Origin: Halogeometricum rufum
GTDB lineage: Archaea; Halobacteriota; Halobacteria; Halobacteriales; Haloferacaceae
NCBI RefSeq assembly: GCF_900112175.1
Contig: NZ_FOYT01000001.1
Location: 1,674,001-1,738,000, forward strand
Direction of reading: 5' to 3'
Length of the DNA: 64,000 nt
Part shown: one piece after another, positions 1 to 64,000 of the stretch
Layout: each line of letters begins with the position of its first letter
How positions within the stretch are numbered: position 1 is the stretch's first letter
Notes under the pieces: generated by a model
Database searches by the model: none
Seen by the model: only the letters and a program-made list of their open reading frames with translations
Told to the model about the DNA's origin: nothing
Position numbers and translations under genes: made by a program

Positions 1-984
1 ATGCTCCTCTCCTCGGTGACGCTCGCCGCCTACGCCCTCGTCGAGAGCGGACCGGCGTTCGTCGCCGTCGCCGCGGCCGCGGGCCTCACGCTCGGCCTCT
101 ACACGCCGGCGAGTCACGCCACCATCGCCGACCTGACCGAGGGCGGCGACAGGGACCGGGCGTTCGCCCTCCTGAAGGTCGGCAACAACGCAGGCTTCGG
201 CGCGGGGTTCGTCGTCGGCGGCGTCCTCTACGAGGTGGCCGCGTTGTCCGTGTTCGTCCTCGACGGTCTCACCTGCGCCGTCGTCGCCGGCGTCCTCTGG
301 TACGCCCTGCCGCGACTCCACGAGGGCGACACGGACGCCGCCCTCCGCGACGCCGTCGGCGACTGGGGGCGGGCGCTCTCGGAGCGTCGCGTCCTGACGC
401 TCGCCGTCCTCAACGTCGGCTTCGCCGTGCTGTACGCGCAGATGCAGACGACGGTGCCCGTCGTCGCCGAGGAGACGCTGGGACTCACGAGTTCCCAACT
501 GGGGACGCTGTACGTCCTCAATCCGCTGGTCATCGTCACGCTCCAACTCCCCCTCGTCGCCGCCGTCGCCTCGTGGCGGCGGACCCGCGGACTGGTCGTC
601 TCCGCGTCGCTGTGGGCCGCGAGCATGCTCGCCGTCGCCGCCGTCTCCTCGGTGTCCGCGACGCTCGGCGTCGGCCTCGTCGGCGCGTTCCTCGTCCTCC
701 GAACGCTCGGCGAGATTCTGCACGCGCCGCTGATAACGTCGCTGGCGTCGTCGCTGGGGCGCGCGGAGGACCGCGGGTCGCAGTTGTCCCTCTTGGAAGT
801 CGCGAAGCGACTCGGGTTCGGCCTCGGTTCCGTCGTCGGCGGCGCGTTCTTCGACGCCGGGCTCTCGTCGCTGCTGTGGCCGACGCTGGCGGGCGTCTGT
901 GCGGTGCTGGCCGTCGGCGTGTTGCTGTTGGAACGCCGGGTGACGCCGACGGAGAACGGTGCGGCCGCGGACGCCGCCTCGTGA
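1..984 (+). CDS. MFS transporter, 5' end outside window
   Basis: Polytopic membrane protein, 327 residues visible, of the major facilitator superfamily. Hydrophobic helices run through the whole length, with a hydrophilic central loop around residues 102-130 (between the two halves) and a short polar C-tail. A complete MFS carrier has about 400 residues and 12 helices, so the first helices probably lie before base 1; the ATG at base 1 is unlikely to be the true start. The motif NNAGFGAGFVVGG near residue 61 resembles the MFS helix-5 antiporter-type motif, which suggests drug or metabolite efflux. Substrate cannot be told. Stop at 982-984. It faces a small convergent gene only 7 bp away. Confidence 0.85.
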   Translation: MLLSSVTLAAYALVESGPAFVAVAAAAGLTLGLYTPASHATIADLTEGGDRDRAFALLKVGNNAGFGAGFVVGGVLYEVAALSVFVLDGLTCAVVAGVLWYALPRLHEGDTDAALRDAVGDWGRALSERRVLTLAVLNVGFAVLYAQMQTTVPVVAEETLGLTSSQLGTLYVLNPLVIVTLQLPLVAAVASWRRTRGLVVSASLWAASMLAVAAVSSVSATLGVGLVGAFLVLRTLGEILHAPLITSLASSLGRAEDRGSQLSLLEVAKRLGFGLGSVVGGAFFDAGLSSLLWPTLAGVCAVLAVGVLLLERRVTPTENGAAADAAS

Positions 985-991
985 CCCGACG

Positions 992-1276
992 CTACCCGAG
1001 GAGGCGGCCCAGCGCTCCCGCGACCACGAGGAGGAGGACGCCGACCGCACCCGCCCGCAGGGCGTTCACCCACCGCTGCCGTCGCTTCGGGAGGAGTTCC
1101 GCGACGCCGGCCATCGCGTTGGCGACGCCGAAGACGAGCATCGTGGCGTCGCCGGTCCCGGAGACGACCGCGAAGGACGCGTACAGACCGAAGAACGCCA
1201 GCGAACCGAAGACGAACACGCGGGCGGTCTCCCAGCCTCTCGGCTCCGCGGCGAACCGGTCGAGACGGAGTTCCAT
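992..1276 (-). CDS. Small membrane protein, unknown function
   Basis: A 94-residue protein starting MELRLDRF at the ATG 1274-1276. A polar N-terminus of about 17 residues is followed by hydrophobic segments near residues 18-40, 43-60 and 73-93, separated by the basic loop PKRRQRW. I do not recognise a family. It is convergent with the MFS gene and lies just downstream of the acyl-CoA dehydrogenase gene on the same strand (47 bp after it), so it may be read through from that gene. Much longer readings of the same frame run through the dehydrogenase gene and are not real. Confidence 0.6.
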   Translation of the reverse strand: MELRLDRFAAEPRGWETARVFVFGSLAFFGLYASFAVVSGTGDATMLVFGVANAMAGVAELLPKRRQRWVNALRAGAVGVLLLVVAGALGRLLG

Positions 1277-1323
1277 GGCGGGGAATCGGTCGACCGAGAC
1301 AAAAAGGCGGGTGTCGACGTCCG

Positions 1324-2472
1324 TTACTTCGACTGCCGGTAGATGAGGTTGCGCTGAATCTCGTTCGCGCCCTCGTAGATGACCGGGATGCGCACGTCGC
1401 GGTAGACGCGCGAGATGGGGTACTCGTTGAGGACGGACCGGCCGCCGTGCAGTTGCATGCCGCGTTCGGCGCACATCATCGCCGTCTCGGTGGACTTGGT
1501 CTTCGTCGACGCCGCCCAGAAGCCGGCGTTCTCGCCGTTCTGGACCTTCTCCGCGGCGCGCCAGTTCAGCGACCGCGCCGCCTCGAACTCCATCCGCATG
1601 TCCGCGAGGATGTGCTGCGTCGACTGGAAGTCCGAGATGTTGCGGCCGAACGCCTCCCGGTCGTGGACGAACTCCCACGTCTCCTCGATGGCGCGCGCGG
1701 CCAGACCGATGCCGTGCCCGCCGACGACGACGCGGCCGTGGTTGAAGAAGTCCGCGAGCATGTAGAAGCCGCCGCCGGGGGTGCCGACGACGTTCTCCTC
1801 GGGAACCGTGCAGTCGTCGAAGACGATGTGGCCCTGCTTGGAGGCGCGCATCCCCATCTTCTCGGGGATGTGTTCGGCCTCGTAGCCCTCCGCGTCCGTC
1901 TCCACGATGAACATCGAGTAGTTCGAGTACCGGTCGTCGGTGTCGTCCGTCTTCGCGTAGACGGTGAGCCAGTCGGCCTCGACGGCGTTGCCGACCCAGT
2001 ACTTCTCGCCGTTGAGCACCCACCCCTCGTCCGTCTTCTCCGCCGTCGTCGTCATGCCGGCCATGTCCGACCCCGTCTGGGGTTCGGAGACGGCGAGCCC
2101 CGAAATCTGCTCGTTCTCGGCGACCGGGCGGAGGTACTCCTCCTTCTGCTCCTCGGAGCCGTAGTGTTCGACTATCTCACAGCCGAACGAGGCGAGCATG
2201 AGCGTCAGGGCGATGCCCGCGTCCGCACGGTACAGTTCCTCGTTGATGGCGAGAATCTGCTGCAGGTCGTACCCCTTGCCGCCGTACTCCTCGGAGATGT
2301 CCTGAGCCACGATGCCGGCGTCCATGCCGGCCTCCAGAATCTCCCAGGGGTACTCGCCGCTCTCGAAGTACTCCTCCGCGTTCGGTCGGACGTGTTCGTC
2401 GGCGAACTCGCGTGCCGTCTGCTTGACGTCCCGCGCGTGTTCGGGGACGACGCTCTCGTCGAGAAGGTCCAT
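1324..2472 (-). CDS. acd: Acyl-CoA dehydrogenase
   Basis: Cytoplasmic flavoenzyme of 382 residues, full family length, oxidising acyl-CoA to 2-enoyl-CoA in fatty-acid or branched-chain catabolism. The N-terminal helical domain begins MDLLDESVVPEH. The FAD-contacting segment ISGLAVSEPQTGSDMAGM lies near residue 120. The C-terminus carries VIYEGANEIQRNLIY, where the Glu of YEG is the usual catalytic base. A TATA-like patch (TTATTTTA on the minus strand, about 2494-2502) sits 27 bp before the ATG, so the mRNA is probably leaderless. The downstream small membrane gene may be cotranscribed. The next upstream gene is an acyl-CoA ligase on the same strand, which fits a fatty-acid activation and oxidation set. 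Chain-length preference cannot be read. Confidence 0.93.
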   Translation of the reverse strand: MDLLDESVVPEHARDVKQTAREFADEHVRPNAEEYFESGEYPWEILEAGMDAGIVAQDISEEYGGKGYDLQQILAINEELYRADAGIALTLMLASFGCEIVEHYGSEEQKEEYLRPVAENEQISGLAVSEPQTGSDMAGMTTTAEKTDEGWVLNGEKYWVGNAVEADWLTVYAKTDDTDDRYSNYSMFIVETDAEGYEAEHIPEKMGMRASKQGHIVFDDCTVPEENVVGTPGGGFYMLADFFNHGRVVVGGHGIGLAARAIEETWEFVHDREAFGRNISDFQSTQHILADMRMEFEAARSLNWRAAEKVQNGENAGFWAASTKTKSTETAMMCAERGMQLHGGRSVLNEYPISRVYRDVRIPVIYEGANEIQRNLIYRQSK

Positions 2473-2577
2473 ACCTCGGAGTAGAATTGTAAGGTAAAAT
2501 AATCCACGGAACTGTGGAAACCTTCAAACGAGTTTATCGTTTCGAGACGGTGACGGCGACGGCGCGGCCGGCGCGCG

Positions 2578-4239
2578 TCAGTCGTCGGCGTCGGGCGCGG
2601 CGTCCTCGGGCGTCTTCCCCTCGACCAGCGACTGGTCGTCGTACTGGTCTCTGAGCACCTTCTTGTCGAACTTGCCGGTGGCCGTCTTCGGCACCTCCTC
2701 GATGAAGACGACTTCGTCCGGGGCCCACCACTTCGGGAACTCCGCTTTCACCATCTCGACGAGTTCCGCCTTGAGGGCGTCCTCGTCCGTCCCCGCGGCG
2801 GGCACGACGAACGCGACGGGCCGTTCCTGCCAGCGTTCGTGGGGGACGCCGACGACTGTGGCCTCCGCGACGCCGTCGTTGGCCATCAGGGTGTTCTCCA
2901 GTTCGACGGAGGATATCCACTCCCCGCCGGACTTGATGACGTCCTTCGCCCGGTCGACGATCTTCACGTAGCCCTCCTCGTCGACGGTGACCACGTCGCC
3001 CGTCTTCAGCCAGTTGTCCTCGAAGTCCTCCTGGTTGGCCTCCGGTCGCTCGAAGTACTCCGTCGTCACCCACGGGCCGCGGACCCACAGTTCGCCGAAG
3101 TCCTCGCCGTTCCACGGCACCTCCTCGCCGTCGTCGTCGACGACGCGCATCTCCAGTCCGGGGATGAGGAGGCCCTGTTTCGCCTGCTTGTCGTACTGCT
3201 GGTCCTTCGGGAGCGACTCCATCCCGGGCTTGAGGCGCGCGACGGTGCCGATGGGCGACATCTCCGTCATCCCCCACGCGTGGAGGACGTCCACGTCGTA
3301 CTCCTCGTCGAACCGGCGGATGACCGACTGCGGGGCCGCGGACCCGCCGATGACGATGGTCTCCAGCGACGACATGTCGGCGTCGTTCTCCTCCAGGTAG
3401 TCGAGGAGTCCGAGCCAGACGGTGGGGACGCCGGCGGTGAGCGTCACGCCCTCCTCCTCGATGAGACTGGCGAGGTCCGCGGGCGTCGGCGACGGGCCGG
3501 GGTAGACGTGCTTGGCTCCCGCGGCGGTGGTGGAGAACGGCATCCCCCACGCGTTGACGTGGAACATCGGTACGACGGGCATCACCACGTCCGACGAACG
3601 GAGGTCGAGTCCCGCCTCGGGGAGCGACGCCATCGTGTGCGCCCACAGCATCTGCTGGGTGTACTCCACGCCCTTCGGCTTCCCCGTCGTCCCGGAGGTG
3701 TAGCACATCCCGGCCGGTTGGTCCTCGGAGAGGTCCGGCCAGTCGTACGCCGCGTCCTCGTCGGCGAGGAACGACTCGTAGTCGGTCACGGGGGACAGGT
3801 CGGTGTCGGGCACCTCCTCGCCCATCACGACGAACTGTTCGACCGAGGCGAACGCCTCCTCGTCGTACGCCTCGTCCAGTTTCTCCACGAGCGAGGGGTC
3901 GACGAACAGCAGTCTGTCGGCCGCGTTCTCGACGATGTACTGGACGTGGTGGTCCGGCAAGAGCGGGTTGATGGTGTGCAGTTGCGCACCCATCGACGGG
4001 ACGCCGAAGTACGTCTCGAAGTGGCGGTGGTGGTTCCAGCAGAACGTCCCCACTCGGTCGCCGTCGCCGAGGCCGGCGGCCGAGAGGGCGTTCGCTAACT
4101 GGGCGACTCTGTCGCCGTATTCGGCGTAGGTGTAGCGCTGAACCCCCTCGTGCGTCCGCGAGACGACCTCTCGGTCGGGGAACATCTTCTGCGCGCGCCA
4201 GAGGAACGGTCGGAGCGTCTGGTCTGTTGCACCGGGCAT
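2578..4239 (-). CDS. Acyl-CoA synthetase (AlkK/FadD-like AMP-dependent ligase)
   Basis: A 553-residue ANL-family ligase activating a fatty acid to acyl-CoA with ATP. The phosphate-binding loop reads MCYTSGTTGKPKGVEYT (about residue 178). The segment HAWGMTEMSPIG is the A5 motif, GELWVRGPWVTTEYF and KTGDVV follow, and the C-terminal A10 lysine is present in PKTATGKFDKKVLR. The sequence style resembles medium/long-chain AlkK-type ligases. The protein ends in a short acidic tail typical of halophiles. A TATA-like TATAAT (4262-4267) sits about 25 bp before the ATG, so it has its own promoter rather than being in an operon with MenE. It likely supplies substrate to the neighbouring acyl-CoA dehydrogenase; true substrate unknown. 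Confidence 0.93.
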   Translation of the reverse strand: MPGATDQTLRPFLWRAQKMFPDREVVSRTHEGVQRYTYAEYGDRVAQLANALSAAGLGDGDRVGTFCWNHHRHFETYFGVPSMGAQLHTINPLLPDHHVQYIVENAADRLLFVDPSLVEKLDEAYDEEAFASVEQFVVMGEEVPDTDLSPVTDYESFLADEDAAYDWPDLSEDQPAGMCYTSGTTGKPKGVEYTQQMLWAHTMASLPEAGLDLRSSDVVMPVVPMFHVNAWGMPFSTTAAGAKHVYPGPSPTPADLASLIEEEGVTLTAGVPTVWLGLLDYLEENDADMSSLETIVIGGSAAPQSVIRRFDEEYDVDVLHAWGMTEMSPIGTVARLKPGMESLPKDQQYDKQAKQGLLIPGLEMRVVDDDGEEVPWNGEDFGELWVRGPWVTTEYFERPEANQEDFEDNWLKTGDVVTVDEEGYVKIVDRAKDVIKSGGEWISSVELENTLMANDGVAEATVVGVPHERWQERPVAFVVPAAGTDEDALKAELVEMVKAEFPKWWAPDEVVFIEEVPKTATGKFDKKVLRDQYDDQSLVEGKTPEDAAPDADD

Positions 4240-4313
4240 ACCTCGGACCCACGTGCTCCACTATAATCATCGTTCGTGAACCGACGACCCGAACAGAGGA
4301 GTTGTCCGCCGCG

Positions 4314-6029
4314 TCAGTTCTCCGTCTCCGGGGACCGTCTATCGTCGGCGTCGTCCGCGTCGCCCGCCGCCGCGTCGTCCGAATCGGCGCCGTCGTCGTC
4401 GCCGGCGCCGTCGGATTCTCCCGCATCGGCCCGGTCTGCCCCGTCCGCGGCGTCGCCGTCGTCCGTCGGTTCGGTGCTTTCGCCGTCGTCCGAATCGATG
4501 CCGTCGCTGCCGTCGCTCTCGCCGCCGTCGTCCGTCTCGTCGTGTGCCGCCAGTCGTTCGCGGACCGCGTCCCGTTCGACGGTGCCCGAGACGGTCCGCG
4601 GGAGTTCGTCTGCGAACGCCACGGCGCGGGGAATCTTGAACCCGGCCAGTCGCTCGCGGGCGTACGCCTCGAGGTCGGTCCGGTCGAGTTCGTCCGTCTC
4701 GGGGACGACCAGCGCGGAGACGCGTTCGCCCCACTCTGCGTCGGGGACGCCGACGACGGCCACGTCGCGCACGCCGGGGTGCGAACGGAGGACGTCCGCC
4801 ACCTCGCCGGGGTCGACGTTCTCCCCGCCCGTGATGATACGGTCGTCGACGCGGTTGAGGACGTAGAGGCGGCCGCTCCGGTCCACGTAACCGACGTCGC
4901 CCGTGTGGAGGCCGAACTCGCCGAACGCCTCGGCCGTCGCCTCGGGGTCCCCGTAGTACCCCGGCGAGACGGTGGGACCGTCGACGACGAACTCCCCCGT
5001 CTCGCCCGGGGGGAGTCGTTCCCCGTCCTCGTCGACGACGGTCACGTCCGTCCAGAACAGGGGTCGCCCGACGGTGCCGACGTGGCCGAACGCCTCGTCG
5101 GGCGGCGCCGTCGCCACCTGCGAGGCCGTCTCGGTCATCCCGTAGGTGGGGTAGACGGGGATGGAGTAGTCGCGGCAGCGTTCGACGAGTTCCCGCGGGG
5201 CGGGCGCGCCGCCGAGGAGGACCGTCCGAAGCGACGACGCGAGGGTACCGCGACTGTCGAGCATCCGCCGGAGCATCGTCGGCACGAGAGAGACGCCGGT
5301 CACGTCGTACCGGTCGATGTCGTCGGCGGCCGGCCCGGCCTCGAACTCCTCGCGCAGGACGACGGTCGTTCCGTACAGCGGCATCCGGAGGACGGGGCCG
5401 ATGCCGCCCATGTGGTGCAACGAGAGCGTCACCAGCCAACGGTCCCCCGGGTCGAAGCCGAGGCGGAACACGGAGGCGACGGCGTTGGCGAGGACGTTCC
5501 CCATCGTCAGTTGCACCGCCTTCGGGTCGCCCGTCGTGCCCGAGGTGAACAGCAGGAGTTGCACGTCCTCCCGCGACCACGTCGCGGGCGTCACCGGTTC
5601 GGGGAGGAACTCGTAGATGGACACCACCGCCGTCGCGTTCGCCGTCACCGTCGCGTCCACGCTGAGGACTGGCACGTCGTCGGTGGCCTCGACGGCTCTC
5701 GCCTCCGTCTCCGCGCCGCAGACGAGGACGGTCACGTCGGCCGTCTCCACCTGCCGGCCGAGTTCCCGCGGGGTGAGTCCGTCGCCCAACGGGACGAGCG
5801 TCGCGCCGAGGCGCATCGCCGCGTGAATCAGCGTGACGTACTCGACGCGGGGTTCGAGGACGACGCCGAGGTGGTCTCCCGGCGCGACGCCGAGTGCGAC
5901 GAGTCGGCCCGCCGTCTCCTCGACCATCCCGTCCAACTCGGTGAACGTCCAGGACTCGCCCGTGCCGGCGTGGACGAGTGCCGTCGCGTCGGGCGAAGTC
6001 CGCACCCGGTGAGAGAGCCAATCGCGCAT
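4314..6029 (-). CDS. menE: o-Succinylbenzoate-CoA ligase-like acyl-CoA ligase with acidic tail
   Basis: ANL-superfamily ligase of 571 residues, most like MenE, which activates o-succinylbenzoate for menaquinone synthesis. The P-loop LLLFTSGTTGDPKAVQLT lies near residue 165, YPTYGMTETASQVAT is the A5 motif, and GLHTGDVGYVDRSGRLYV with NRVDDRIITGGENV forms the hinge. Two oddities: the A10 motif reads PRTVSGTVERDAV with Thr where most family members have the catalytic Lys, and the last 80-85 residues are a low-complexity Asp/Gly/Ser/Ala tail. No other men gene is in the window, so the MenE assignment rests on similarity alone; another acyl-CoA ligase is possible. TATA-like TAGTTTAC lies about 27 bp upstream of the ATG. 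Confidence 0.78.
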   Translation of the reverse strand: MRDWLSHRVRTSPDATALVHAGTGESWTFTELDGMVEETAGRLVALGVAPGDHLGVVLEPRVEYVTLIHAAMRLGATLVPLGDGLTPRELGRQVETADVTVLVCGAETEARAVEATDDVPVLSVDATVTANATAVVSIYEFLPEPVTPATWSREDVQLLLFTSGTTGDPKAVQLTMGNVLANAVASVFRLGFDPGDRWLVTLSLHHMGGIGPVLRMPLYGTTVVLREEFEAGPAADDIDRYDVTGVSLVPTMLRRMLDSRGTLASSLRTVLLGGAPAPRELVERCRDYSIPVYPTYGMTETASQVATAPPDEAFGHVGTVGRPLFWTDVTVVDEDGERLPPGETGEFVVDGPTVSPGYYGDPEATAEAFGEFGLHTGDVGYVDRSGRLYVLNRVDDRIITGGENVDPGEVADVLRSHPGVRDVAVVGVPDAEWGERVSALVVPETDELDRTDLEAYARERLAGFKIPRAVAFADELPRTVSGTVERDAVRERLAAHDETDDGGESDGSDGIDSDDGESTEPTDDGDAADGADRADAGESDGAGDDDGADSDDAAAGDADDADDRRSPETEN

Positions 6030-6097
6030 CGTTCGCCACTCGGCGGCGAGGGTAAACTACCTTTCGCGATTCGCGCCGGGCGTCGCCCGTTGGTCGC

Positions 6098-6481
6098 TCA
6101 GTGCGAGACGAACTCCACGAGGACGCCGCCCGTCGACTTGGGGTGTAAGAACGCCACCTCGTGCCCCCACGCGCCGGGTCGCGGTTCGTCGTCGATGAGT
6201 TCGACGCCCGCGCCGCGCGCCGTCTCCAACGCTCCTTCGATGTCGTCGGTCTGCAGGGCGACGTGGTGGATGCCCGGCCCGTGATTCTCCAGATACCGGG
6301 ATATCGCGCCGCCCTCGTGCGGTTCGAGCAGTTCGAAGTAGCCCGGCTCCAGTTCGAGGAACAGCACGGTCATGCCGTCGAACTCCTCCTCGTGGGCGAC
6401 CGGCGCGTCGAACAGTTCGGCGAACAGGGCGGCGAGTCCGCTGGCGTCGGCGGTGGCGACGCCGAGGTGGTGGAACTCCAT
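6098..6481 (-). CDS. mce: Methylmalonyl-CoA epimerase
   Basis: A 127-residue vicinal-oxygen-chelate protein that interconverts the R and S forms of methylmalonyl-CoA. The start is MEFHHLGVATAD: the first metal-ligand His lies in HHLGVA, the central one in GPGIHHVALQTDD (about residue 83), and a Glu near the end in GGVLVEFVSH, the usual metal ligands of the family. The methylmalonyl-CoA mutase large subunit lies 2 kb away on the same strand, which supports the call. The start was chosen because the VOC fold begins at once and a TATA box lies 29 bp upstream; the longer in-frame reading covers the divergent YbjQ gene. It shares one TATA element with that gene. Confidence 0.9.
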   Translation of the reverse strand: MEFHHLGVATADASGLAALFAELFDAPVAHEEEFDGMTVLFLELEPGYFELLEPHEGGAISRYLENHGPGIHHVALQTDDIEGALETARGAGVELIDDEPRPGAWGHEVAFLHPKSTGGVLVEFVSH

Positions 6482-6506
6482 CGTGCGCGAGATGGTCGGG
6501 GGAACG

Positions 6507-6513
6507 AATAAAT
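6507..6513. promoter_or_regulatory. Single TATA element midway between two divergent genes
   Basis: AATAAAT is the only AT-rich patch in the 55 bp between the mce start (6481, minus) and the YbjQ-family start (6537, plus). Its centre is 29 bp from the first and 27 bp from the second, the spacing expected for leaderless haloarchaeal promoters in both directions. Inferred to drive both genes. Confidence 0.6.
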
Positions 6514-6536
6514 CCGCAGGCCGCGCACCGCTCGGT

Positions 6537-6929
6537 ATGCTCTCCACCACCACCGAATCGGTCCCCGGCCGCGAGACGGTCGAAGTGCTCGGCGTCGTCC
6601 GCGGGAACACGGTCCGCGCGCGGAACGTCGGCCGCGACGTCACGCAGAGCCTCCGCAACCTCGTCGGCGGCGAGTTGAACTCCTACACGGGGCTCATGAC
6701 CGAGGCGCGAGACGAAGCCGCCGACCGGATGGAGGCCGAGGCCGAATCGCTGGGTGCCGACGCCGTCGTCAACGTCCGCTTCACCACCTCGAACGTCGCC
6801 CAGAGCGCGGCGGAGATTCTGGCCTACGGGACCGCCGTCCGACTCGCGGACGAGGCGGCCGGAAGCGCCGCCGACACGGCCGAACGTGACGACGACACGG
6901 CCGGTCCTGACCCCGACGCGGTCGACTGA
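6537..6929 (+). CDS. YbjQ/UPF0145 family protein (heavy-metal-binding domain)
   Basis: A 130-residue protein with the YbjQ-type domain: VEVLGVVRGNTVRARN, then RDVTQSLRNLVGGELNSYTGL and EARDEAADRMEAEAESLGADAVVNVRF, ending in ILAYGTAVRL. About 30 acidic residues follow, a halophile tail. The family forms pentamers and has no settled function despite its heavy-metal-binding name. The ATG at 6537 was chosen over longer readings because it starts just before the domain and is 27 bp from the shared TATA patch. The stop (6927-6929) is one base from the ATG of the next membrane gene, so the two are probably cotranscribed. Confidence 0.87.
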   Translation: MLSTTTESVPGRETVEVLGVVRGNTVRARNVGRDVTQSLRNLVGGELNSYTGLMTEARDEAADRMEAEAESLGADAVVNVRFTTSNVAQSAAEILAYGTAVRLADEAAGSAADTAERDDDTAGPDPDAVD

Positions 6930-6930
6930 G

Positions 6931-7254
6931 ATGTCCGCACCGCCGGTCGAGACGGCTCGGCGTGCGGCGACGAGTCGCGCCACGCTCGGCGTCTTCGCAC
7001 TCCTCCTCGCGGCGTGGGCCGGGTTCGCCGCCGGCGTCGCCCCCGGCGAACTGTTCTTCCCGCTGTTCCCGGCGTTCGCCGCGGCGTTCTTCCTCGACAC
7101 CGTGGCGTACAACCAGCTCGGACTCCGCGCCCCGCGGTTGTTCTACCCGCTGGCGTTCGCCTGTCTCTACGCGGAGGCGGTGTGCGTGGGGTGGGTCGTC
7201 CGCCGGGTCCGGACTCGCGGCGAGTCGACCGGCGACCGACCCGAGGACGCGTGA
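6931..7254 (+). CDS. Small membrane protein, unknown function
   Basis: A 107-residue protein with three hydrophobic segments (about residues 20-37, 42-58 and 69-89), charged ends and a basic then acidic C-terminus. The ATG at 6931 lies one base after the stop of the YbjQ gene, implying translational coupling. I do not recognise a family. It is convergent with the gene starting at 7773, with only 6 bp between stops. Confidence 0.65.
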   Translation: MSAPPVETARRAATSRATLGVFALLLAAWAGFAAGVAPGELFFPLFPAFAAAFFLDTVAYNQLGLRAPRLFYPLAFACLYAEAVCVGWVVRRVRTRGESTGDRPEDA

Positions 7255-7260
7255 GCCGAC

Positions 7261-7773
7261 TCAGCCCCCGACACCGCCGCCGACGGCGACTCGCCGCACG
7301 CCGTACTCGACGCCCGCGAGGGCGAGAGCGACCCCGACGACGAGCGGTCCGAACAGGAGCCAGTAGAGACCGATGGGGTCCGTCTCGCCGCGGACGTGCA
7401 GGAACACCCAGACGACGAACTCCGTCGCGCCGAACAGGACGAACAGGGGGGAGAGATAGCCCGCTCGCCCGTACAGGTACAGACAGAGCGCGGTGTGCGC
7501 GAACAGCACCGCACCCGAGGCGAGGACGATGGCGGCGAACGTCGGCAGCGACGGAATCGACAACTGCGCGAACTCATCGGTGGCGACGCGCACGAAGAAC
7601 CACAGGAGGAGGGCGAGCGTCGCGAAGACGGCGCCACCCACGGCGGCGAACGTCCGCGGCGACGCGTCGTCGCGGTACCGGACGGCGAGGAGGACGGCGA
7701 CGACGCCCGCGAGGGCGCCGACGGCGTGCGTGAGGAGTGACGAACCGAGGACGGGGTCGGGCGTTCCGGGCAT
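7261..7773 (-). CDS. Integral membrane protein, unknown function
   Basis: A 170-residue protein with about five predicted membrane helices: residues 11-28, 40-63, 74-98, 106-125 and 135-155. The start MPGTPDPVLG (ATG 7771-7773) was chosen because an AT patch (AAAATAAC, about 7796-7803) lies 27 bp upstream; a GTG nine bases earlier is the alternative. The order of helices and lack of charged conserved motifs give no function. It is convergent with the small membrane gene before it. Confidence 0.7.
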   Translation of the reverse strand: MPGTPDPVLGSSLLTHAVGALAGVVAVLLAVRYRDDASPRTFAAVGGAVFATLALLLWFFVRVATDEFAQLSIPSLPTFAAIVLASGAVLFAHTALCLYLYGRAGYLSPLFVLFGATEFVVWVFLHVRGETDPIGLYWLLFGPLVVGVALALAGVEYGVRRVAVGGGVGG

Positions 7774-7827
7774 CGTTCGCACTCGTCACTCGACTGAAAA
7801 ATAACGTTCGGGGGCCGTCGGGTCGGA

Positions 7828-8148
7828 CTACTCGCCGGAGGAGCGAGCGACGGTGACTTCCACGTCCGCGCCGGGGACGCGCACGGACGCCTCTCGGGCG
7901 GCCGCGCGGTCGACTGCGCGGCCGACTGCCGTCGTCACCACGCCGACGGCGGCGGCGAGAGCGACGGCGGCGACGGCCGCGGCGGGGTAGGAGACGACGA
8001 CAACGGCGGCGACGACGCCGGCGGCGACGCCGAACTGGACGACCAGCGAGGGGTCGTCGTGGACGCTGCGGTGCGCCTCGACGTGGGGGGACGCGGGCGG
8101 GGCGGACGGACTGTGATGGTCGGGTGCGTCGGACTGGTGGCGTGACAT
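7828..8148 (-). CDS. Small membrane protein with histidine-rich N-terminus
   Basis: A 106-residue protein. The first 35 residues are polar and His/Pro-rich (MSRHQSDAPDHHSPSAPP), then two hydrophobic Ala/Val stretches follow (about residues 38-53 and 56-74), and a soluble C-terminal segment of about 30 residues. Similar two-helix haloarchaeal proteins exist but I cannot name a family. The ATG at 8146-8148 was preferred to an upstream in-frame start at 8376, because the extra 76 residues are Arg/Pro-rich and look like non-coding translation. Confidence 0.5.
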   Translation of the reverse strand: MSRHQSDAPDHHSPSAPPASPHVEAHRSVHDDPSLVVQFGVAAGVVAAVVVVSYPAAAVAAVALAAAVGVVTTAVGRAVDRAAAREASVRVPGADVEVTVARSSGE

Positions 8149-8502
8149 GGCTGTGTCGGAGGTGGTCGTTCGAGAACTGGACGACGGCGGCGCGGCCGGA
8201 GCGGTCGCTGTGGCGACGTGGTCGCGCCGGGGGAGGGGACGGCCGGCGAACCGCAGGTAGGGCCGGCCGCCTCTTGTCTGGTCGGTGAGACGACGGGCGG
8301 CCGGCCCGGACGCGGGACGCGCGGTCAGGTGCGGAGGAACATCGGTGCACGCACCAACAGAGTGTCGAATAATCAACGTTTCTGAGGCGTGTGAACGAGT
8401 CTCGTTCGGCGGCCCGACGCGTCGTCGCCCCGGCGTTCGGCGGCCGGCCGGACGACTCCGACGGCCGCCCGTCCGCGGACCCCGACCGCGACCCCCGACC
8501 GC
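8149..8502. other. 354-bp gap without a recognised gene
   Basis: GC-rich sequence between a small membrane gene and the mutase gene, both on the minus strand. The only AT-rich patch is at about 8366-8380 (GTCGAATAATCAACG), which could be a promoter toward the minus-strand gene with a leader of nearly 200 nt. No RNA gene or repeat is visible. Confidence 0.4.
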
Positions 8503-10182
8503 TCAGGCCGACGGGCGGTACTCGCCGAACTCGTCGCGGAGCGCGTTCGAAATCTCCCCGACGGTGGCGTAGGCCTTCACGGCGTCGACGATGGGCGGGA
8601 CGAGGTTCGCGTCGCCCGCGGCGGCGTCTCGCAGGGCGGCGAGTGCCGCCTCGACCTCCTCGTCGTCGCGTTCGTCCTTCACCTCCTGCAGTCGCTCTTT
8701 CTGGCGTTCCTCGTCCTCCTCGTCGACGTCTTCGAGGTCCGTCTCGGGTTCCTCGTCGTCAACCTGATACTCGTTGACGCCGACGATGATTCGCTCGCCC
8801 TCCTCTATCTCGCGCTGCCGTTCGTAGGCGACGTCCTGAATCTGCCGCTGGACCCACTGGGACTTGACCGCTTCGAGCATCCCGCCGCGGCGGTCCACCT
8901 CGTCCAGAATCTCGAACGCCTCCGCCTCCAACTCGTCGGTCAGCGACTCCACGTAGTAACTGCCGGCGAGGGGGTCGATGGTGTCGGCGGCCCCGGACTC
9001 GTGGGCGAGAATCTGCTGGGTGCGCAGGGCGGTGCGGACGGACTTCTCGGTGGGCAGCGACAGCGCCTCGTCCTTCCCGTTCGTATGGAGGCTCTGCGTC
9101 CCGCCGAGGACGGCGGCCAGCGCCTGATAACCGACGCGGACGACGTTGTTCTCCACCTGCTGGGCCGTCAGCGTCGAACCGCCGGTCTGCGTGTGGAACT
9201 TCAACTGCTTGGACTTCGGGTTCTCCGCGCCGAAGCGGTCCTCCATTATCTTCGCCCACATCCGGCGGGCGGCGCGGAACTTCGCCACCTCTTCGAGGAC
9301 GTTGTTGTGCGCGTTGAAGAAGAACGACAGTTGCGGCGCGAACTCGTCCACGTCGAGGCCGGCGTCGAGGGCCGCCTGCACGTACTCGATGCCGTCGCCG
9401 AGCGTGAAGGCTATCTCCTGGGCCGCGGTCGAACCGGCCTCCCGGATGTGGTAGCCCGAGATGGAGATAGTGTTGAAGTTCGGCGTCTCCGCGGCGCAGA
9501 ACTCGAAGATGTCCGTGATGAGGCGCATCGACGCCTCGGGCGGGTAGATGTAGAGGTTGCGAGCGATGTACTCCTTCAGGATGTCGTTCTGGATGGTGCC
9601 GCGGAGTTCCTCGCGCGGGACGCCCTGCCGGTCGCCGATGGCGATGTACATCGCGAGGAGGACGGCCGCGGGCGCGTTGATGGTCATCGAGGTGGACACC
9701 TCGTCCAGCGGGATGCCGTCGAAGACGACTTCCATGTCGCGCAGGCTGTCGATGGCGACGCCCGCCTTCCCGACTTCGCCGGCGGCCATCGCGGCGTCCG
9801 AGTCGTACCCCTTCTGCGTGGGCAGGTCGAACGCCATCGACAGCCCCGAGGAGCCCTCGTCGATGAGGTACTCGAACCGCTCGTTCGTCTCCGTGGCGGT
9901 GCCCATGCCCGCGTACTGCCGCATCGTCCACAGGCGGCCGCGGTGCATCGTCGGGTAGACGCCGCGCGTGTACGGTTCCTCGCCGGGGAACCCGGCGTCC
10001 GCGCGGTAGTCGTGGTCGTCGATGTCGGCGGGCGTGTAGAGTCGCTGCACCTCCTGGCCCTCCGTGTCGGTCGTGAACTCCTCCTCGCGCTCCCCGAATC
10101 GCTCCAGCGTCGGCGAGAGCGTCTCCTCCTCCCACTCCGCCTTCGCCTCGCGGATACGGTCCAGCTCGTCGGGGTCGAACAT
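8503..10182 (-). CDS. mutA: Methylmalonyl-CoA mutase, large (catalytic) subunit
   Basis: A 559-residue TIM-barrel subunit of the B12-dependent mutase converting methylmalonyl-CoA to succinyl-CoA, in the propionate pathway. The N-terminus includes [21 protein letters not shown] (CoA/substrate contact) and [11 protein letters not shown]; further on come [29 protein letters not shown] and [29 protein letters not shown]. The B12-binding domain (DxHxxG) is absent, as expected for archaeal enzymes where it is a separate small subunit; that subunit is not in this window. An acidic insert of about 50 residues precedes the C-terminus. TTAAC on the plus strand at about 10209 sits 27 bp before the ATG, so a leaderless message is likely. 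Works with the nearby epimerase. Confidence 0.95.
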
Positions 10183-10280
10183 GGTCGAAGATGACGGAGG
10201 GCGGCGACTTAACAGCGTGGATTGAGGGGACGGGGCCGCCGCGGGGGTACGCTGACGTGCCCGCGTCCCGAACGACCCCC

Positions 10281-10934
10281 ATGGACACGGACGACCTGCG
10301 CCGGTATCTGTCCGGACTGGCGCCCGACCACGACGACGTACAGGCGGAGATGGCCGACTACGCCGACCGCGAGGGGTTCCCCATCGTCGGTCCGGCGGCG
10401 GGCGGGACCCTCCGCGTCCTCGCCCGCCTCGTCGACGCCGAGTCCGTCTTCGAGTTCGGGTCCGGCTTCGGCTACTCCGCGTCGTGGTGGGCGCGGGGGA
10501 TGCGCGCCGGGCGCGTCGTCCTGACGGAGATAGACCCCGAGGAACTGGACATGGGCCGCGAGTGGCTCCCCGCGGGCGACTACGCCCCGTCGTTCGACTA
10601 CCGCGAGGGCGACGCGCTCTCCGTCGTCGAGGAGTACGACGGCCCGTTCGACTGCGTCCTCGTGGACCACCAGAAGGAGCGCTACGCGGACGGCTTCCAC
10701 GCGGTCCGCGAGAAGGTCGCCCCCGGCGGCGTCGTCGTCGCCGACAACGTCGTCCGCGGGCCGGCGGACTTCGACACCCTCGTCGCCTACGCCGAGGGCG
10801 AACCTGTGCCGGACGACGCCTCGGCGCAGACGCGCGGCATCGCCGCGTACCTCGACGCCGTGCGCGCGGCGCCGGACTTCGAGACGACGATACTCCCCGT
10901 CGGCAGCGGACTGGCGGTCAGCACGCGGGTGTGA
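10281..10934 (+). CDS. Class I SAM-dependent O-methyltransferase
   Basis: A 217-residue soluble methyltransferase of the catechol-O-methyltransferase-like family. The SAM-binding motif I is [18 protein letters not shown] (about residue 56), followed by [29 protein letters not shown] is the post-motif that usually holds the metal-binding Asp, and [14 protein letters not shown] carries Asp-Asn typical of the metal site. The start [10 protein letters not shown] at 10281 fits the family; an in-frame ATG 90 bp upstream gives an unlikely extension. The gene is divergent from mutA. The methyl acceptor cannot be inferred. Confidence 0.85.
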
Positions 10935-10992
10935 TCCGACGGCTCGCGCGCCGTCCGGCGAGTCGGCCGGCCGGAGGCGGAGCCGACACCGG

Positions 10993-11823
10993 TCACGGGG
11001 TCTCTGCCCCCTCGTTCCAGTCCAGCAGGCCGTCGCCCGCGACCCTGAGCAGGGTCGACGAGAGGTAGCCGAGGACGCCGATGGAGATCATGCCGACGAT
11101 GATGGTGGCGAAGTTCCCGGCGGTGTACGCCGCCCAGGTGAGGAAGCCGAGACCGGCGCCGGCGATCATCTCCGCGGCGACGAGGTTGACCCAGGCCAGT
11201 CCGATTCCGACGACCATCCCGGTGTAGACGTCCGGAAGCGCCGCGGGGAGGACCACGTGTCGGAACACCTGCCAATCGTCGGCGCCGAGGCTCTCTGCGG
11301 CCCGGGAGTAGTCGACGTCGACGCCCTTCACGCCGTCGATGGTGTTGAGCAGAACGGGGAAAAACGCCCCGAGGCCGGTGATGAACAGGACGTTCGCCTT
11401 CACCTTCCAGGATACGACGACGAGCGACACCTGAAGCGCCGGGAACAGCAGAATCGTCAGCGGCAGCCACGCGATGGGCGGGATGGGGCGAATCAGCTCC
11501 AGCGACGGGAAGGTCAGATCTGCGAACACCGCGCTCCGACCGATGAGCAGTCCGAGCGGCACGGCGAACAGCGTCGCGAGGAGGAACGCCGCGACGACCC
11601 GCCCCGTGCTCAGGAACACCGCGTTCCAGTACGCTCCCGTGGTCAGCAGGTCCGCGAACGTCACTGCGACGGTCTGGGGAGAGGGTAACACGGACAGTAC
11701 CCCGCTCAGCGTCAGCAGTTCCCAGACGACGAGCACCGCCACGACCGACACGGCGTTCTTCGCCCGCTTGACGGGGAACCCGTCGACGACGAGACCGCCG
11801 GACTCGTTGGATTCGGTCGCCAC
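10993..11823 (-). CDS. ABC transporter permease A, nitrate/sulfonate/taurine type
   Basis: Inner-membrane permease of 276 residues (SsuC/TauC/NrtB family). About six helices; a conserved cytosolic stretch ELIRPIPPIAWLP near residue 108 and the EAA loop YSRAAESLGADDWQVFRHV (about residues 170-190), where the ATPase docks. GTG start at 11821-11823. It is the last gene of a four-gene minus-strand operon (substrate-binding protein, permease B, ATPase, permease A), 6 bp after the ATPase stop. It differs clearly from permease B, so the transporter may use a heterodimeric channel. Its DNA is rich in GATC, unlike the rest of the window. Confidence 0.92.
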   Translation of the reverse strand: MATESNESGGLVVDGFPVKRAKNAVSVVAVLVVWELLTLSGVLSVLPSPQTVAVTFADLLTTGAYWNAVFLSTGRVVAAFLLATLFAVPLGLLIGRSAVFADLTFPSLELIRPIPPIAWLPLTILLFPALQVSLVVVSWKVKANVLFITGLGAFFPVLLNTIDGVKGVDVDYSRAAESLGADDWQVFRHVVLPAALPDVYTGMVVGIGLAWVNLVAAEMIAGAGLGFLTWAAYTAGNFATIIVGMISIGVLGYLSSTLLRVAGDGLLDWNEGAETP

Positions 11824-11829
11824 CGGCGA

Positions 11830-12723
11830 TCACTTCCCCTGGTCGGCCTGTTCCATCGCACGCTCGGCCTCCTCGTGGATCAGTTCGAGCGCGCGGTCCT
11901 TGTATCGGGTGAACCGGTCGGTGGTCAGCACCTCGAAGTCCCGCGGTCGGTCGAGTTCGACGTCGATGACCCCCTTCACCTGTCCCGGTCGGGCCGTCAT
12001 CACGACGACCCGGTCGGCGAGGAAGATGGCCTCCTCGACGTCGTGGGTGATGAACATGACCGTCCGGTTCTCGTCGTCCCAGATCTCCAACAGCATCTCC
12101 TGCATCAGCTCTTTCGTCATCGCGTCGAGCCCGCTGAACGGCTCGTCCATCAGCATGATCTCCGGGTCGTTCGCCAGCAGTCGAGACAGCTCCGCGCGCT
12201 GCTGCATCCCGCCGGAGAGCTCGTTCGGATAGGCGTCCTCGAACTGCTCGAGTCCGGTCTTGTCGAGCAGTTCCTCGACCCTGTCCTGATCCACCTCGGA
12301 GTCGTCGCGAACCGTCGGGCCGAACCGGACGTTCTCGCCGATGGTCTTCCAGGGGAACAGCCGGTTCTCTTGGAACACGACGCCGCGGCTCGGGTCCGGC
12401 TCCGAAACGTCCGCTCCGTCGACGACGACGGAGCCGCTGGTCGGTTCCAGGTACCCCGCGATACACTCGAGCAGGGTGCTCTTCCCGCACCCGGACGGGC
12501 CGAGGACGGTGACGAACTCGTTGTCCCCGATGTGGAGGTCCATGTCCTGCACCGCGGTGACGTTCGCGCCGTCCGGATCGTACACCTTGGTGAGGTTCTC
12601 TACTTGGACGAGTCCCTCTCCGGGGGTCCGGTCCGCGCCGCTCACGTCTACGTCGCCCCCGTGGGCCTCGGATTCAGTCGTCTCTCGGTTCGGCTCGGTC
12701 GAATCGTTCGTCGTTTCACTCAT
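11830..12723 (-). CDS. ABC transporter ATP-binding protein, nitrate/sulfonate/taurine type
   Basis: ATPase subunit of 297 residues. After an acidic N-terminal stretch of about 40 residues come the Walker A loop LGPSGCGKST (near residue 80), the Q-loop region GVVFQENRLFPWKT, the signature LSGGMQQRAELSRLLA, Walker B IMLMDEPFSGLD and the switch His in VMFITHDVEEAIFLADR. The ENRLFPW wording and EAIFLADR are typical of the TauB/SsuB/NrtD group. The start MSETTNDST (ATG 12721-12723) is 14 bp after the permease B stop; the same frame is open further upstream inside permease B, which is not real. Energises the two adjacent permeases. Confidence 0.94.
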   Translation of the reverse strand: MSETTNDSTEPNRETTESEAHGGDVDVSGADRTPGEGLVQVENLTKVYDPDGANVTAVQDMDLHIGDNEFVTVLGPSGCGKSTLLECIAGYLEPTSGSVVVDGADVSEPDPSRGVVFQENRLFPWKTIGENVRFGPTVRDDSEVDQDRVEELLDKTGLEQFEDAYPNELSGGMQQRAELSRLLANDPEIMLMDEPFSGLDAMTKELMQEMLLEIWDDENRTVMFITHDVEEAIFLADRVVVMTARPGQVKGVIDVELDRPRDFEVLTTDRFTRYKDRALELIHEEAERAMEQADQGK

Positions 12724-12737
12724 CGTAGATCTCCGAA

Positions 12738-13652
12738 TCAGCGGTTGGTTTCGATGTTGCCCCACGGCGTGAGGTGATTCGCGGCCTGGACGACCAGCCA
12801 CGACGACGCGTACCCGAGCGCGCCGATCGTGATCATTCCGACGAGGATAACGTCGGTCGCGAGCAGCCGGTAGGCCTGATAGGTGACGTAGCCGATGCCG
12901 TAGTTGCCGGCGACGATCTCGGCGGCGACGACCGTGATCCACCCCAGTCCGATCCCCAGCGAGATGCCCGTGAGGATGGCCGGTAGCGTCGCCGGGAGGA
13001 TAACGTGCCTGAACACGTCGGTCCGGTCGGCCCCGAGACTCTCCGCCGCCCGGGAGTACTCCTCCTCGACGTTCCGGACTCCCTCTATCGTGTTCACCAG
13101 GATGGGGAAGAACGCCCCGACGAACACGACGAACAGCACCGCGAGGTTGACCGACAGCGCGGTCACCGAGAGCGTCGGGAAGACGAGGATGGCGATGGGA
13201 ACCCACGCGACCGGCGGGATCGGTCGGAACAGTTCGACCGCCGGGTAGACGTAGTCCTCCCACTGCTGGCTGGTTCCGATGAGCAGTCCCAGTGTGACGG
13301 CGAGGACGGTCGCGATTCCCACGCCCGCGGCGACCCGCCAGGTCGAGTACAGGATGTGGATGTATATCGTCTGGCCGCCAGCGGTCATCGGCTCGCCCGC
13401 GAGGTAGTTCAGGAGCGCTCCACCGGTCGCGACCGGTCCCGAGATGAGACCGAAGTTCAGCCCGATTACGGAGACGCTGTAGTTGACCAGCAGCCACCAG
13501 AGGCCGACGAACGCCGAGACGGAGAGGAGACGGAGCGCGAGTCTCCCGAGCGGGACCGACCCCGTCACGGGGAGGTCGACCTCGGTGTCGAACGCGCTCA
13601 GAGCGGAGTTAGCGCCCACGTCGACACCCCCCGGCTCTGTAGCTCGGCTCAC
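12738..13652 (-). CDS. ABC transporter permease B, nitrate/sulfonate/taurine type
   Basis: A 304-residue permease of the same family as permease A, with an N-terminal extension of about 30 residues before the first helix and an extra hydrophilic loop (LLNYLAGEPMTAGGQ) between early helices. Diagnostic stretches are ELFRPIPPVAWVP and the EAA loop YSRAAESLGADRTDVFRHV. GTG start at 13650-13652, 62 bp after the substrate-binding protein gene; no separate promoter is evident. Having two paralogous permeases around one ATPase is unusual for TauABC/SsuABC systems, where one permease homodimer is normal. Confidence 0.92.
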   Translation of the reverse strand: MSRATEPGGVDVGANSALSAFDTEVDLPVTGSVPLGRLALRLLSVSAFVGLWWLLVNYSVSVIGLNFGLISGPVATGGALLNYLAGEPMTAGGQTIYIHILYSTWRVAAGVGIATVLAVTLGLLIGTSQQWEDYVYPAVELFRPIPPVAWVPIAILVFPTLSVTALSVNLAVLFVVFVGAFFPILVNTIEGVRNVEEEYSRAAESLGADRTDVFRHVILPATLPAILTGISLGIGLGWITVVAAEIVAGNYGIGYVTYQAYRLLATDVILVGMITIGALGYASSWLVVQAANHLTPWGNIETNR

Positions 13653-13714
13653 GGCCGGTCGACCGTCCCTCCGTCACGGCGACGGACGTCGGCCGCGGCA
13701 CCGGTCGCGGGCGC

Positions 13715-14854
13715 TCAGTTCGCTGCACGGTGCACCTCCCAGTCGACCTCCCCTCGAAGCTCCTCGATGGCGCTCTGCATCGGTTCCGGCTTGAACCGGT
13801 CGTCGCCCGGGATGCTCTCGATGATTCCCTGTTGCTTCAGGAACGAGGGCGCACGCTGTTTCATCAGCCGCTTGGCCGGCTTCGCGGACGTGTAGTCGGT
13901 CGCGAACAGCAACCGCTCGACGTCCCGCGCTGCGATGTTCTCGTAGAGGACCCCGCGGAGCACCGATCGGTCGTAGCCCTCCAGTTCGCTCTCCTGAGAG
14001 ACGAGGTCGAGCGTGCGTTCGGGCTCCTCGGCCATGATCTTCTTCGCTTCGAGTTCGGCCTTCATCCACTGGCGCGCCGCGTCGGGGTGGTTCTCGATGA
14101 GGGAGTCCGGCATGATGATGCCGGCGGCGTCGTAGGTGTCGTACGACGCGCCGGTGACCAGATACCGGCCTGCGTCGATCTGCTTTACCGTCTTGTACAT
14201 CACCGGCTCCCATCCGAAGCCGGCCGTGAGGCCGCCTCCGCGGATGCCGGTCTGAATGGTGTTTATCCCTTGGTCTTTGATCTGGATGTCGATACCCTCC
14301 TTCTCGGCCAGTCGGAGGACGAACCGGTGGGTGCAGGCGCCGGTCGTCAGACCCAGCGTCGCGCCGGCCAAGTCGCTCACTCCCTCCACGCCCGACGCGT
14401 TCGGGACGATGCCGAGGTTACACTGTTGGCCCTGCGAGTAGCCGGCGATGCCCGTACAGCTGATGTCCGTCTCGTCGTTGGCGATGGCCGTGATCGTCGG
14501 CATGTCGCCGGTGTACCCGACCTGCGCCTTCCCGGCGATCATTCGGTTACCGACGACGGCTCCCTGCAGCGCGACCTGCCAGTTGCCGACCGAGTAGCCG
14601 TCCGGGAGGTACTTCTCGGCTAGGCCGGCGTGCTTGATGACGAGCGCCGACCACGACTCGGTGTAGTACGGCTGGTAGCCGACGGTGAGGCTCGCGCCGT
14701 CGCCGTCGGTTCCCGCGCTTCCGGTGCTGACACAACCCGCGGCCAGTCCGGCTCCGAGGGTTGCGCCGGTGGCCAGAACGCTTCGGCGAGTGGTCGATAC
14801 GCCTCGTGCGTCCGTCTCGTCTTCCGCCCGAGATGATTGATGAACAGTTGACAT
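13715..14854 (-). CDS. Lipoprotein substrate-binding protein, NMT1/SsuA/TauA type
   Basis: First gene of the ABC operon: a 379-residue solute-binding protein. The N-terminus has a twin-arginine signal TTRRSVLATGATLGAGL ending in a lipobox GLAAGC (Cys near residue 41), so it is exported folded and lipid-anchored outside the membrane. The mature part begins with a Ser/Gly/Asp linker, then VGYQPYYTESWSALV and the NMT1-like fold (GIAGYSQGQQCNLGIV, GLTTGACTHRFVLRLAEKEGI). It probably binds a sulfonate, nitrate-like or thiamine-precursor-like small molecule; the divergent TauE/SafE gene favours organosulfonate. A TATA-like GTATTTG (about 14886-14892, minus) precedes the ATG. Confidence 0.9.
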   Translation of the reverse strand: MSTVHQSSRAEDETDARGVSTTRRSVLATGATLGAGLAAGCVSTGSAGTDGDGASLTVGYQPYYTESWSALVIKHAGLAEKYLPDGYSVGNWQVALQGAVVGNRMIAGKAQVGYTGDMPTITAIANDETDISCTGIAGYSQGQQCNLGIVPNASGVEGVSDLAGATLGLTTGACTHRFVLRLAEKEGIDIQIKDQGINTIQTGIRGGGLTAGFGWEPVMYKTVKQIDAGRYLVTGASYDTYDAAGIIMPDSLIENHPDAARQWMKAELEAKKIMAEEPERTLDLVSQESELEGYDRSVLRGVLYENIAARDVERLLFATDYTSAKPAKRLMKQRAPSFLKQQGIIESIPGDDRFKPEPMQSAIEELRGEVDWEVHRAAN

Positions 14855-15356
14855 ATGGTGAGTTAGTCTTCGTCCTCTCGCCAGTGCAAATACTCAGAAT
14901 CGAGAGGGGAACGGAATCGTTCGAGGGGTCCGTTTCGAGGCCCCATCGTGAAAAAATAACAGAAGACAGATGGAAAGAAGTGGCGGCAGGCGACGTTGGT
15001 TCCGAGCGCCTCGCCCTCAGGGGAGCGGTTTCCGAGCGCTCGCGCCCCGGAGGTCGGTCTCCTCGACTCCAGCGCGGTCGACGGCGGGCGAACACTCTTT
15101 TCCGCCGGCCGAGGCAAGGGAAACCAGACCCGACGGGCGGAGGCCGGCCACTTCGCTCTCGGCCGCTCTCCGCCCTTCGGCGACCGGCTTTCCCCCCCCC
15201 CCCTTCGGCGACCGACTCCCCGCCCGAGCGCGATTCTCCGCGGGGGCTGCCGCGGCCGAGTGGCGGAGAGCACCCAATGAATCGAGACTCGACGCACCAC
15301 CACGACCCGGACGGATCGCTCTCGGAAACGACCGGCCGCCCGTCGCCCCCGGGCGC
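14855..15356. other. 502-bp divergent intergenic region
   Basis: Lies between the ABC operon (minus) and the TauE/SafE gene (plus). The first 110 bp are AT-rich for this genome, with GTGAAAAAATAACAGAAG at about 14949-14966, and hold the operon promoter. The rest is GC-rich. It contains a run of 12 C (15192-15203) and a 14-bp direct repeat CCCTTCGGCGACCG at 15173-15186 and 15201-15214. No convincing gene is seen in any frame. Confidence 0.5.
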
Positions 15357-16166
15357 GTGACCGTGCCGCCCGCGCCGCCGAGCGTCCCCCTCGCCGTCCT
15401 CGCCGCCCTCGTCGTCGTCGCGTTCGGCGCGGGCGTCGGCATCACGGCCGTCGGCCCCGGCGGCGTGTTCCTCACCGTCGCGCTGTACGCGTTCACGGCG
15501 GTTCCGACCGCGACGGTCGCCGGCACGGCGACGACGACGTTCGTGTTCACCGGTCTCCTCGGCACCGCCTCCTACGTGCGGTCGGGCGAACTCGCCGACC
15601 GCGGGCGACTTCGTCTCGCCGCCGCGTTGAGTCTCGGCGGCGTCGCCGGCGCGTTGCTGGGCGTCGAACTCAACGCCGTCGTCTCCGAACGCGCGTTCGG
15701 CGCGTTGCTCGGCGCCTTCCTCGTCGTCGCCGCCGCCCTCGTCTGGCGTCAGGCCGCCGAGCGGCGAGAGGCGGACGACGAGGATACCCAGCCGGCCTCG
15801 ACGGAGGGCCGAATCGGCGCGGTCGGGGGCGCGGCCGTCGGCCTCTTCGTCGGCACCGCCGGCGGACTGCTGGGCGTCGGCGGGCCGGTACTGGCCGTCC
15901 CCATCCTCGTCACCGGCGGCGTCCCGATGCTGGCCGCCGTCGCCGCCGCGCAGGTCCAGTCGGTGTTCGTCTCGGGGTTCGCGGCGACGGGCTACTTCGC
16001 CCGCGGGGCCGTCTCTCTCCCCCTCGCCGTCCTCGTCGGCGTGCCGGAACTGCTCGGCGTCCTCGTCGGCTGGCGCGTCGCCCACCGCGTCCCGTCGGCA
16101 CGCCTGAAGCGCGTCCTCGCGGCGGTTCTCGCGGTTCTCGGTCCGTACGTGGCGCTCACCGCCTGA
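15357..16166 (+). CDS. TauE/SafE family sulfite/organosulfonate permease
   Basis: Membrane protein of about 269 residues with eight predicted helices in two similar halves. The first half begins [23 protein letters not shown] and the second [25 protein letters not shown]; this GxGGG(x)xxxP repeat is the mark of the TauE/SafE (DUF81) family. A polar loop with [18 protein letters not shown] separates the halves. Members export sulfite or sulfoacetate or take up related anions. It is divergent from a sulfonate-type ABC importer, which suggests import of a sulfonate and disposal of sulfite. The GTG at 15357 is the best start just before helix one; GTG 15363 is an alternative. Confidence 0.85.
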
Positions 16167-16270
16167 CCGGGTGGGGGGCCCCGGGACGCTCGGCGGCGCT
16201 ATCCCGCGGGACGCGGCGCTCGCGGGGCGCTTCGCCACCCTTTTTGCCGCCGGGTCCCGTCCGTGCGAGT

Positions 16271-16678
16271 ATGTTTGGCGGAGGCGGCATGAACCCGCGG
16301 AAGATGAAGCAGATGATGAAACAGATGGGCATCGACGTGACGGAACTCGACGCCGAGGAGGTCGTCATCAAGACGGCCGACGAGGAACTCGTCTTCAGCG
16401 ACGCCCAGGTCACGCGCATGGACGCGCAGGGCCAGGAGACGTACCAGATAGTCGGCCAGCCCGAGACGCGCGAACGCGGAAGCGGCGACGCGGGCGGCGA
16501 GGACGCGCCCGCCGTCGAAGCCGCCGAGAGCGCGGAGAGCGCCGACGAGGACGAGGCGATTCCCGACTCCGACGTGGAACTCGTCGCACAGCGCGCCGGC
16601 GTCCCCAAGGGCGACGCGCGAGAGGCGCTGGAGGCCGAGAACGGCGACCTCGCGGCCGCCATCTCGCGCCTCGAATAA
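16271..16678 (+). CDS. nac: Nascent polypeptide-associated complex protein (archaeal NAC)
   Basis: A 135-residue homodimeric chaperone that contacts nascent chains at the ribosome exit. Start [20 protein letters not shown]; the NAC domain runs through [28 protein letters not shown]; a Glu/Ala/Gly-rich linker follows, and the C-terminal UBA domain is [20 protein letters not shown] to the end. Length and order match archaeal NAC. A T-rich patch (CTTTTTG, about 16240-16246) is 27 bp before the ATG. The stop codon is directly followed by the GTG of the tRNA methyltransferase gene, so the two form an operon. Confidence 0.95.
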
Positions 16679-17407
16679 GTGTACCTGCTCGTCCACGAGG
16701 ACCGCGAGTACCTGCGCGCGCCGGGTGACGAACTCCAGACCGACCTCGGCGTCCTCACCGTCCCCGAGGACGCCGAACCGGGCGACGTCGTCGAGACGCA
16801 TCTCGGCGAACCGTTCGTCGTTCGCCGCCTCCGCGGTCCCGACCTCTTCAACCACCTCGAACGCACGGGCGCGCCGATGATGCCCCGCGACATCGGTCTC
16901 ATCGTCGGGCACACCGGCGCGGCGGCGGGCGACCGAGTCCTCGACGCCGGCACCGGCACGGGCGTCCTCTCGGCGTACCTCGGCCGGATGCACGCCGAGG
17001 TGACGACGTACGAACTGGACCCCGACTTCGCCGACGTGGCCCGCGAGAACATGCGTCTGGCGGGCGTCGAGACGCACGTGGACGTTCGCACCGGCGACGT
17101 GACGGAGGAACTCGACTCGCTGGTCGACGAGGGGCCGTTCGACCTCCTGACGCTCGACACCGCCGACGCGGCCGAGGTGGTCGCCCGCGCCCCGGAACTG
17201 CTCCGGTCGGGCGGCTACGTCAGCGTCTACTCGCCGTTCGTCGAGAACAGTCGCGCGGCCGTCGAGGCGGCCCGCGAGGCGGGGCTGAACGACGTGGAGA
17301 CGTTCGAGACCATCCAGCGCCGGATGGACTTCGAAGAGCGCGGCTCCCGCCCCTCGACGGCGGGCGTCGGTCACACGGGCTACCTCGTCTTCGCGCGGTA
17401 CGAGTGA
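16679..17407 (+). CDS. trmI: tRNA (adenine-N1)-methyltransferase, TrmI family
   Basis: A 242-residue methyltransferase; archaeal TrmI methylates A57/A58 in the T-loop of tRNA. A small N-terminal beta domain (about residues 1-75) precedes the Rossmann fold with motif I GDRVLDAGTGTGVLSAYLG and the acidic residue in TTYELDPDFADVARENM; FDLLTLDTADAAEVV follows. The GTG start at 16679 immediately follows the NAC stop with no spacer, implying translational coupling. The NAC-TrmI pair is a common informational-gene neighbourhood in haloarchaea as far as I know. It is convergent with the next gene. Confidence 0.92.
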   Translation: MYLLVHEDREYLRAPGDELQTDLGVLTVPEDAEPGDVVETHLGEPFVVRRLRGPDLFNHLERTGAPMMPRDIGLIVGHTGAAAGDRVLDAGTGTGVLSAYLGRMHAEVTTYELDPDFADVARENMRLAGVETHVDVRTGDVTEELDSLVDEGPFDLLTLDTADAAEVVARAPELLRSGGYVSVYSPFVENSRAAVEAAREAGLNDVETFETIQRRMDFEERGSRPSTAGVGHTGYLVFARYE

Positions 17408-17476
17408 GGTCGGCGCGGGACCGGTCGCATCGGCCGCACCGACCGCGGGCCGGCCGTCCCCGTCGGACCGACGCCG

Positions 17477-18145
17477 TCACCCGACAGACCGAATCAGCTC
17501 GAACAACTGTTCTCTGTGTTGTGCCGGCGTCACAAGCGACGCCAGCGTCCGGTCGACCGTCTCGTCTTCGACCGACAGCGGGTACGCGCCGCCGGCGAGG
17601 AGGTAGCCGTCGTCGTCGGGCCACACCGCGAGGTAGCCCTCGGCCGTCACGCGCACCGTCTCGCCGCCGTCGGCCACGGCGTCCGCCGACTCACCCGACT
17701 CCCCGTCCGACGCCGGGGGGTCCGTCGACGCGGGATCGGTCGCGCCGGTCGTCGCCTCGACGCGGGCGCGGTACCGCGTCAGGTCGGCCTCCGTCCGCCC
17801 GACGGCGAACCGCCGCTTCTCGACCGACTCCACGTCGGCGAACCCGCGTTCGCGGAGTTGCTCGACGAACCCGTCGTTCGCGCGGTCGGTGACCAGTCGG
17901 GTGAGCGCCTTCGAGCGACCGGTCTTCGGCCGGAGGGCGAGGCGACTGGCGAAGAAGAACCGCCACGTCTCGTCCGCGCCGGTCCGGTCGCGGACCGTCG
18001 TTCTGAGTCGGCGGTCCTCGAGGACGACGGTGTGCGCGCGGACGGTGACCACCTTCGCGTCGAACATCGTCTCCGTCGTCGAGGACGTGCGCTCCCAACC
18101 GTCCGGGACGCGGACGTCCGGTGGAGAGCCGTCGGTCGTCGCCAT
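17477..18145 (-). CDS. Conserved haloarchaeal protein, unknown function
   Basis: A soluble 222-residue acidic protein. Residues 1-125 look like one compact domain (VRVPDGWERTSSTTETMFDAKVVTVRAHTVVLED, FFFASRLALRPKTGRSKALTRLV). A low-complexity TDPASTDPPASDGESGES linker near residue 140 follows, and a C-terminal segment ending in EQLFELIRSVG. No motif tells a function. The ATG at 18143-18145 begins the reading frame and the codon use is typical of neighbours. Stands alone between trmI and transcription factor S. Confidence 0.7.
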   Translation of the reverse strand: MATTDGSPPDVRVPDGWERTSSTTETMFDAKVVTVRAHTVVLEDRRLRTTVRDRTGADETWRFFFASRLALRPKTGRSKALTRLVTDRANDGFVEQLRERGFADVESVEKRRFAVGRTEADLTRYRARVEATTGATDPASTDPPASDGESGESADAVADGGETVRVTAEGYLAVWPDDDGYLLAGGAYPLSVEDETVDRTLASLVTPAQHREQLFELIRSVG

Positions 18146-18213
18146 ACCTCGGCTACGGGCGGGCGGTCCTTAATTCGAACCGACGGGGAGGAAGAAGCGA
18201 ACCGCGAGGACGG

Positions 18214-18537
18214 TCAGTGGTCGTCCTCGCGCCACTTGTGGCCGCACTCGACGCAGGTGAAAAAGCGCGTCTCGGACTCGTCCGCGGAGCGAATCTGCTT
18301 CATCTCGTAGCGGGCCTTGTCGTGGCCGCACTCGGGGCACTTCACCGTCGTCGTCGGACCGATTTCGGCGTCGTCGACGTCCGACATGTCCACTATCTCC
18401 GAGTCCTCTCGGGCGGCGGTGGAGGTCATGTGCGACTCGTTGGCCGCGTCTCTCGGCTTCTCGTACCCGCAGTTACCGCAGACCCAGACGCCGTCGTCCG
18501 TCTTCATCATCGACCCGCACTCGTCGCAGAACTCCAT
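18214..18537 (-). CDS. tfs: Transcription factor S (TFS), RNA cleavage factor
   Basis: A 107-residue two-zinc-ribbon protein homologous to the C-terminus of TFIIS and to Rpb9/RPA12. It rescues stalled RNA polymerase by stimulating transcript cleavage. N-terminal ribbon: FCDECGSMMKTDDGVWVCGNCGYEK (two CxxC pairs). C-terminal ribbon: VKCPECGHDKARYEMKQIRSADESETRFFTCVECGHKW, which includes the acidic pair Asp-Glu of the hairpin (ADESE) that enters the polymerase active site. CTTAAG at about 18561-18566 is 27 bp before the ATG, so leaderless. Full family length. Confidence 0.96.
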   Translation of the reverse strand: MEFCDECGSMMKTDDGVWVCGNCGYEKPRDAANESHMTSTAAREDSEIVDMSDVDDAEIGPTTTVKCPECGHDKARYEMKQIRSADESETRFFTCVECGHKWREDDH

Positions 18538-18633
18538 TGTTACCTGAGGCAGTCGCTTCTCACACTTAAGCGTCCGGGAATGGCTCGAGGCGGCGACCGC
18601 GACACGGCCGCCGCGTCCGCGAACGGTGCGACC

Positions 18634-18891
18634 TCAGGCGTCCCCGTCTGATTGCCCGGGTTCGCCGATGGCCTCGACGGGCATCGTGTTCTGTAGGTCC
18701 TCGTACAGGTCGCTCGGCGACGTGAACGCCCCACCGCCCACCTCCGAGACGAGGGCGCCGAGGTTCGCCTCGCCGTCGGCCATCTGCACGGTCACGTCGG
18801 AGAGTTCCTCCGCGGCGTCGTCTCTCGTCACCGGGTACGAGAGGTCCTCGAGGCGAGATTCGAGGCGGCTCAGGTTGATGCGTTCGTTCAT
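18634..18891 (-). CDS. DUF5789-like small haloarchaeal protein
   Basis: An 85-residue acidic protein starting MNERINLSRLE. Its pattern (LSYPVTRDDAAEELSDVTVQMADGEANLGALV, FTSPSDLYEDLQNTMP) matches a small family common in haloarchaea that I recall as DUF5789; function unknown. The fold may resemble a small DUF2795-type DNA-binding helix bundle (speculative). The ATG at 18889-18891 was preferred over one 24 bp upstream because the family starts here and an AT patch (CGATAAGTG, minus strand) lies about 27 bp before it. Confidence 0.75.
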   Translation of the reverse strand: MNERINLSRLESRLEDLSYPVTRDDAAEELSDVTVQMADGEANLGALVSEVGGGAFTSPSDLYEDLQNTMPVEAIGEPGQSDGDA

Positions 18892-18993
18892 AGGCGTAGT
18901 TCGTTCCCTGTACACTTATCGTTACGTTTCTGTGAGCGCCGCGTTCTCATTTGTCATCGTTGAGATATCAGTTTTGATATTCGAGATGTGGGC

Positions 18994-19000
18994 TTTATTA
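18994..19000 (+). promoter_or_regulatory. TATA box of the soluble transducer gene
   Basis: TTTATTA centred 27 bp before the ATG at 19024 in an otherwise GC-rich stretch. This spacing fits a leaderless haloarchaeal promoter and decides the start: an in-frame ATG at 18988 lies upstream of the box and so cannot be used by this promoter. Confidence 0.65.
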
Positions 19001-19023
19001 GCCGGGGGCGACCGCCGTATGTC

Positions 19024-20517
19024 ATGAGACGCTGGTTACGACGGTTGCGTTCATCGACCGGCAGTGACGACGAGAGCGCCGAGAGACGGACGGACGGCGG
19101 CGTCGTCGACGACGTGGCGGGCGGAGCCGACGTGTCGGCACCGGACGTCCCCGGCTTCAGACCTGAGACCGACGCGACGGACGAGGTAGCGCGCCTCCGA
19201 TACGAGCGGGACTACTGGCGCGGACTCTTCGAACAGGTGGTCCAACAGCTTCCGCAGCCCGGGTTCGCCGTCGACGACGACCACGACCTGGTCCACGTCA
19301 ACGGCGCGCTCGAGGAACTGTTCGGTGCGGAGGAGAGCGAGCTACTGGGAAAGAACGCGTACGACGTGTTCCAGACGGAAGGGAAAGACGAGACCATCGC
19401 GGAGACGGCCGAACGGACCGGAACGGTCGTCGACGAGGACGACTACCGTGAGGTGCCGACGCCGCTCGGAACCCGGTGGATTCGCGGGATGGCCGTTCCG
19501 CTGTTCGACCCCGACGGCGACAGCGTCGGCGCGCTCGAAGTCACCGCCGACGCGACCGAAATCGTCGAACAGCAGCAGCGGATTCGGACCGCACAGGAGA
19601 CGCTGTCCGCGGAGGTCATGGAGACTGCCACCGACGCGACGACGATGAGCGAACGGGTCGGCGACGCCGTGAGCGAGGCGTCGTCGATGGCCGCCGAGCA
19701 GGCCGAGAACATGGACGAGGTGTCCGGCGAAGTGGGGTCGCTGTCGGCGACGGTCGAGCAGATAGCCGCCTCCGCCGACGAGATAAACGAGCGCTCCGAG
19801 GAGGCCGAGCGACTGGCCGCGGAGAGCACCGAGTCGGGCGAACGCGCCGTCAAGCGAATGGAGAACGTGGCCGAGAGCGGTGAGGAGGCCGCGGAGCAGA
19901 CGCGCGAACTCGCCGAACAGGTGGCGGAGATAGACGACATCGTCGAGGTCATCAACGACATCGCCGACCAGACGAACATCCTCGCGCTGAACGCCAACAT
20001 CGAGGCCGCCCGCGCCGGCGAGGCGGGCGAGGGCTTCGCCGTCGTCGCGAACGAGGTGAAGTCGCTGGCGAACGAGGTCCAGACCGAGTCCGAACGCATC
20101 GAGGAGATCATCCACGAGACGCGCGAGGACGCCAGCGAGACGGTTTCGAGCATCGAGTCCGTCACCGAGGAGGTCCGCGACAGCGCCGACGCGATTCGCG
20201 ACATGGTCGACAATCAGGAGGCCATCCTCGACGCCGTGAACGCCACCTCCACCGGGATGGAGGACATCGCCGGAGCGACCGACGACCAGGCGGTCCGGAC
20301 CGAGGAAGTCGCCTCGATGATAGACACCGCCACCGAACGGTCGAAGCAGGTCCACGAAGAGGTCGAGACGGCGGCCGAGGCGAACGCCGAACAGATAGAC
20401 CTGGTCGAAGACATCGTCACCGCACTCGACCAGTTGGAGTCGGCCGTCGGCGAACTGGACTCGCACTCGAACGACGCGGCGGACGCCCGCGCGGAACCGG
20501 ACGGCCAGCGCGCGTAA
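19024..20517 (+). CDS. Soluble PAS-domain methyl-accepting chemotaxis transducer
   Basis: A cytoplasmic Htr-type transducer of 497 residues, passing a signal to CheA/CheW. After an acidic N-terminus (about 55 residues), a PAS domain covers roughly residues 60-180 (LPQPGFAVDDDHDLVHVNGALEELFG, then LLGKNAYDVF, PLGTRWIRGMAVPLFDPDGDSVGALEV). A long coiled-coil MCP domain follows with the signalling hairpin IADQTNILALNANIEAARAGEAGEGFAVVANEVK near residue 315. There are no membrane helices or HAMP domain, so it senses an internal cue such as redox or energy state if the PAS binds a cofactor. Methylatable Glu/Gln pairs flank the hairpin. No che or fla gene is nearby. Confidence 0.9.
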   Translation: MRRWLRRLRSSTGSDDESAERRTDGGVVDDVAGGADVSAPDVPGFRPETDATDEVARLRYERDYWRGLFEQVVQQLPQPGFAVDDDHDLVHVNGALEELFGAEESELLGKNAYDVFQTEGKDETIAETAERTGTVVDEDDYREVPTPLGTRWIRGMAVPLFDPDGDSVGALEVTADATEIVEQQQRIRTAQETLSAEVMETATDATTMSERVGDAVSEASSMAAEQAENMDEVSGEVGSLSATVEQIAASADEINERSEEAERLAAESTESGERAVKRMENVAESGEEAAEQTRELAEQVAEIDDIVEVINDIADQTNILALNANIEAARAGEAGEGFAVVANEVKSLANEVQTESERIEEIIHETREDASETVSSIESVTEEVRDSADAIRDMVDNQEAILDAVNATSTGMEDIAGATDDQAVRTEEVASMIDTATERSKQVHEEVETAAEANAEQIDLVEDIVTALDQLESAVGELDSHSNDAADARAEPDGQRA

Positions 20518-20531
20518 CGCCGTCCGCGCCG

Positions 20532-21305
20532 TCACTCGAAGTCGGCGTCTCGCTTCTCGAGGAACGCGTCCATCCCCTCTCGCTGGTCGTGCGTCCCGAA
20601 CAGTCCGCTCCACGCCCGCGCCTCGTGTTCGAGGCCGGCCGAGCGCGGGGACTCGTGCACGGCGTTGAGCGCCTCTTTTGCGGCGCGGAGCGCGAACTTC
20701 GGCTTCGCCGCGAGTTCGGCCGCCATCTCGGCGACGTGCGTCCGGAGTTCGTCGTGCGCGACGACTTCCCCGACCAGTCCGCGTTCGAAGGCGTCCGTGG
20801 CGTCCACGCGTTCGCCGAAGTATATCATCCGCCGCGCGACTTCGTCCCCGACGAGGGGCGGCAGTCGCTGCGTGCCGCCCCACCCGGGGATGATGCCGAG
20901 GTCTATCTCCGTCTGCCCGATGAGGGCGCGTTCGGAGGCGACGCGCAGGTCACAGGCGAGTGCGAGTTCGCACCCGCCGCCGAACGCGTAGCCGTTGATG
21001 GCGGCGATGGTCGGTGCGGGGAACGACTCTATCGCGGCGGCGATGCGGTGGCCCTGTTCGGCGTACGCCTGCGCCTCGGCGGTGCCGAGGTCCTTCATGT
21101 GGGAGATGTCGGCGCCGGCGACGAACGCCTCGTCGCCCGCGCCGGTGAGTACGAGACACCGCGCCTCCTCCTCTTCGGCCCGGGCGAGAGCCTCTTCGAT
21201 GGCGTCCAGCGTGTCGACGTTCAGCGAGTTCATCCGGTCGGGTCGGTCGACGACGAGGGTCGCCACGTCGCCGTCCCACTCGAGTCTGATCGTGTCCCAC
21301 GACAT
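20532..21305 (-). CDS. Enoyl-CoA hydratase/isomerase (crotonase)
   Basis: A 257-residue crotonase, hydrating 2-enoyl-CoA in beta-oxidation. The oxyanion-hole stretch EAFVAGADISHMKDLG and NGYAFGGGCELALACDLR (about residue 100) are intact. Both catalytic glutamates expected in hydratases are present, in GGGCELAL and TEIDLGIIPGWGGTQRL. The C-terminus AWSGLFGTHDQREGMDAFLEKRDADF is the usual crotonase end. The start MSWDTIRLEW (21303-21305) was chosen over a longer reading that runs to 21452 with a Pro/Arg-rich non-coding-like prefix. It fits with the acyl-CoA dehydrogenase and ligases at 1.3-6 kb but is not adjacent to them. Confidence 0.93.
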   Translation of the reverse strand: MSWDTIRLEWDGDVATLVVDRPDRMNSLNVDTLDAIEEALARAEEEEARCLVLTGAGDEAFVAGADISHMKDLGTAEAQAYAEQGHRIAAAIESFPAPTIAAINGYAFGGGCELALACDLRVASERALIGQTEIDLGIIPGWGGTQRLPPLVGDEVARRMIYFGERVDATDAFERGLVGEVVAHDELRTHVAEMAAELAAKPKFALRAAKEALNAVHESPRSAGLEHEARAWSGLFGTHDQREGMDAFLEKRDADFE

Positions 21306-21452
21306 GGCCGATGGCACGTAGGGCGACGGGGTAAACGTTCGCACGCCGGCGGCGCGGGGGCGACACCGCGCCCCGGGCGCGCCGGCGACCGGTACCCGAA
21401 CCGTCGAGTGACATGAAACAGGTCTATTACGGGCGCCGCAAATCACCAGCAT

Positions 21453-21956
21453 ATGACCCTCTCCGACGAAGCGAAGGCGCGGTTGGCTGACGTCGTCCGA
21501 CTTCAGCCGACCAAGAACAAGGAGTTACAGGAGCAGTGGGGGTTGGAGTCCGGGAGCGAAGTCCACCAGTACCTGGAGAACAACCTGAAGGAGTACTACT
21601 ACCGCGACGACAACAGCCTCATCCGCGCGACGGCGGACGCCGCCGAGTTGGTCGACGTCGAACCGGGCGTCGAAGTCGGGGAGTCCGGCGACGAGGTGCC
21701 GTCGGTCATCCGCGTGCCGACGCTGGAGGCCAGCGTGTTCGAGGTGCTGGCCGGGCCCGACGACCGCTCCGAGAGCGTCGTGAGCGTGCTGAACAAGGTG
21801 CGCGAGGCGTTCGACGCCGACCCGGAGGTGGACGCCGTCCGCCGCGCCCTCCAGAGCCTCCGGCGGAAGGGCGTCGTCGAAGTCGTCTACCGGACCGTCC
21901 CCACGTTCCGCCTCGCCGTCGAACGCGACTCGGTGGACGTCGAGGTGACGGACTGA
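21453..21956 (+). CDS. DUF5797-like haloarchaeal protein (winged-helix-like)
   Basis: A 167-residue acidic protein starting MTLSDEAKARLADVV. The N-terminus (residues 1-50, LADVVRLQPTKNKELQEQWGLESGSEVHQYLENNLKEYYYRDDN) looks like a helix-turn-helix that reads as a domain choosing between helices. A C-terminal half (KVREAFDADPEVDAVRRALQSLRRKGVVEVVYRTVPTFRL) looks like a second winged helix. I recall the family as DUF5797, of unknown function. TCTATTAC at 21422-21429 is about 27 bp before the ATG. Probably a DNA-binding protein, by inference only. Confidence 0.72.
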   Translation: MTLSDEAKARLADVVRLQPTKNKELQEQWGLESGSEVHQYLENNLKEYYYRDDNSLIRATADAAELVDVEPGVEVGESGDEVPSVIRVPTLEASVFEVLAGPDDRSESVVSVLNKVREAFDADPEVDAVRRALQSLRRKGVVEVVYRTVPTFRLAVERDSVDVEVTD

Positions 21957-21992
21957 CGGACGTCGCTCGCCAACTGACGCCCGCCGACTCGA

Positions 21993-23045
21993 CTAATTCT
22001 CCCCCGGGTCCGCGTCGGCCCCCGTTTCGGGGTACTCGCGGCCTCTGACCCACTCGCGCCTGTCGCGCAGGAGCGACTGGATTCCCTTCCCCGGTCCGCC
22101 CTCGACGGGCCACCCGCCGGTCCGCCAGACCGGGGGTTCGGGCTCGAAGTCGGGACAGGACCCGGCGCACTCGGCGGCCGTCTGCGGCCCGCCCTTCGCC
22201 GCACAGTGCGGGACGAGGGCGCGGCCGTAGCGCCGGAGTTCGAAGTGCCGGCAGTCGGGCCGCATCGTGTCGTGGTACGACCGCCAGCCGGCGCCGTAGG
22301 CGCGTTCGGCGAGTTCGAGTCGGGTGGTCGTCCGTTCCTCGTCGCTCTCGGCGTCGGCGGGCGTCACGTCGCTGGGGTGCCACTCCACCGTCGCGTCGGC
22401 CCACGCGTCGCCGGGCGCGTCGGCGTCGAACGCGAACGCGAGGATGCCGACTTCGACGGGTACGTCTTCGAGGAGTGCGGGTTCGACGCGTCCGCCCGTC
22501 GCCGCCGTCGCCACCCACACCTCGTCGGCCAGCGCGGTGTCGACGTCCCGCGCGAGTTGGTCCGAGAGGGCGCGCGCCGCCGAGGCGTCGAGGTCCGGCT
22601 TGTTCTCGACGGCGACGATGCGCCGCACCCAGTCGGGGTACGGCGCGACGCGTCGAATCTCGATGCGGTTGTTCCGACGGCGCTTCTCCACGACGCCTCG
22701 CCCGGCGGCGCGGTGGACGGCCGCACGGACGTAGCGCCACGGGTAGCCCGGGTGGGGGAGCGCGTCGCGGTACCACGCCCACTCGGCGGGGGCGTGGCGG
22801 ACGACGTGCAGGAGGTCCGAGTCGAGTTCCCGGTCGCCGAACCGCGCGCGGGCGGCGAGTCCGGCGGGGTCGCACTCGACGACGATGGTGTCCCAGCGGC
22901 GTCGCTTCGTGCCGAGTTGCCGGGCGACGATGACGGCGTCGCCGTCGCTCCCGCCGTCCGGCGGCCACGCCGCCTCGGCCCACCGGCAGACGAGCAACTC
23001 GAAGCCGAACTCGGCGCCTTCGGGGTACACGTCACTCGGTCGCAT
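21993..23045 (-). CDS. DUF5787-like protein; possible PD-(D/E)XK nuclease with four cysteines
   Basis: A 350-residue haloarchaeal protein. After a conserved start (EFGFELLVCRWAEAAW) comes WDTIVVECDP, a basic helical region (WRYVRAAVHRAAGRGVVEKRRRNNRIEIRRV), and RRIVAVENKPDLDASAARALSDQLARDV near residue 145, which has the look of the E-x-K core of a restriction-endonuclease fold. Near the C-terminus four cysteines are spaced Cx15Cx11Cx3C (DCRHFEL to CAGSCPDF), suggesting an Fe-S or zinc site, as in Cas4/AddB-type nucleases. The family name DUF5787 is from memory. The ATG at 23043-23045 was chosen; a GTG at 23117 would add 24 residues over a CTAG-containing stretch, which is atypical of coding DNA here. 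Confidence 0.68.
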   Translation of the reverse strand: MRPSDVYPEGAEFGFELLVCRWAEAAWPPDGGSDGDAVIVARQLGTKRRRWDTIVVECDPAGLAARARFGDRELDSDLLHVVRHAPAEWAWYRDALPHPGYPWRYVRAAVHRAAGRGVVEKRRRNNRIEIRRVAPYPDWVRRIVAVENKPDLDASAARALSDQLARDVDTALADEVWVATAATGGRVEPALLEDVPVEVGILAFAFDADAPGDAWADATVEWHPSDVTPADAESDEERTTTRLELAERAYGAGWRSYHDTMRPDCRHFELRRYGRALVPHCAAKGGPQTAAECAGSCPDFEPEPPVWRTGGWPVEGGPGKGIQSLLRDRREWVRGREYPETGADADPGEN

Positions 23046-23156
23046 CCGCGGGGAGAAGTCGATTTCGGGTCGGTTCGGGTCGGCGTCGCCTCGACGGGGG
23101 CTAGCCGCACCGCTCACGCCGCCGTCCGACGCCGACGCACCTCGCCGTCAGGCGAG

Positions 23157-23618
23157 TCAGGCGAGGTACGTCGTGGTCCCCTCTTCTTCGTCCTGTGCGG
23201 CCACGTCGTCGAGGTACTCGTGGGCCTTCTTCAGGATGTTACGCGGGCCGTCCTGCGTGATGGTGTTGAGGGCCTGTTCGTAGTCGCGCCACTGGAGGTC
23301 GCGGTGTTCGGTGGAGAGTTCCGCACTCGCCTCGAACGACCGGGCGATGAACAGGTGGACCGTCTTGTGGATGGTCTTTCCGTTCGCTTCGAACACGTAG
23401 TCGTAGTCTTCGCGGAAGCCGTCGACGAGGCGGAACTCCTTGATTCCGGCCTCCTCTTTGACTTCGCGTATGGCAGTCTGCTGAAGCTCCTCTTTCCCTT
23501 CGACCCCGCCTTTGGGGAACTCCCAGTCCCCCGGTCGGCTCTTCAGGAGCAAATACTCCCTTCGGCCGCGGGTGTCGCGGAAGAGGATGGCCCCAGCGCT
23601 CACCGCTTGCACTGGCAT
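23157..23618 (-). CDS. Nudix hydrolase, diadenosine tetraphosphatase-like
   Basis: A 153-residue hydrolase of nucleoside-diphosphate-linked compounds. The full Nudix box GGVEGKEELQQTAIREVKEEAGI begins near residue 37, with the metal-binding EVKEEAG. The preceding KSRPGDWEFPKGG and the following FVFEANGKTIHKTVHLFIAR-like strand fit the Ap4A hydrolase (asymmetrical bis(5'-nucleosyl)-tetraphosphatase) group, which clears alarmone-like dinucleotides. A TATA-like CTTAAAA (minus, 23640-23647) lies 26 bp upstream. Between it and the start codon lies a direct repeat TGTACG-TAAA-TGTACG, a possible operator. Confidence 0.9.
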   Translation of the reverse strand: MPVQAVSAGAILFRDTRGRREYLLLKSRPGDWEFPKGGVEGKEELQQTAIREVKEEAGIKEFRLVDGFREDYDYVFEANGKTIHKTVHLFIARSFEASAELSTEHRDLQWRDYEQALNTITQDGPRNILKKAHEYLDDVAAQDEEEGTTTYLA

Positions 23619-23621
23619 TAC

Positions 23622-23637
23622 TGTACGTAAATGTACG
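23622..23637 (-). promoter_or_regulatory. TGTACG direct repeat between TATA box and start of the Nudix gene
   Basis: TGTACG, four bases, TGTACG: two copies one helical turn (10 bp) apart, placed between the TATA element (23640-23647) and the ATG (23618). This position would let a bound regulator block transcription. Each unit contains the palindrome GTAC. Operator role is inferred. Confidence 0.35.
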
Positions 23638-23888
23638 AGGTTTTAAGAGGCTATCGGTGCCTGTAGCGTCGCTTTCTTGTACCCACCACCTCCGGCAGGC
23701 CGCGTGAGTCGCCCGGTGCCGGCGTTCTGAACGCTCGCGTCCGATTTCGGGTTCGATGTGGGCGGCCGACGTACGCGCTCGGGGTGCGCGTTCGTTCGCC
23801 ACCGTTCAGGGTGTGAAACAGTCGCAGAGCGGTGATAGATGCGCTTTTACGCGTCGCTGTTCACCTACCTCTCACGCGCACCCCAGCT

Positions 23889-24221
23889 ATGACCTTCGTC
23901 ACCAAACTCACCTTTCAGAGCGGGAATCGGTACGAACTGGAAGAACAGCTATCGGACCTGCAGGCGATGCTCGAACGGAAGGGCGCGGAGTGTAAGGGCC
24001 CGCACGCGTCGCCGCCGGAGCATCACACCGTCCCGCAGTACCGCAACCTCGGCCCGGGCGACGAGTTCTCCTCGTGGGACTACACCGTCTATTCGCGGAA
24101 GCTAGAGATTCACGGCAACGACCACATCGCCCGCGAGGTGGGCCACATGGAGTTCCCCGAGAGCCTCCACGTCGAGATAGAGGTCGAACAGAAGAAACCG
24201 CTCGGCCACCGCAACAAGTAG
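23889..24221 (+). CDS. uS10/mL48-like small protein, paralogue of ribosomal S10
   Basis: A 110-residue protein starting MTFVTKLTFQSGNRYELEEQL. It has the compact alpha/beta S10-like fold pattern: a first strand-helix with LSDLQAMLERKGAECKGPHASPPE, a loop with HTVPQYRNLGPGDEFSSWDYTVYSRKLEIHG and a final strand PESLHVEIEVEQKK. Ribosomal uS10 carries a similar KGPxxxPT loop. It lies far from ribosomal-protein genes and is likely a second S10-like copy of unknown job, possibly in translation. The ATG at 23889 starts just before the fold; the in-frame upstream ATG at 23832 is judged wrong. Confidence 0.8.
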   Translation: MTFVTKLTFQSGNRYELEEQLSDLQAMLERKGAECKGPHASPPEHHTVPQYRNLGPGDEFSSWDYTVYSRKLEIHGNDHIAREVGHMEFPESLHVEIEVEQKKPLGHRNK

Positions 24222-24294
24222 TCTACGGACACCGGGAGGGGCAAACGGTCACCTCGTCGCTACTCGGCACTTCTCTCCGCTCTGTTACTCTCCA

Positions 24295-24561
24295 CTACTC
24301 CACGTCGAACCGCCCCTCGCAGTTCGTACACTGCCACCATCGTTCTGCCGTCTCCCAGTCGCCCAACGCGGCGAGGATGCTGCTCTCTTCTCGCGTCTGT
24401 CGGACGTGGGCCGCGAGTTTCCACTCGGTGCACCGCGGGCACTCGACGAACGGTTTGTACCGGTACTCCCGCTCTATCTCGTTACTGTGCCCGCTCTCGC
24501 GGCTTCCCGTCTTCTCCTTTCGGTCTTCGCGTACCACCTCGTCGAAGGCGTCTCTGTCCAT
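24295..24561 (-). CDS. Small zinc-ribbon protein
   Basis: An 88-residue protein whose first 35 residues are highly charged (MDRDAFDEVVREDRKEKTGSRE). One CPRC knuckle lies near residue 41 and one CTNC near residue 79, together able to bind a single zinc. Between them is AAHVRQTREESSILAALGDWETAERWWQ. Such haloarchaeal proteins often help RNA or protein contacts, but no function is known to me. A strong TATA (TTTATATTA, minus strand, about 24582-24590) sits about 26 bp upstream, implying leaderless and possibly strong expression. Confidence 0.75.
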   Translation of the reverse strand: MDRDAFDEVVREDRKEKTGSRESGHSNEIEREYRYKPFVECPRCTEWKLAAHVRQTREESSILAALGDWETAERWWQCTNCEGRFDVE

Positions 24562-24636
24562 GCACCCGGCTGACTCCGCGATAATATAAACGATTCCGTC
24601 TGTCTCGTTTGCTGTCCTGTCTTCGGCGATAGACGG

Positions 24637-24900
24637 CTACTCCGGTTCTTCGAGCACGTCCAGCAACCGCCCGCGGCCGCGGAACGTCGAGTCGTCGAAC
24701 GACTCCACCTCGAAGCGCACCGTCGCGTCCACCAGCGAGGGGTCCGCGTCGGGGAGTTCGATGATGGTGTCGCCGATACGGACGATGGGCGTCGTGCCGT
24801 TCAGTCCCGTCACGAACGCGACCAGTTCCTCGCCCGCGTCGTACGTCGGCGTCGCCGTCCGCAGGTGGAGACCGGCGGTCAGCTTCCGGAGGAAGCTCAT
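24637..24900 (-). CDS. Small protein downstream of and coupled to the antiporter gene
   Basis: An 87-residue acidic protein starting MSFLRKLTAGLHLRTATPTYDAGEEL. It has a short amphipathic N-terminus then beta-rich sequence (FVTGLNGTTPIVRIGDTIIELPDADPSLVDATVRFEVESFDDSTF), which looks like an S1/TRAM-like or small beta barrel but is not assigned. It overlaps the NhaC antiporter gene by 4 bp (ATGA at 24897-24900), so translation is coupled to it and a regulatory or accessory role for the transporter is plausible. A family reading is not possible. Confidence 0.7.
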   Translation of the reverse strand: MSFLRKLTAGLHLRTATPTYDAGEELVAFVTGLNGTTPIVRIGDTIIELPDADPSLVDATVRFEVESFDDSTFRGRGRLLDVLEEPE

Positions 24901-26414
24901 ACGCGACTCACCTCCTCGGACTGCCGGTCGGAGACGTACTCCAGTCCGTAGCCGGTCCACGCGGCGAACAGGAAGACGGCGACGAGGAACCAGCCGTGGA
25001 ACACGTACGGCCAGACGCTGGCGGGGTTGACCACCATCGCCTGCGTGAACCACTCGTACTCCTGCGGGAGCGTCTGCATCGCCGAGTACCCCGCCAACAG
25101 GCCGCCGCCCCACGGGAAGATGTACCCGAGCGCGGAGGTGTTGGCGTCGAGGATGTTCGCCCGTCGGTAGCCGTTGATGTTGAACCGGCGGCCGAGCGTC
25201 CGGATGTACGGCGCGATGGCTATCTCGGCGGCCGTGTTGATGGTTATCATCGCGTTCACGAGGGCCGTGCCGAGCACCATCGTCGTCTCCGCGCGGCGGA
25301 CGGTGGTGGCGACGGACTCCAAGAGGAACTCCAGGATGGCCTCGAACCCGCCGCCGCGTTGCATCACCTGCGCGCCCGCGACGATGAGGAGGACGAGGAC
25401 GATGAGCGGGAAGAAGCCCGCCGCACCGGAGTAGAGACTGCCGGCGACGGCGGTGTTCCCGGGTTCGACCGGGACGACGAGAGCGCCGACGACGGGGAGG
25501 GCGTCGATCGTCTGGACGAGGTCGGACGCCTGCGAGGCCCGGAAGGCGAGCATCGCGGAGGCGTCGGAGAGGCCGAGAGCGAGGTTGAGGGTGACGGAGA
25601 CGATAAGCCCCCACGAGATGGCCTCGATGATGTGCCGTCCGGAGACGGCCGTGACGATGACGACGCCGATGGAGAGGAGGTGGACGAGTCCGAGCGCGGA
25701 GCCCTCCCCGCCCACGTCGCCGACGTTCACCGGTTGCCCCGCCATCGCCTGTCCCGCGACGACGTACGCGACGAAGGCGAAGACGGCGGCGACGACGGCG
25801 TACTTCAGTCGCGAGGCGACGACGCCGCCGATGTCGGCGTCCTGCGTCACCGCGGAGACGATGGTGGTGTCGCTCACGGGCGCGAGGTTGTCGCCGAAGA
25901 CGGCGCCCGACAGGATGGCCCCGAACTGGAGGACGGGGTCCGCGCCGAGGGCGACGCCCGCCGGGAACACCAGCGCCGTGAACGCGATTGCGGTCCCGTA
26001 CCCCGTCCCGATGCCCGTCGCGAGGAGGGCGGCGAGGAGAAAGGTCAGGGCGGGGAACAGCGACGCGCCGACGCTGACGGCGTCGGCGGCCCAGACGAGT
26101 CCGTCGACGAAGCCGCCGACCTGGATGGTCTCGGCGAACATGCCGGCCCACAACCACGCGACGATGGCCGTCGCGGCGACGCGTTCGGTCATCCCGTCGA
26201 AGATGATGTCCGCGTACACCTTCCACGGGCCCTTCACGAAGAACATCCCGACGATGAGGCCGACGAGCATCCCGGCGACGAGTCCCGTCGTGTCGCCGAT
26301 GCCGAGCAGTCCGCTCTGGACGATAGCCCACGCGATGAAGAACGCTATCGGGATTGCACTCGCGAGACGTCCACCGTAGAACCGTACGTCGGGGTCGTCA
26401 CTCTGGTGACTCAT
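24897..26414 (-). CDS. nhaC: Na+/H+ antiporter, NhaC family
   Basis: A 505-residue polytopic transporter with about 12 helices exchanging Na+ for H+, or related dicarboxylate/amino-acid antiport as in the NhaC ion-transporter family. The sequence GAILSGAVFGDNLAPVSDTTIVSA near residue 174 is the family signature (GDNxSPxSDTT), with the ion-binding Asp residues. Further marks are TGYGTAIAFTALV and NAMITINTAAEIAIAPYI. TTTATC (minus strand, about 26437-26442) is 27 bp upstream of the ATG. The next gene is coupled by a 4-bp overlap. In a halophile this helps keep Na+ out; specificity could differ. Confidence 0.92.
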   Translation of the reverse strand: MSHQSDDPDVRFYGGRLASAIPIAFFIAWAIVQSGLLGIGDTTGLVAGMLVGLIVGMFFVKGPWKVYADIIFDGMTERVAATAIVAWLWAGMFAETIQVGGFVDGLVWAADAVSVGASLFPALTFLLAALLATGIGTGYGTAIAFTALVFPAGVALGADPVLQFGAILSGAVFGDNLAPVSDTTIVSAVTQDADIGGVVASRLKYAVVAAVFAFVAYVVAGQAMAGQPVNVGDVGGEGSALGLVHLLSIGVVIVTAVSGRHIIEAISWGLIVSVTLNLALGLSDASAMLAFRASQASDLVQTIDALPVVGALVVPVEPGNTAVAGSLYSGAAGFFPLIVLVLLIVAGAQVMQRGGGFEAILEFLLESVATTVRRAETTMVLGTALVNAMITINTAAEIAIAPYIRTLGRRFNINGYRRANILDANTSALGYIFPWGGGLLAGYSAMQTLPQEYEWFTQAMVVNPASVWPYVFHGWFLVAVFLFAAWTGYGLEYVSDRQSEEVSRV

Positions 26415-26555
26415 TCACTCGCACGTCCACGCCGCCTCTGATAAACGACGCGTTCTCGTTCGAGTCCGCTCCGACAAAAGTCAGTGTAGCTGTCACGAAC
26501 GGGCACGGCGACGACGACTCGGCGTCGTCTCCGGCAACCCCGCCCTCCTCGAAGA

Positions 26556-26564
26556 GGTTTATGG
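26556..26564 (+). promoter_or_regulatory. TATA-like box of the M20 amidohydrolase gene
   Basis: GGTTTATGG, an AT-rich core TTTAT centred 27 bp before the ATG at 26588. It lies downstream of in-frame upstream start codons and so supports the short start. Confidence 0.5.
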
Positions 26565-26587
26565 CGGTCGGACGCAACCGAAGGCGT

Positions 26588-27859
26588 ATGACGGCCTCGA
26601 ACCTCGTCGAACTCCGACGCGACCTGCATCGACACCCCGAACCCGCGTGGTGCGAGTTCTACACCACCGCCCGACTCGTGGACGAACTGGAGACGCGCGA
26701 CTTGGACGCCCTCTACGTCGGCCCCGAAGTGCTGTCGGCGGACGACCGGATGGCCGTCCCCGACGACGACGTCCTGTCCGAGTGGTTCGAACGCGCCCGC
26801 GAGGCCGGCGCCCGCGAGGACGTCCTCGACCGACTCGAAGGCGGGTTCACCGGTGCGGTGGCCGTGCTGAAACGCGGCGAGGGGCCGACCGTCGCCCTCC
26901 GCGTCGACATCGACGGCCTGCCCATCACCGAGTCCGAGGACGCCGACCACGCCCCCGTGGCGGGCGAGTTCCGCTCGGAGAACGAGGGGTACATGCACGC
27001 CTGCGGCCACGACGCCCACGCGACCATCGGACTCGGCGTCCTCGACGCCGTCGCCGAGAGCGACTTCCAGGGGACGCTGAAGGTGTTCTTCCAACCCGGC
27101 GAGGAACAGGTCGCCGGCGGCAAGCCGATGGCGAAGTCGGGGCACCTCGACGACGTGGACTACCTCCTGGCGACGCACGTCGGCCTCGACCACCCCTCCG
27201 GCGAAGTCGTCGCCGGCATCGAGGGCTTCCTCGCCGCCTCCCACTTCGAGGCCGAGTTCACGGGTGCGCCGGCCCACGCGGGCGCGCGGCCCGAACAGGG
27301 CGACAACGCGGTGCAGGCGATGGCGTCGGCCATCCAGAACCTCTACGGCATCCCGCGGCACGCCGACGGCGCGACGCGCGTCAACGCGGGCATCGTCGAG
27401 GGGGGCACCGCGACCAACATCATCCCCGAGGAGGCGTCTCTCGGCGGCGAGGTGCGCGGCGAGACGACCGAACTGATGCGGTACATGGAGGAGAAGGCCC
27501 ATCGCGTGCTCCGGTCGGCGGCGGAGATGCACGGCTGTGAGGTGGATATCTCGACCGAGGGGCGGGCCCCGTCGGCGGCGAGCGACGACGAACTCGTCTC
27601 CATCGTTTCGGCCGTCGCGGCGGCGAACGCCGACGTCGAGTCGGTCGTCGAACGCGACTCGCTGGGCGGGAGCGAGGACGCCACCTACCTGATGCAGGAG
27701 GTACAGGACAACGGCGGACTCGCCGCCTACGTCGGCGTCGGCACCGACCACCCCGGCGGCCACCACACCCGCACGTTCGACGTGGACGAGGACTCCATCG
27801 GCCTCGGAATCGACGTGCTCTCGGGCGCGATACTCGACATCGCTTCGACCCGTCCCTGA
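26588..27859 (+). CDS. M20-family amidohydrolase (AbgA/IAA-amino acid hydrolase-like)
   Basis: A 423-residue metal-dependent hydrolase of N-acyl amino acids or similar amides. Start MTASNLVELRRDLHRHPEPAW. The di-metal site residues are visible: HACGHDAHATIGLG (about residue 138), GEEQVAGGKPM (the Glu pair), ATHVGLDHPSGEV and the terminal GTDHPGGHHT. The lid domain (ASHFEAEFTGAPAHAGARPEQGDNAVQAMASAIQNL) fits the amidohydrolase group dimerisation insert. A longer in-frame reading starts within the NhaC promoter region and is rejected. Substrate unknown; AbgA-type p-aminobenzoyl-glutamate hydrolysis is one option. Divergent from nhaC. Confidence 0.9.
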   Translation: MTASNLVELRRDLHRHPEPAWCEFYTTARLVDELETRDLDALYVGPEVLSADDRMAVPDDDVLSEWFERAREAGAREDVLDRLEGGFTGAVAVLKRGEGPTVALRVDIDGLPITESEDADHAPVAGEFRSENEGYMHACGHDAHATIGLGVLDAVAESDFQGTLKVFFQPGEEQVAGGKPMAKSGHLDDVDYLLATHVGLDHPSGEVVAGIEGFLAASHFEAEFTGAPAHAGARPEQGDNAVQAMASAIQNLYGIPRHADGATRVNAGIVEGGTATNIIPEEASLGGEVRGETTELMRYMEEKAHRVLRSAAEMHGCEVDISTEGRAPSAASDDELVSIVSAVAAANADVESVVERDSLGGSEDATYLMQEVQDNGGLAAYVGVGTDHPGGHHTRTFDVDEDSIGLGIDVLSGAILDIASTRP

Positions 27860-28010
27860 CGACGACGGTACCGGCCGGACCGCGGATTCACCGCGACTCG
27901 CCGGCGTCCGTTACTGTCACGCTCCCGGTACACTCGAACTTCGACGACCGTCTTTCTCCCGTTAATCTGACAAGGCGACTGTCACCGCCGAGTGAAAATT
28001 TGTAATTTCG

Positions 28011-28025
28011 CTTATATGATTTAAC
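28011..28025 (+). promoter_or_regulatory. Promoter of the repeat glycoprotein gene
   Basis: CTTATATGATTTAAC, in a 50-bp stretch much more AT-rich than its surroundings (27995-28025). The TATATG core is about 37 bp and the TTTAA core about 29 bp upstream of the ATG at 28052, so the message is leaderless or has a very short leader. Confidence 0.5.
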
Positions 28026-28051
28026 AGGACTGCGCTTGTCGTTCTCACCGC

Positions 28052-30154
28052 ATGCCGACAGCCAGACAAGCCTGTGCCGTAGCCGCCGCCCTATTGGTCG
28101 CGGTGATGGCGCCGGTCGCACCTCTCAGCGCGCTTCAACCTGCGACCGCACAAGAGGCATCGACTGTTATCGATTCGTGTACGACCATCTCAGAGCCGGG
28201 TACGTACGAAATAAGTGACGAGTTGGCGAACGCGACGCCGGACCAATCGACGCCCCTCGTCGCCAACGACACGGCCGTCGCGGCCTGTATCGTCGTCGCC
28301 AGCGACGACGTGACCATCGTGGGCAACAACGTCACGCTCACGGGTCCGGGCGCGACGACCAACGTCACCGTCTCGGAACCGGTCGACAACGAGACGGAGA
28401 CCGAAACGGAGACTCCGAACGAGACGGAGACCGAAACGGAGACTCCGAACGAGACGGAGACCGAAACGGAGACTGCCTCCGAGAACGAGACGGAAACCGA
28501 GACGGAGACTGCCTCCGAGAACGAGACGGAAACCGAGACGGAGACTGCCTCCGAGAACGAGACGACGACTGAGACCGAATCCGCCCTCCAGGTCGAGGAC
28601 AACACCACCACCGACGGCGCCGAAGGTGGCGTCGCACCGGCCGAGGACGAGACCACCGGTCCGGCCGTGACGATGGCGGCCGACGCTGACACGAACGACA
28701 CCGAAGCGGCCTACACCGTCGGTATCGCCGTCGTGAGCGAGGACAGCACCGTCGACAACGTCTCGATTCGCGACGTCGGTGCCACGAACTACTTCACGGG
28801 CGTCGTCGTCGCTGACGCGACGAACACCTCGCTCGAAAACGTCGACGTGAGCGGCAACACCGACATCGGTCTGGACCTGTACGAGAGTACGAACGCGACC
28901 GTCGACGGCGTGGACGCCAGCAACAACGGTTACGCGGGCGTCCTGTTCGACGGTGGCGAGAGCAACGAAGTCCGGAACGCGACCGTCGACGAGACCGGTA
29001 GCGCACCGGCGCAGAACGAGACCGACGACAACGAGACGGAGACGCCGACGGAAACCGAGACGGAGACGACCACGGAAGAGACGACGACCGAAGAGACGAC
29101 CACGGAAGAGACGACGACCGAAGAGACGACCACGGAAGAGACCACGACTGAAGAGACGACCACGGAAGAGACCACGACCGAAGAGACGGCCACTGAGACG
29201 GCGGTCGACGACGGAACCGAGACCGCCTCCGAGAACGAGACGGTCACGGAGACCGAGACGGTGTCCGCCCTCCAGGTCGAAAACAACACCACCACCGAAG
29301 GCTCCGAAGGTGGCGTCACGCCGGCCGACAACGAGAGTACGGACGACGAGACCGAGACGCCGGTCGACGACGAAACCACCGACAACGAGACCATGGACAA
29401 CGAGACCATGGACAACGAGACCATGGACAACGAGTCCGCCTCGAACTTCTCTAGCGCGTTCCTCTACGCCGGTGGCAGCAACAACACCGTCGTCGATTCG
29501 TCGGCGAACGCCAGCACCGGCTGGACCGTCTACGCCGTCGACGCGAACCAGAGCGGCGGGATGGACGTCACCGTCGATGGGACGCAACTCTCCTACGTCG
29601 CGACGGACGTCGCGTTCGCACCGAGTAACGAGACGCCCGAAGCCCTCGACGGCTACGCCGCCGTGACCGACGGCATCGACGTCGAGTCGCTCAGCAACGA
29701 GTCGAACCTCGAACTCACCGTCACCTACGACGTCAACCGACTGGCGGCCGAGGACACCGACGAACTGAGCATCTCGTTCTACCAGTACGCCGACGGCGAG
29801 TGGACCCAGGTCGACACCCGCGTTGACCTCGCCTCTAACACCGTCTCGGCGAACTTCACCGAGAACGGCACCGCCGTCGTCCTCGGCGAGATAGACGAGG
29901 ACGCAGTCGACGACGACGACGAGGAACCGACGGAGACGGAGACGCCGACGGAAACCGAGACGCCGACGGAGACTGCGACCGAGACGACCACCGAGGAAAC
30001 CACGACTGAAGAGACGACCACCGAGGAAACCACGACTGAAGAGACGACGACCGAGGAGACCACTACGGAAGAGACGACGACAGAAGAGACGACCACCGAA
30101 GAAACCACTACGGAAGAAACCACGACCGAAGAGACGACGACGGCCGACGCGTAA
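28052..30154 (+). CDS. Secreted glycoprotein-like protein built from NET and TTTEE repeats
   Basis: A 700-residue exported protein. Signal peptide: MPTARQACAVAAALLVAVMAPVAPLSA, with cleavage near residue 27-34. A first globular part contains ANDTAVAACIVVASDDVTIVGNNVTLTG (beta-helix-like, NosD style), then a Thr/Glu stalk of NETETETET units, a middle beta-helix region (VDNVSIRDVGATNYFTGVVVAD, DIGLDLYESTNATVDGVDASNNGYAGVLF), a second stalk of TTTEE units, four DNET/DNES units, a second small domain (GGMDVTVDGTQLSYV, LELTVTYDVNRLAAEDTDELSISFYQYADGEWTQVDT) and a long final TTTEE tail. I count about 33 N-x-S/T sequons. There is no PGF-CTERM or C-terminal helix, so it is probably released or bound non-covalently. 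Function unknown: adhesion, S-layer association or wall protection are possibilities. Confidence 0.8.
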   Translation: MPTARQACAVAAALLVAVMAPVAPLSALQPATAQEASTVIDSCTTISEPGTYEISDELANATPDQSTPLVANDTAVAACIVVASDDVTIVGNNVTLTGPGATTNVTVSEPVDNETETETETPNETETETETPNETETETETASENETETETETASENETETETETASENETTTETESALQVEDNTTTDGAEGGVAPAEDETTGPAVTMAADADTNDTEAAYTVGIAVVSEDSTVDNVSIRDVGATNYFTGVVVADATNTSLENVDVSGNTDIGLDLYESTNATVDGVDASNNGYAGVLFDGGESNEVRNATVDETGSAPAQNETDDNETETPTETETETTTEETTTEETTTEETTTEETTTEETTTEETTTEETTTEETATETAVDDGTETASENETVTETETVSALQVENNTTTEGSEGGVTPADNESTDDETETPVDDETTDNETMDNETMDNETMDNESASNFSSAFLYAGGSNNTVVDSSANASTGWTVYAVDANQSGGMDVTVDGTQLSYVATDVAFAPSNETPEALDGYAAVTDGIDVESLSNESNLELTVTYDVNRLAAEDTDELSISFYQYADGEWTQVDTRVDLASNTVSANFTENGTAVVLGEIDEDAVDDDDEEPTETETPTETETPTETATETTTEETTTEETTTEETTTEETTTEETTTEETTTEETTTEETTTEETTTEETTTADA
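28384..28582 (+). repeat. NETETETET-encoding tandem repeat, first stalk
   Basis: Inside the glycoprotein gene: three units of about 30 bp (coding NETETETETP) followed by about three units of 36 bp (coding ASENETETETET). The DNA of the units is nearly identical, so recent expansion or contraction by slippage or recombination is likely. Each NET is a glycosylation sequon. Confidence 0.8.
29039..29200 (+). repeat. TTTEE-encoding tandem repeat, second stalk
   Basis: About nine five-residue units (TTTEE). At DNA level the period is often 30 bp because alternate units use different synonymous codons (ACCACGGAAGAG versus ACGACCGAAGAG type), which shows duplication of two-unit blocks. Confidence 0.75.
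29380..29431 (+). repeat. 15-bp DNETM-encoding repeat
   Basis: Four units of a 15-bp sequence coding DNETM (last DNES), GACAACGAGACCATG type, nearly identical. Each unit gives one N-E-T/S sequon. Confidence 0.75.
29935..30150 (+). repeat. TTTEE-encoding tail repeat
   Basis: C-terminal repeat of the glycoprotein gene: first TETETPTETETP, then about a dozen TTTEE units to the end (TTADA). Shares the unit with the stalk at 29039-29200, so the two may recombine with each other. Confidence 0.75.
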
Positions 30155-30176
30155 TCGGCCGATTCGTCCCCGACAC

Positions 30177-30185
30177 TTTCTTTTT
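30177..30185 (+). terminator. T-tract terminator after the glycoprotein gene
   Basis: TTTCTTTTT 20-30 bp after the stop codon, in the only T-rich stretch of the 66-bp gap to the convergent gene. The stop codon overlaps a 12-bp palindrome AATCGGCCGATT (30153-30164). Archaeal termination at T-tracts fits. Confidence 0.5.
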
Positions 30186-30220
30186 CGACCGTCGAAGCGG
30201 CGAGAAGCGGCGGCTCCGAG

Positions 30221-31594
30221 TCAGTACTTCGGGTCCGCGCCGGTGACTTCGTAGACGTCTTCCATCAGGCTGTCACGCTGGTCCTTCCAGCCCTCCATCG
30301 CACTCGGTCGACGCGGGTACCGTCCGTAGTGACCCATCAGTTCGTCCGCGGCGTTCTTCGTCTCGTAGAACTTGTAAATCTCGCTCCAGAACCCGTACGA
30401 CTCCTTCGCGGTCTTGGCGATGAGTCGGGGACCGAACGAGGTGGTGCCGGAGTAGAGCGCCTCGGCCAGTTTCTCGCCCGGCAGGCGGGCCAGCAGTCCC
30501 ATCAGTTCGTTCACGTCGATGGCCGTCGACAGGACGTTGTAGACGTCGAGTCCGGCGTAGCGCTGGCCGAAGTGGTCCATCACGCGTTCGTTGTAGTGCC
30601 AGAGTGCCTCCTCGCTCACGTCGCCCTCGCCGATGGCGCGGACGGCCTGTTCGCCGGCGTACTTCCCGGCGTAGGCGGCACCGGCGATGCCGCCGCCGGT
30701 GGTGGGGTTGACGTGGCCGGCGGAGTCCCCCGCGGCGATGAACCCCGGCGCGACGGCGGAGTCGTAGGGGCGGCGCGTCGGCAGGGCCGCGCCGAGTTTG
30801 TCCGTGACCGTCGCGTTCTCGAACTCCGGCCGTTCCCGGAGGTCACGCTTCAGGTCGTCGACGAGTTTCATCGGCTCCTCGGTCATCTGGAAGCCGAGAC
30901 CGGCGTTGATGGTCGTCTCGGTCCGCGGGAAGTACCAGATGTAGCCCGCGGCGACCTCCGCGGGCTTGAACACGAGGGCGTCGGACCACTCGACGGGCTC
31001 TTCGACCTCGACGATTTCGCGGTAGGCCGAACAGAACTGGCTGTAGGAGACGTTCGTGTCGAACGTCGCCTCGGAGAAGTCGGCTTTGTCCTGCAGGATG
31101 GAGAGGGCACCGGCGCCGTCGACGGTCACGTCCGCCTCGTACTCGACGACCTCGCCCTTCTTCTTCGCGCGAACGCCCGTCACGCGCCCGTCGTCGGTCT
31201 GGTTCACGTCCTGCACGACGGTGTCGTAGTGGAACTCCACGCCGGCGCTCTCCGCGCCGTCGATGAGGCGACGACCGTACTCCCAGCGGTCGATGACCGC
31301 GAGTTCGCCCGGCACGGGGATTTCGAGGACGGTGTCCTCCTGCGGAAGTTCGAACCGGCCGTGGTCCACGTCCGTGTTCGTGAAGGCGGGTTGAATCTGT
31401 TCTTTGGGGATGGCGTCGGGGAAGGCGTCGGCGCCTTTCAGGGCGTCGCCGCAGGCGATGTGTCCCGCCTCGTCGGCGGTCTTCCGTTCGACGACGACCA
31501 CGTCGAGACCCTCGCGGGCGATCGTCGCGGCGGCGTAGCACCCCGAGGTGCCAGCCCCGACGACGACGACGTCGTACTCGTGGGTGGTGGTCAT
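30221..31594 (-). CDS. Geranylgeranyl reductase-family FAD oxidoreductase
   Basis: A 457-residue flavoprotein of the geranylgeranyl reductase family, which saturates isoprenoid chains of archaeal lipids, quinones or carotenoid precursors. FAD-binding Rossmann start YDVVVVGAGTSGCYAAATIAREG (residue 8). An internal ITGVRAKKKG-like strand, and the second FAD contact GFIAAGDSAGHVNPTTGGGIAGAAYAG near residue 290. The motif YxWxFP occurs as YIWYFPR at about residue 220, a family hallmark. A TATA (AAATAAA, minus strand, 31623-31631) lies about 27-35 bp before the ATG. Haloarchaea have several paralogues and I cannot tell which isoprenoid it uses. Confidence 0.88.
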   Translation of the reverse strand: MTTTHEYDVVVVGAGTSGCYAAATIAREGLDVVVVERKTADEAGHIACGDALKGADAFPDAIPKEQIQPAFTNTDVDHGRFELPQEDTVLEIPVPGELAVIDRWEYGRRLIDGAESAGVEFHYDTVVQDVNQTDDGRVTGVRAKKKGEVVEYEADVTVDGAGALSILQDKADFSEATFDTNVSYSQFCSAYREIVEVEEPVEWSDALVFKPAEVAAGYIWYFPRTETTINAGLGFQMTEEPMKLVDDLKRDLRERPEFENATVTDKLGAALPTRRPYDSAVAPGFIAAGDSAGHVNPTTGGGIAGAAYAGKYAGEQAVRAIGEGDVSEEALWHYNERVMDHFGQRYAGLDVYNVLSTAIDVNELMGLLARLPGEKLAEALYSGTTSFGPRLIAKTAKESYGFWSEIYKFYETKNAADELMGHYGRYPRRPSAMEGWKDQRDSLMEDVYEVTGADPKY

Positions 31595-31678
31595 TGTTCG
31601 GATTCTGGCGGGCGAGCGGAAAACTCTTTATTTGTCGTCCCCGAGGTGGCAGTTCGCCCGCCGAGGCGGGACTGCCCC

Positions 31679-31837
31679 TCAGAGAAACAGTCTGTCGGTG
31701 TCCGACACCGACGCCGTCGCCGCCTCCCGCCACTCGCGGTCGAAGTCGGGCAACTCCGCCAGTCGCGCCTCGTTGCGGCGAATCTGTCGCTCGATGCGAC
31801 GCGCGAGTGCGTCTATCTCCGCGTCGAGAGAGTCCAT
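31679..31837 (-). CDS. Small 52-residue protein, possible coiled coil
   Basis: Encoded by the minus strand from ATG 31835-31837 to a TGA at 31679. The protein begins MDSLDAEIDALARRIERQI and continues with a charged helix-forming pattern (RRNEARLAELPDFDREWREA), ending DRLFL. Heptad-like spacing of Leu/Ile suggests a short coiled coil. It is too short for the usual length cutoffs. It sits 42 bp after the stop of the disordered-tail membrane gene on the same strand, so it may be cotranscribed. No family known to me. Confidence 0.5.
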   Translation of the reverse strand: MDSLDAEIDALARRIERQIRRNEARLAELPDFDREWREAATASVSDTDRLFL

Positions 31838-31879
31838 ACGTGATTCTTGCGATGCGGTCGCAAAGGTGTTGGCTCCGCG

Positions 31880-32857
31880 TTACGTCTCGTCCGGGTCCCG
31901 CACGTCGTCTCCGAACACCATCTCGGTGTCGTCGTCGAGTATCTCCGCGTCGTCCGTCTCGGTGTCGCCGTCCGGCAGGTCGGGGTCCGCGGGGTCGTCG
32001 TCGAGTATCTCCGCGCCGTCGCCCGCCGTCTCCGCCTCTCCGGGAGAGACCCCGTCGGCCTCGTCCGTCCGTTCCGCGTCCGACGGTCCGTCGGTCCGGA
32101 CGACGGCCCGGTCGGCCCCGTCCGCGTCGGCCGACTCGCTGTCGTCTAGCACCGCGGCGCCCTCGGCGAGTTGCCGGAACTCGCCCGCGTCGGCGTCTTC
32201 GCTCTCCAGATACGACTCGACCCGTTCGCTCGCCCGGCGGGTCGCGTCGGCGAGTGCGTCCGATTCGTCCGCGTGCGCGTCGAGAGCGTCGGCGACCGAC
32301 GAGGCATCGTCGGTCGGCGAGGCGTCGTCGGACGGCGACTGGGGTGCCGACGCGGGTTCTGCCGGCGGAGACGGGTCGGTGGGAGACGACGAACTGGGTG
32401 ATGGAGACGGAGATGCGGACGGCGACGGAGATGGAGATGCGGACGGAGACGACGCTTCGTCGTCGCCGGCGACGGCGTCCATCACCGCGTCGCTGACGCG
32501 CGCCTCTATCTCGGCCGTCGCGCCGTCGATGGAGTCCGCGACGGCGCGTTCGGTGGCGATGGCGACCGTCTCGCGCAGGTCGTCCTCGTCGATGCCCGAC
32601 CCGTCCAGTCGCCGGGCGACGGCCGCGGCGTTCGCGTCGAGGCGGACGGCGGTCCGACCGACGGCGGCGACGGCGACGCCGAGGCCGGCGAGGACGGCGG
32701 CCGGCGCGAGGCGGGCCGTCGTGACCGCCGCGAGCGAATTTCCGCCGTCGAGGCCGTACCAGACGCCCGCCCCGGCGAGGCCGAGTCCGACGGCCGTCGG
32801 CGGCAGCGCTCTGAGGTGATAGCCGGCGGCGCGTCGGACGGCGTCTCGCAGTCGCAT
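31880..32857 (-). CDS. Membrane protein with long disordered acidic tail, unknown function
   Basis: A 325-residue protein. Two hydrophobic helices lie near the N-terminus (about residues 17-35 and 43-66), then a soluble helical segment (LRETVAIATERAVADSIDGATAEIEARVSDAVMDAV). From about residue 132 a low-complexity region begins, SPSASPSPSPSASPSPSP, and then Ala/Asp/Glu-rich sequence to the end. Such Ser-Pro tracts are usually disordered linkers. The repeated AEILDDD motif occurs twice near the C-terminus. GTTAAC (minus strand) about 27 bp upstream is the likely TATA element. Confidence 0.65.
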   Translation of the reverse strand: MRLRDAVRRAAGYHLRALPPTAVGLGLAGAGVWYGLDGGNSLAAVTTARLAPAAVLAGLGVAVAAVGRTAVRLDANAAAVARRLDGSGIDEDDLRETVAIATERAVADSIDGATAEIEARVSDAVMDAVAGDDEASSPSASPSPSPSASPSPSPSSSSPTDPSPPAEPASAPQSPSDDASPTDDASSVADALDAHADESDALADATRRASERVESYLESEDADAGEFRQLAEGAAVLDDSESADADGADRAVVRTDGPSDAERTDEADGVSPGEAETAGDGAEILDDDPADPDLPDGDTETDDAEILDDDTEMVFGDDVRDPDET

Positions 32858-32927
32858 GCGCGGTCGGTCGGTCGGTCGGCAGTTAACTCTCCCGACCCCG
32901 TTACAAGATATGAGAACCGCGGCGGCG

Positions 32928-34028
32928 TCAGTCCTCGCCGGACTCGTAGTGTTCGCCCGCCGCCTCCGGGATGCGGGTGCGGCCGACGAGGGCGAGGACG
33001 ACGATGACCGTCACGTACGGGATGGTCTGGATGAGCGAGTCGGGCACGGTGTAGCCGGGGACCTGCTGGAGGCGAATCTGGACGGCCTCCAGTCCGGCGA
33101 ACAGGAACGACGCGCCGAACGCGCCGATGGGGTTGTAGTTGCCGAACAGGTAGGCGACGATGGCGATGAACCCCTTGCCGTTGACCATCGTCTGGTTGTT
33201 CCCGAGGAACTGGCCGAGTCCCAGTGAGAGCGCCGCGCCGCCGATGCCGGCGAGGAAGCCGGACAGGAGGGCACTCGCGTAGCGGACCCGCGACACGTCC
33301 ACGCCGACGGTGTCGAGGGCGCGCGGGTTCTCGCCGGAGGCGCGCACGTGACTGCCGAACGAGGTGCGGTTGAGGACGAACCACGAGGCGGGCACGGCGA
33401 CGAGCATCGCGTAGACGGCGGGCGTGGCCGTGAAGACGGCGCCGAAGAAGGGGATGTCCGAGAGGACCGGAATCACCCACGTCGGCAGCGACGTGCCGAT
33501 GTTGTCCGTGTTGACGCCGCCGTAGTACACCGTCGCGGCGAACGGCGCGAGACCGAGGGCGATGAGCCACACCGCCAGCCCGGCGATTATCTGGTCGGCC
33601 TTGTAGCGGATACAGACCACCGCGAACAGCGCGGCGAACAGCACCGAGGCGAGGATGCCCGCGCCGAAGCCCACCCAGAGGTTCGGGACGAACAGCGTCG
33701 TCCCGTCCGGACCGATGATGGAGGGGACGAGGATGGCGACGAACGCCGAGATGATGAGCAGTCCCTCCAGCCCGATGTTGATGACGCCGGACTTCTCCGC
33801 GAAGATGCCGCCGAGGGCGGCGAAGACGATGGGCACCGAGAGGCGGAGCGCCGACGACAGCGTGCTTCGCTCGGTCAGTATTGAGGCGAGGTTCGCCCAG
33901 ATGCTCTCGGGGAAGACGAACCCGAGGAGACCGATGAGGACGAAGACGCCCAGGGCGCCCCCGACCAGCGTCTCGCGGTACGACCAGTCGCGTTCGAGGA
34001 GTCCGGAGAGTCCGGTCTGCGTGCTCAT
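32928..34028 (-). CDS. ABC transporter permease, nucleoside/BMP type (YufQ-like)
   Basis: A 366-residue inner-membrane permease of the BPD_transp_2 family with about ten helices. The stretch EKSGVINIGLEGLLIISAFVA (about residue 60) is the diagnostic loop shared by nucleoside importer permeases. FGSHVRASGENPRALDTVGVDVSRVRYASALLSGFLAGIGGAAL near residue 225 is the second family mark. It is the last gene of the operon SBP-ATPase-permease-permease, and overlaps the previous permease by 4 bp (34025-34028), so translation is coupled. The likely cargo is nucleosides or purine bases, by family only. Confidence 0.92.
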   Translation of the reverse strand: MSTQTGLSGLLERDWSYRETLVGGALGVFVLIGLLGFVFPESIWANLASILTERSTLSSALRLSVPIVFAALGGIFAEKSGVINIGLEGLLIISAFVAILVPSIIGPDGTTLFVPNLWVGFGAGILASVLFAALFAVVCIRYKADQIIAGLAVWLIALGLAPFAATVYYGGVNTDNIGTSLPTWVIPVLSDIPFFGAVFTATPAVYAMLVAVPASWFVLNRTSFGSHVRASGENPRALDTVGVDVSRVRYASALLSGFLAGIGGAALSLGLGQFLGNNQTMVNGKGFIAIVAYLFGNYNPIGAFGASFLFAGLEAVQIRLQQVPGYTVPDSLIQTIPYVTVIVVLALVGRTRIPEAAGEHYESGED

Positions 34029-35383
34029 CGCTCCTCACCTCCCGAGGCGGGTTCGCCGCCGTCCGTGGCGACGGCCTTCGAGTCGGGTTCCTCCAGGTCC
34101 ACGACGTTCGTCCCGATGGCGCGGAAGAACTCCGGCATGGCGACGAACAGGATGATGAGACCCCGGAGGACGCCGACGAGTTGCTTCGGGACTCCCGTCT
34201 CGAACTGCACCGCGAGCGACCCGGACTTCAGCGTGCCGAACAGCAACGCGGCCGGGAACACCCCGAGCGGGTTGTTGCCCGCGAGGATGGAGACGGTGAT
34301 GCCGTCGAAGCCGAGGGCGGGCACGCCCGTCTGCCACTTCCCCATCACCATCAGGACCCACACCGCGCCGCCGACGCCGCCGAGGGCGCCCGAGAGCATC
34401 ATGCTGCTCACGACGGTCCGTTTGGCGTCGACGCCGCCGTACTCGGCGGCTTCGGGCTGGATACCGCTCGTCCGCAGGTCGTAGCCGTACGACGTGCGTT
34501 CGATGAGGAACCAGATGGCGGCCACCAGCGCGAGTGCGAACACGAGAGTGAGAACCGCGAAGTCACCGCCCCGCGGGAAGACGACGGGAGCGAGCGTCGC
34601 GTAGCCGGGGAGCGGCGCCGTCTCGACGACTTGCGAGTCGGGGTTGCGGAAGAACTGCGAGACGGCGACGAACGCCAACTGCGCGGCGATGAAGTTGAGC
34701 ATGATGGTCGTGATGACCTCGTTCGCGTCGGCGTACGCCTTCAGCGCCCCGGGGATGGCCGCGTAGAACGCGCCCGCGGCGGCGCCGGCGAGGACGCCGA
34801 CGGGGACCAGAAGCACGCTCCCGGCCAGTCCGCCGGGGACGACGGGGACGAGAGTGCCGACGACGAGCGCCGTCACCAGTCCGCCGACGACGAGTTGCCC
34901 CTGCGTCCCGATGTTGAACAGGCCCGCGCGGAACGCCACGGCGACGGAGAGGCCCGTGAAGACGAGCAGCGTCGTCTCCTTCATCGTCAGCGCGACGCTG
35001 AAGTTCAGCGGGTTCCACTGCGACGTGAACAGCGCCTTCGTCACGAGCGGTCCGGTGAACGTCAGCGCGCCCGTGAACGGACTCCACGCGGGGTTGACGA
35101 GGGGCCCGGACATGATGGCCGGGTTCAGCGGGTTGCCGAACGCCCCGTTGAACAGTACGAAGTAGACTTCGAGAGGGTCGTAACAGAAGCCGAGGCCGAA
35201 GTAGACGGCGGCCGCCTGCGAACAGGTGGTGATGCGGCCCGACGCGAGGATGAGCACCGCGCCGACGAGAATCGCGAGGACGAGGGCGGCGAGGCTGATG
35301 AGCAGGCGTTCGACGCCCGAGAGGGCGACGATTCGGCGGAGCATCGACCTGACGGTCCGGCGCGCGTCGGCGGCGGCGCTCAT
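34025..35383 (-). CDS. ABC transporter permease, nucleoside/BMP type (YufP-like)
   Basis: A 452-residue permease, about 100 residues longer than the usual YufP. The extra length is an extracellular insert after the first helix (about residues 50-115; SQAAAVYFGLGFCYDPLEVYF, then GPLVNPAWSPFTGALTFTGPL). The family loop AFRAGLFNIGTQGQLVVGG follows near residue 150, and later GIQPEAAEYGGVDAKRTVVSSMMLSGALGGVGGAV. It overlaps the ATPase gene by 4 bp at 35380-35383 and the next permease by 4 bp. With the second permease it should form a heterodimeric channel for nucleosides. Confidence 0.92.
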   Translation of the reverse strand: MSAAADARRTVRSMLRRIVALSGVERLLISLAALVLAILVGAVLILASGRITTCSQAAAVYFGLGFCYDPLEVYFVLFNGAFGNPLNPAIMSGPLVNPAWSPFTGALTFTGPLVTKALFTSQWNPLNFSVALTMKETTLLVFTGLSVAVAFRAGLFNIGTQGQLVVGGLVTALVVGTLVPVVPGGLAGSVLLVPVGVLAGAAAGAFYAAIPGALKAYADANEVITTIMLNFIAAQLAFVAVSQFFRNPDSQVVETAPLPGYATLAPVVFPRGGDFAVLTLVFALALVAAIWFLIERTSYGYDLRTSGIQPEAAEYGGVDAKRTVVSSMMLSGALGGVGGAVWVLMVMGKWQTGVPALGFDGITVSILAGNNPLGVFPAALLFGTLKSGSLAVQFETGVPKQLVGVLRGLIILFVAMPEFFRAIGTNVVDLEEPDSKAVATDGGEPASGGEER

Positions 35384-36966
35384 CGGTCAGCCTCCGTTCC
35401 CTCGTCGGCGGCACCGCCGTCGGCCACCGCGTCTTCGGTCTGCGACTCGGTCTCCGGGCGTTCGCCCGCCATGAGCAGACCGATCTCCTCCTCGGTGACG
35501 TTCTGCGGGTCGACCACGTCCATGAACTCGCCGTCGTGCATGACGGCGAGGCGGTCCGACAGCCCCTGCACCTCGTCAAGTTTCGAGGAGACGAGGAGGA
35601 CGGCCTTGCCCGCGTCGCGGAGTTCGAGTAGTCGGTCGTGGATGAACTCGGTCGAGCCGATGTCGACCCCGCGGGTCGGGTGCGTGGCGACGACGAGTTC
35701 CGGTTCCCGTTCGAACTCGCGGCCCACGATGAACTTCTGCTGGTTGCCGCCCGACAGCGACTCGGCGTCCGCGTCGGGGTTCGGCGGTCGGACGTCGTAC
35801 TCGCGGATGATGTCCTCGGTGTGGCCGCGGGCCGTGTCCCAGTCGATGTTGCCGCGGGTGGCGAACGGCGCGCTGTGTTGGCTGCCGAGGATGCCGTTCT
35901 GCACGAGGTCGAACTCCATCACCAGCCCCCGTTCGTGCCGGTCCTCGGGGATGTACGCCATCCCGGCGTCGATGCGGTCCGAGCGAGGCGCGCGGGTGAT
36001 GTCCTCGCCGAGGTAGGTGACGTTGCCCTCGGTGGGTTCGCGGAGTCCGGTGATGGACTCGATGAGTTCGGACTGGCCGTTTCCGTCCACGCCGGCGATG
36101 CCGAACACTTCGCCCTCGCGCACGTCGAAGGAGACGCCGGAGACGGTCTCGATACCGCGGTTGTCCTCCGCGGAGAGGCGGTCCGTCGAGAGGACGACGT
36201 CGCCCGGTTCGGTCGGGTTCTTGTCCGTCTGCAGGAACACTTCGCGGCCGACCATCAGTTCGGCGAGTCGTTCCCGCGAGGTGTCCTCGGTCTTCACGGT
36301 GCCGACGTTCTCGCCGTCGCGGAGGACGGTCACGTCGTCGGCGGCGTGCATCGCCTCGCCCAGCTTGTGGGTGATGAAGATGATGGTCTTGCCCTGCGCC
36401 GTCAGTTCCTCGAAGACCTCGAACAGGTCCTCGACCTCCTGCGGCGTCAGCACGGCGGTCGGTTCGTCCAGGATGAGGATGTCGGCGCCCCGGTACAGCG
36501 CCTTGAGAATCTCGACGCGCTGTTGCACGCCGACGCTCACGTCCTCTATCGTCGCCTCCGGGTCGACGTCGAACCCGTATCGCCCGGACAGGTCTCGCAC
36601 GTCACGCCGCGCGCCCTCTCTGTCGACCGCGAGCCCGAACCACTTGCGCGGTTCGTTCCCGAGAACGATGTTCTCGGTCACGGTCATCGGGTCCACGAGC
36701 ATGAAGTGCTGGTGAATCATCCCGACGCCCGCGTCGATGGCGTCTCGGGGGGAGGAGAACTGCCGCTCCTCGCCCTCGATGACGACGCGCCCCTCGGTCG
36801 GCCGGTACAGACCGTAGAGGACGTTCATCAGCGTCGTCTTCCCCGCGCCGTTCTCTCCGAGAAGTGCGTGCACCGTGCCGCGCTCGACGGTCAGGTCGAC
36901 GTCATCGTTGGCGATGACCCCTGGGAACCGCTTGGTGATTCCGTCGAGGTGGACCGCGGTGGTCAT
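35380..36966 (-). CDS. ABC transporter double ATPase, nucleoside/BMP type (YufO-like)
   Basis: A 528-residue protein with two fused ATPase domains. First: LLGENGAGKTTLMN (about residue 35), SVGVQQRVEILKALYRGADILILDEPTAVLTPQE and ITHKLGEAMHAADD. Second: GIAGVDGNGQSELIE, where the Walker A Lys is Gln (usual in this family), LSGGNQQKFIVGRE, and the Walker B region VVATHPTRGVDIGS. The start MTTAVHLDGITKRFPG (36964-36966) is preferred; an open frame extending to 37500 covers non-coding upstream DNA. A short gap of 250 bp separates it from the binding-protein gene. Both halves drive the two downstream permeases. Confidence 0.93.
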   Translation of the reverse strand: MTTAVHLDGITKRFPGVIANDDVDLTVERGTVHALLGENGAGKTTLMNVLYGLYRPTEGRVVIEGEERQFSSPRDAIDAGVGMIHQHFMLVDPMTVTENIVLGNEPRKWFGLAVDREGARRDVRDLSGRYGFDVDPEATIEDVSVGVQQRVEILKALYRGADILILDEPTAVLTPQEVEDLFEVFEELTAQGKTIIFITHKLGEAMHAADDVTVLRDGENVGTVKTEDTSRERLAELMVGREVFLQTDKNPTEPGDVVLSTDRLSAEDNRGIETVSGVSFDVREGEVFGIAGVDGNGQSELIESITGLREPTEGNVTYLGEDITRAPRSDRIDAGMAYIPEDRHERGLVMEFDLVQNGILGSQHSAPFATRGNIDWDTARGHTEDIIREYDVRPPNPDADAESLSGGNQQKFIVGREFEREPELVVATHPTRGVDIGSTEFIHDRLLELRDAGKAVLLVSSKLDEVQGLSDRLAVMHDGEFMDVVDPQNVTEEEIGLLMAGERPETESQTEDAVADGGAADEGTEADR

Positions 36967-37216
36967 GTTATCCACCACTCTCGCGCGTTCGTTTAAACTC
37001 GTTTGGTTTCGAGCCGGTCGCGGCACCGAGACAGTTAGATTTCGGAAACGTCCGGCGCCGAGACGGCGGTCCGGCGGGCGGCGAATCTGACCGCGACCGA
37101 CAGCGGTCGCTCGCGACGCCCGTCGGTGTCGCCGTCCCCGCCGTCGCGAAAGAAGTCGTGCGTGTGGTCGCGTCGTCGCCGCGGGTGCGACGCCGTCGTC
37201 GTCGCGCGAGCGCCGT

Positions 37217-38350
37217 CTACTCCATCGACGACGGGACCGAAATCTCGCCGTCGATGATGGCCTGTCGGCTCTCGCTGACCGCCGTCTTGACGTCCTCGGG
37301 TATCTCGCCGCCGATTTCCTGCCCGTAGACGCACTCGATGCCGTTCTGGTCGAGGCCGAGCGTCGTCGTCTCGCCGCCGTTGTACGAGTCTTCGACGACG
37401 TTCTCGACGGACGTGAACACGGCCGTCTCGACGCGCTTGACCATCGAGGCGAGGATGACGTTCGCGTAGTTCGGGTCGGTCCGCGACTGGTCGGAGTCAA
37501 CGCCGATGGCGAACTTGCCCTGCTCCTGTGCCGCTTGGAAGACGCCGAGACCCGTCCCGCCGGCCGCGTGGTAGACGATGTCGACGCCGTCCTCGTACAT
37601 CGAGGTGGCTATCTCCTTGCCCGCCGCGGAGTCGGAGAACGACCCGGCGTACGCCGCCGAGATACTGATGTTCTCGTCGGCGTGCTTGACGCCGGCCTCG
37701 TAGCCCGCCTGGAACTTCTTGATGAGGGGGGCTTCGACGCCGCCGACGAAGCCGACCTGCGTCGAGTCGCCGGACGTGGCGCCCGCGCCGGCCTCGAACT
37801 GCTGGGTCGTCAGGAGACCCGCGAGGTGACCGACGAGGAACGACCCCTCGTGCTCCTTGAACGCGTAGGAGGCGACGTTGTCGCGGTCGATGACGTCGTC
37901 GACCAGCATGAACTTCTGGTCGGGGAAGTTCTGCGACGTCTCCTGCAGCGCGGACTTCTGCGCGAAGCCGATACAGCAGACGAGGTCGTAGTCGGGGTTC
38001 TGCGACTGCGCGAACCGGCGCTGGAACGTCGGGAACTCCTCGGCCGCCGAGGGTTGCGCCTCGTTGTACGCGACGTTCAGTTCGGACTGCGCGCGTTCGA
38101 TGCCGCGCTTGGCGGCGTCGTTGAACGACTTGTCGCCCAGACCGCCGAGCGCGTACACCATGCCGACGTTCGCGGCCGGGCCGCCCTCCTCGGTGGTCGC
38201 CTGCGTCGTCTCCGCGGACTCGGTCTCGGTCGTCTCGGCGCCGCCCTCGGTCGCCGTCGAGTCGCCGCCCTCGGTCGGTCCGCCGCTACACCCTGCCAGA
38301 CCTGCGATACCCGCGACACCTGTCGCCTTCAAGAACTTGCGTCTATCCAT
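37217..38350 (-). CDS. BMP-family lipoprotein, nucleoside-binding protein
   Basis: The substrate-binding component, 377 residues. Tat signal MDRRKFLKATGVAGIAGLAGC with lipobox LAGC, so it is exported folded and lipid-anchored. After a Glu/Thr linker (TEGGAETTETESAETTQATTEEGG) the BMP fold begins NVGMVYALGGLGDKSFNDAAKRGIERAQSEL, with CCIGFAQKSALQ, TQVGFVGGVEAPLIKKFQAGYEAGVKHA and IVYHAAGGTGLGVFQAAQ. Homologues (PnrA, Med, BmpA) bind purine nucleosides. It leads the operon. The ATG 38348-38350 is used; a GTG 12 bp upstream could add four residues. Confidence 0.92.
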   Translation of the reverse strand: MDRRKFLKATGVAGIAGLAGCSGGPTEGGDSTATEGGAETTETESAETTQATTEEGGPAANVGMVYALGGLGDKSFNDAAKRGIERAQSELNVAYNEAQPSAAEEFPTFQRRFAQSQNPDYDLVCCIGFAQKSALQETSQNFPDQKFMLVDDVIDRDNVASYAFKEHEGSFLVGHLAGLLTTQQFEAGAGATSGDSTQVGFVGGVEAPLIKKFQAGYEAGVKHADENISISAAYAGSFSDSAAGKEIATSMYEDGVDIVYHAAGGTGLGVFQAAQEQGKFAIGVDSDQSRTDPNYANVILASMVKRVETAVFTSVENVVEDSYNGGETTTLGLDQNGIECVYGQEIGGEIPEDVKTAVSESRQAIIDGEISVPSSME

Positions 38351-38485
38351 CTCTATGGACACCTATACGGTTAGCCGACGCGAGATGGCCATAAGTGCGT
38401 CGCTTCCATTCTCGATTCTGTGAATGCGTCGGAGAAATACTGACGAACGGCTACTACGGGGGTGCTGTGCCGAACGTTCTCACAG

Positions 38486-39868
38486 TTAGCCGGCGGATTC
38501 GACGGCCGCCTCGACGACGTCGGTGGCCGCCTCGACGAGGGCGTCCACGTCGTCGGCCTCGGCGTAGACGCGCACGTACGGTTCGGTGCCGGAGGGGCGG
38601 ACGAGCACCCACGACGCGTCCGGCCGTTCGAGGCGGACGCCGTGTTCGGTGTCGACGTCCGCCTCGGGGAACGCCTCGGGGAGCGTCGTCTCCAACGTCG
38701 CCATGGCGGCCGTCTTCCGTTCGTCGGGGCAGGCGACGCTCACCTTCCGGTAGGGGCGTTCCGTGACGGGTTCGCGGAGGGTCGAGAGCCCGGACTCGGC
38801 GACCAGACGGGTGAAGACGGCCGCCGAGGCGACGCCGTCTATCCACCCGCCGAGTCCGGGGTGGATGTGCTTCCACGGTTCGGCGGCGAACACCACGTCG
38901 CCGCCGCCGGCGCGCGCGGCGGCGATGCCCTCGTGCAGTGCGCCGAGGCGAACCCGTTCGACCCGGCCGCCCGCCGCGCGGACCCGTTCGTCGATGCGGC
39001 CCGACGCGTTCGGCGTCGTCACGACCACCGGGTCGTCCACGTCCGCGGCGCGCACGAAGTGTTCCGCGAGGACGGCGACGACGGTGTCCTCGTGGACCAC
39101 CTCGCCGTCCGGGCCGACGACGACGATGCGGTCGGAGTCGCCGTCGTGGGCGATGCCGAAGTCGAAGTCGCCGCCCGGGGTCGTCTCGTCGTCCGCGAGG
39201 AACGCGCGGAGGTCCGTCAGCGTCTCGGCCGTCGGCTTCGACTCCCGGCCGGGGAAGTGGCCGTCCACCTGCCCGTTGAGGGTGACGGCGCGCGCGCCGA
39301 GTTCGCGGAGGACCTGCGGCGTCCCGAGCGCCGACATCCCGTTGCCGCAGTCCACGACGACGTTCAGGCCGTCGGCGTCGGCGCCGTGCTCGCGGGCGTA
39401 CGTCACGACGGTCTCGCGGTAGTCGCCGAGGACGTCGACCGACTCGCTGTCGCCCCACCGGTCCCACGGCGCGGCCGACGGGTCGGCGGCGACGCGTTCC
39501 TCGACGCCGCGTTCGAGCGTCCGGTCGTACTCCTCGCCGTCGCGGAACACCTTGACGCCGTTGTCCGTCGGGGGGTTGTGCGACGCGGTGAGCATGACGC
39601 CACGGCGGCCGCGCGAGGCGAACGCCAGCGCCGGCGTCGGGAGGACGCCCGCGCGGCGGACGTCGGCCCCGGCCGATTCGAGGCCCGCCTCGACGGCGGC
39701 GGCCAACGCCGGCCCGGTGGTCCGTCCGTCGCGGCCGACGACGACTTCTGGGCGTCCGCCCGACTCGACGGCGTCCAACCCGACCGCACGACCCACAGAC
39801 AGCGCGAGTTCCGGCGTGACGCGCGTCACCGCGTCGCCGCGAATCCCGGCGGTACCGAAGAGTTCCAT
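38486..39868 (-). CDS. glmM: Phosphohexomutase (GlmM/ManB family)
   Basis: A 460-residue alpha-D-phosphohexomutase, interconverting sugar 1- and 6-phosphates for nucleotide-sugar precursors of glycans. Start MELFGTAGIRGDAVTRVTP. The active-site loop GVMLTASHNPPTDNGVKVF holds the phosphoserine (TASHNP, about residue 92). Metal loop: FGIAHDGDSDRIVVV (DGDSDR). Sugar loop: FAAEPWKHIHPGLGGWIDG, and the phosphate-binding PSGTEPYVRVYAEA at the end. The sugar loop EPW rather than GEMSGH makes GlmM/ManB assignment uncertain; it could act on glucosamine, mannose or glucose. TATA-like CTAAGTG lies 27 bp upstream. Confidence 0.9.
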   Translation of the reverse strand: MELFGTAGIRGDAVTRVTPELALSVGRAVGLDAVESGGRPEVVVGRDGRTTGPALAAAVEAGLESAGADVRRAGVLPTPALAFASRGRRGVMLTASHNPPTDNGVKVFRDGEEYDRTLERGVEERVAADPSAAPWDRWGDSESVDVLGDYRETVVTYAREHGADADGLNVVVDCGNGMSALGTPQVLRELGARAVTLNGQVDGHFPGRESKPTAETLTDLRAFLADDETTPGGDFDFGIAHDGDSDRIVVVGPDGEVVHEDTVVAVLAEHFVRAADVDDPVVVTTPNASGRIDERVRAAGGRVERVRLGALHEGIAAARAGGGDVVFAAEPWKHIHPGLGGWIDGVASAAVFTRLVAESGLSTLREPVTERPYRKVSVACPDERKTAAMATLETTLPEAFPEADVDTEHGVRLERPDASWVLVRPSGTEPYVRVYAEADDVDALVEAATDVVEAAVESAG

Positions 39869-39963
39869 ACGAGCGAATCGACCGCCCGCCACTTAGATGG
39901 CTTCGATTCGCGGACTCCGGCGCGGCCAGCCGATATTTGGTACTGGGACGTGAAGGCGGCGGC

Positions 39964-40245
39964 ATGAGCGACGACCGAGTGCGCGCGCACGTCCACGTCA
40001 CCGGCCGTGTGCAGGGGGTCTACTACCGAGCCAGTACGCGAGACGCCGCCCGCGCCCGCGACGTGGACGGGTGGGTGAAGAACCTCGACGACGGCCGGGT
40101 CGAGGCGGTGTTCGAGGGACCGGAGGACGCCGTCGAGGAGATGGTGGAGTGGTGCCACACCGGGAGCGAGGCCGCCGACGTGGAGGACGTGGCCGTCGAG
40201 TACGAGGGCCCAGAGCAGGAGTCGGGCTTCCGCGTCCGGTGGTGA
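39964..40245 (+). CDS. acyP: Acylphosphatase
   Basis: A 93-residue enzyme hydrolysing acyl phosphates such as acetyl or carbamoyl phosphate. The phosphate-binding Arg lies in GRVQGVYYRASTRDAA (family consensus GVxFR; here YYR) and the catalytic Asn in GWVKNLDDGRVEAVFEG. Full family length and C-terminal GFRVRW are typical. The ATG at 39964 is 27 bp after GATATTTGG (about 39933-39941), which supports a leaderless mRNA; an in-frame start at 39937 overlaps this box. Divergent from glmM. Confidence 0.93.
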   Translation: MSDDRVRAHVHVTGRVQGVYYRASTRDAARARDVDGWVKNLDDGRVEAVFEGPEDAVEEMVEWCHTGSEAADVEDVAVEYEGPEQESGFRVRW

Positions 40246-40305
40246 GGGCGCGTTTCGCGCCCGGTAGCGCCGGCGGTCCGGGGCGGCGGCCCCGCGAGAG
40301 CCGAC

Positions 40306-40314
40306 AGTATAAGG
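40306..40314 (+). promoter_or_regulatory. TATA box of the small membrane gene at 40337
   Basis: AGTATAAGG centred 27 bp before the ATG at 40337, in GC-rich surroundings. Supports that start and a leaderless message. Confidence 0.55.
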
Positions 40315-40336
40315 TCCTGCGGTCGACTGAGACGGT

Positions 40337-40582
40337 ATGCACCGTCGCTCGGGGACCGACCGCGCCGGGTTCGGCGTCCTCACGTACTTCTACGGCATCG
40401 TCTCGCTCGTCGGCCTCGTCGTCACCGTCGGCACCGGCTTCCTCCTCGTCCGCGGCCCGTTCCTCGGCGGGGCGTTGCTCGAACCGGTGCCGTTGATGCT
40501 CGCACTCGCCGGATTCGTCGTCGGCATCGTCGTCCTCACGTGGGGGGCGACGCGCGCCGCAGGCGTCGGGTCGCGCGTCTGA
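40337..40582 (+). CDS. Small two-helix membrane protein
   Basis: An 81-residue protein starting MHRRSGTDRAGFGVLTYFYG. Two hydrophobic helices (about residues 14-37 and 50-70) joined by LVRGPFLGGALLEPVP. The N- and C-termini are basic and polar. I do not recognise a family. Its own TATA box 27 bp upstream and typical codon use make it a real gene. It is convergent with the inositol monophosphatase gene, 53 bp away. Confidence 0.65.
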   Translation: MHRRSGTDRAGFGVLTYFYGIVSLVGLVVTVGTGFLLVRGPFLGGALLEPVPLMLALAGFVVGIVVLTWGATRAAGVGSRV

Positions 40583-40635
40583 GTCGCCGGAAACGGCGTC
40601 GGTGGGCGTCGTTCGGTCAGTTCGTCGAACGCCTC

Positions 40636-41412
40636 TCAGAACCCGAACGCGTCGAGGACGGCGTCGTGCGCCTCGCCGTTCGAAGCGACCAGTCCGTCGC
40701 TGTCGTGTCGCCACGGGTCGCCGTTCGCGTCGGTGACGGTTCCCCCCGCGGTCCGAATCATGTGGACGCCCGCCACGGTATCCCACGGGTTCGACTGTCC
40801 GACGCCGAGAGCGACGTCTATCGACCCGGCGGCGACCATCGCCAGCGTCACCTGCGCGGAGCCGATGCGCCGCATGTCGCCGAACGCGGCGAAACAGGTG
40901 TCGACGACGTCGAGGTAGCGGTCCCGGTTGCCGTCGTGGACTCTGAGCGTCGGCGCGACGACGAACCGCTCGGGGTCGGACTCGTCGCTCACCGTCGTCG
41001 GCACGCCGTTCTTCCACAGCGTCTCGTCGTCCGCGACGTACCGGTCGCCGACGGCGGGGCGCGTCACCGCCGCGGCGACGGGCGCGGCGTCGCGGACGGC
41101 GGCGACGGCCTGACACCACGCGGTGAAGCCGTGCAGGTAGTTGGTGGTGCCGTCGATGGGGTCGACGACCCACGCGTCGCCCGTCTCCGGTATCTCTTTC
41201 GGCGTGTCTCCCTCCTCGCCGACGACCACGTCGTCGGGGTAGTGGCCGGCGATGGCGTCGAGAATCTCGTCCTGCGCGGCCGCGTCGGCCTCGCTGACCA
41301 CGTCGGTCTTCGAGGACTTCTCTTCGACCTCGATGTCGCGTTCGAACATCCCGAGGGCGACGTTCGCGCCCGCGGAGGCCGCCGTCTCGGCGACCCGTGC
41401 TCTGTCAGTCAC
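40636..41412 (-). CDS. suhB: Inositol-1-monophosphatase family phosphatase
   Basis: A 258-residue Mg2+-dependent phosphatase. Archaeal members act on inositol-1-phosphate and often fructose-1,6-bisphosphate. Metal-binding residues are seen in VEEKSSKTDVVSEAD, VVVGEEGD, AWVVDPIDGTTNYLHG (the DPIDGT core near residue 82) and QSNPWDTVAGVHMIRTAGG. The ATG is preceded by CTATTT (minus strand) inside a small inverted repeat GGAGA-AATAG-TCTCC (41434-41448). In this window its sugar/polyol substrate cannot be fixed. Confidence 0.93.
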   Translation of the reverse strand: MTDRARVAETAASAGANVALGMFERDIEVEEKSSKTDVVSEADAAAQDEILDAIAGHYPDDVVVGEEGDTPKEIPETGDAWVVDPIDGTTNYLHGFTAWCQAVAAVRDAAPVAAAVTRPAVGDRYVADDETLWKNGVPTTVSDESDPERFVVAPTLRVHDGNRDRYLDVVDTCFAAFGDMRRIGSAQVTLAMVAAGSIDVALGVGQSNPWDTVAGVHMIRTAGGTVTDANGDPWRHDSDGLVASNGEAHDAVLDAFGF

Positions 41413-41433
41413 GGTTCGGGTGTCGGCGAGCGT

Positions 41434-41448
41434 GGAGAAATAGTCTCC
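41434..41448 (-). promoter_or_regulatory. TATA box within a short inverted repeat, phosphatase promoter
   Basis: GGAGA, AATAG, TCTCC: five-base arms around the TATA-like core, centred 29 bp before the ATG at 41412. Dyad could be chance because the arms are short. Confidence 0.3.
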
Positions 41449-41491
41449 GGGGGCGGCGAACGGTGCGGACTCCCGGCGAGGAGACGAACGC

Positions 41492-42283
41492 TCAGATGTC
41501 GCTCATCGTCTGTATCGCGCCCTCTATCATGCGCGAGAGGATGTCGGCCATCGCCGTGTCGGCCGACCAGATGGCCGTCTCGTCGCTCCCCGGCGCGTCC
41601 GAGAGGACGGAGAGGAGGACGGCTCTGCTGTCCACGAGCAGGACGCGCCCGGTGAAGTCGGCGGGCGGGTCGTCGTGAGGGCAGGACGCCCGCACGTTCG
41701 AGACGTCCGCGAACAGGTCTCGCACCGCCTCGCTCTCGCTGACGACGTTCACGCACACGCCGGCGTCGGCGCGTTCGCGAAGCGCGTCCACGAATTCGTC
41801 GGTGACGAACGACGGGTCCGGCGCGGCGTACACCACTCGCTCCGTCGCCCGTTCGACGAGTTCGACCGCCCGGTTGTTCACGGGTTCGTGTCCGCGGACG
41901 GTCCACACGTCGTCGCGCGTCTCGCCGGCGGCGCGCTGTTCGCGCGCCGCTTCGAGGTAGTCGAACGCGCGGTTCGTCTCGCGCTCGATGTTCTCCGCGA
42001 GACTCCGCCGGGCGGCGTCGAGGCTCACGGGTCGGTACCGCTTCGGCGTCGACTGCTGGAGTTCGACCAGCCCGAGGTCCTCCAGTTCCTCCGCGGCGCC
42101 GTACACCTGCGACCGGGGGACGCCGGCCACGTCGTGTATCTCCTTGGCCGTCCCGACGCCGAGGCGTTGGAGCGCGACGAACACCCGCGCGGCGTAGTTC
42201 GACAGGCCGAGTCGTTCCAGCGACTCCACGGCCTCGTGTTCGCTCGGCCGGTCGTCGCCTCCGCCGTCGTTCGTCTCGGTCAT
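41492..42283 (-). CDS. TrmB-family transcriptional regulator
   Basis: A 263-residue regulator. The N-terminal winged helix (about residues 15-80: AVESLERLGLSNYAARVFVALQRLGVGTAKEIHDVAGVPRSQVYGAAEELEDLGLVELQQ) matches TrmB, and a helical linker (RRSLAENIERETNRAFDYLEAAREQRA) leads to a C-terminal PLD-like ligand domain (VVYAAPDPSFVTDEFVDALRERADAGV). Third gene of the operon: its ATG overlaps the stop of the RND exporter gene (ATGA, 42280-42283), so it is translated together and likely regulates the same operon. TrmB relatives respond to sugars or other metabolites. Ligand unknown. An open frame extends upstream through the RND gene but is not real. Confidence 0.87.
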   Translation of the reverse strand: MTETNDGGGDDRPSEHEAVESLERLGLSNYAARVFVALQRLGVGTAKEIHDVAGVPRSQVYGAAEELEDLGLVELQQSTPKRYRPVSLDAARRSLAENIERETNRAFDYLEAAREQRAAGETRDDVWTVRGHEPVNNRAVELVERATERVVYAAPDPSFVTDEFVDALRERADAGVCVNVVSESEAVRDLFADVSNVRASCPHDDPPADFTGRVLLVDSRAVLLSVLSDAPGSDETAIWSADTAMADILSRMIEGAIQTMSDI

Positions 42284-44868
42284 CGCGTCTCTCCCCCGTC
42301 GGTGGTTGCGTCGGATGAGGGTTGCGCATCGACGACCCCTCCGTCCGTCGCGAGTGCGTCGGAGTCGGGGTCCGACTCCCCGTCGCCGGCCGCCCCCTGT
42401 TCGGCCATTGGTACGTCCGGGCTCTCGTTGGCGAAGCGGTCCCAGACGACGAGCGCCGACGGCAGCACCACCAGCGACGCCAGGAACGAGTAGACGATGG
42501 AGAGGGCGGTGAGGATGCCGAACTGGCCCAGCACGGACAGCACGGACAGCACGAGGACGCCGATGCCGAACGCCGTCGTGAACATGCTGCCCATGAGTGC
42601 GCCGCCCGTCCCGACGACGGTCCGCCGGAGCGCGGTCTGCAGGTCCGTCTTCTTCCGCTCGTCGAGGAAGCGGTGGACGACGTGGACCGAGTAGTCGATG
42701 CCCAGCCCGATGGTCAGCGAGAGGATGGTGGCCGTGAACGCGTTGAACGAGATGCCTATGAGCCGCATCGTCCCGGCGACGCCCGCCACCGACACCACGA
42801 TGGGGACGAGGTTGGCGAGGGCGATGGACGGCAGGCCGTCCAGGACCCAGTAGATGAACACGAGGAACACCACCGTCCCGCCGAGTGCGAGTCCAAGACT
42901 CGTCACGGCGGAGTTGAAGATGAGGTCGGACACCTGCTGGAAGACGACGGTGTTGCCCGTGGCGACGGCGTCGAACCGGAACCGGTCGGCGATCTTGCGG
43001 GCGTCCGCCGTCACCTCCTTGTCGGAGGCGTCCGCCGAGGTGGTGTAGACGACGCGGGCGCTCCGGTGGTCCTCGGCGAGGTAGCGGTCCACCTCGGAAG
43101 ACACCGGCGACGTCTCCAAGTAGTCGTATATCTCGTCGAGGTTGTCGTCCGGCACGCCGTTGTCGTTCACGTCGTTGCGGTTGACGAGGGCGGCGAACTC
43201 GGGGTCCTCCTCGGCGTAGTCTCTGATGACGGTGACGATGCTCGTCGACTCGGCCCGTCTGTCCTCGGAGACGAACGACCCCGGTGGGTCCTCGCCCGCG
43301 CGGTGAATCTGCTCTAAGGCGGCGTCGTTCTCCATCCGCCCCTCGAGGTATATCGTGACCGACCCCCCCTGCGTGCTGGTGAACTTGTCTTCGAGGAAGT
43401 TCAGCGTTCCGACGACGGAGTAGTCGGAGGGGGCGAACGGTTCGGGCAGCGCCTTCAGGAGCGGCGACACCTCCTCCGGCGGGAGGAAGTCCTCCTGCGA
43501 GAACGACGTGTCGACGCCCGTCGCGTACCCCGCCGCCCCGACGCTGAGCAGGAGGGTGAGGACGAGGAAGAGGACGGGTATCCGGTTCGAGATGGTGACG
43601 CCGACGCTCAGCGTCTCGCCGAGCGCCGACCCCTCCTGTCCGAGCGGTTTCTGGCTGAACGTCGGGATGGGCCAGTCCTGCTTGCGGCGGTCCATCCACA
43701 CCTTCGCGGCGGGCAGGAAGATGCCGAAGATGAGGAACGTGAACGTGATGCCGACGCCGGCGACGACGCCGAAGTCCCGAATCGGGGGCAGGTCGGAGGC
43801 GAGGTTCGAGAGGAAGCCGATGACCGTCGTGCCCGTGACGATGAAGAACGCGACGAGCAACTGGTCGGTCGCCACGCGCATCGCGTCCTCGATGTCCAGC
43901 CCCGTCTCGCGGTCCTCACGGTAGCGGTTGATGGCGTGGATACCGAAGTCGATACCGACCGCCAGCAACAGCGGCGGGACGGAGATCATGATCTGGTTGA
44001 ACGGGATGCCCGCCAGCCCGAGGAAGCCGAACGTCCAGACGACCGCCATCGCGAGCGAGAACGTCCCCAACAGGAGGTCGAGGAGGTCACGGTAGGCGAC
44101 GACGAGGAACAGGACGATGAGGATGACCGCCGCGGGCGTGACGATGAGCAACGAGTCGGTGATGACCGTCCCGAACTCGTCGGAGATGATGCCGCTCCCG
44201 AACACGGTGATGTCCCCGGGCGAGTTGTCGACGATGCGCTGTATCGTCAGCTGAATCGGCGTCAGCGGACTCGACCCCGACTGTCCCGCCGACGAGGAGA
44301 CGTCGGTCGTCAGCGAGTGCTGGACGACGCCGATGGTCGAGGACGCCGACGCGCTCTGCGCGTTGAAGTCGTTGCTCAGCGTGCCGGTGAACGCGGGGTT
44401 GTCCGCGTTCGCTCGGACGGCCGCCCGGACGTCGCTCTGCGTGGCGCGTTCGAGCGTCGTAATCTGGCGTTCGAGCGTCGTCGCCTGCGGGTCGATGGTT
44501 CGGGCGACCACGGCCGCGGCCGAGGACGTGCCGCTGACGCGCAACGTCGGTTTCTCCTCGATGCGCTCCTGCGTCCGGAGCATCGCGAGCAGCGACTGCC
44601 TCGAGAGGACGTTCGGACTCCGCTGGATGAGCTGTGTGCTGCCCGTGTTCTCGCCGAACACCGGGAGGAACTCGTCGTTTATCTGGTCGAGGGCGTCCTG
44701 CGCGGGGATGTCCTCGGCGAACTGCTGGGTCCCCGACTCGGTCGAGACGCTCCCGAGACCGACGGCGAAGAGCGCCGTGACGAGGAGGAACGCCAGTATG
44801 ACCCTCCCGGACTGCTCGACGATTCGGTCGTCGACCCAGTCGACGATGCGTTGGTAGTCGTAGTTCAT
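42280..44868 (-). CDS. RND superfamily exporter, MMPL type (COG1033)
   Basis: An 862-residue membrane exporter of two similar halves, each with a large extracellular loop after the first helix. Helices near the start (VILAFLLVTALFAVGLGSV) and in the two bundles (GIISDEFGTVITDSLLIVTPAAVILIVLFLVVAYRD; GTVVFLVFIYWVLDGLPSIALANLVPIVVSVAGVAG). Conserved internal stretches LLLAVGIDFGIHAINRYRE and IGLGIDYSVHVVHRFLDERKK each contain a buried Asp typical of proton coupling. The tail is acidic. Its start is three bases before the end of the COG1361 gene and it overlaps the regulator; a tight operon. Cargo unknown: lipids or hydrophobic molecules by analogy with MMPL and HpnN. Confidence 0.9.
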   Translation of the reverse strand: MNYDYQRIVDWVDDRIVEQSGRVILAFLLVTALFAVGLGSVSTESGTQQFAEDIPAQDALDQINDEFLPVFGENTGSTQLIQRSPNVLSRQSLLAMLRTQERIEEKPTLRVSGTSSAAAVVARTIDPQATTLERQITTLERATQSDVRAAVRANADNPAFTGTLSNDFNAQSASASSTIGVVQHSLTTDVSSSAGQSGSSPLTPIQLTIQRIVDNSPGDITVFGSGIISDEFGTVITDSLLIVTPAAVILIVLFLVVAYRDLLDLLLGTFSLAMAVVWTFGFLGLAGIPFNQIMISVPPLLLAVGIDFGIHAINRYREDRETGLDIEDAMRVATDQLLVAFFIVTGTTVIGFLSNLASDLPPIRDFGVVAGVGITFTFLIFGIFLPAAKVWMDRRKQDWPIPTFSQKPLGQEGSALGETLSVGVTISNRIPVLFLVLTLLLSVGAAGYATGVDTSFSQEDFLPPEEVSPLLKALPEPFAPSDYSVVGTLNFLEDKFTSTQGGSVTIYLEGRMENDAALEQIHRAGEDPPGSFVSEDRRAESTSIVTVIRDYAEEDPEFAALVNRNDVNDNGVPDDNLDEIYDYLETSPVSSEVDRYLAEDHRSARVVYTTSADASDKEVTADARKIADRFRFDAVATGNTVVFQQVSDLIFNSAVTSLGLALGGTVVFLVFIYWVLDGLPSIALANLVPIVVSVAGVAGTMRLIGISFNAFTATILSLTIGLGIDYSVHVVHRFLDERKKTDLQTALRRTVVGTGGALMGSMFTTAFGIGVLVLSVLSVLGQFGILTALSIVYSFLASLVVLPSALVVWDRFANESPDVPMAEQGAAGDGESDPDSDALATDGGVVDAQPSSDATTDGGETR

Positions 44869-44871
44869 CCG

Positions 44872-46746
44872 TTAGTCCTGTCGGCGGACGTAGACGAAGC
44901 CGAGTATCCCGAGGAGGCCGACGACGACGATGGCGATGAGACCGAGGGGGAGGCCGCCGCCCTCGGACTCCGTCACCTCGACGGGAACCTGGTACGTGTC
45001 GGAGATGACCGTCTCACCCTGACTGTCGTCGTACTGGAAGTCCATCTTCACGGGGTACGTCTTCGCCAGCGCACTCCCCGACGAACTCACCTCGAAGACG
45101 ATGGTCTCCGACTCGCCGGGTTCGAGTTCGGCGATGAACGCCTCGGAGTTCGACGTGCTGAGCGGCGACTCGGTGTATATCTTCGCCGAGATGTCCGTCA
45201 GCACCTCCTCGCGGGTGTTCGTCACCTCGACGCGGAACTCGCCGGTTTCGCCCGCCGCGTACGTCGCGTTCACGGGCGACACCTCGAACTCGTCGGACTT
45301 CGGGCCGATGTCGGTGCGGACCTCGATGGCGTCGGAGGTGCGCTGGGTGTTGTCTTCGTCGCGGTAGTTCACGGTGAACCCGAACTGTCGGGGACCGCCG
45401 GCGGAGGCCGAGGAGACTTCCACCTCGAACTCGAAGTCGCGGGCCTCGCCCGGCGCGAGGTTGCCGACGGCGTACTCCGTCTCGACGGGCGTCACCGTCT
45501 GTCCGGACGGGTCGAACCGCAGGACGGCGTTCGTCACCGGTTCGTCGTCGGTGTTGACGAGAGTCCCGCTGAGCGTCCCCTCCTCGCCGACGCGGAGCGT
45601 GCTCTCGAGGTTCCGGATGGCGAAGCCGGACCCGCTCTCGTTGACCTCGACGGGCAGGTCCACGACGTCGCTCTGGACCTGGTCACCGTCGCCGTTACGG
45701 TAGTTGACCTGCACGCCGTACTGGCGCGGTCCGGGGTCGGCGGACTCCCCGACGCTCACCGTGAAGGAGAACTCGGTCGACTCGCCGGGTTCGAGCGACC
45801 CGGCGGCGTACTCCGTCTCGGTCGCCTGCGCGGTCTGACTGTTCGTCTGGAAGACGACGACGGCGTTGTGCGCCGTCAGCGGACCGGTGTTCGTGATGGT
45901 CCCCGTCACCTTCCCGCTGCCGCCGACGCGGAGCGAACTCTCCACCTCGGAGACGTCGAACGTCACCTCGGGGAGCGCCCGCATGCCGACGGTCAGCGCC
46001 GGACTCGTGCGGGCGTTGCCGGAGGCGTCCTTGTACGAGACGGTGCCTTCGAGCGAGTAGTTGCCGGGCTGGGCGGACTCGCCGAGTCGCACGTCGTACT
46101 GGAACGTCTGCTCTCCGCCCTTCTTCCAGTTCTCGACGAAGCGCGTCGCCTGCGCCCCGCCGCCGAGGCTCACGTCGTTGTTGCTCGACGCGAGCGTGAA
46201 CGTGGCGTCGGAGGCGGCCTCCTCGCCGACGTTCTCCATCGTGACGTTGAGCGTCCCGCGGCCGTCGACGGTGGCCGTCGAGTTGGTGGCGGTGACGACG
46301 AACCGGGGACCGCTCTGGACCTTCACGGGCACTTCGAGCGAGCGGGTGATCTGTTTGGCGTCACCGCTCCCGGAGTCGAACTGGTACGTGACCGTTATCG
46401 GAATCCTGTACGTCCCGCTGTCGATGTCGGACGGGACCGACATCCGGAGCGTCTGCGTCGCCGGTTCGCCGCCGGGCAACTGCGGGACGTAGAGGTTCTC
46501 CGTCAGCACGTTTATCGGCGACTTGTCGCCGACGCGGACGCGGACGTTCCGCGCGGTGACCGTCTCGTCTTCGGCGCCGCCGGGGTCGTTCACGAGCTGG
46601 AAGTCGACGGTGTTCTCCGTCCCCGGTTGCACCGTCGGTTGCGGGACGATGACCTGGATGTCCGGGTTCGAAGTGAGCGCTGCGGCAGGAACGGCACTCG
46701 CGACGAGTGCGACGACCAAGAGGACTGTGAGTGACTTCCGTATCAT
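44872..46746 (-). CDS. COG1361 surface protein with CARDB-like repeats and C-terminal anchor helix
   Basis: A 624-residue exported protein. N-terminal signal MIRKSLTVLLVVALVASAVPAAAL, then repeated Ig-like NEW3/CARDB modules: GRGTLNVTMENVGEEAASDATFTL, GSGKVTGTITNTGPLTAHNAVVVF, EEGTLSGTLVNTDDEPVTNAVLRF and AAGETGEFRVEVTNTREEVLTDISAKI, each followed by a similar acidic strand with E-P-G-E or E-P-G. The C-terminus has a membrane helix (LGLIAIVVVGLLGILGFVYV) with a basic end. So it is an extracellular modular protein anchored in the membrane. It starts the operon with an RND exporter, which suggests an accessory or adaptor role in export. The first ATG is at 46744-46746. Confidence 0.87.
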   Translation of the reverse strand: MIRKSLTVLLVVALVASAVPAAALTSNPDIQVIVPQPTVQPGTENTVDFQLVNDPGGAEDETVTARNVRVRVGDKSPINVLTENLYVPQLPGGEPATQTLRMSVPSDIDSGTYRIPITVTYQFDSGSGDAKQITRSLEVPVKVQSGPRFVVTATNSTATVDGRGTLNVTMENVGEEAASDATFTLASSNNDVSLGGGAQATRFVENWKKGGEQTFQYDVRLGESAQPGNYSLEGTVSYKDASGNARTSPALTVGMRALPEVTFDVSEVESSLRVGGSGKVTGTITNTGPLTAHNAVVVFQTNSQTAQATETEYAAGSLEPGESTEFSFTVSVGESADPGPRQYGVQVNYRNGDGDQVQSDVVDLPVEVNESGSGFAIRNLESTLRVGEEGTLSGTLVNTDDEPVTNAVLRFDPSGQTVTPVETEYAVGNLAPGEARDFEFEVEVSSASAGGPRQFGFTVNYRDEDNTQRTSDAIEVRTDIGPKSDEFEVSPVNATYAAGETGEFRVEVTNTREEVLTDISAKIYTESPLSTSNSEAFIAELEPGESETIVFEVSSSGSALAKTYPVKMDFQYDDSQGETVISDTYQVPVEVTESEGGGLPLGLIAIVVVGLLGILGFVYVRRQD

Positions 46747-46825
46747 GTGATGTGAGCGCCCGCCGTCGGAATCTGACCGGGCGCGGGCTGACCCGGTACT
46801 GTCGCTTCGTGTAGTCCGATTGACC

Positions 46826-46895
46826 GCCTAGAATATAAGGTGTTGTAAATTTCGACAAACAAACTCTGCGTTTGCGTTGTAGTAGAAATTTACAA
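46826..46895 (-). promoter_or_regulatory. Promoter and long inverted-repeat operator of the COG1361-RND-TrmB operon
   Basis: An AT-rich stretch between the DICT gene and the COG1361 gene. The minus strand has a TATA box CTTATATTC (46831-46839). Beside it lie perfect 11-bp inverted arms TTGTAAATTTC (46843-46853) and GAAATTTACAA (46885-46895), whose centres are 42 bp apart, four helical turns. Each arm contains the palindrome AAATTT. A second small inverted repeat CAAAC-TCTGC-GTTTG (46860-46874) sits between the arms. It probably binds the TrmB-type protein of the operon; it could also act in termination of the upstream gene. Confidence 0.6.
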
Positions 46896-46901
46896 ACAGC
46901 C

Positions 46902-47603
46902 TCACGTCGACGATGCATACCGGGTCGAGAGGTGCGAGAGGACCGAGTCGACCACGTCCGGGTCGTACGTCCAGAACCCGCGGAACACGCCGGGGTCGCG
47001 TTCCTCCGCGAGGAGCGCGCACTTGGACTCGTCGTCGCCCGCGCCGTCGTAGACGACGAACCACGTCGCGGCAATCTCGTCGTCGTCGACGAGGTGGACG
47101 GTCACGCCGTCGGGGCGGGGCGCGTCCCGGTCCGGAACGGCGTAGGCGTGGATGTCGAGGTCCTTGCTCGCCAGGTCGCTGTACACCCGTTCCTGCGTGC
47201 CGAGCGTGGAGGCGCGCTGGAAGCCGGCGTGCAGCGAGCCCTGCCCGTACCGCCACGCCCGGTCCTCTATCTCGCGGGACGTGGCGGCCATCTGCGTCCC
47301 GTCGTACGAGGAGAACGTGGTCCGGTCGATTCGGCTCAGCACGTCTCGGAACTGCTCTTCGAACGCCTCGGTGGTGAGCGGCGTCGGCAGACCCGAGCAG
47401 TCGGTGCGGACGAACCCGCCGTCGCTGTCGGTGAGTTCCACGTGTCCCGACAGCGACTCGTCGGCGGTACGGCGTTCGACCGTCAGCGGGTACGGCGCGG
47501 CGTACTCCCGCAACTGTTCGACCAACTGGTCGGGCGCGGGGTCGTAGACGACGAGCGTCCGTCGTCGCTCCCTGACGGCCGTGATTATGTCCCGCAAACT
47601 CAT
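46902..47603 (-). CDS. DICT-domain sensory protein
   Basis: A 233-residue protein containing a DICT domain, a sensor module found in haloarchaeal and cyanobacterial signalling proteins. Key stretches: DIITAVRERRRTLVVYDPAPDQLVEQLREYA near the start, then DGTQMAATSREIEDRAWRYGQGSLHAGFQRASTLGTQERVYSDLA (the DICT signature) and VTVHLVDDDEIAATWFVVYDG. No HTH or kinase domain is attached, so it may relay by binding another protein. TTTTAG (minus strand) lies 27 bp upstream. On the same strand just before the COG1361 operon. Confidence 0.78.
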   Translation of the reverse strand: MSLRDIITAVRERRRTLVVYDPAPDQLVEQLREYAAPYPLTVERRTADESLSGHVELTDSDGGFVRTDCSGLPTPLTTEAFEEQFRDVLSRIDRTTFSSYDGTQMAATSREIEDRAWRYGQGSLHAGFQRASTLGTQERVYSDLASKDLDIHAYAVPDRDAPRPDGVTVHLVDDDEIAATWFVVYDGAGDDESKCALLAEERDPGVFRGFWTYDPDVVDSVLSHLSTRYASST

Positions 47604-47668
47604 CGATCACGTCAACCTATGCCGGTATCCCTAAAACCGTTTTGTGCGGTTCGGCCGGAGCGGTCCCG

Positions 47669-48094
47669 TCACGGAGAGAGCGCGTCGAGCACGATGGACG
47701 CCTCCACGTAGTCCCGTTCTTCCACCATCGGGTCGTCCCCGTAGTTCGCCACCGTCTCGCGCGCGTCGGCGCGGAGGCGCGACTCCAGTTCGGTCTGGTC
47801 GGGTTCCTCGCGGGTCCGAGAGGTGAACGCCTCGAAGTCCTCCCGGATGCTGAACGACGCCCGCGCGACGTTGCACCGCGAGAGCGGGTTCATGTCCATC
47901 TCGACGACGAGGTCACGGACGAGTTCCCAGTCGCTCTCGCAGAAGTGAATCGACACCTCGCCGACGATGTCGCGCCACGCGATGGGGCCGGAGTGCTTCA
48001 TCATCGGCACCGCGCGCGGCGGCACGTCCACGCGGGCGACCGTCTCCGGGTCGTCACAGAGGCAGCACGGTTGCTCCGTCTTGCCCGTGTACAT
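47669..48094 (-). CDS. Cysteine-rich small haloarchaeal protein, unknown function
   Basis: A 141-residue protein. The start MYTGKTEQPCCLCDDPETVARVDVPP has three clustered Cys (CCxC), and IHFCESDWELVRDLVVEMDMNPLSRCNV carries two more with a His, so a zinc site is likely. The C-terminal half is acidic (REEPDQTELESRLRADARETVANYGDD). I do not recognise a family. It has an AT-rich core (GGATTAGTG) 22-27 bp before the ATG and is separated from the HTH gene by 57 bp. Confidence 0.65.
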   Translation of the reverse strand: MYTGKTEQPCCLCDDPETVARVDVPPRAVPMMKHSGPIAWRDIVGEVSIHFCESDWELVRDLVVEMDMNPLSRCNVARASFSIREDFEAFTSRTREEPDQTELESRLRADARETVANYGDDPMVEERDYVEASIVLDALSP

Positions 48095-48151
48095 ACTCGT
48101 GGTACGGGCGCGACGGATTAGTGCGTTCGCCTCCCGGCGACGGCGTCGGCG

Positions 48152-48823
48152 TCAGTTCCGGAGGCGTCGTCGGCAGGCGTCCACGAAGCCGTTGACGTCC
48201 ACCTCGGCGTCGCGTTCGAGCGTGACGAGCACTTCGGCGTCGTCGCCGACGGAGAGTCGAACCAACAGCAGGTGTTCGTAGCCGCGGACGACGAACTGGT
48301 CCTCGCCCGTCGGCAGGTCCACCAGTTTCTCGTCCACCGTGGCGTCCCCCGCGCGGAGCGCGGCGATGAGGGTGGCGAGCGTTCGCTCGTCGTACCGGTC
48401 GCGCGCCGCCTCGTCGGCGACGAACACGTCCGAGTCGTCGCCGTCGCGCGCGACGACGAGTCGGACGTCGTCGGCGTGTTCCTCGCGAAGGTACTCGACG
48501 AGCGGTTCGTACGGGAACGCCCCCGCCTCGACGAAGGAGACGGAGACGGAGGCAGATTCGCCTTCCAGTCTGAGGAGCGCCTGCTTTCCATCGCGCGTCA
48601 GGCCGTAGAGCCGACCCTTCTGCTGTGACTCGGGAACGAGGAGTTCGACGACTCCCCGGTCGCGGAGTTCCGAGAGTGCCCGCGAGACGTGCGGTTGGGC
48701 CAAATCGAGCCTCGTCGCGATTTTCGACGGGAGTTCGGGGCCCTCCCGGTCGAGAAACTCACAGACGGACGCTCTGTACCGTGAGCTCGCGATGTACCCC
48801 GCGGTATCCCAGGATTCACTCAT
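48152..48823 (-). CDS. Winged-helix transcriptional regulator
   Basis: A 223-residue protein starting MSESWDTAGYIASSRYRASVCEFL. Residues 15-75 form a MarR/ArsR-like winged helix: VCEFLDREGPELPSKIATRLDLAQPHVSRALSELRDRGVVELL, with the recognition helix in PHVSRALSEL. A C-terminal domain (LLVRLSVGDDAEVLVTLERDAEVDVNGFVDACRRRLRN) resembles a haloarchaeal sensory extension. A start 14 codons upstream exists, but ATG 48821-48823 has TATA-like sequence (about 48842-48849) before it. Targets unknown. Confidence 0.78.
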   Translation of the reverse strand: MSESWDTAGYIASSRYRASVCEFLDREGPELPSKIATRLDLAQPHVSRALSELRDRGVVELLVPESQQKGRLYGLTRDGKQALLRLEGESASVSVSFVEAGAFPYEPLVEYLREEHADDVRLVVARDGDDSDVFVADEAARDRYDERTLATLIAALRAGDATVDEKLVDLPTGEDQFVVRGYEHLLLVRLSVGDDAEVLVTLERDAEVDVNGFVDACRRRLRN

Positions 48824-49008
48824 CGGTAGGGAAGTCCATTCAGCTATAGTCGGATACGAGCGCACCTATATTTTTCGAGAGATTGAGAGAAAATTCAGAC
48901 GTTCGGCCAGACTCTCCGTTTGTGAGTACCCGGCAGAATCTTACCGTGCGGCCCGCGACCCGACGGGCCGCGAATCGAGGATGTCTCCCCTTCTCGAAAC
49001 CACGTATC

Positions 49009-49299
49009 GTGCTGATACCGGAACTCACGACGACAGCACTCCGGTTCGACGGGCCCGGCGCGGGAGTCGCGTTCCTCCTCGGACGCCTCCTGTTCGGTCT
49101 GGTCCTCGCCTTCGTGGGCCTGAACCACCTGCTCGACGTCGACGACATGACCGGCTACGCGCAGGCGAAGGGGCTCCCGGCGGCGCGATTCACCGTCGTC
49201 GCCTCCGGCGTGATGCTCGGCGTCGGCGGCCTCGGCATCGCCGCGGGCGTCTACCCGTCAGTCGCCGCCGGCGACACGCCTATCGCGTTCGGCGGGTAA
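49009..49299 (+). pseudogene. Truncated DoxX-family gene
   Basis: From the GTG at 49009 the frame encodes about 96 residues of a DoxX membrane protein: LRFDGPGAGVAFLLGRLLFGLVLAFVGLNHLLDVDDMTGYAQAKGLPAARFTVV, then VMLGVGGLGIAAGVYPSVAAG. Normal DoxX proteins have four helices and 140-180 residues. Here the frame ends at TAA (49297-49299) after two to three helices, and the following 90 bp encode no missing part in any frame. No convincing start or promoter lies upstream either. It looks like a decayed copy, though a short stable protein cannot be ruled out. Confidence 0.55.
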
Positions 49300-49387
49300 C
49301 GCGAGACGATGACCCGACGGACCACGAGGCGACGGCGGACGCACCGACGGCAGACGAACCGACGGCGCGGGCGCGAGGTGCGGTGAC

Positions 49388-49972
49388 GTGGACGGACCGC
49401 CCGACGCGTTCGGGTCGCCGTACCGCCTGCTCTCCGGTGCCGTCGTCCCCCGCCCCATCGCGTGGGTGAGCACCCGCGCGCCCGACGGGACGCGGAACCT
49501 CGCGCCGTACAGTTTCTCCAACGTGGTGACGCCGGACCCGCCGACGCTGCTGTTCTCCGCGTCTGGCACCGGCGACGACAGGAAGGACACCGCCCGCAAC
49601 GCCGTCGAGACGGGCGAGTTCGTCTGGAACGTCGTCACCGCGGACGTGGCGGAGGCGATGAACGAGACGAGTGCGACGCTCCCGCCCGAAACGGACGAGT
49701 TCGAACGCGCCGGCGTGACGCCCGCCGCCGGCGTCGCCGTCGACGCGCCGCGCGTCGCGGAGGCGCGCGTCTCCTTCGAGTGTCGCCTCGCCGAGACGCT
49801 GGACGTCGGCGTCTTCACCGTCGTCCTCGGCGAAGTCGTCCACGCGCACGTGGACGAGTCCCTGCTCACGGACGGGAAGATGGACACGCGAAAACTGGAC
49901 GCCGTCGGCCGGATGGCCGGCAGCGACTACGCCCGGACGACCGACCGGTTCTCGATGGAACGGCCGCCGTAG
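49388..49972 (+). CDS. Flavin reductase-like FMN-binding protein
   Basis: A 194-residue protein of the flavin reductase-like (DIM6/NTAB) family. The N-terminus PPDAFGSPYRLLSGAVVPRPIAWVSTRAPDGTRNLAPYSFSNVVTPDPPTLLFS is the flavin-binding beta-barrel mark (residues 2-60); DTARNAVETGEFVWNVVTADVAEAMNETSATLPPETDEF and LDVGVFTVVLGEVVHAHVDES follow. Such proteins supply reduced flavin or bind FMN. GTG start at 49388; the preceding sequence translates to an acidic, DoxX-remnant-like stretch. No partner oxygenase is adjacent. Confidence 0.85.
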   Translation: MDGPPDAFGSPYRLLSGAVVPRPIAWVSTRAPDGTRNLAPYSFSNVVTPDPPTLLFSASGTGDDRKDTARNAVETGEFVWNVVTADVAEAMNETSATLPPETDEFERAGVTPAAGVAVDAPRVAEARVSFECRLAETLDVGVFTVVLGEVVHAHVDESLLTDGKMDTRKLDAVGRMAGSDYARTTDRFSMERPP

Positions 49973-50057
49973 TCGGCCGTTCGCGCGGCCCCGACGGAGT
50001 CGACGCCGCCGGTTACCGCCGCCGTCGTCGACTGCTGCCGCCGTCCCCTGCCGACGC

Positions 50058-50513
50058 CTATCGTTCGGCGAGACGCGCAATCTTTCCGAGGGCGCGTCGG
50101 CAGACGACGGCGTACCCCGCGGCGAGAGGCGGTATCTCGAAGGCGACGCGGCACCGCTCCGGTCCGAGCGCTTCGACCCGGTGGCCCGTCGCCGGGACGC
50201 GCGCGACGGCCCACGTCCACCGGCGCGCGTCGGCGTCGAACGCCGTCACCTCGAACGGCACCCAGACGCCCGCGCCGGCGATTCGAACCTCGCCGGTCGC
50301 TCCCAGTCCGATTCGGTCCGGGCCGCGCACCGCCGTCACCGACGGCCCCCACTCGGGCCACAGACGCGTCTCGACCAGTACGTCCCACGCGTCCTCGGCG
50401 GGGGCGTCCACCGTTCTGGCGACGACGAGACGCCGACCGTCCGGCGTCCGTTCGACCGTCGTCTCGGTTCGTCTCACCCTTGGTAACGAGTCAGCCGCAG
50501 AATCCTTATACAT
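50058..50513 (-). CDS. SRPBCC-fold protein (START-like)
   Basis: A 151-residue protein of the polyketide-cyclase/START fold: RRLVVARTVDAPAEDAWDVLVETRLWPEWGPSVTAVRGPDRIGLGATGEVRI is the typical helix-grip start, and VWVPFEVTAFDADARRWTWAVARVPATGHRVEALGPERCRVAFEIP the barrel strands. Members bind lipids, polyketides or other hydrophobic ligands. The ATG at 50511-50513 was preferred; a TTG 15 bp upstream is possible. An AT patch TTATAA (50532-50537) lies 22 bp before it, and a small divergent gene lies on the other side. Ligand unknown. Confidence 0.78.
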   Translation of the reverse strand: MYKDSAADSLPRVRRTETTVERTPDGRRLVVARTVDAPAEDAWDVLVETRLWPEWGPSVTAVRGPDRIGLGATGEVRIAGAGVWVPFEVTAFDADARRWTWAVARVPATGHRVEALGPERCRVAFEIPPLAAGYAVVCRRALGKIARLAER

Positions 50514-50587
50514 ATTGGTATGGTACAAAGTGTTATAATCATTTTCAGGAAAGCGTTAAGCCGTCGCTCGTGCCAGAGACTCACACG

Positions 50588-50722
50588 ATGTCTGAGAACC
50601 CACGCAGCATGAAAGAAGTCAGCCACACACCGCCGACGGGCGACTCCGTGACGAACGTCTGGGACCGAGGGCTCGAATCGAAAGCCGCCGAATCCGACGA
50701 GCCGGCACCGGCAGACGACTGA
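50588..50722 (+). CDS. Small 44-residue acidic protein
   Basis: Starts MSENPRSMKEVSHTPPTGDSV and ends in an acidic, helix-poor tail (ESKAAESDEPAPADD). The ATG at 50588 is 27 bp after GCGTTAAGCC (about 50554-50563), a plausible TATA. A longer in-frame reading from 50480 covers the divergent promoter and is rejected. Short proteins of this style occur in haloarchaea, but no family is known to me. It precedes the phosphomevalonate decarboxylase gene by 95 bp and could be independent of it. Confidence 0.45.
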   Translation: MSENPRSMKEVSHTPPTGDSVTNVWDRGLESKAAESDEPAPADD

Positions 50723-50784
50723 ACGCCTCCGCAGACGCGACGCCCACCGAGTCTTCTCCGCGCTCTCGACGCTGAGCCATCGGG

Positions 50785-50794
50785 ACGTTTAACC
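50785..50794 (+). promoter_or_regulatory. TATA-like box of the phosphomevalonate decarboxylase gene
   Basis: ACGTTTAACC, core TTTAA about 27-28 bp before the ATG at 50818. Supports a leaderless transcript. Confidence 0.5.
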
Positions 50795-50817
50795 CCGCGT
50801 CCCGCACGGGTACGACT

Positions 50818-51792
50818 ATGAAGGCCACCGCCAAGGCACACCCGATTCAGGGGTTGGTGAAGTACCACGGGATGCGCGACGCCGAGTTGCGACTCCCCTA
50901 CCACGACAGCATCAGCGTCTGCACGGCGCCGAGTCACACGCGAACCACCGTCGAGTTCGAACCCGACGCGTCCGAGGACACGTACGTCATCGGCGGCGAG
51001 GAGGTCACCGGCCGCGGGGCCGAACGCATCGACGCCGTCGTCGACCACGTCCGAACGCTCGCCGACTTCGACCACGCGGTCCGGCTCGAGTCGGAGAACT
51101 CCTTCCCCTCGAACATCGGCTTCGGTTCCTCGTCGTCGGGGTTCGCCGCCGCCGCGATGGCCCTCGCCGAGGCGGCCGGACTGGAGCTGACCCGCCCCGA
51201 GATTTCGACCATCGCCCGCCGCGGGTCCTCCTCGGCCGCCCGCGCCGTCACCGGCGCGTTCTCGCACCTCTACTCCGGCATGAACGACGAGGACTGCCGC
51301 TCCGAGCGCATCGAGTCCGAGTTGGAGGACGACCTGCGCATCGTCGCCGCGCACGTCCCCGCCTACAAGGAGACCGAACAGGCCCACGAGGAGGCCGCCG
51401 AGAGCCACATGTTCCAGGCCCGGATGGCCCACGTCCACCACCAGTTGGACGAGATGCGCGACGCCCTCCACGCGGCGGACTTCGACCGCGCGTTCGAACT
51501 CGCCGAGCACGACTCCCTGTCGCTGACGGCGACGACGATGACGGGTCCCGCGGGGTGGGTGTACTGGCAGCCGAAGACCATCGCCGTGTTCAACGCCGTC
51601 AGCGAACTCCGCGAGGAGACGGAGATACCGGTCTACTTCTCCACCGACACGGGCGCGAGCGTCTACGTCAACACGACGGCCGAACACGCCGACCGGGTCG
51701 AGGACGCCGTCGCGGCCTGCGATGTCGACACCGACGTCTGGAGCGTCGGCGGCCCCGCCGAGGTACTCGACGAGTCCGAAGCGCTGTTCTGA
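50818..51792 (+). CDS. mvaD: Phosphomevalonate decarboxylase (MvaD-like GHMP family)
   Basis: A 324-residue GHMP-family enzyme of isoprenoid (archaeal lipid) synthesis. In haloarchaea this branch is known to decarboxylate phosphomevalonate to isopentenyl phosphate (characterised in Haloferax volcanii) rather than diphosphomevalonate. Seen: KATAKAHPIQGLVKYHGMRD, the phosphate-binding SENSFPSNIGFGSSSSGFAAAAMAL (about residue 90) and the active-site region ARRGSSSAARAVTGAFSHLY, ending with STDTGASVYVNTTAEH. The Asp in TDTGAS is the probable catalytic residue. The GHMP glycine/serine motif is complete. Downstream gene is a flavoprotein, not obviously linked. Confidence 0.94.
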   Translation: MKATAKAHPIQGLVKYHGMRDAELRLPYHDSISVCTAPSHTRTTVEFEPDASEDTYVIGGEEVTGRGAERIDAVVDHVRTLADFDHAVRLESENSFPSNIGFGSSSSGFAAAAMALAEAAGLELTRPEISTIARRGSSSAARAVTGAFSHLYSGMNDEDCRSERIESELEDDLRIVAAHVPAYKETEQAHEEAAESHMFQARMAHVHHQLDEMRDALHAADFDRAFELAEHDSLSLTATTMTGPAGWVYWQPKTIAVFNAVSELREETEIPVYFSTDTGASVYVNTTAEHADRVEDAVAACDVDTDVWSVGGPAEVLDESEALF

Positions 51793-51847
51793 AACCGGCG
51801 GCGTCGAAACCCCACACGCTCTTTGCTCCCTGCGCCTACCATCCGGT

Positions 51848-52987
51848 ATGCGCGTGCTGGTACTCGGTGCGGGGTACGCCGGTGTGACGCTCGCCCGTCG
51901 GCTCGAATCCTGCCTCCCGGCCGAGGCGGAACTCGTCGTCGTGGACGAATCCGACAGCCACCTCGTCCAACACGAGGTTCACCGCGTGATTCGGCACCCG
52001 AGTCTCGCCGAGACGATTCGAGTCCCGCTCGGACAACTGTTCGACCGCGCGGAGGTTCGCGTCGCCCGCGTCGAGGGTATCGACCGCGAGGCGCGGACGG
52101 TGCACCTCGACGGCGGGACGACGCTGGACTACGACTACGCCGCCGTCTGTCTCGGCTCCGCGACGGCCTACTACGGACTGCCCGGGGTCGAGGAGTACTC
52201 CCTGCCGCTGAAGTCCGTCGCCGACGCGGAGGCCATCCGCGAGTCGTTCCTCGCGGCCGCCGCGGCGAACGACGCCGTGAACGTCGTCGTCGGCGGGGCG
52301 GGTCTCTCCGGCGTCCAGACGGCCGGCGAACTCGCCGCGTTGGCGGACGAAGAGGACGTGACGGCGAGCATCACCGTCGTCGAGCAGTTGGAGGACGTCG
52401 CGCCGAACTTCCCGCGGAACTTCCGCGAGGCGGTCCGCGACGAACTCGAGGCGCGGTGCATCGACGTTCGGACCGGCACGACGGTCCAGCGCGCGACGGC
52501 GGAGGCGGTGGAGACGGACGCCGGCACGTTCGCCTACGACACGTTCGTCTGGACCGGCGGCATCGCCGGACAGGCCGCGATGGCGGGCGACCGACCGACG
52601 GTCCGGAGCGACCTGCGACTCGACGCCCGCACGTTCGTCGTCGGCGACGCCGCGCGCATCGTGGACGCCGACGGGGAGGCGGTCCCCGCCTCCGCGTCCG
52701 CCGCCCTCCGCGAGGCGAACACGGTGGCGAAGAACGTCGCCAGACTCGTCAGACACGAGACGGACGCCGACCCCGACGACTTCGCCCCTCGGATGGAGCC
52801 GTACCGCTTCGACGTGCCCGGGTGGATAGTGAGCGTCGGCGACGGCGCGGTGGCCCAACTCGGACCCACCGTCGTCACCGGAAGCGCGGCGAAGGCGATG
52901 AAGGCGTCCGTCGGCGCGGGCCACCTCGGGTCGGTCGGGGCGGTGAAGAACGCCGTCGAACTGGTCGAAGAGGAGTTGAGCGGGTAG
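51848..52987 (+). CDS. NADH dehydrogenase (type II)-like FAD oxidoreductase
   Basis: A 379-residue pyridine-nucleotide-disulfide oxidoreductase-fold protein. FAD motif: VLVLGAGYAGVTLARRLES at the N-terminus; LPLKSVADAEAIRESFLAAAAAN precedes the NAD(P)-binding VNVVVGGAGLSGVQTAGELAAL (about residue 145); the FAD contact FVVGDAARIVDADGEAVPASASAALREANTVAKNV lies near residue 270. It matches NDH-2-type proteins, which pass electrons from NADH to menaquinone on the membrane inner face; the short C-terminus leaves the membrane anchor unclear. ATG 51848 starts just before the motif. Confidence 0.88.
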   Translation: MRVLVLGAGYAGVTLARRLESCLPAEAELVVVDESDSHLVQHEVHRVIRHPSLAETIRVPLGQLFDRAEVRVARVEGIDREARTVHLDGGTTLDYDYAAVCLGSATAYYGLPGVEEYSLPLKSVADAEAIRESFLAAAAANDAVNVVVGGAGLSGVQTAGELAALADEEDVTASITVVEQLEDVAPNFPRNFREAVRDELEARCIDVRTGTTVQRATAEAVETDAGTFAYDTFVWTGGIAGQAAMAGDRPTVRSDLRLDARTFVVGDAARIVDADGEAVPASASAALREANTVAKNVARLVRHETDADPDDFAPRMEPYRFDVPGWIVSVGDGAVAQLGPTVVTGSAAKAMKASVGAGHLGSVGAVKNAVELVEEELSG

Positions 52988-52993
52988 TCGGCA

Positions 52994-53545
52994 GTGGCGG
53001 GCGAACGGTCGGGGACGGAGCGGGAACGCTCGACGTCGGAGGACGGCCGGCCGAACGCGGGACGCGAACGCGCCGCGCCCGCCGACGACCGACTGTTTCG
53101 ACTCACGACGGCCGGGTTCGGCGCGGCCGCGGTGCTCCACGCCGCGTGGGCGTGGGGCGTCGCGCCCGCGATACGGTTCGCCGCCGTCGCCGTCGTCGCC
53201 GCGTTCGTCGCCGAAGTCGCGGTTATTCGACTCGGACTGCTGGAACACCACACCGAGCCGAAACTGCTCGACGTGCCCGTCGTCGCCCTCCTCGGCTGGG
53301 TCGGCGCGATATACCTCTCGTACTCGCTTGTCGAGTTCGTCGTCGCCGGGGCGGTTCGGCCCGTCGCCGCCGGACTCCTCGCCACCGCTCTCGACCTCCT
53401 CACCGACCCGAACGGCGTCGAAAACGGCTTCTGGACGTACCCCGAGTCGCGCCTCTCGACGCCTCGCTACCGCGACGTGCCGTGGTGGAACTTCGTCGGT
53501 TGGTTCGTCCTGACGACGCTGGTCGCCGCCGTCGGCGCGCCCTGA
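52994..53545 (+). CDS. Short CruF-like carotenoid biosynthesis protein
   Basis: A 183-residue membrane protein with GTG start, six bases after the NDH-2-like gene's stop, so likely cotranscribed. After an Arg/Glu-rich N-terminus (about 30 residues), hydrophobic helices alternate with motifs seen in CruF/COG2324 (bisanhydrobacterioruberin hydratase-like): KLLDVPVVALLGWVGAIYLSYSLVEF, LDLLTDPNGVENGFWTYPES and DVPWWNFVGWFVLTTLVAAV. CruF proteins are about 280 residues, so this is a short version lacking the first helices. It may be a distinct member or a decayed one; carotenoid hydration is a guess. Confidence 0.7.
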   Translation: MAGERSGTERERSTSEDGRPNAGRERAAPADDRLFRLTTAGFGAAAVLHAAWAWGVAPAIRFAAVAVVAAFVAEVAVIRLGLLEHHTEPKLLDVPVVALLGWVGAIYLSYSLVEFVVAGAVRPVAAGLLATALDLLTDPNGVENGFWTYPESRLSTPRYRDVPWWNFVGWFVLTTLVAAVGAP

Positions 53546-53551
53546 CCGAAC

Positions 53552-54361
53552 TCACCGACTCCCGCGCGCCGCCTCGACGACGGCGCGGACGCGGGACTCC
53601 GACACGGGGGCCGTCGTCTCGCCGCCCTCCTTCAATGCGGTGCCGACGACGACGCCGTCGGCGCGGTCGAGCGTCTCGGCCACCGTCTCGGCGGTCACGC
53701 CGCTTCCGACGAGTGCGGGGACGCCCGCCTCTCGCGCCGCCCGCGCGACGGTGTAGAGGTCCGAGTCGTCCGTCGGCGCGCCGGTGCCCGGCCCGGAGAC
53801 GACGACGCCGTCGGCGAGTCCGCGCCCGACGACTTCCTCGACCGCCGTCTTCAGGGGCGTCTCCGGACCGAGCGGTGCGGAGTGTTTCACGCCCACGTCG
53901 GCGAAGACGGCCACGTCGGCGTCGAGTCGGTCGCGCAGGCGCATCGTCTCGTGGGCGCGGCCCGTCACGACGCCCTGGTCCGTGACCCGCGCGCCGACGT
54001 GGACGTTGACGCGCACGAACGACGCCTCGGTCGCCGCCGCGACGGCGAGGGCCGCCTCGGCGTCGTTCCGGAGGACGTTGACGCCGACGGGGACGGACAC
54101 CTCGCGGGCGACGGCGTCCACGAGGGTGGTCATCGACGCGACGGTGTGCTTCGGGACGTCGTCGGGGTAGAACGGGGCGTCGCCGAAGTTCTCGACCACG
54201 ACCGCGTCCACGCCGCCCGCGTCGAGTGCGGCGGCGTCGTCGAGTGCGGCGTCGCGGACGGCGTCCAGGCCGCCTGCGGCGTCGTGGTTCGGCGCGCCGG
54301 GGAGGGGGTCGAGGTGGACCATCCCGACGACGGCGTTCTCGGGGAGCGTTTGTGCGGACAT
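53552..54361 (-). CDS. BtpA/SgcQ family TIM-barrel protein (COG0434)
   Basis: A 269-residue protein starting MSAQTLPENAVVGMVHLDPLPGAPNHDAA. The BtpA family signatures include GMVHLDPLPGAP (strand 1), VDAVVVENFGDAPFYPDDVPKHTVASM and VFADVGVKHSAPLGPETPLKTAVEEV, with VVSGPGTGAPTD and VVGTALKEGGETTAPV near the phosphate-binding end. Haloarchaeal members are thought to be nucleoside- or sugar-related phosphate enzymes; BtpA was named for photosystem I biogenesis in cyanobacteria. A specific reaction is not known. The longer open frame extending to 55777 is an artefact. Confidence 0.87.
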   Translation of the reverse strand: MSAQTLPENAVVGMVHLDPLPGAPNHDAAGGLDAVRDAALDDAAALDAGGVDAVVVENFGDAPFYPDDVPKHTVASMTTLVDAVAREVSVPVGVNVLRNDAEAALAVAAATEASFVRVNVHVGARVTDQGVVTGRAHETMRLRDRLDADVAVFADVGVKHSAPLGPETPLKTAVEEVVGRGLADGVVVSGPGTGAPTDDSDLYTVARAAREAGVPALVGSGVTAETVAETLDRADGVVVGTALKEGGETTAPVSESRVRAVVEAARGSR

Positions 54362-54423
54362 ACCCGTGGGTCGCCGAGTCGGGACAAAAACGCACGGACT
54401 CGACGCGGCGGACGCGCGGTGCG

Positions 54424-55086
54424 TCAGTTGAACACGCGGGACCCGGAGGCGAGGGCGTTCTCGACAAGCGTCCCGTGCGCGCGGCGGAGTCGTTCCGAGA
54501 GCGCCTGATGCGTGATGCCGAGTTCGGCGGCGAGTTCGGAGCAGTCGGTGTCGCGCGGCACGTCGTAGAATCCCCGGTCGAGACCGGTGATGAGGGCCGC
54601 GTACTGCGCCTCCGAGAGGCCGAACGAACGGGAGGCGTCGTCGGCGTCGAGGCGGCGGATGCCGTCGAGTTCCACCTCGACGCCGTGGTCGGCGAGGAAG
54701 TCGAACGTCACGTCGAGGCAGTCGCGGTCCGGGGCGAGGAGGCGGAGTCGCCAGGTCCCCTCGGTTCCCCGGACCGACAGCACCGTCGCGTCCGTCCTGA
54801 CGACCGACCCGAGGAGGAGTTCGACCGTCTCGGCCCACTCGACGCGGAACAGACCCCCGTCGTCGATGCGCGACAGACAGGTCGCCTCGCGGACCGAGTC
54901 GTCGTCCGCGAACGCCGACAACACGGTGTCGGGGTCGGCGCCCGTCACGGCGAGGAACGGGAACGGGTCGTCCGGGCCGTGAGCGACCACCGGGGGCACC
55001 TCGACGGCCAGCGTCGGAACTGCACGGAACGCCTCGTCGAGGAGGAACTCCGTCGCGTCGGCCCGTAGCGTGGCGATGCTCGTCAC
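54424..55086 (-). CDS. Bat-type HTH transcriptional regulator (HTH_10)
   Basis: A 220-residue haloarchaeal regulator of the bacterio-opsin-activator type. The N-terminal sensory domain (residues 1-140) has no named fold. The C-terminal HTH_10 domain: GLSEAQYAALITGLDRGFYDVPRDTDCSELAAELGITHQALSERLRRAHGTLVENAL, with the recognition helix in THQALSERLRRAH. Many paralogues exist per haloarchaeal genome, and targets are usually unknown. It is the nearest upstream regulator to the twin-dyad promoter at 55293-55354, which is 200 bp away and divergent from it. Confidence 0.85.
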   Translation of the reverse strand: MTSIATLRADATEFLLDEAFRAVPTLAVEVPPVVAHGPDDPFPFLAVTGADPDTVLSAFADDDSVREATCLSRIDDGGLFRVEWAETVELLLGSVVRTDATVLSVRGTEGTWRLRLLAPDRDCLDVTFDFLADHGVEVELDGIRRLDADDASRSFGLSEAQYAALITGLDRGFYDVPRDTDCSELAAELGITHQALSERLRRAHGTLVENALASGSRVFN

Positions 55087-55391
55087 GCCGGGTCGTACGG
55101 ACGGCCCCGATTTGAAGGCGGTGGCCGCTCCGAAACCCGTCGGTGCGTTCGGTACGTCCGTCGAGAACGGAGAGCGAGTCGAGTGAGATGCCCGGAGTCA
55201 GCGGAGAGATAGACCCCTCTGCTGTCGGGGGGTGCCTCGGGAGTGCCCGGCAGCAGCATCGTGTGATTGCGGCGTCGTCGTCGCCGGTATTCTGCCTGCG
55301 AGTGCAGGTTTCTTTATCTGGTCTCTGCTCACGGAAACCCTGCACTCGCAGGCAAGAGACGCGTAACCGTTCCGGGAGACCACCCGGTACG
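55087..55391. other. 305-bp intergenic region holding a twin-dyad promoter
   Basis: Between the bat-type regulator (minus) and the small acidic gene (plus). The last 100 bp hold the inverted repeat and TATA described separately. The first 200 bp contain a weak AT patch next to the regulator start (CCCCGATTTGAAGGC, about 55106-55120) and otherwise no feature I can support. Confidence 0.4.
55293..55354 (+). promoter_or_regulatory. Two identical dyads flanking a TATA box
   Basis: Perfect 16-bp inverted arms TGCCTGCGAGTGCAGG (55293-55308) and CCTGCACTCGCAGGCA (55339-55354). Each arm is itself a dyad of form CCTGC-N4-GCAGG, centres 44 bp apart. The 30 bp between them includes TTTCTTTATCTGG, a TATA-like core at about 55312-55319. 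Transcription from it would start about 50 bp before the ATG at 55392. A single repressor or activator probably binds both dyads, with looping. An RNA stem of 16 bp with a 30-nt loop is the other reading. Confidence 0.55.
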
Positions 55392-55808
55392 ATGACCGCA
55401 GACAGCGACACCGACGACGGAGAGCGAGTGCTCACCGACCGCGAGGAGATACAGGCGTGGGCCGAAGAGACGGGGGCGCACCCCGTCGTCTCCGCGACGT
55501 CCGAGGGCGCGTTGAACCTCCAGTTCACCGACGACGACGACAGCGAGGGGCGCGAACTCGACTGGGAGTCGTTCTTCTCGCTGTACGAGTCCTCGGACGT
55601 GGCGTTCGTCGTCGACGACGACGGCGGCCGCGACCGCTTCGTGGACCGGGCGCGCATGCCCGGCGCGGGAGACGAGGACGAGGTCCACCCCGACGGCGAC
55701 CGCCGCGACGTCGACGCCGTGGACCGCGAGACCGACCAGATGGAACGCGAGGCGCAGGAGATAAACAACCCCGACAACCACCGCGACGAGGAACCGTTCC
55801 AGAGTTAA
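55392..55808 (+). CDS. Acidic haloarchaeal protein, unknown function
   Basis: A 138-residue, extremely acidic protein, starting MTADSDTDDGERVLTDREEI. Residues 15-85 appear folded (QAWAEETGAHPVVSATSEGALNLQFTDDDDSEGRELDWESFFSLYESSDVAFVVDDD), with the C-terminal 50 residues a Asp/Arg-rich disordered tail. The first part has a faint resemblance to small haloarchaeal DUF proteins but no named family. The ATG at 55392 is favoured; an open frame extends upstream through the inverted repeat. Preceded by the unusual twin-dyad promoter. Confidence 0.6.
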   Translation: MTADSDTDDGERVLTDREEIQAWAEETGAHPVVSATSEGALNLQFTDDDDSEGRELDWESFFSLYESSDVAFVVDDDGGRDRFVDRARMPGAGDEDEVHPDGDRRDVDAVDRETDQMEREAQEINNPDNHRDEEPFQS

Positions 55809-55930
55809 GCCGTCTCGCCGCACCGAACGCGTCGGAAGCACCGATTCGCCGCCGCTCGTTCTCGCGACGACCGTTCGTCCGCGTTCTCCGACCCCCGGGA
55901 CGCCGTCAGCCGTCTTCGACGGCCGCGCCG

Positions 55931-57916
55931 TCAGTCGTCTTCGGCATCCGCACTACCGTCGCCTTCGGCGTCTCCGCCGCCGTCCGCCTCGTCGGCGACC
56001 ACGTCCCCCGTCTCACGTCCCCCGTCGGCGAGGGCGTGCGGCCGGGAGAGGTCCTGTGACATCCGGTCTTCGAACCACTGCCACTCGCGGGAGAACTGCC
56101 CCGTCTCCTTCAGGTTCCACGGGTCCGGGTCGCGGACGACGCCGCCGGTCCGGAACGAGTTCACCATGTTGAACAGCCAGATGCCGACGCTCACCGCGAG
56201 GACGAACGCGCCGACGGTGGCCACCTGCTGGAGGAGGGTGAACTCGGCGGGGTAGCCCGCCGACCGGCGGGGCAGACCCATCAGGCCGACGAGGAACAGG
56301 GGGAAGAACGTCAGCATCACGCCGCCGATGCTGAGGACGGAGTGGACGGTGGCGAGGCGGCGGTCGTACATCCGGCCGGTGAGGAGCGGGTACCAGTAGT
56401 ACGACGCCGCGAACATCGAGAACGCGATGATGCCGACGACGATGAAGTGGAAGTGCGCGACGATGTAGTAAGTGCCGTGGAGGACGAGGTCCACGGGGAT
56501 GGACGCGAGGAAGATGCCGGTGACGCCGCCGACGACGAACAGGCCGATGCCGCCGATGAGGAACTGCATCGGCGCTTCGAGTCGCACGCTCCCGTTCCAC
56601 AGCGTCGCCATCCAGTTGAACGTCTTGACGGCGCTCGGAACCGCGATTGCGATGGAGACGGCCATGAACGAGGCGCGGAGGCGCGGGTCGATACCCGTCG
56701 CGAACATGTGGTGCGCCCAGACGCCGAACGACAGCACGCCGATGGCCAGCGTCGAGTAGACGATGAACTTGAACCCGAACAGTCGTCGCCCCGCGAACTT
56801 CGGGAGAATCTGGCTCGTCAGCCCGAACGCCGGGAGGACGAGGATGTACACCTCGGGGTGGCCGAAGAACCAGAACAGATGTTGCCAGAGGATGGGGCCG
56901 CCGGCCTCGACGGCGAAGAACGTCGTCCCGAAGTTGCGGTCGAGCAGCAGCATCAGTAGCGCGCTGCCGAGGAGGGGGAACGCGAACAGGATGATACCGC
57001 TCGTGGTCAGGAGCGACCACGAGAAGATGTCCAGGTTGGACCACCCCACGTCCTCGCCGCGTTCGGTGAAGATGGTCACGATGATGTTTACCGCCCCCAT
57101 GACGGTGGCGAGTCCGGAGAGGTGGAGGCCGAGGATGAGCAGGTCCACCTGCGGGTTCGCCAACTGGACCGCCCGCGGGACGTACAGCGTCCACCCGGGC
57201 GTCGGCGGTTCGAGGGCGTAGAGGAACTCGATGCGCGGGCCGACGGCGTCTATCATCTTCGCCAGCACCTCCGTCAGGAGGCCGGCCCGGACGAGGACGA
57301 ACGACGGCGGCAGGAGCCAAAAGGCGATGGCGTTGATGCGCGGGAACGCCATGTCGTCGGCGTCGACCATGATGGGGAGGAAGTAGTTCGCCAGCCCGGT
57401 GAACACGGGCGTCACGAAGAAGAACAGCATCGTCAGCCCGTGCGTGGTAAAGAGGGCGTTGTACGTGTCGGCGTCCCACACGTCCGTCGTCGGGGTGAAC
57501 AGTTCGGTGCGAATCATCATCGCGTCGGTCGCACCCCACAGGCCGGCGGCGAGTCCGAAGATGACGTAGAGGATGCCGATGTCCTTGTGGTCGACGCTCG
57601 TCACCCAGCGCATCAGGCCGTACGGTTTGCTGGTCTTGTGTTCGCGGCCGTACAGCGTTCCGACGACGGAGGAGAGGCGGCCGCCGTCGGCGGCGGACTC
57701 CTCGGGTTGCCGTTCGCCCCCGTCCGGGCGTCGGTCGGCGTCTCGGGCGCGTGCGTCGTCCGCGCCGCGGCGTTCGCCGCCGTCGGTCCTGAGCGAGACG
57801 GCGTCGCTGAGCGATTCGACTCGAGCGGCGTCGGTCGTCTCGCGGCGGCGCCAGCAGACCCACCCACCGAGGAGGGCGCAGACGGCCGCGAGGAGGGTGA
57901 CGAGCGGCAGAGACAT
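55931..57916 (-). CDS. coxA: Haem-copper oxidase subunit I (cytochrome c/quinol oxidase, A type)
   Basis: A 661-residue terminal oxidase subunit reducing O2 to water in the membrane, with 12 core helices. An N-terminal stretch of about 90 residues carries one helix and a charged Asp/Arg-rich linker. Haem ligands: TTHGLTMLFFF and VAHFHFIVVG. Copper ligands: GHPEVYILVLPAFG (His and the cross-linked Tyr; GHPEV with Glu places it in type A1) and AHHMF. The K-channel Lys lies in VAVPSAVKTFNWMATLW and D-channel region DADDMAFPRIN is intact. No other cox gene sits beside it. ACTTATGG (minus strand, about 57968) could be its TATA, with a short leader. Confidence 0.95.
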   Translation of the reverse strand: MSLPLVTLLAAVCALLGGWVCWRRRETTDAARVESLSDAVSLRTDGGERRGADDARARDADRRPDGGERQPEESAADGGRLSSVVGTLYGREHKTSKPYGLMRWVTSVDHKDIGILYVIFGLAAGLWGATDAMMIRTELFTPTTDVWDADTYNALFTTHGLTMLFFFVTPVFTGLANYFLPIMVDADDMAFPRINAIAFWLLPPSFVLVRAGLLTEVLAKMIDAVGPRIEFLYALEPPTPGWTLYVPRAVQLANPQVDLLILGLHLSGLATVMGAVNIIVTIFTERGEDVGWSNLDIFSWSLLTTSGIILFAFPLLGSALLMLLLDRNFGTTFFAVEAGGPILWQHLFWFFGHPEVYILVLPAFGLTSQILPKFAGRRLFGFKFIVYSTLAIGVLSFGVWAHHMFATGIDPRLRASFMAVSIAIAVPSAVKTFNWMATLWNGSVRLEAPMQFLIGGIGLFVVGGVTGIFLASIPVDLVLHGTYYIVAHFHFIVVGIIAFSMFAASYYWYPLLTGRMYDRRLATVHSVLSIGGVMLTFFPLFLVGLMGLPRRSAGYPAEFTLLQQVATVGAFVLAVSVGIWLFNMVNSFRTGGVVRDPDPWNLKETGQFSREWQWFEDRMSQDLSRPHALADGGRETGDVVADEADGGGDAEGDGSADAEDD

Positions 57917-58081
57917 TATCGAACTGAGCGCGAGGCGCGCACGAGAGCGACTTGGGACGGTCCCCCCATAAGTGCGAAGGCCGTTCCCAGTTTCCGCAAG
58001 TGGTACGATTTCTTACCAATCGGAGCGGCGACGAGATGGAGACGGCGCGGGGGATGCCGATTCCGGACCGGCGACGAACTG

Positions 58082-58540
58082 CTACCGCGACGAGAGGTCG
58101 GGGTCGTCGCCGAACGTCTCGCGCGACGGCGTCCGGCCGGTCAGGCGGGCGTAGACGGCACCGGTGACGTAGCCGTACGCGAGGTGGGCGACGAGCGTCA
58201 GGCCGGTGAACGCGAACACGATGGCGCCCGTGAGTTCGCCGCGGCCGACGACGACGAACGGCACCCACAGAATCGCGCCCACGCCCATCGCCTTTATGGC
58301 CGGGTCGCCGCCGGGAATCGTCTCCTCGACGGCGACGAACAGCAACGGCCACGCGACGGTCCCCGCGGCGACGAACAGGAGGAAGCCGACGGTGGTGCTG
58401 CCGGGGACGCCGACGAACCGGGCGACGACCTCGAACATCCCGATTTGCGAGCGAGTCTCGACTTCGAACAGAAGGAGTAGAACGGTCAGCACGGCTGTTC
58501 CGGAGAATCCTCCGGCGACTGCGGCGAGTGGCCTGTTCAT
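58082..58540 (-). CDS. DUF6789-like four-helix membrane protein
   Basis: A 152-residue membrane protein starting MNRPLAAVAGGFSGTAVLTVLLLL. Four predicted helices (about residues 6-26, 48-72, 83-100, 107-128) and a polar C-terminus TGRTPSRETFGDDPDLSSR. It reads like a haloarchaeal family I recall as DUF6789, often next to cytochrome oxidase genes, as here (165 bp before coxA, same strand), so it may be a small accessory subunit or assembly partner. That role is inference. GGCTTATTCGC (minus) lies 27 bp upstream. Confidence 0.7.
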   Translation of the reverse strand: MNRPLAAVAGGFSGTAVLTVLLLLFEVETRSQIGMFEVVARFVGVPGSTTVGFLLFVAAGTVAWPLLFVAVEETIPGGDPAIKAMGVGAILWVPFVVVGRGELTGAIVFAFTGLTLVAHLAYGYVTGAVYARLTGRTPSRETFGDDPDLSSR

Positions 58541-58670
58541 GTCAGACTGGTTCGGGGAACCGGCGAATAAGCCTGACGGCGTTGGCGGCGACGCGCGGCG
58601 TCTCGCTTCGTCGTCGTTCGCCGGGGCGACAGCCCCCGTGGCGCGCCGCGTCGCGTCCGGCGCGGCCCCC

Positions 58671-58895
58671 TCACAGGAAGAACGTGAGGACGGCGAGCAC
58701 GAGGAACACCACCACGAGGAGGCGGGCGGCGCTCATCGAGAGGCCGGCGACGCCCCGGAAGCCGGCGAGGCCCGCCAGGATGGCGAGGACGATGAACGCG
58801 ATAGCGAGCGTCAGCAGTCCGCCCGACTGCAGGGGGACCGCGACGGCGGACGAGGCGACTGCGACTCCGGCGGCGAGTGCTGTGAGCGCTGGCAT
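58671..58895 (-). CDS. DUF1328-like small membrane protein
   Basis: A 74-residue protein starting MPALTALAAGVAVASS. Two close hydrophobic helices: LLTLAIAFIVLAILAGLAGFRGVAGLS and ARLLVVVFLVLAVLTFF. The pattern LAIxFxVxAxxAGLxGF with AxxxKxLxxVFLVLxVLxF matches DUF1328 (YtjA/UPF0391) proteins. Their function is unknown; possibly membrane stress. The ATG at 58893-58895 has GGTTATG (minus) 25-27 bp upstream. An open frame further upstream covers the YihY gene and is rejected. Confidence 0.75.
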   Translation of the reverse strand: MPALTALAAGVAVASSAVAVPLQSGGLLTLAIAFIVLAILAGLAGFRGVAGLSMSAARLLVVVFLVLAVLTFFL

Positions 58896-59003
58896 AGTTA
58901 CACAGAGACTCGTCTCGCACATAACCGTTGTAGCCGTTCGACAGACCGTCTCCCAACCCGACAGTTGCGACGATTGATACCGGCCGTCCTCGTACGCCGG
59001 GCC

Positions 59004-59864
59004 GTGTCTCGTGTCGAGTCCGTCGTTCGGGTGACGAAAGCCGTCGTCGCGGTCAGTCGCGAGAAGAACGTGACGACGCTCGCGGCGAGCCTCGCCTACT
59101 ACGTCTTCAACGCGTTCGTCCCGACGGTGTTCTTGCTCGTCGTCGGCGTCGCCACGTTCGGGCCCGCCGAGAGCATCGTCGGCGGCTTGACTGCGCTCGT
59201 GGAGGTGGACCAGGCGCAACTCGAACGTGTGATGGAGATGATCGGTGCGAACACCTCCGCCCGTCTCCGCGCCCTGTCGCTGGCCGTCGCCATCGTGGTG
59301 TGGAGTTCGCTGAAGAGCCTGCGGTCCATCCAGGACACGTTCGCCGAGGTGTACGGCACGCGGCGGCACACGTCGTTCTGGGGCCGCCTCCGCGACACCG
59401 GACTCGTCTTCGTCGGCACGACGACGGGGCTCATCGCCGTCTCGTTCGTCTCCATCGCCCTCTCGGTGGCGCTCCCGGTCGGCTGGCTGTCCGTCGCCAG
59501 CGTGGTGCTCATCTTCGGGTCGCTCCTCCTCGTCTTCCTCCCGATGTACTACCTGTTTCCCGCCGTCGAGCAACCGCTCGGCGACGTGCTCCCGGGTGCG
59601 CTCCTCGCCGCCGCCGCGTGGACCGTCTCGGGCGTCGTCTTCCGCGTCTACGTCACGCTCTCGGAGAGCGTCCAACTGTACGGCGTCGCCGGCGTCGCGC
59701 TCATCTTCCTCTCGTGGCTCTACTTCGGCGGACTGGCCATTCTCGTCGGCGTCGTCGTCAACGCCGTCCTCACGGGGCGCGTGGACGCCGACGCCGACTG
59801 GCTGCCGAGCGTCCCGGACCTGCCGAACTCCACCGACGAAGAGGAGGGCGAACTGCGTTCTTGA
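59004..59864 (+). CDS. YihY/BrkB-family membrane protein
   Basis: A 286-residue protein with six helices. The N-terminus contains VTTLAASLAYYVFNAFVPTVFLLVVG, the family's AAxLAYY motif, near residue 22; SARLRALSLAVAIVVWSSLKSLRSIQDTFAEVYG and GALLAAAAWTVSGVVFRVYVTLSESVQLYGVAGVALIFLSWLYFGGLAILVGVVVNAVL match YihY/RbgP core. Often called ribonuclease BN in old records, but that is wrong. GTG start at 59004 with TTGATACC 27 bp upstream (about 58973-58980). Possible role in transport or membrane integrity. The C-terminus is acidic. Confidence 0.88.
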   Translation: MSRVESVVRVTKAVVAVSREKNVTTLAASLAYYVFNAFVPTVFLLVVGVATFGPAESIVGGLTALVEVDQAQLERVMEMIGANTSARLRALSLAVAIVVWSSLKSLRSIQDTFAEVYGTRRHTSFWGRLRDTGLVFVGTTTGLIAVSFVSIALSVALPVGWLSVASVVLIFGSLLLVFLPMYYLFPAVEQPLGDVLPGALLAAAAWTVSGVVFRVYVTLSESVQLYGVAGVALIFLSWLYFGGLAILVGVVVNAVLTGRVDADADWLPSVPDLPNSTDEEEGELRS

Positions 59865-60032
59865 ACGCGCTCCGCCGCGAGTCGGGTCGCCGCGGGCGTC
59901 GACTGGTACGGTGCGCTCCCGCCGTCGGTCCGAGATTCGACGGGTATATCATCGGCTGGTGAGTGACACGACACGATACGATGTCGGCCGTTCTCGGGTC
60001 GCACCCCGTCGCTCTCGCGGAGGCGTCGGACC

Positions 60033-61097
60033 GTGGTTGACCTCGAACTCGACGGCGTGACGAAGACGTACGCCGGCGCGGCGGCGCTTCGAGACGTCTC
60101 GCTGTCGATATCCGAGGGTGAGTTCTTCACGCTCGTCGGCCCCTCCGGATGCGGGAAGACGACGACGCTCCGCCTCGTCGCCGGGTTGGAGACGCCCACG
60201 GAGGGCGTCGTCCGCTTCGACGGAACGGACGTGAGCGGGGTGCCGACGGAGGACCGCGACGTGGGCGTGGTGTTCCAGAACTACGCGCTCTTCCCCCACA
60301 TGACCGTCCGCGAGAACGTCGCCTACGGCCTCAAGTTCGGCGGTCCACCCGCGGGGACGACGGTTGACGAACGCGTCGGAGACCTGTTGGAGATGATGGA
60401 CATCGCCGGGATGGGCGACCGCGACCCGGACAACCTCTCGGGCGGCCAACAGCAGCGCGTCGCCCTCGCGCGCGCCCTCGCCCCGGAACCGGACGTCCTC
60501 CTCCTCGACGAACCGATGAGTGCGCTGGACGCCCGCCTCCGCGAGCAACTCCGCCGGAGCGTCAAGCGCGTGCAGAAGGAACTCGGCGTGACGACGCTGT
60601 ACGTCACGCACGACCAGGAGGAGGCGCTGGCCGTCTCCGACCGCGTGGCCGTGATGAACGGCGGCCGGGTCGAACAGGTCGGCACGCCGCAGGACGTCTA
60701 CCGCCGCCCGGAGACGGAGTTCGTCGCCACGTTCGTCGGCGACAATAACGTCTTCGAGGGGACGGTCCGCGACGCGTCCGGCGACCGAACGGTCGTCCGC
60801 GTCGCCGACGCCGAGTTCGAACTCCCGCCGACGGACGCCGACGCGGGCGAGACGGTTCGGTTCTGCGTCCGTCCCGAACATCTCTCGATTGCCGAGGCGA
60901 CCGGGGCGACGGCCTCGGAGGGGGCGACGGCCGCGAACCGACTCGCCGTCGAGGTGGAGACGGCGGAGTTCCTCGGCGACACGACGCGCCTGCACTGCCG
61001 GTGGGCGGGGCGGACCGTCGTCGTCAAGACGGGGTCGGTGCCGGAGGCGGCGCGCCTCGAACTCGGGTTCGCTCCGGAGTCGGTGACGGTGCTGTGA
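60033..61097 (+). CDS. ABC transporter ATPase with TOBE-like C-terminal domain (MalK/PotA/FbpC type)
   Basis: A 354-residue ATPase. Walker A FTLVGPSGCGKTTTLRL (near residue 35), VFQNYALFPHMTVRENV, signature NLSGGQQQRVALARALA, Walker B VLLLDEPMSALDARL and TTLYVTHDQEEALAVSDRVAVMN. The C-terminal 110 residues are a TOBE-like regulatory domain (FVGDNNVFEGTVR; CVRPEHLSIAE). GTG start at 60033. No permease or binding protein is visible on either side, so the carrier is either encoded elsewhere or shared. Possible cargo: iron, thiamine, putrescine or tungstate. The next gene starts 45 bp later and may be cotranscribed. Confidence 0.9.
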   Translation: MVDLELDGVTKTYAGAAALRDVSLSISEGEFFTLVGPSGCGKTTTLRLVAGLETPTEGVVRFDGTDVSGVPTEDRDVGVVFQNYALFPHMTVRENVAYGLKFGGPPAGTTVDERVGDLLEMMDIAGMGDRDPDNLSGGQQQRVALARALAPEPDVLLLDEPMSALDARLREQLRRSVKRVQKELGVTTLYVTHDQEEALAVSDRVAVMNGGRVEQVGTPQDVYRRPETEFVATFVGDNNVFEGTVRDASGDRTVVRVADAEFELPPTDADAGETVRFCVRPEHLSIAEATGATASEGATAANRLAVEVETAEFLGDTTRLHCRWAGRTVVVKTGSVPEAARLELGFAPESVTVL

Positions 61098-61141
61098 GCG
61101 TCCGAAAGCGACATGGCCGCGACGGGCGGAGGTGAGAGACG

Positions 61142-61891
61142 ATGATAACGCTGTCTTCGGACTTCGGGACGCCCTACCCCGCCGCGATGAAGGGCGTGTT
61201 GCTCCGCCGGACGGACGCCCGACTGGTGGACGTCGCCCACGACTTCCCCCGGCAGGACGTCCGCGCGACGGCGTTCTGGCTCCGGGAGGTGCTCCCGTAC
61301 TTCCCGGCGGCGACGCACCTCGTGGTCGTCGACCCCGGCGTCGGCACCGACCGCGCCGCAATCGTCGTCGAGGCGGCCGGGCACACGTTCGTCGCGCCCG
61401 ACAACGGCGTCGTGCTACCCGCCGTCCGCGAACTCGCGGGCGACGACTTCGACGTGTACGACGTGGCCTACGACGACGTGGCGAGCAACACGTTCCACGG
61501 CCGCGACGTGTTCGCGCCGGCCGCCGCGGACGTCCACGACGCGCCCGCGGTGACGGCGATAGAACGCGTCACGCCCGCCGCGGAGTTCGTCGACCTCACG
61601 TTCCCGACGGCGACGGTGGACGGCGACCGAGCGACGGGGGAGGTCCTCGTCGTCGACGACTTCGGCAACGCAGTCACCAACGTCCCCGGTGAGTTCCTCG
61701 ACGGTGCGGACCGCGTCGCGGTGAACGGCGAGTCCGCGCCCGTCGCCCGCGCCTACGCCGCCGTCGACCACGGCGACCGACTCGTCACGGTCGGCAGTCA
61801 CGGCAACGTCGAGTTCGCGGTGAACCGCGGGCGCGGCGACGACGCGTTCGGACTGGCCGTCGGCGACGCGGTGACGGTCGAACGGCGATGA
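61142..61891 (+). CDS. SAM hydroxide adenosyltransferase (DUF62 family)
   Basis: A 249-residue enzyme that hydrolyses S-adenosylmethionine to adenosine and methionine. Family marks: MITLSSDFGTPYPAAMKGVL (the Asp of SDFG), HLVVVDPGVGTDR, FVAPDNGVV, and NTFHGRDVFAPAAA, where His and Arg-Asp belong to the water-activating triad. A second, beta-barrel domain follows (LVVDDFGNAVTNVPGEFL). Some relatives halogenate, but the halide-binding stretch of halogenases is not apparent. The stop codon lies in a 25-bp tandem repeat. ATG 61142 is preceded by a Gly-rich spacer; may be in an operon with the ATPase. Confidence 0.9.
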   Translation: MITLSSDFGTPYPAAMKGVLLRRTDARLVDVAHDFPRQDVRATAFWLREVLPYFPAATHLVVVDPGVGTDRAAIVVEAAGHTFVAPDNGVVLPAVRELAGDDFDVYDVAYDDVASNTFHGRDVFAPAAADVHDAPAVTAIERVTPAAEFVDLTFPTATVDGDRATGEVLVVDDFGNAVTNVPGEFLDGADRVAVNGESAPVARAYAAVDHGDRLVTVGSHGNVEFAVNRGRGDDAFGLAVGDAVTVERR

Positions 61892-61966
61892 AGGGGTGGC
61901 GGTCGAACGGCGATGAAGGGGTGGCGGTCGAACGGCGATGAAGGGGTGACGGTCGAACGGCGATAG
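61871..61966 (+). repeat. 25-bp tandem repeat over the stop codon of the SAM hydrolase gene
   Basis: Nearly four copies of a 25-bp unit (61871-61895, 61896-61920, 61921-61945, and 21 bp from 61946). The first encodes the last residues VTVERR and the stop; the others are non-coding copies. Copies two and three read GTGGCGG where the first and last read GTGACGG. The unit length is not a multiple of three. Confidence 0.85.
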
Positions 61967-62126
61967 CCGTCGCGGGGCCACCCTCCGACCCCGCCGCATC
62001 GGGCCGTCCGCTGGCCCCCACCGGTACGTTTTTGTCCGGTTCGGACGACCGTTCGACCGTCTTCTCACGGCCGTAGCCGCAGCACCCTGCGGCCGGCCGG
62101 TCGCCGCCCGTCACGCGGCGAACACC

Positions 62127-63074
62127 ATGCGACGAGACACAGACGAGAGACGCGACAGACTCGAATCGGCCTCCGACTCACACCGAATCGTCCGGCAACT
62201 GCGCGACGTGCCGCCGCACGAGGTGTACGAGGTGCGCGTCGACGGCCGCCGCGCCGTCTACAAGCGAGACACCGGACCGACGGGGAGCGCCGGCGTCGAG
62301 GGGCGCGTGACGGCGTTCGTCGGCCGGGAGACGTCCGTCCCCGTCCCGGAGGTGCTCTCGGTCGGTGACGACCACTACGTCGCGGCGTGGCACCCCGACG
62401 CGCCCGAACCCGACGCGGCGCGTGTCGCGGACGAGACGTGGGCGCGCGCCGCCGGTCGCACGCTGGCCACCCTGCACGCGGAGACGGAATCGCACCTCGG
62501 AGCCTTCGGGCCGTTTCGGTCCCGCGACGGGGCGGACCCCGTGACCGACGACGGCGCACCGCGCGTGGACGGCACCGAGGACTGGCGCGAGGCGGCCCTC
62601 GCCGAAGTCCGGCGGCGTCGCCCCGTCCTCGCCCGCTACGGTCACGGCGACGTCGCAGACGCCGTCGTGGACCTTCTGCGTGACCGCGTGGACGCCTTCG
62701 CCGGCGCCGGCCCGCCGGTCTGCTGTCACGGGTGGGCCACTCCCGAACACGTCGCCGTCGCGGACGGCCGCGTCGCGTGCGTGGTCGACTTCGAACACGC
62801 CGTGGCCGCCCCCGCCGGGTTCGACTACTGGCGCACCGTGCTACCGACGTTCGGCGGCGACGACGCCTCGTCGACGGCGTTCCGCGAGGGCTACGAGTCC
62901 GTCCGGTCGCTGCCGTCCGGGTTCGACCGGCGCGCGCCGTTCTACGCGCTGTTGAACGAGGTCTACTACGTCGAATCGCTACACGTACAGGACCAGCACG
63001 GGCCGCGCGAGACGGCCGAACGCGCGGCCCGCCTCCGCGAGAACATCTTCGAGCGGGTCGAACGGCTCTCGTGA
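62127..63074 (+). CDS. APH-family phosphotransferase with altered catalytic motif
   Basis: A 315-residue protein of the aminoglycoside/choline kinase-like (APH) fold. The N-lobe has VDGRRAVYKRDTG (the nucleotide-binding Lys in VYKR) and EVLSVGDDHYVAAWHP. The catalytic loop, HGDxxxxN in active members, reads CCHGWATPEHVAV (about residue 200) with Trp in place of the catalytic Asp and His for Asn. The metal-binding Asp is kept in CVVDFEHAVAAP. So it may be inactive, a sensor or use a different mechanism. The ATG at 62127 is typical. Followed by a HAD hydrolase and another phosphotransferase. Confidence 0.82.
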   Translation: MRRDTDERRDRLESASDSHRIVRQLRDVPPHEVYEVRVDGRRAVYKRDTGPTGSAGVEGRVTAFVGRETSVPVPEVLSVGDDHYVAAWHPDAPEPDAARVADETWARAAGRTLATLHAETESHLGAFGPFRSRDGADPVTDDGAPRVDGTEDWREAALAEVRRRRPVLARYGHGDVADAVVDLLRDRVDAFAGAGPPVCCHGWATPEHVAVADGRVACVVDFEHAVAAPAGFDYWRTVLPTFGGDDASSTAFREGYESVRSLPSGFDRRAPFYALLNEVYYVESLHVQDQHGPRETAERAARLRENIFERVERLS

Positions 63075-63157
63075 CCGGTCGCGCCGCGCCGTCGACTCCC
63101 CGCGCCGCACCGCGCCGGCGGCGAGTCGCTTTTGCTCCTCACGTCCCTAGTGGGAGC

Positions 63158-63841
63158 GTGACACGCTTCGACGCCGTCGTGTTCGACCTCGACGGGACGC
63201 TGTGCCGACACGACCAGGACGCCGACGAGGTCTACTTCGGGGCGTTCGAACGCGCCGGCGAGGACCCGTTCGGCGCGCCGGCGGACCTCTGGGCGGCGCT
63301 CGACGGCGCGCCGGACCCGCAGGACCGACTCGGCTACCTGCGCGACGGCTTCGGCGCCGTGGCCGACCGCCACGGCAGACGCGACGCCGACGTCGACGCC
63401 TTGGCCCGGGGGTTCGACGCCGTCGTGGACAACGGCGCCGTCTCCTTCCTCGACGGCGCGGAAGACGGCTTGGCCGCGGCCCGTGACCGCGCCGCGGTCG
63501 GACTCATGACGAACGGCCCCGAACACCGCCAGTCGACGAAGCTCGCGTCGTTGGGGCTCGAAGACGCCTTCGAGGCGGTGGTGTACGCGGGCGACATGCC
63601 GCGCCGCAAACCCCACGCGGACCCGTTCGACCGCACCGTCGCCGAACTGTCGGTGTCGGCGTCGTCGACGCTGTACGTCGGTAACTCGCTGGAGTACGAC
63701 GTGGCGGGCGCGCAGGGGGCCGGACTCCCCGTCGCGTGGTGTCCCGAGGACGGCGACGCCGACGCCGGGACGTACGACCCCGACTACGTCCTCGAATCGC
63801 TCTCGGAACTCGCCGCCGTGCTGGACGGGGCGCGCGGATGA
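63158..63841 (+). CDS. HAD-superfamily hydrolase
   Basis: A 227-residue HAD phosphatase. Motif I FDAVVFDLDGTLCRH (nucleophile Asp and general acid Asp), motif II VGLMTNGP (Thr), motif III RRKPHADPF (Lys) and motif IV LYVGNSLEYDVAGAQGAG (Asp). A helical cap domain lies between motifs I and II (residues 15-100). It resembles phosphoglycolate phosphatase-like or haloacid dehalogenase-like archaeal members. GTG start at 63158; 84 bp after the phosphotransferase stop and likely in the same unit. Substrate unknown. Confidence 0.9.
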   Translation: MTRFDAVVFDLDGTLCRHDQDADEVYFGAFERAGEDPFGAPADLWAALDGAPDPQDRLGYLRDGFGAVADRHGRRDADVDALARGFDAVVDNGAVSFLDGAEDGLAAARDRAAVGLMTNGPEHRQSTKLASLGLEDAFEAVVYAGDMPRRKPHADPFDRTVAELSVSASSTLYVGNSLEYDVAGAQGAGLPVAWCPEDGDADAGTYDPDYVLESLSELAAVLDGARG

Positions 63842-63872
63842 GGCGGACGGGCCGAACGGGGAGTCGAGGGCA

Positions 63873-64000
63873 GTGAGCGACGTCGCCGCCGTCCTCGAAC
63901 GCGAGTTCCCCGACCGGTCCGTCGCCTCGGCGACGCCGGCCCGCCGCGGCAACACGAAGGAGACGACGCTCGTCGCGTTCGCCGACGGCGGCGGTGCAGT
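63873..64000 (+). CDS. Phosphotransferase, N-terminal fragment (continues past window)
   Basis: A GTG at 63873 opens a frame beginning MSDVAAVLEREFPDRSVASATPARRGNTKETTLV, then AFADG to the window end. This pattern (RGNTKETTLVxFADG) resembles the N-lobe of haloarchaeal APH-type phosphotransferases. Only 42 residues are visible, so the call is provisional. It starts 31 bp after the HAD gene stop and may belong to the same operon. Confidence 0.5.
   Translation, partial: MSDVAAVLEREFPDRSVASATPARRGNTKETTLVAFADGGGA

Follow-up and report, generated by a model that had tools for sequence, protein, structure and literature searches.

Among described systems, the closest to the locus analysed here are regulators of the archaeal TrmB family, of which the Pyrococcus furiosus TrmB, encoded together with its transporter, represses from a palindrome at the BRE/TATA of malE (PMC4158304). 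Family members of haloarchaea such as the TrmB proteins of Halobacterium salinarum and Haloarcula hispanica equally have a palindrome near BRE/TATA (PMC4158304, PMC10817205). A gene pair for a COG1361-like Ig-domain protein and an RND permease, HVO_A0466-HVO_A0467, forms an operon in Haloferax volcanii which is induced by iron starvation, with TrmB not mentioned there (PMC11349517).

The same pairing is found on the minus strand of the window, a stretch of 64,000 nucleotides from Halogeometricum rufum, where a COG1361-like, RND-associated and membrane-anchored Ig-domain protein (first gene, 44872..46746) is followed by an RND/MMPL-family exporter (second gene, 42280..44868) and by a TrmB-family regulator with a winged helix and a PLD-like domain (third gene, 41492..42283). 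The exporter belongs to COG1361-RND pairs like those that have recently been connected with iron starvation in Haloferax (PMC11349517). The operon is preceded on the same strand by an HTH gene (48152-48865), a small gene of unknown family (47669-48094) and a DICT-domain gene (46902..47603), and genes like these three recur near the operon in some relatives. As judged from the comparison of genomes, the region in front of the first gene is very probably the operator of a locally acting TrmB-type autoregulator of this COG1361-RND-TrmB operon, which would most likely repress by blocking TFB/TBP.

The regulator carries the TrmB DNA-binding domain (PF01978, 64.8 bits vs a cut-off of 25.6), while the C-terminal effector domain involved in sugar binding (PF11495) reaches 21.2 bits vs a cut-off of 22.2 and is matched over profile positions 2-121 of 233 only. 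Among solved structures, TrmBL2 and the P. furiosus TrmB are nearest to the regulator in sequence and fold, and its structural model also resembles PLD-like folds. Equivalence to TrmB, TrmBL1, TrmBL2 or the haloarchaeal TrmB was not found, as all these NCBIfam equivalogs score far below cut-off. The structural model has a pLDDT of 86.5 and a pTM of only 0.59, so that the arrangement of the domains is uncertain.

The probable proximal operator and its promoter

Upstream of the COG1361-like gene, which starts at 46746, the minus strand contains CTGTTTGTAAATTTCTACTACAACGCAAACGCAGAGTTTGTTTGTCGAAATTTACAACACCTTATATTC. The preliminary description had reported perfect 11-bp inverted arms at 46843-46853 and 46885-46895, and both coordinates and match were verified. 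Each arm is 11 bp out of a 16-bp near-palindrome, TTGTA-N6-TACAA, whereby the proximal arm represents the TATA-side 11 bp of the proximal operator O1 (46843..46858, minus strand, where it reads TTGTCGAAATTTACAA) and the distal arm 11 bp of a second copy, O2.

With the TrmB-type protein as query, the operon was searched for in 171 genomes of the family, and among the loci retrieved, oriented and read, 24 have the order COG1361-RND-TrmB, this operon included. All 24 promoters contain the near-invariant string TTTGTAGAAATTTACAA, matched by O1, followed by four bases and a TATA element (mostly TTAT), such that the palindrome is situated at the BRE/TATA of the operon which encodes the regulator in 24/24 cases and conservation of the arm in relatives, on which the operator proposal depended, is borne out for the O1 site. 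The 17-mer is identical in 19/24 operons and kept across several genera while the flanks diverge; this genome and Halogeometricum limi (G001) carry the variant TTTGTCGAAATTTACAA. In more distant COG1361-RND-TrmB operons, namely L083 and L088 of the same genus and L085, a related palindrome is located downstream of TATA, and L083 and L088 have an additional weaker palindrome just upstream of TATA.

The minus-strand TATA box noted beside the arms is present as TTATAT (46833..46838, read from 46838 to 46833), and its distance to the operator is exactly 4 bp in each of the 24 aligned operons. In this genome, the four bases form the CACC spacer at 46839..46842 (minus strand), which along with the AA at the end of O1 likely makes up part of the BRE, a role suggested by the published -34/-33 adenines (PMC4158304); O1 covers the BRE position. 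An AAC triplet (46870..46872, minus strand) lies outside the palindrome on its upstream side, about two helical turns (about 20 bp) away from the O1 centre; roughly 90% of the aligned operons have AAC at positions -13..-11 relative to the 17-mer, within surroundings that are otherwise variable.

Across the 171 genomes, allowing at most two mismatches to the 17-mer gives essentially one site in each genome, that of this operon; hits elsewhere have about the frequency of a reversed control pattern and are hence at background. In the genome of H. rufum, TTGTA-N6-TACAA with one mismatch is restricted to O1, O2 and one unrelated place. A wider regulon, which was also considered, is rejected, with no sites in the own genome and only background level across the family. 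Sixteen isolated exact matches of the 17-mer were encountered in assorted viral contigs.

From this arrangement, we infer binding, repression, response to a ligand and, where two sites are present, any cooperation of two dimers. A dimer of the third-gene protein would bind the 16-bp palindrome O1, the downstream end of the bound site would occupy the BRE beside TATA, and the operon would be repressed, most likely by blocking of TFB/TBP, until a ligand, perhaps tied to the exported compound, releases the repressor. Repression is the first choice because O1 is placed like the malE operator of P. furiosus. The main rival, somewhat unlikely in our estimate, is that the same TrmB reader on the same operator activates, being bound upstream of the BRE and recruiting TFB or TBP, as the Halobacterium TrmB and the Haloferax OxsR activate from upstream of BRE/TATA (PMC4158304, PMC9426492) and as the whole of O1 indeed precedes TATA by a fixed distance. 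However, O1 extends to the likely BRE adenines with a mere 4 bp left to TATA, the palindrome adjoins an AATATAT-like TATA in several loci where TrmB is divergently encoded, and the position downstream of TATA in L083, L085 and L088 suits repression.

Palindrome and regulator in rearranged loci

The palindrome is also found where the gene order differs. In one set of 23 haloarchaeal loci, COG1361 is missing and the TrmB relative is encoded divergently from a different RND gene (about 33% identity). All 23 carry, in the TrmB-RND gap and no more than about 210 bp upstream of TrmB, a palindrome matching at 9-10 of 10 half-site positions, against a background of one palindrome elsewhere in 353 kb. 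The 23 represent every retrieved TrmB-relative locus with a divergent RND gene and derive from Natrinema, Halolamina, Halorussus, Halapricum, Halosimplex, Halomarina and others. Among them, the middle six bases vary while the half-sites TTGTA and TACAA/TACTA are preserved, with the TACTA half, as in O2, present in 10/23.

Conversely, RND relatives with 58-82% identity that have no intact adjacent TrmB were collected from 20 places, and a match of at least 14/17 to the 17-mer was found in 0/20 of these operons. One of the 20, L196, a second copy in Halobellus inordinatus, has its TrmB split over two frames (6173-6897), a changed recognition helix and an operator decayed to TCTGTAGAGAATTATAA (L196:1944-1960). 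In two others of the 20, Halobellus COG1361-RND operons without TrmB, the outer operator halves are kept and the central AGAAA is altered to CGCGG or TTTGG (L194:1558-1574 and L195:1580-1596, RND-oriented coordinates); the AAC triplet is retained in both as well. A search of the two genomes for a TrmB acting in trans returned just weak relatives (30-43% identity), and the part-kept sites may reflect another reader or recent loss. As the genomes are related, the counts are not independent events, though the losses do span several genera.

Since the site is present in 24/24 and 23/23 loci with TrmB and no intact site is left in 20/20 without, it tracks TrmB rather than the exporter or the DICT gene. 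This comparison lends strong support to the earlier proposal that the TrmB-type product of the third gene reads the operator. Site, fixed place, association with TrmB and confinement to the operon can be read directly from the compared genomes, in which the operator stays with its regulator when genes are rearranged and tends to decay once the regulator is lost.

That a regulator other than the operon's own TrmB, such as the upstream DICT or HTH protein or an unlinked factor, is the reader is quite improbable. The outer site halves and AAC that persist in L194 and L195 would fit such a factor, but only some of the 24 operons have a DICT gene nearby, the upstream HTH gene occurs nearby only in this genome, L051, L052 and L053, and the palindrome accompanies TrmB into rearranged loci without COG1361. 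Owing to this inconsistent presence, the DICT and upstream HTH genes were ruled out as readers.

A point against the TrmB reading is that strong copies of the palindrome were not found in L080, L082 and L086, where TrmB has a similar recognition helix and the RND gene is collinear, and likewise not in loci L145, L158 and L160-L163. A variant palindrome, TAGTACGAGAGTACA, is common to the collinear RND-TrmB loci of Halolamina, where it precedes the RND gene by about 1 kb (L160:4428, L161:4365, L162:1711, L163:4431); it may serve a sister group of regulators as operator.

The second copy and the inverted arms

The distal operator O2 (46880..46895, minus strand, where it reads TTGTAAATTTCTACTA) starts 37 bp from the start of O1, lies 7 bp after the end of the DICT gene and, with a 9/10 half-site match, is a variant copy with a TACTA half. 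Four genomes have O2 at exactly this 37-bp distance from O1, namely this one and those of L051, L052 and L053 (genomes G001, G062 and G063), with two from each of two genera, and the intervening sequence differs; in the remaining 20 of the 24 operons a second site was sought and none was found. The preliminary description had assumed two sites spaced by four helical turns on the same face of the DNA. This does not hold, as its 42 bp were measured between the arm centres while 37 bp, or about 3.5 turns, separate the centres of the palindromes, and as the second copy is limited to two genera. If both sites are dimer-bound, the spacing would place the centres of O1 and O2 on opposite faces. In this genome, its close relative and the two genomes of the other genus, O2 would then add a second dimer to the repressor bound at O1. 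That O1 and O2 form a composite in which two TrmB dimers, at fixed 37-bp spacing on opposite faces with AAC between them, cooperatively wrap or bridge the promoter DNA is a doubtful extension of this picture; if true, such assembly would be without a described precedent among single-operon TrmB regulators.

The preliminary description had offered as an alternative that the arms act as an RNA double stem terminating transcription of the upstream DICT gene. The minus-strand RNA indeed folds better than shuffled sequences (z = -4.5), and the distal arm starts few bases past the DICT stop codon. Against this, neither a T run nor a terminator-like site is present, L052 and L053 have both copies with a weak fold and no DICT gene upstream, L064-L066, L071 and L072 have a DICT gene upstream and no second copy, and conservation of the proximal arm is that of a single promoter site. 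We therefore abandon the terminator, which is extremely improbable. The strong fold in this genome is a by-product of two operator copies in opposite orientation.

Extended, the arms pair at 13/14 positions, and a genome-wide search found the 11-mer only at these two places in 4.19 Mb. The GC-rich window contains 22 pairs of inverted 11-mers with a gap of up to 60 bp, of which the arm pair is the sole AT-rich one, and Markov resamples of the window yielded zero AT-rich inverted pairs. The arm region, at 40% GC, is markedly AT-rich as had been stated, although calling it the only strongly AT-rich part for kilobases goes slightly too far, with 46% GC at 48800-48899 and 42% GC at 50500-50599. That the arms are a chance inverted repeat within an AT-rich promoter, for which the 22 pairs in the same window could be quoted, has a negligible probability, given that the site is conserved in all 24 operons and all 23 rearranged loci and that an 11-bp inverted pair appeared in just 15/20,000 shuffles of the local 90 bp.

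Comparison with known systems

By comparison with the freely accessible literature searched, the operator is new and the type of system already known: the 16-mer was not found there, nor was anything on this operon in the literature on TrmB with RND and COG1361. None of the known consensus sequences TACT-N3-AGTA, TACT-N7-8-GAGTA and TATCAC-N5-GTGATA is matched by TTGTA-N6-TACAA with its TACTA variant half. An operator sequence can now be assigned to a whole haloarchaeal subfamily of RND-linked TrmB-type regulators, for which no described site was found, and the identical 17-bp string, once per genome, provides a handle for learning what these exporters respond to.

The TrmB of P. furiosus and Thermococcus litoralis at malE is alike in being encoded with the controlled transporter, in its palindrome at BRE/TATA and in its local action (PMC4158304). 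On the other hand, its operator TACT-N3-AGTA differs in sequence and spacing from TTGTA-N6-TACAA, the protein here is without the full sugar-binding domain, and an RND exporter takes the place of the sugar ABC importer. The TrmB proteins of H. salinarum and H. hispanica, which recognize TACT-N7-8-GAGTA, are global metabolic regulators with many sites (PMC4158304, PMC10817205), whereas the regulator described here has another half-site and one operon per genome, and it reaches 43.9 bits with the haloarchaeal TrmB model, the cut-off of which is 500. HVO_A0466-HVO_A0467 of H. volcanii shares with the present operon the COG1361-like Ig-domain protein and the RND permease (PMC11349517). TrmBL2 of Pyrococcus/Thermococcus, to which the regulator comes nearest among solved structures in both sequence and fold, has been described as a chromatin protein on coding and intergenic DNA, while the distribution of sites in the genomes suggests that the protein here serves a single dedicated operator region.
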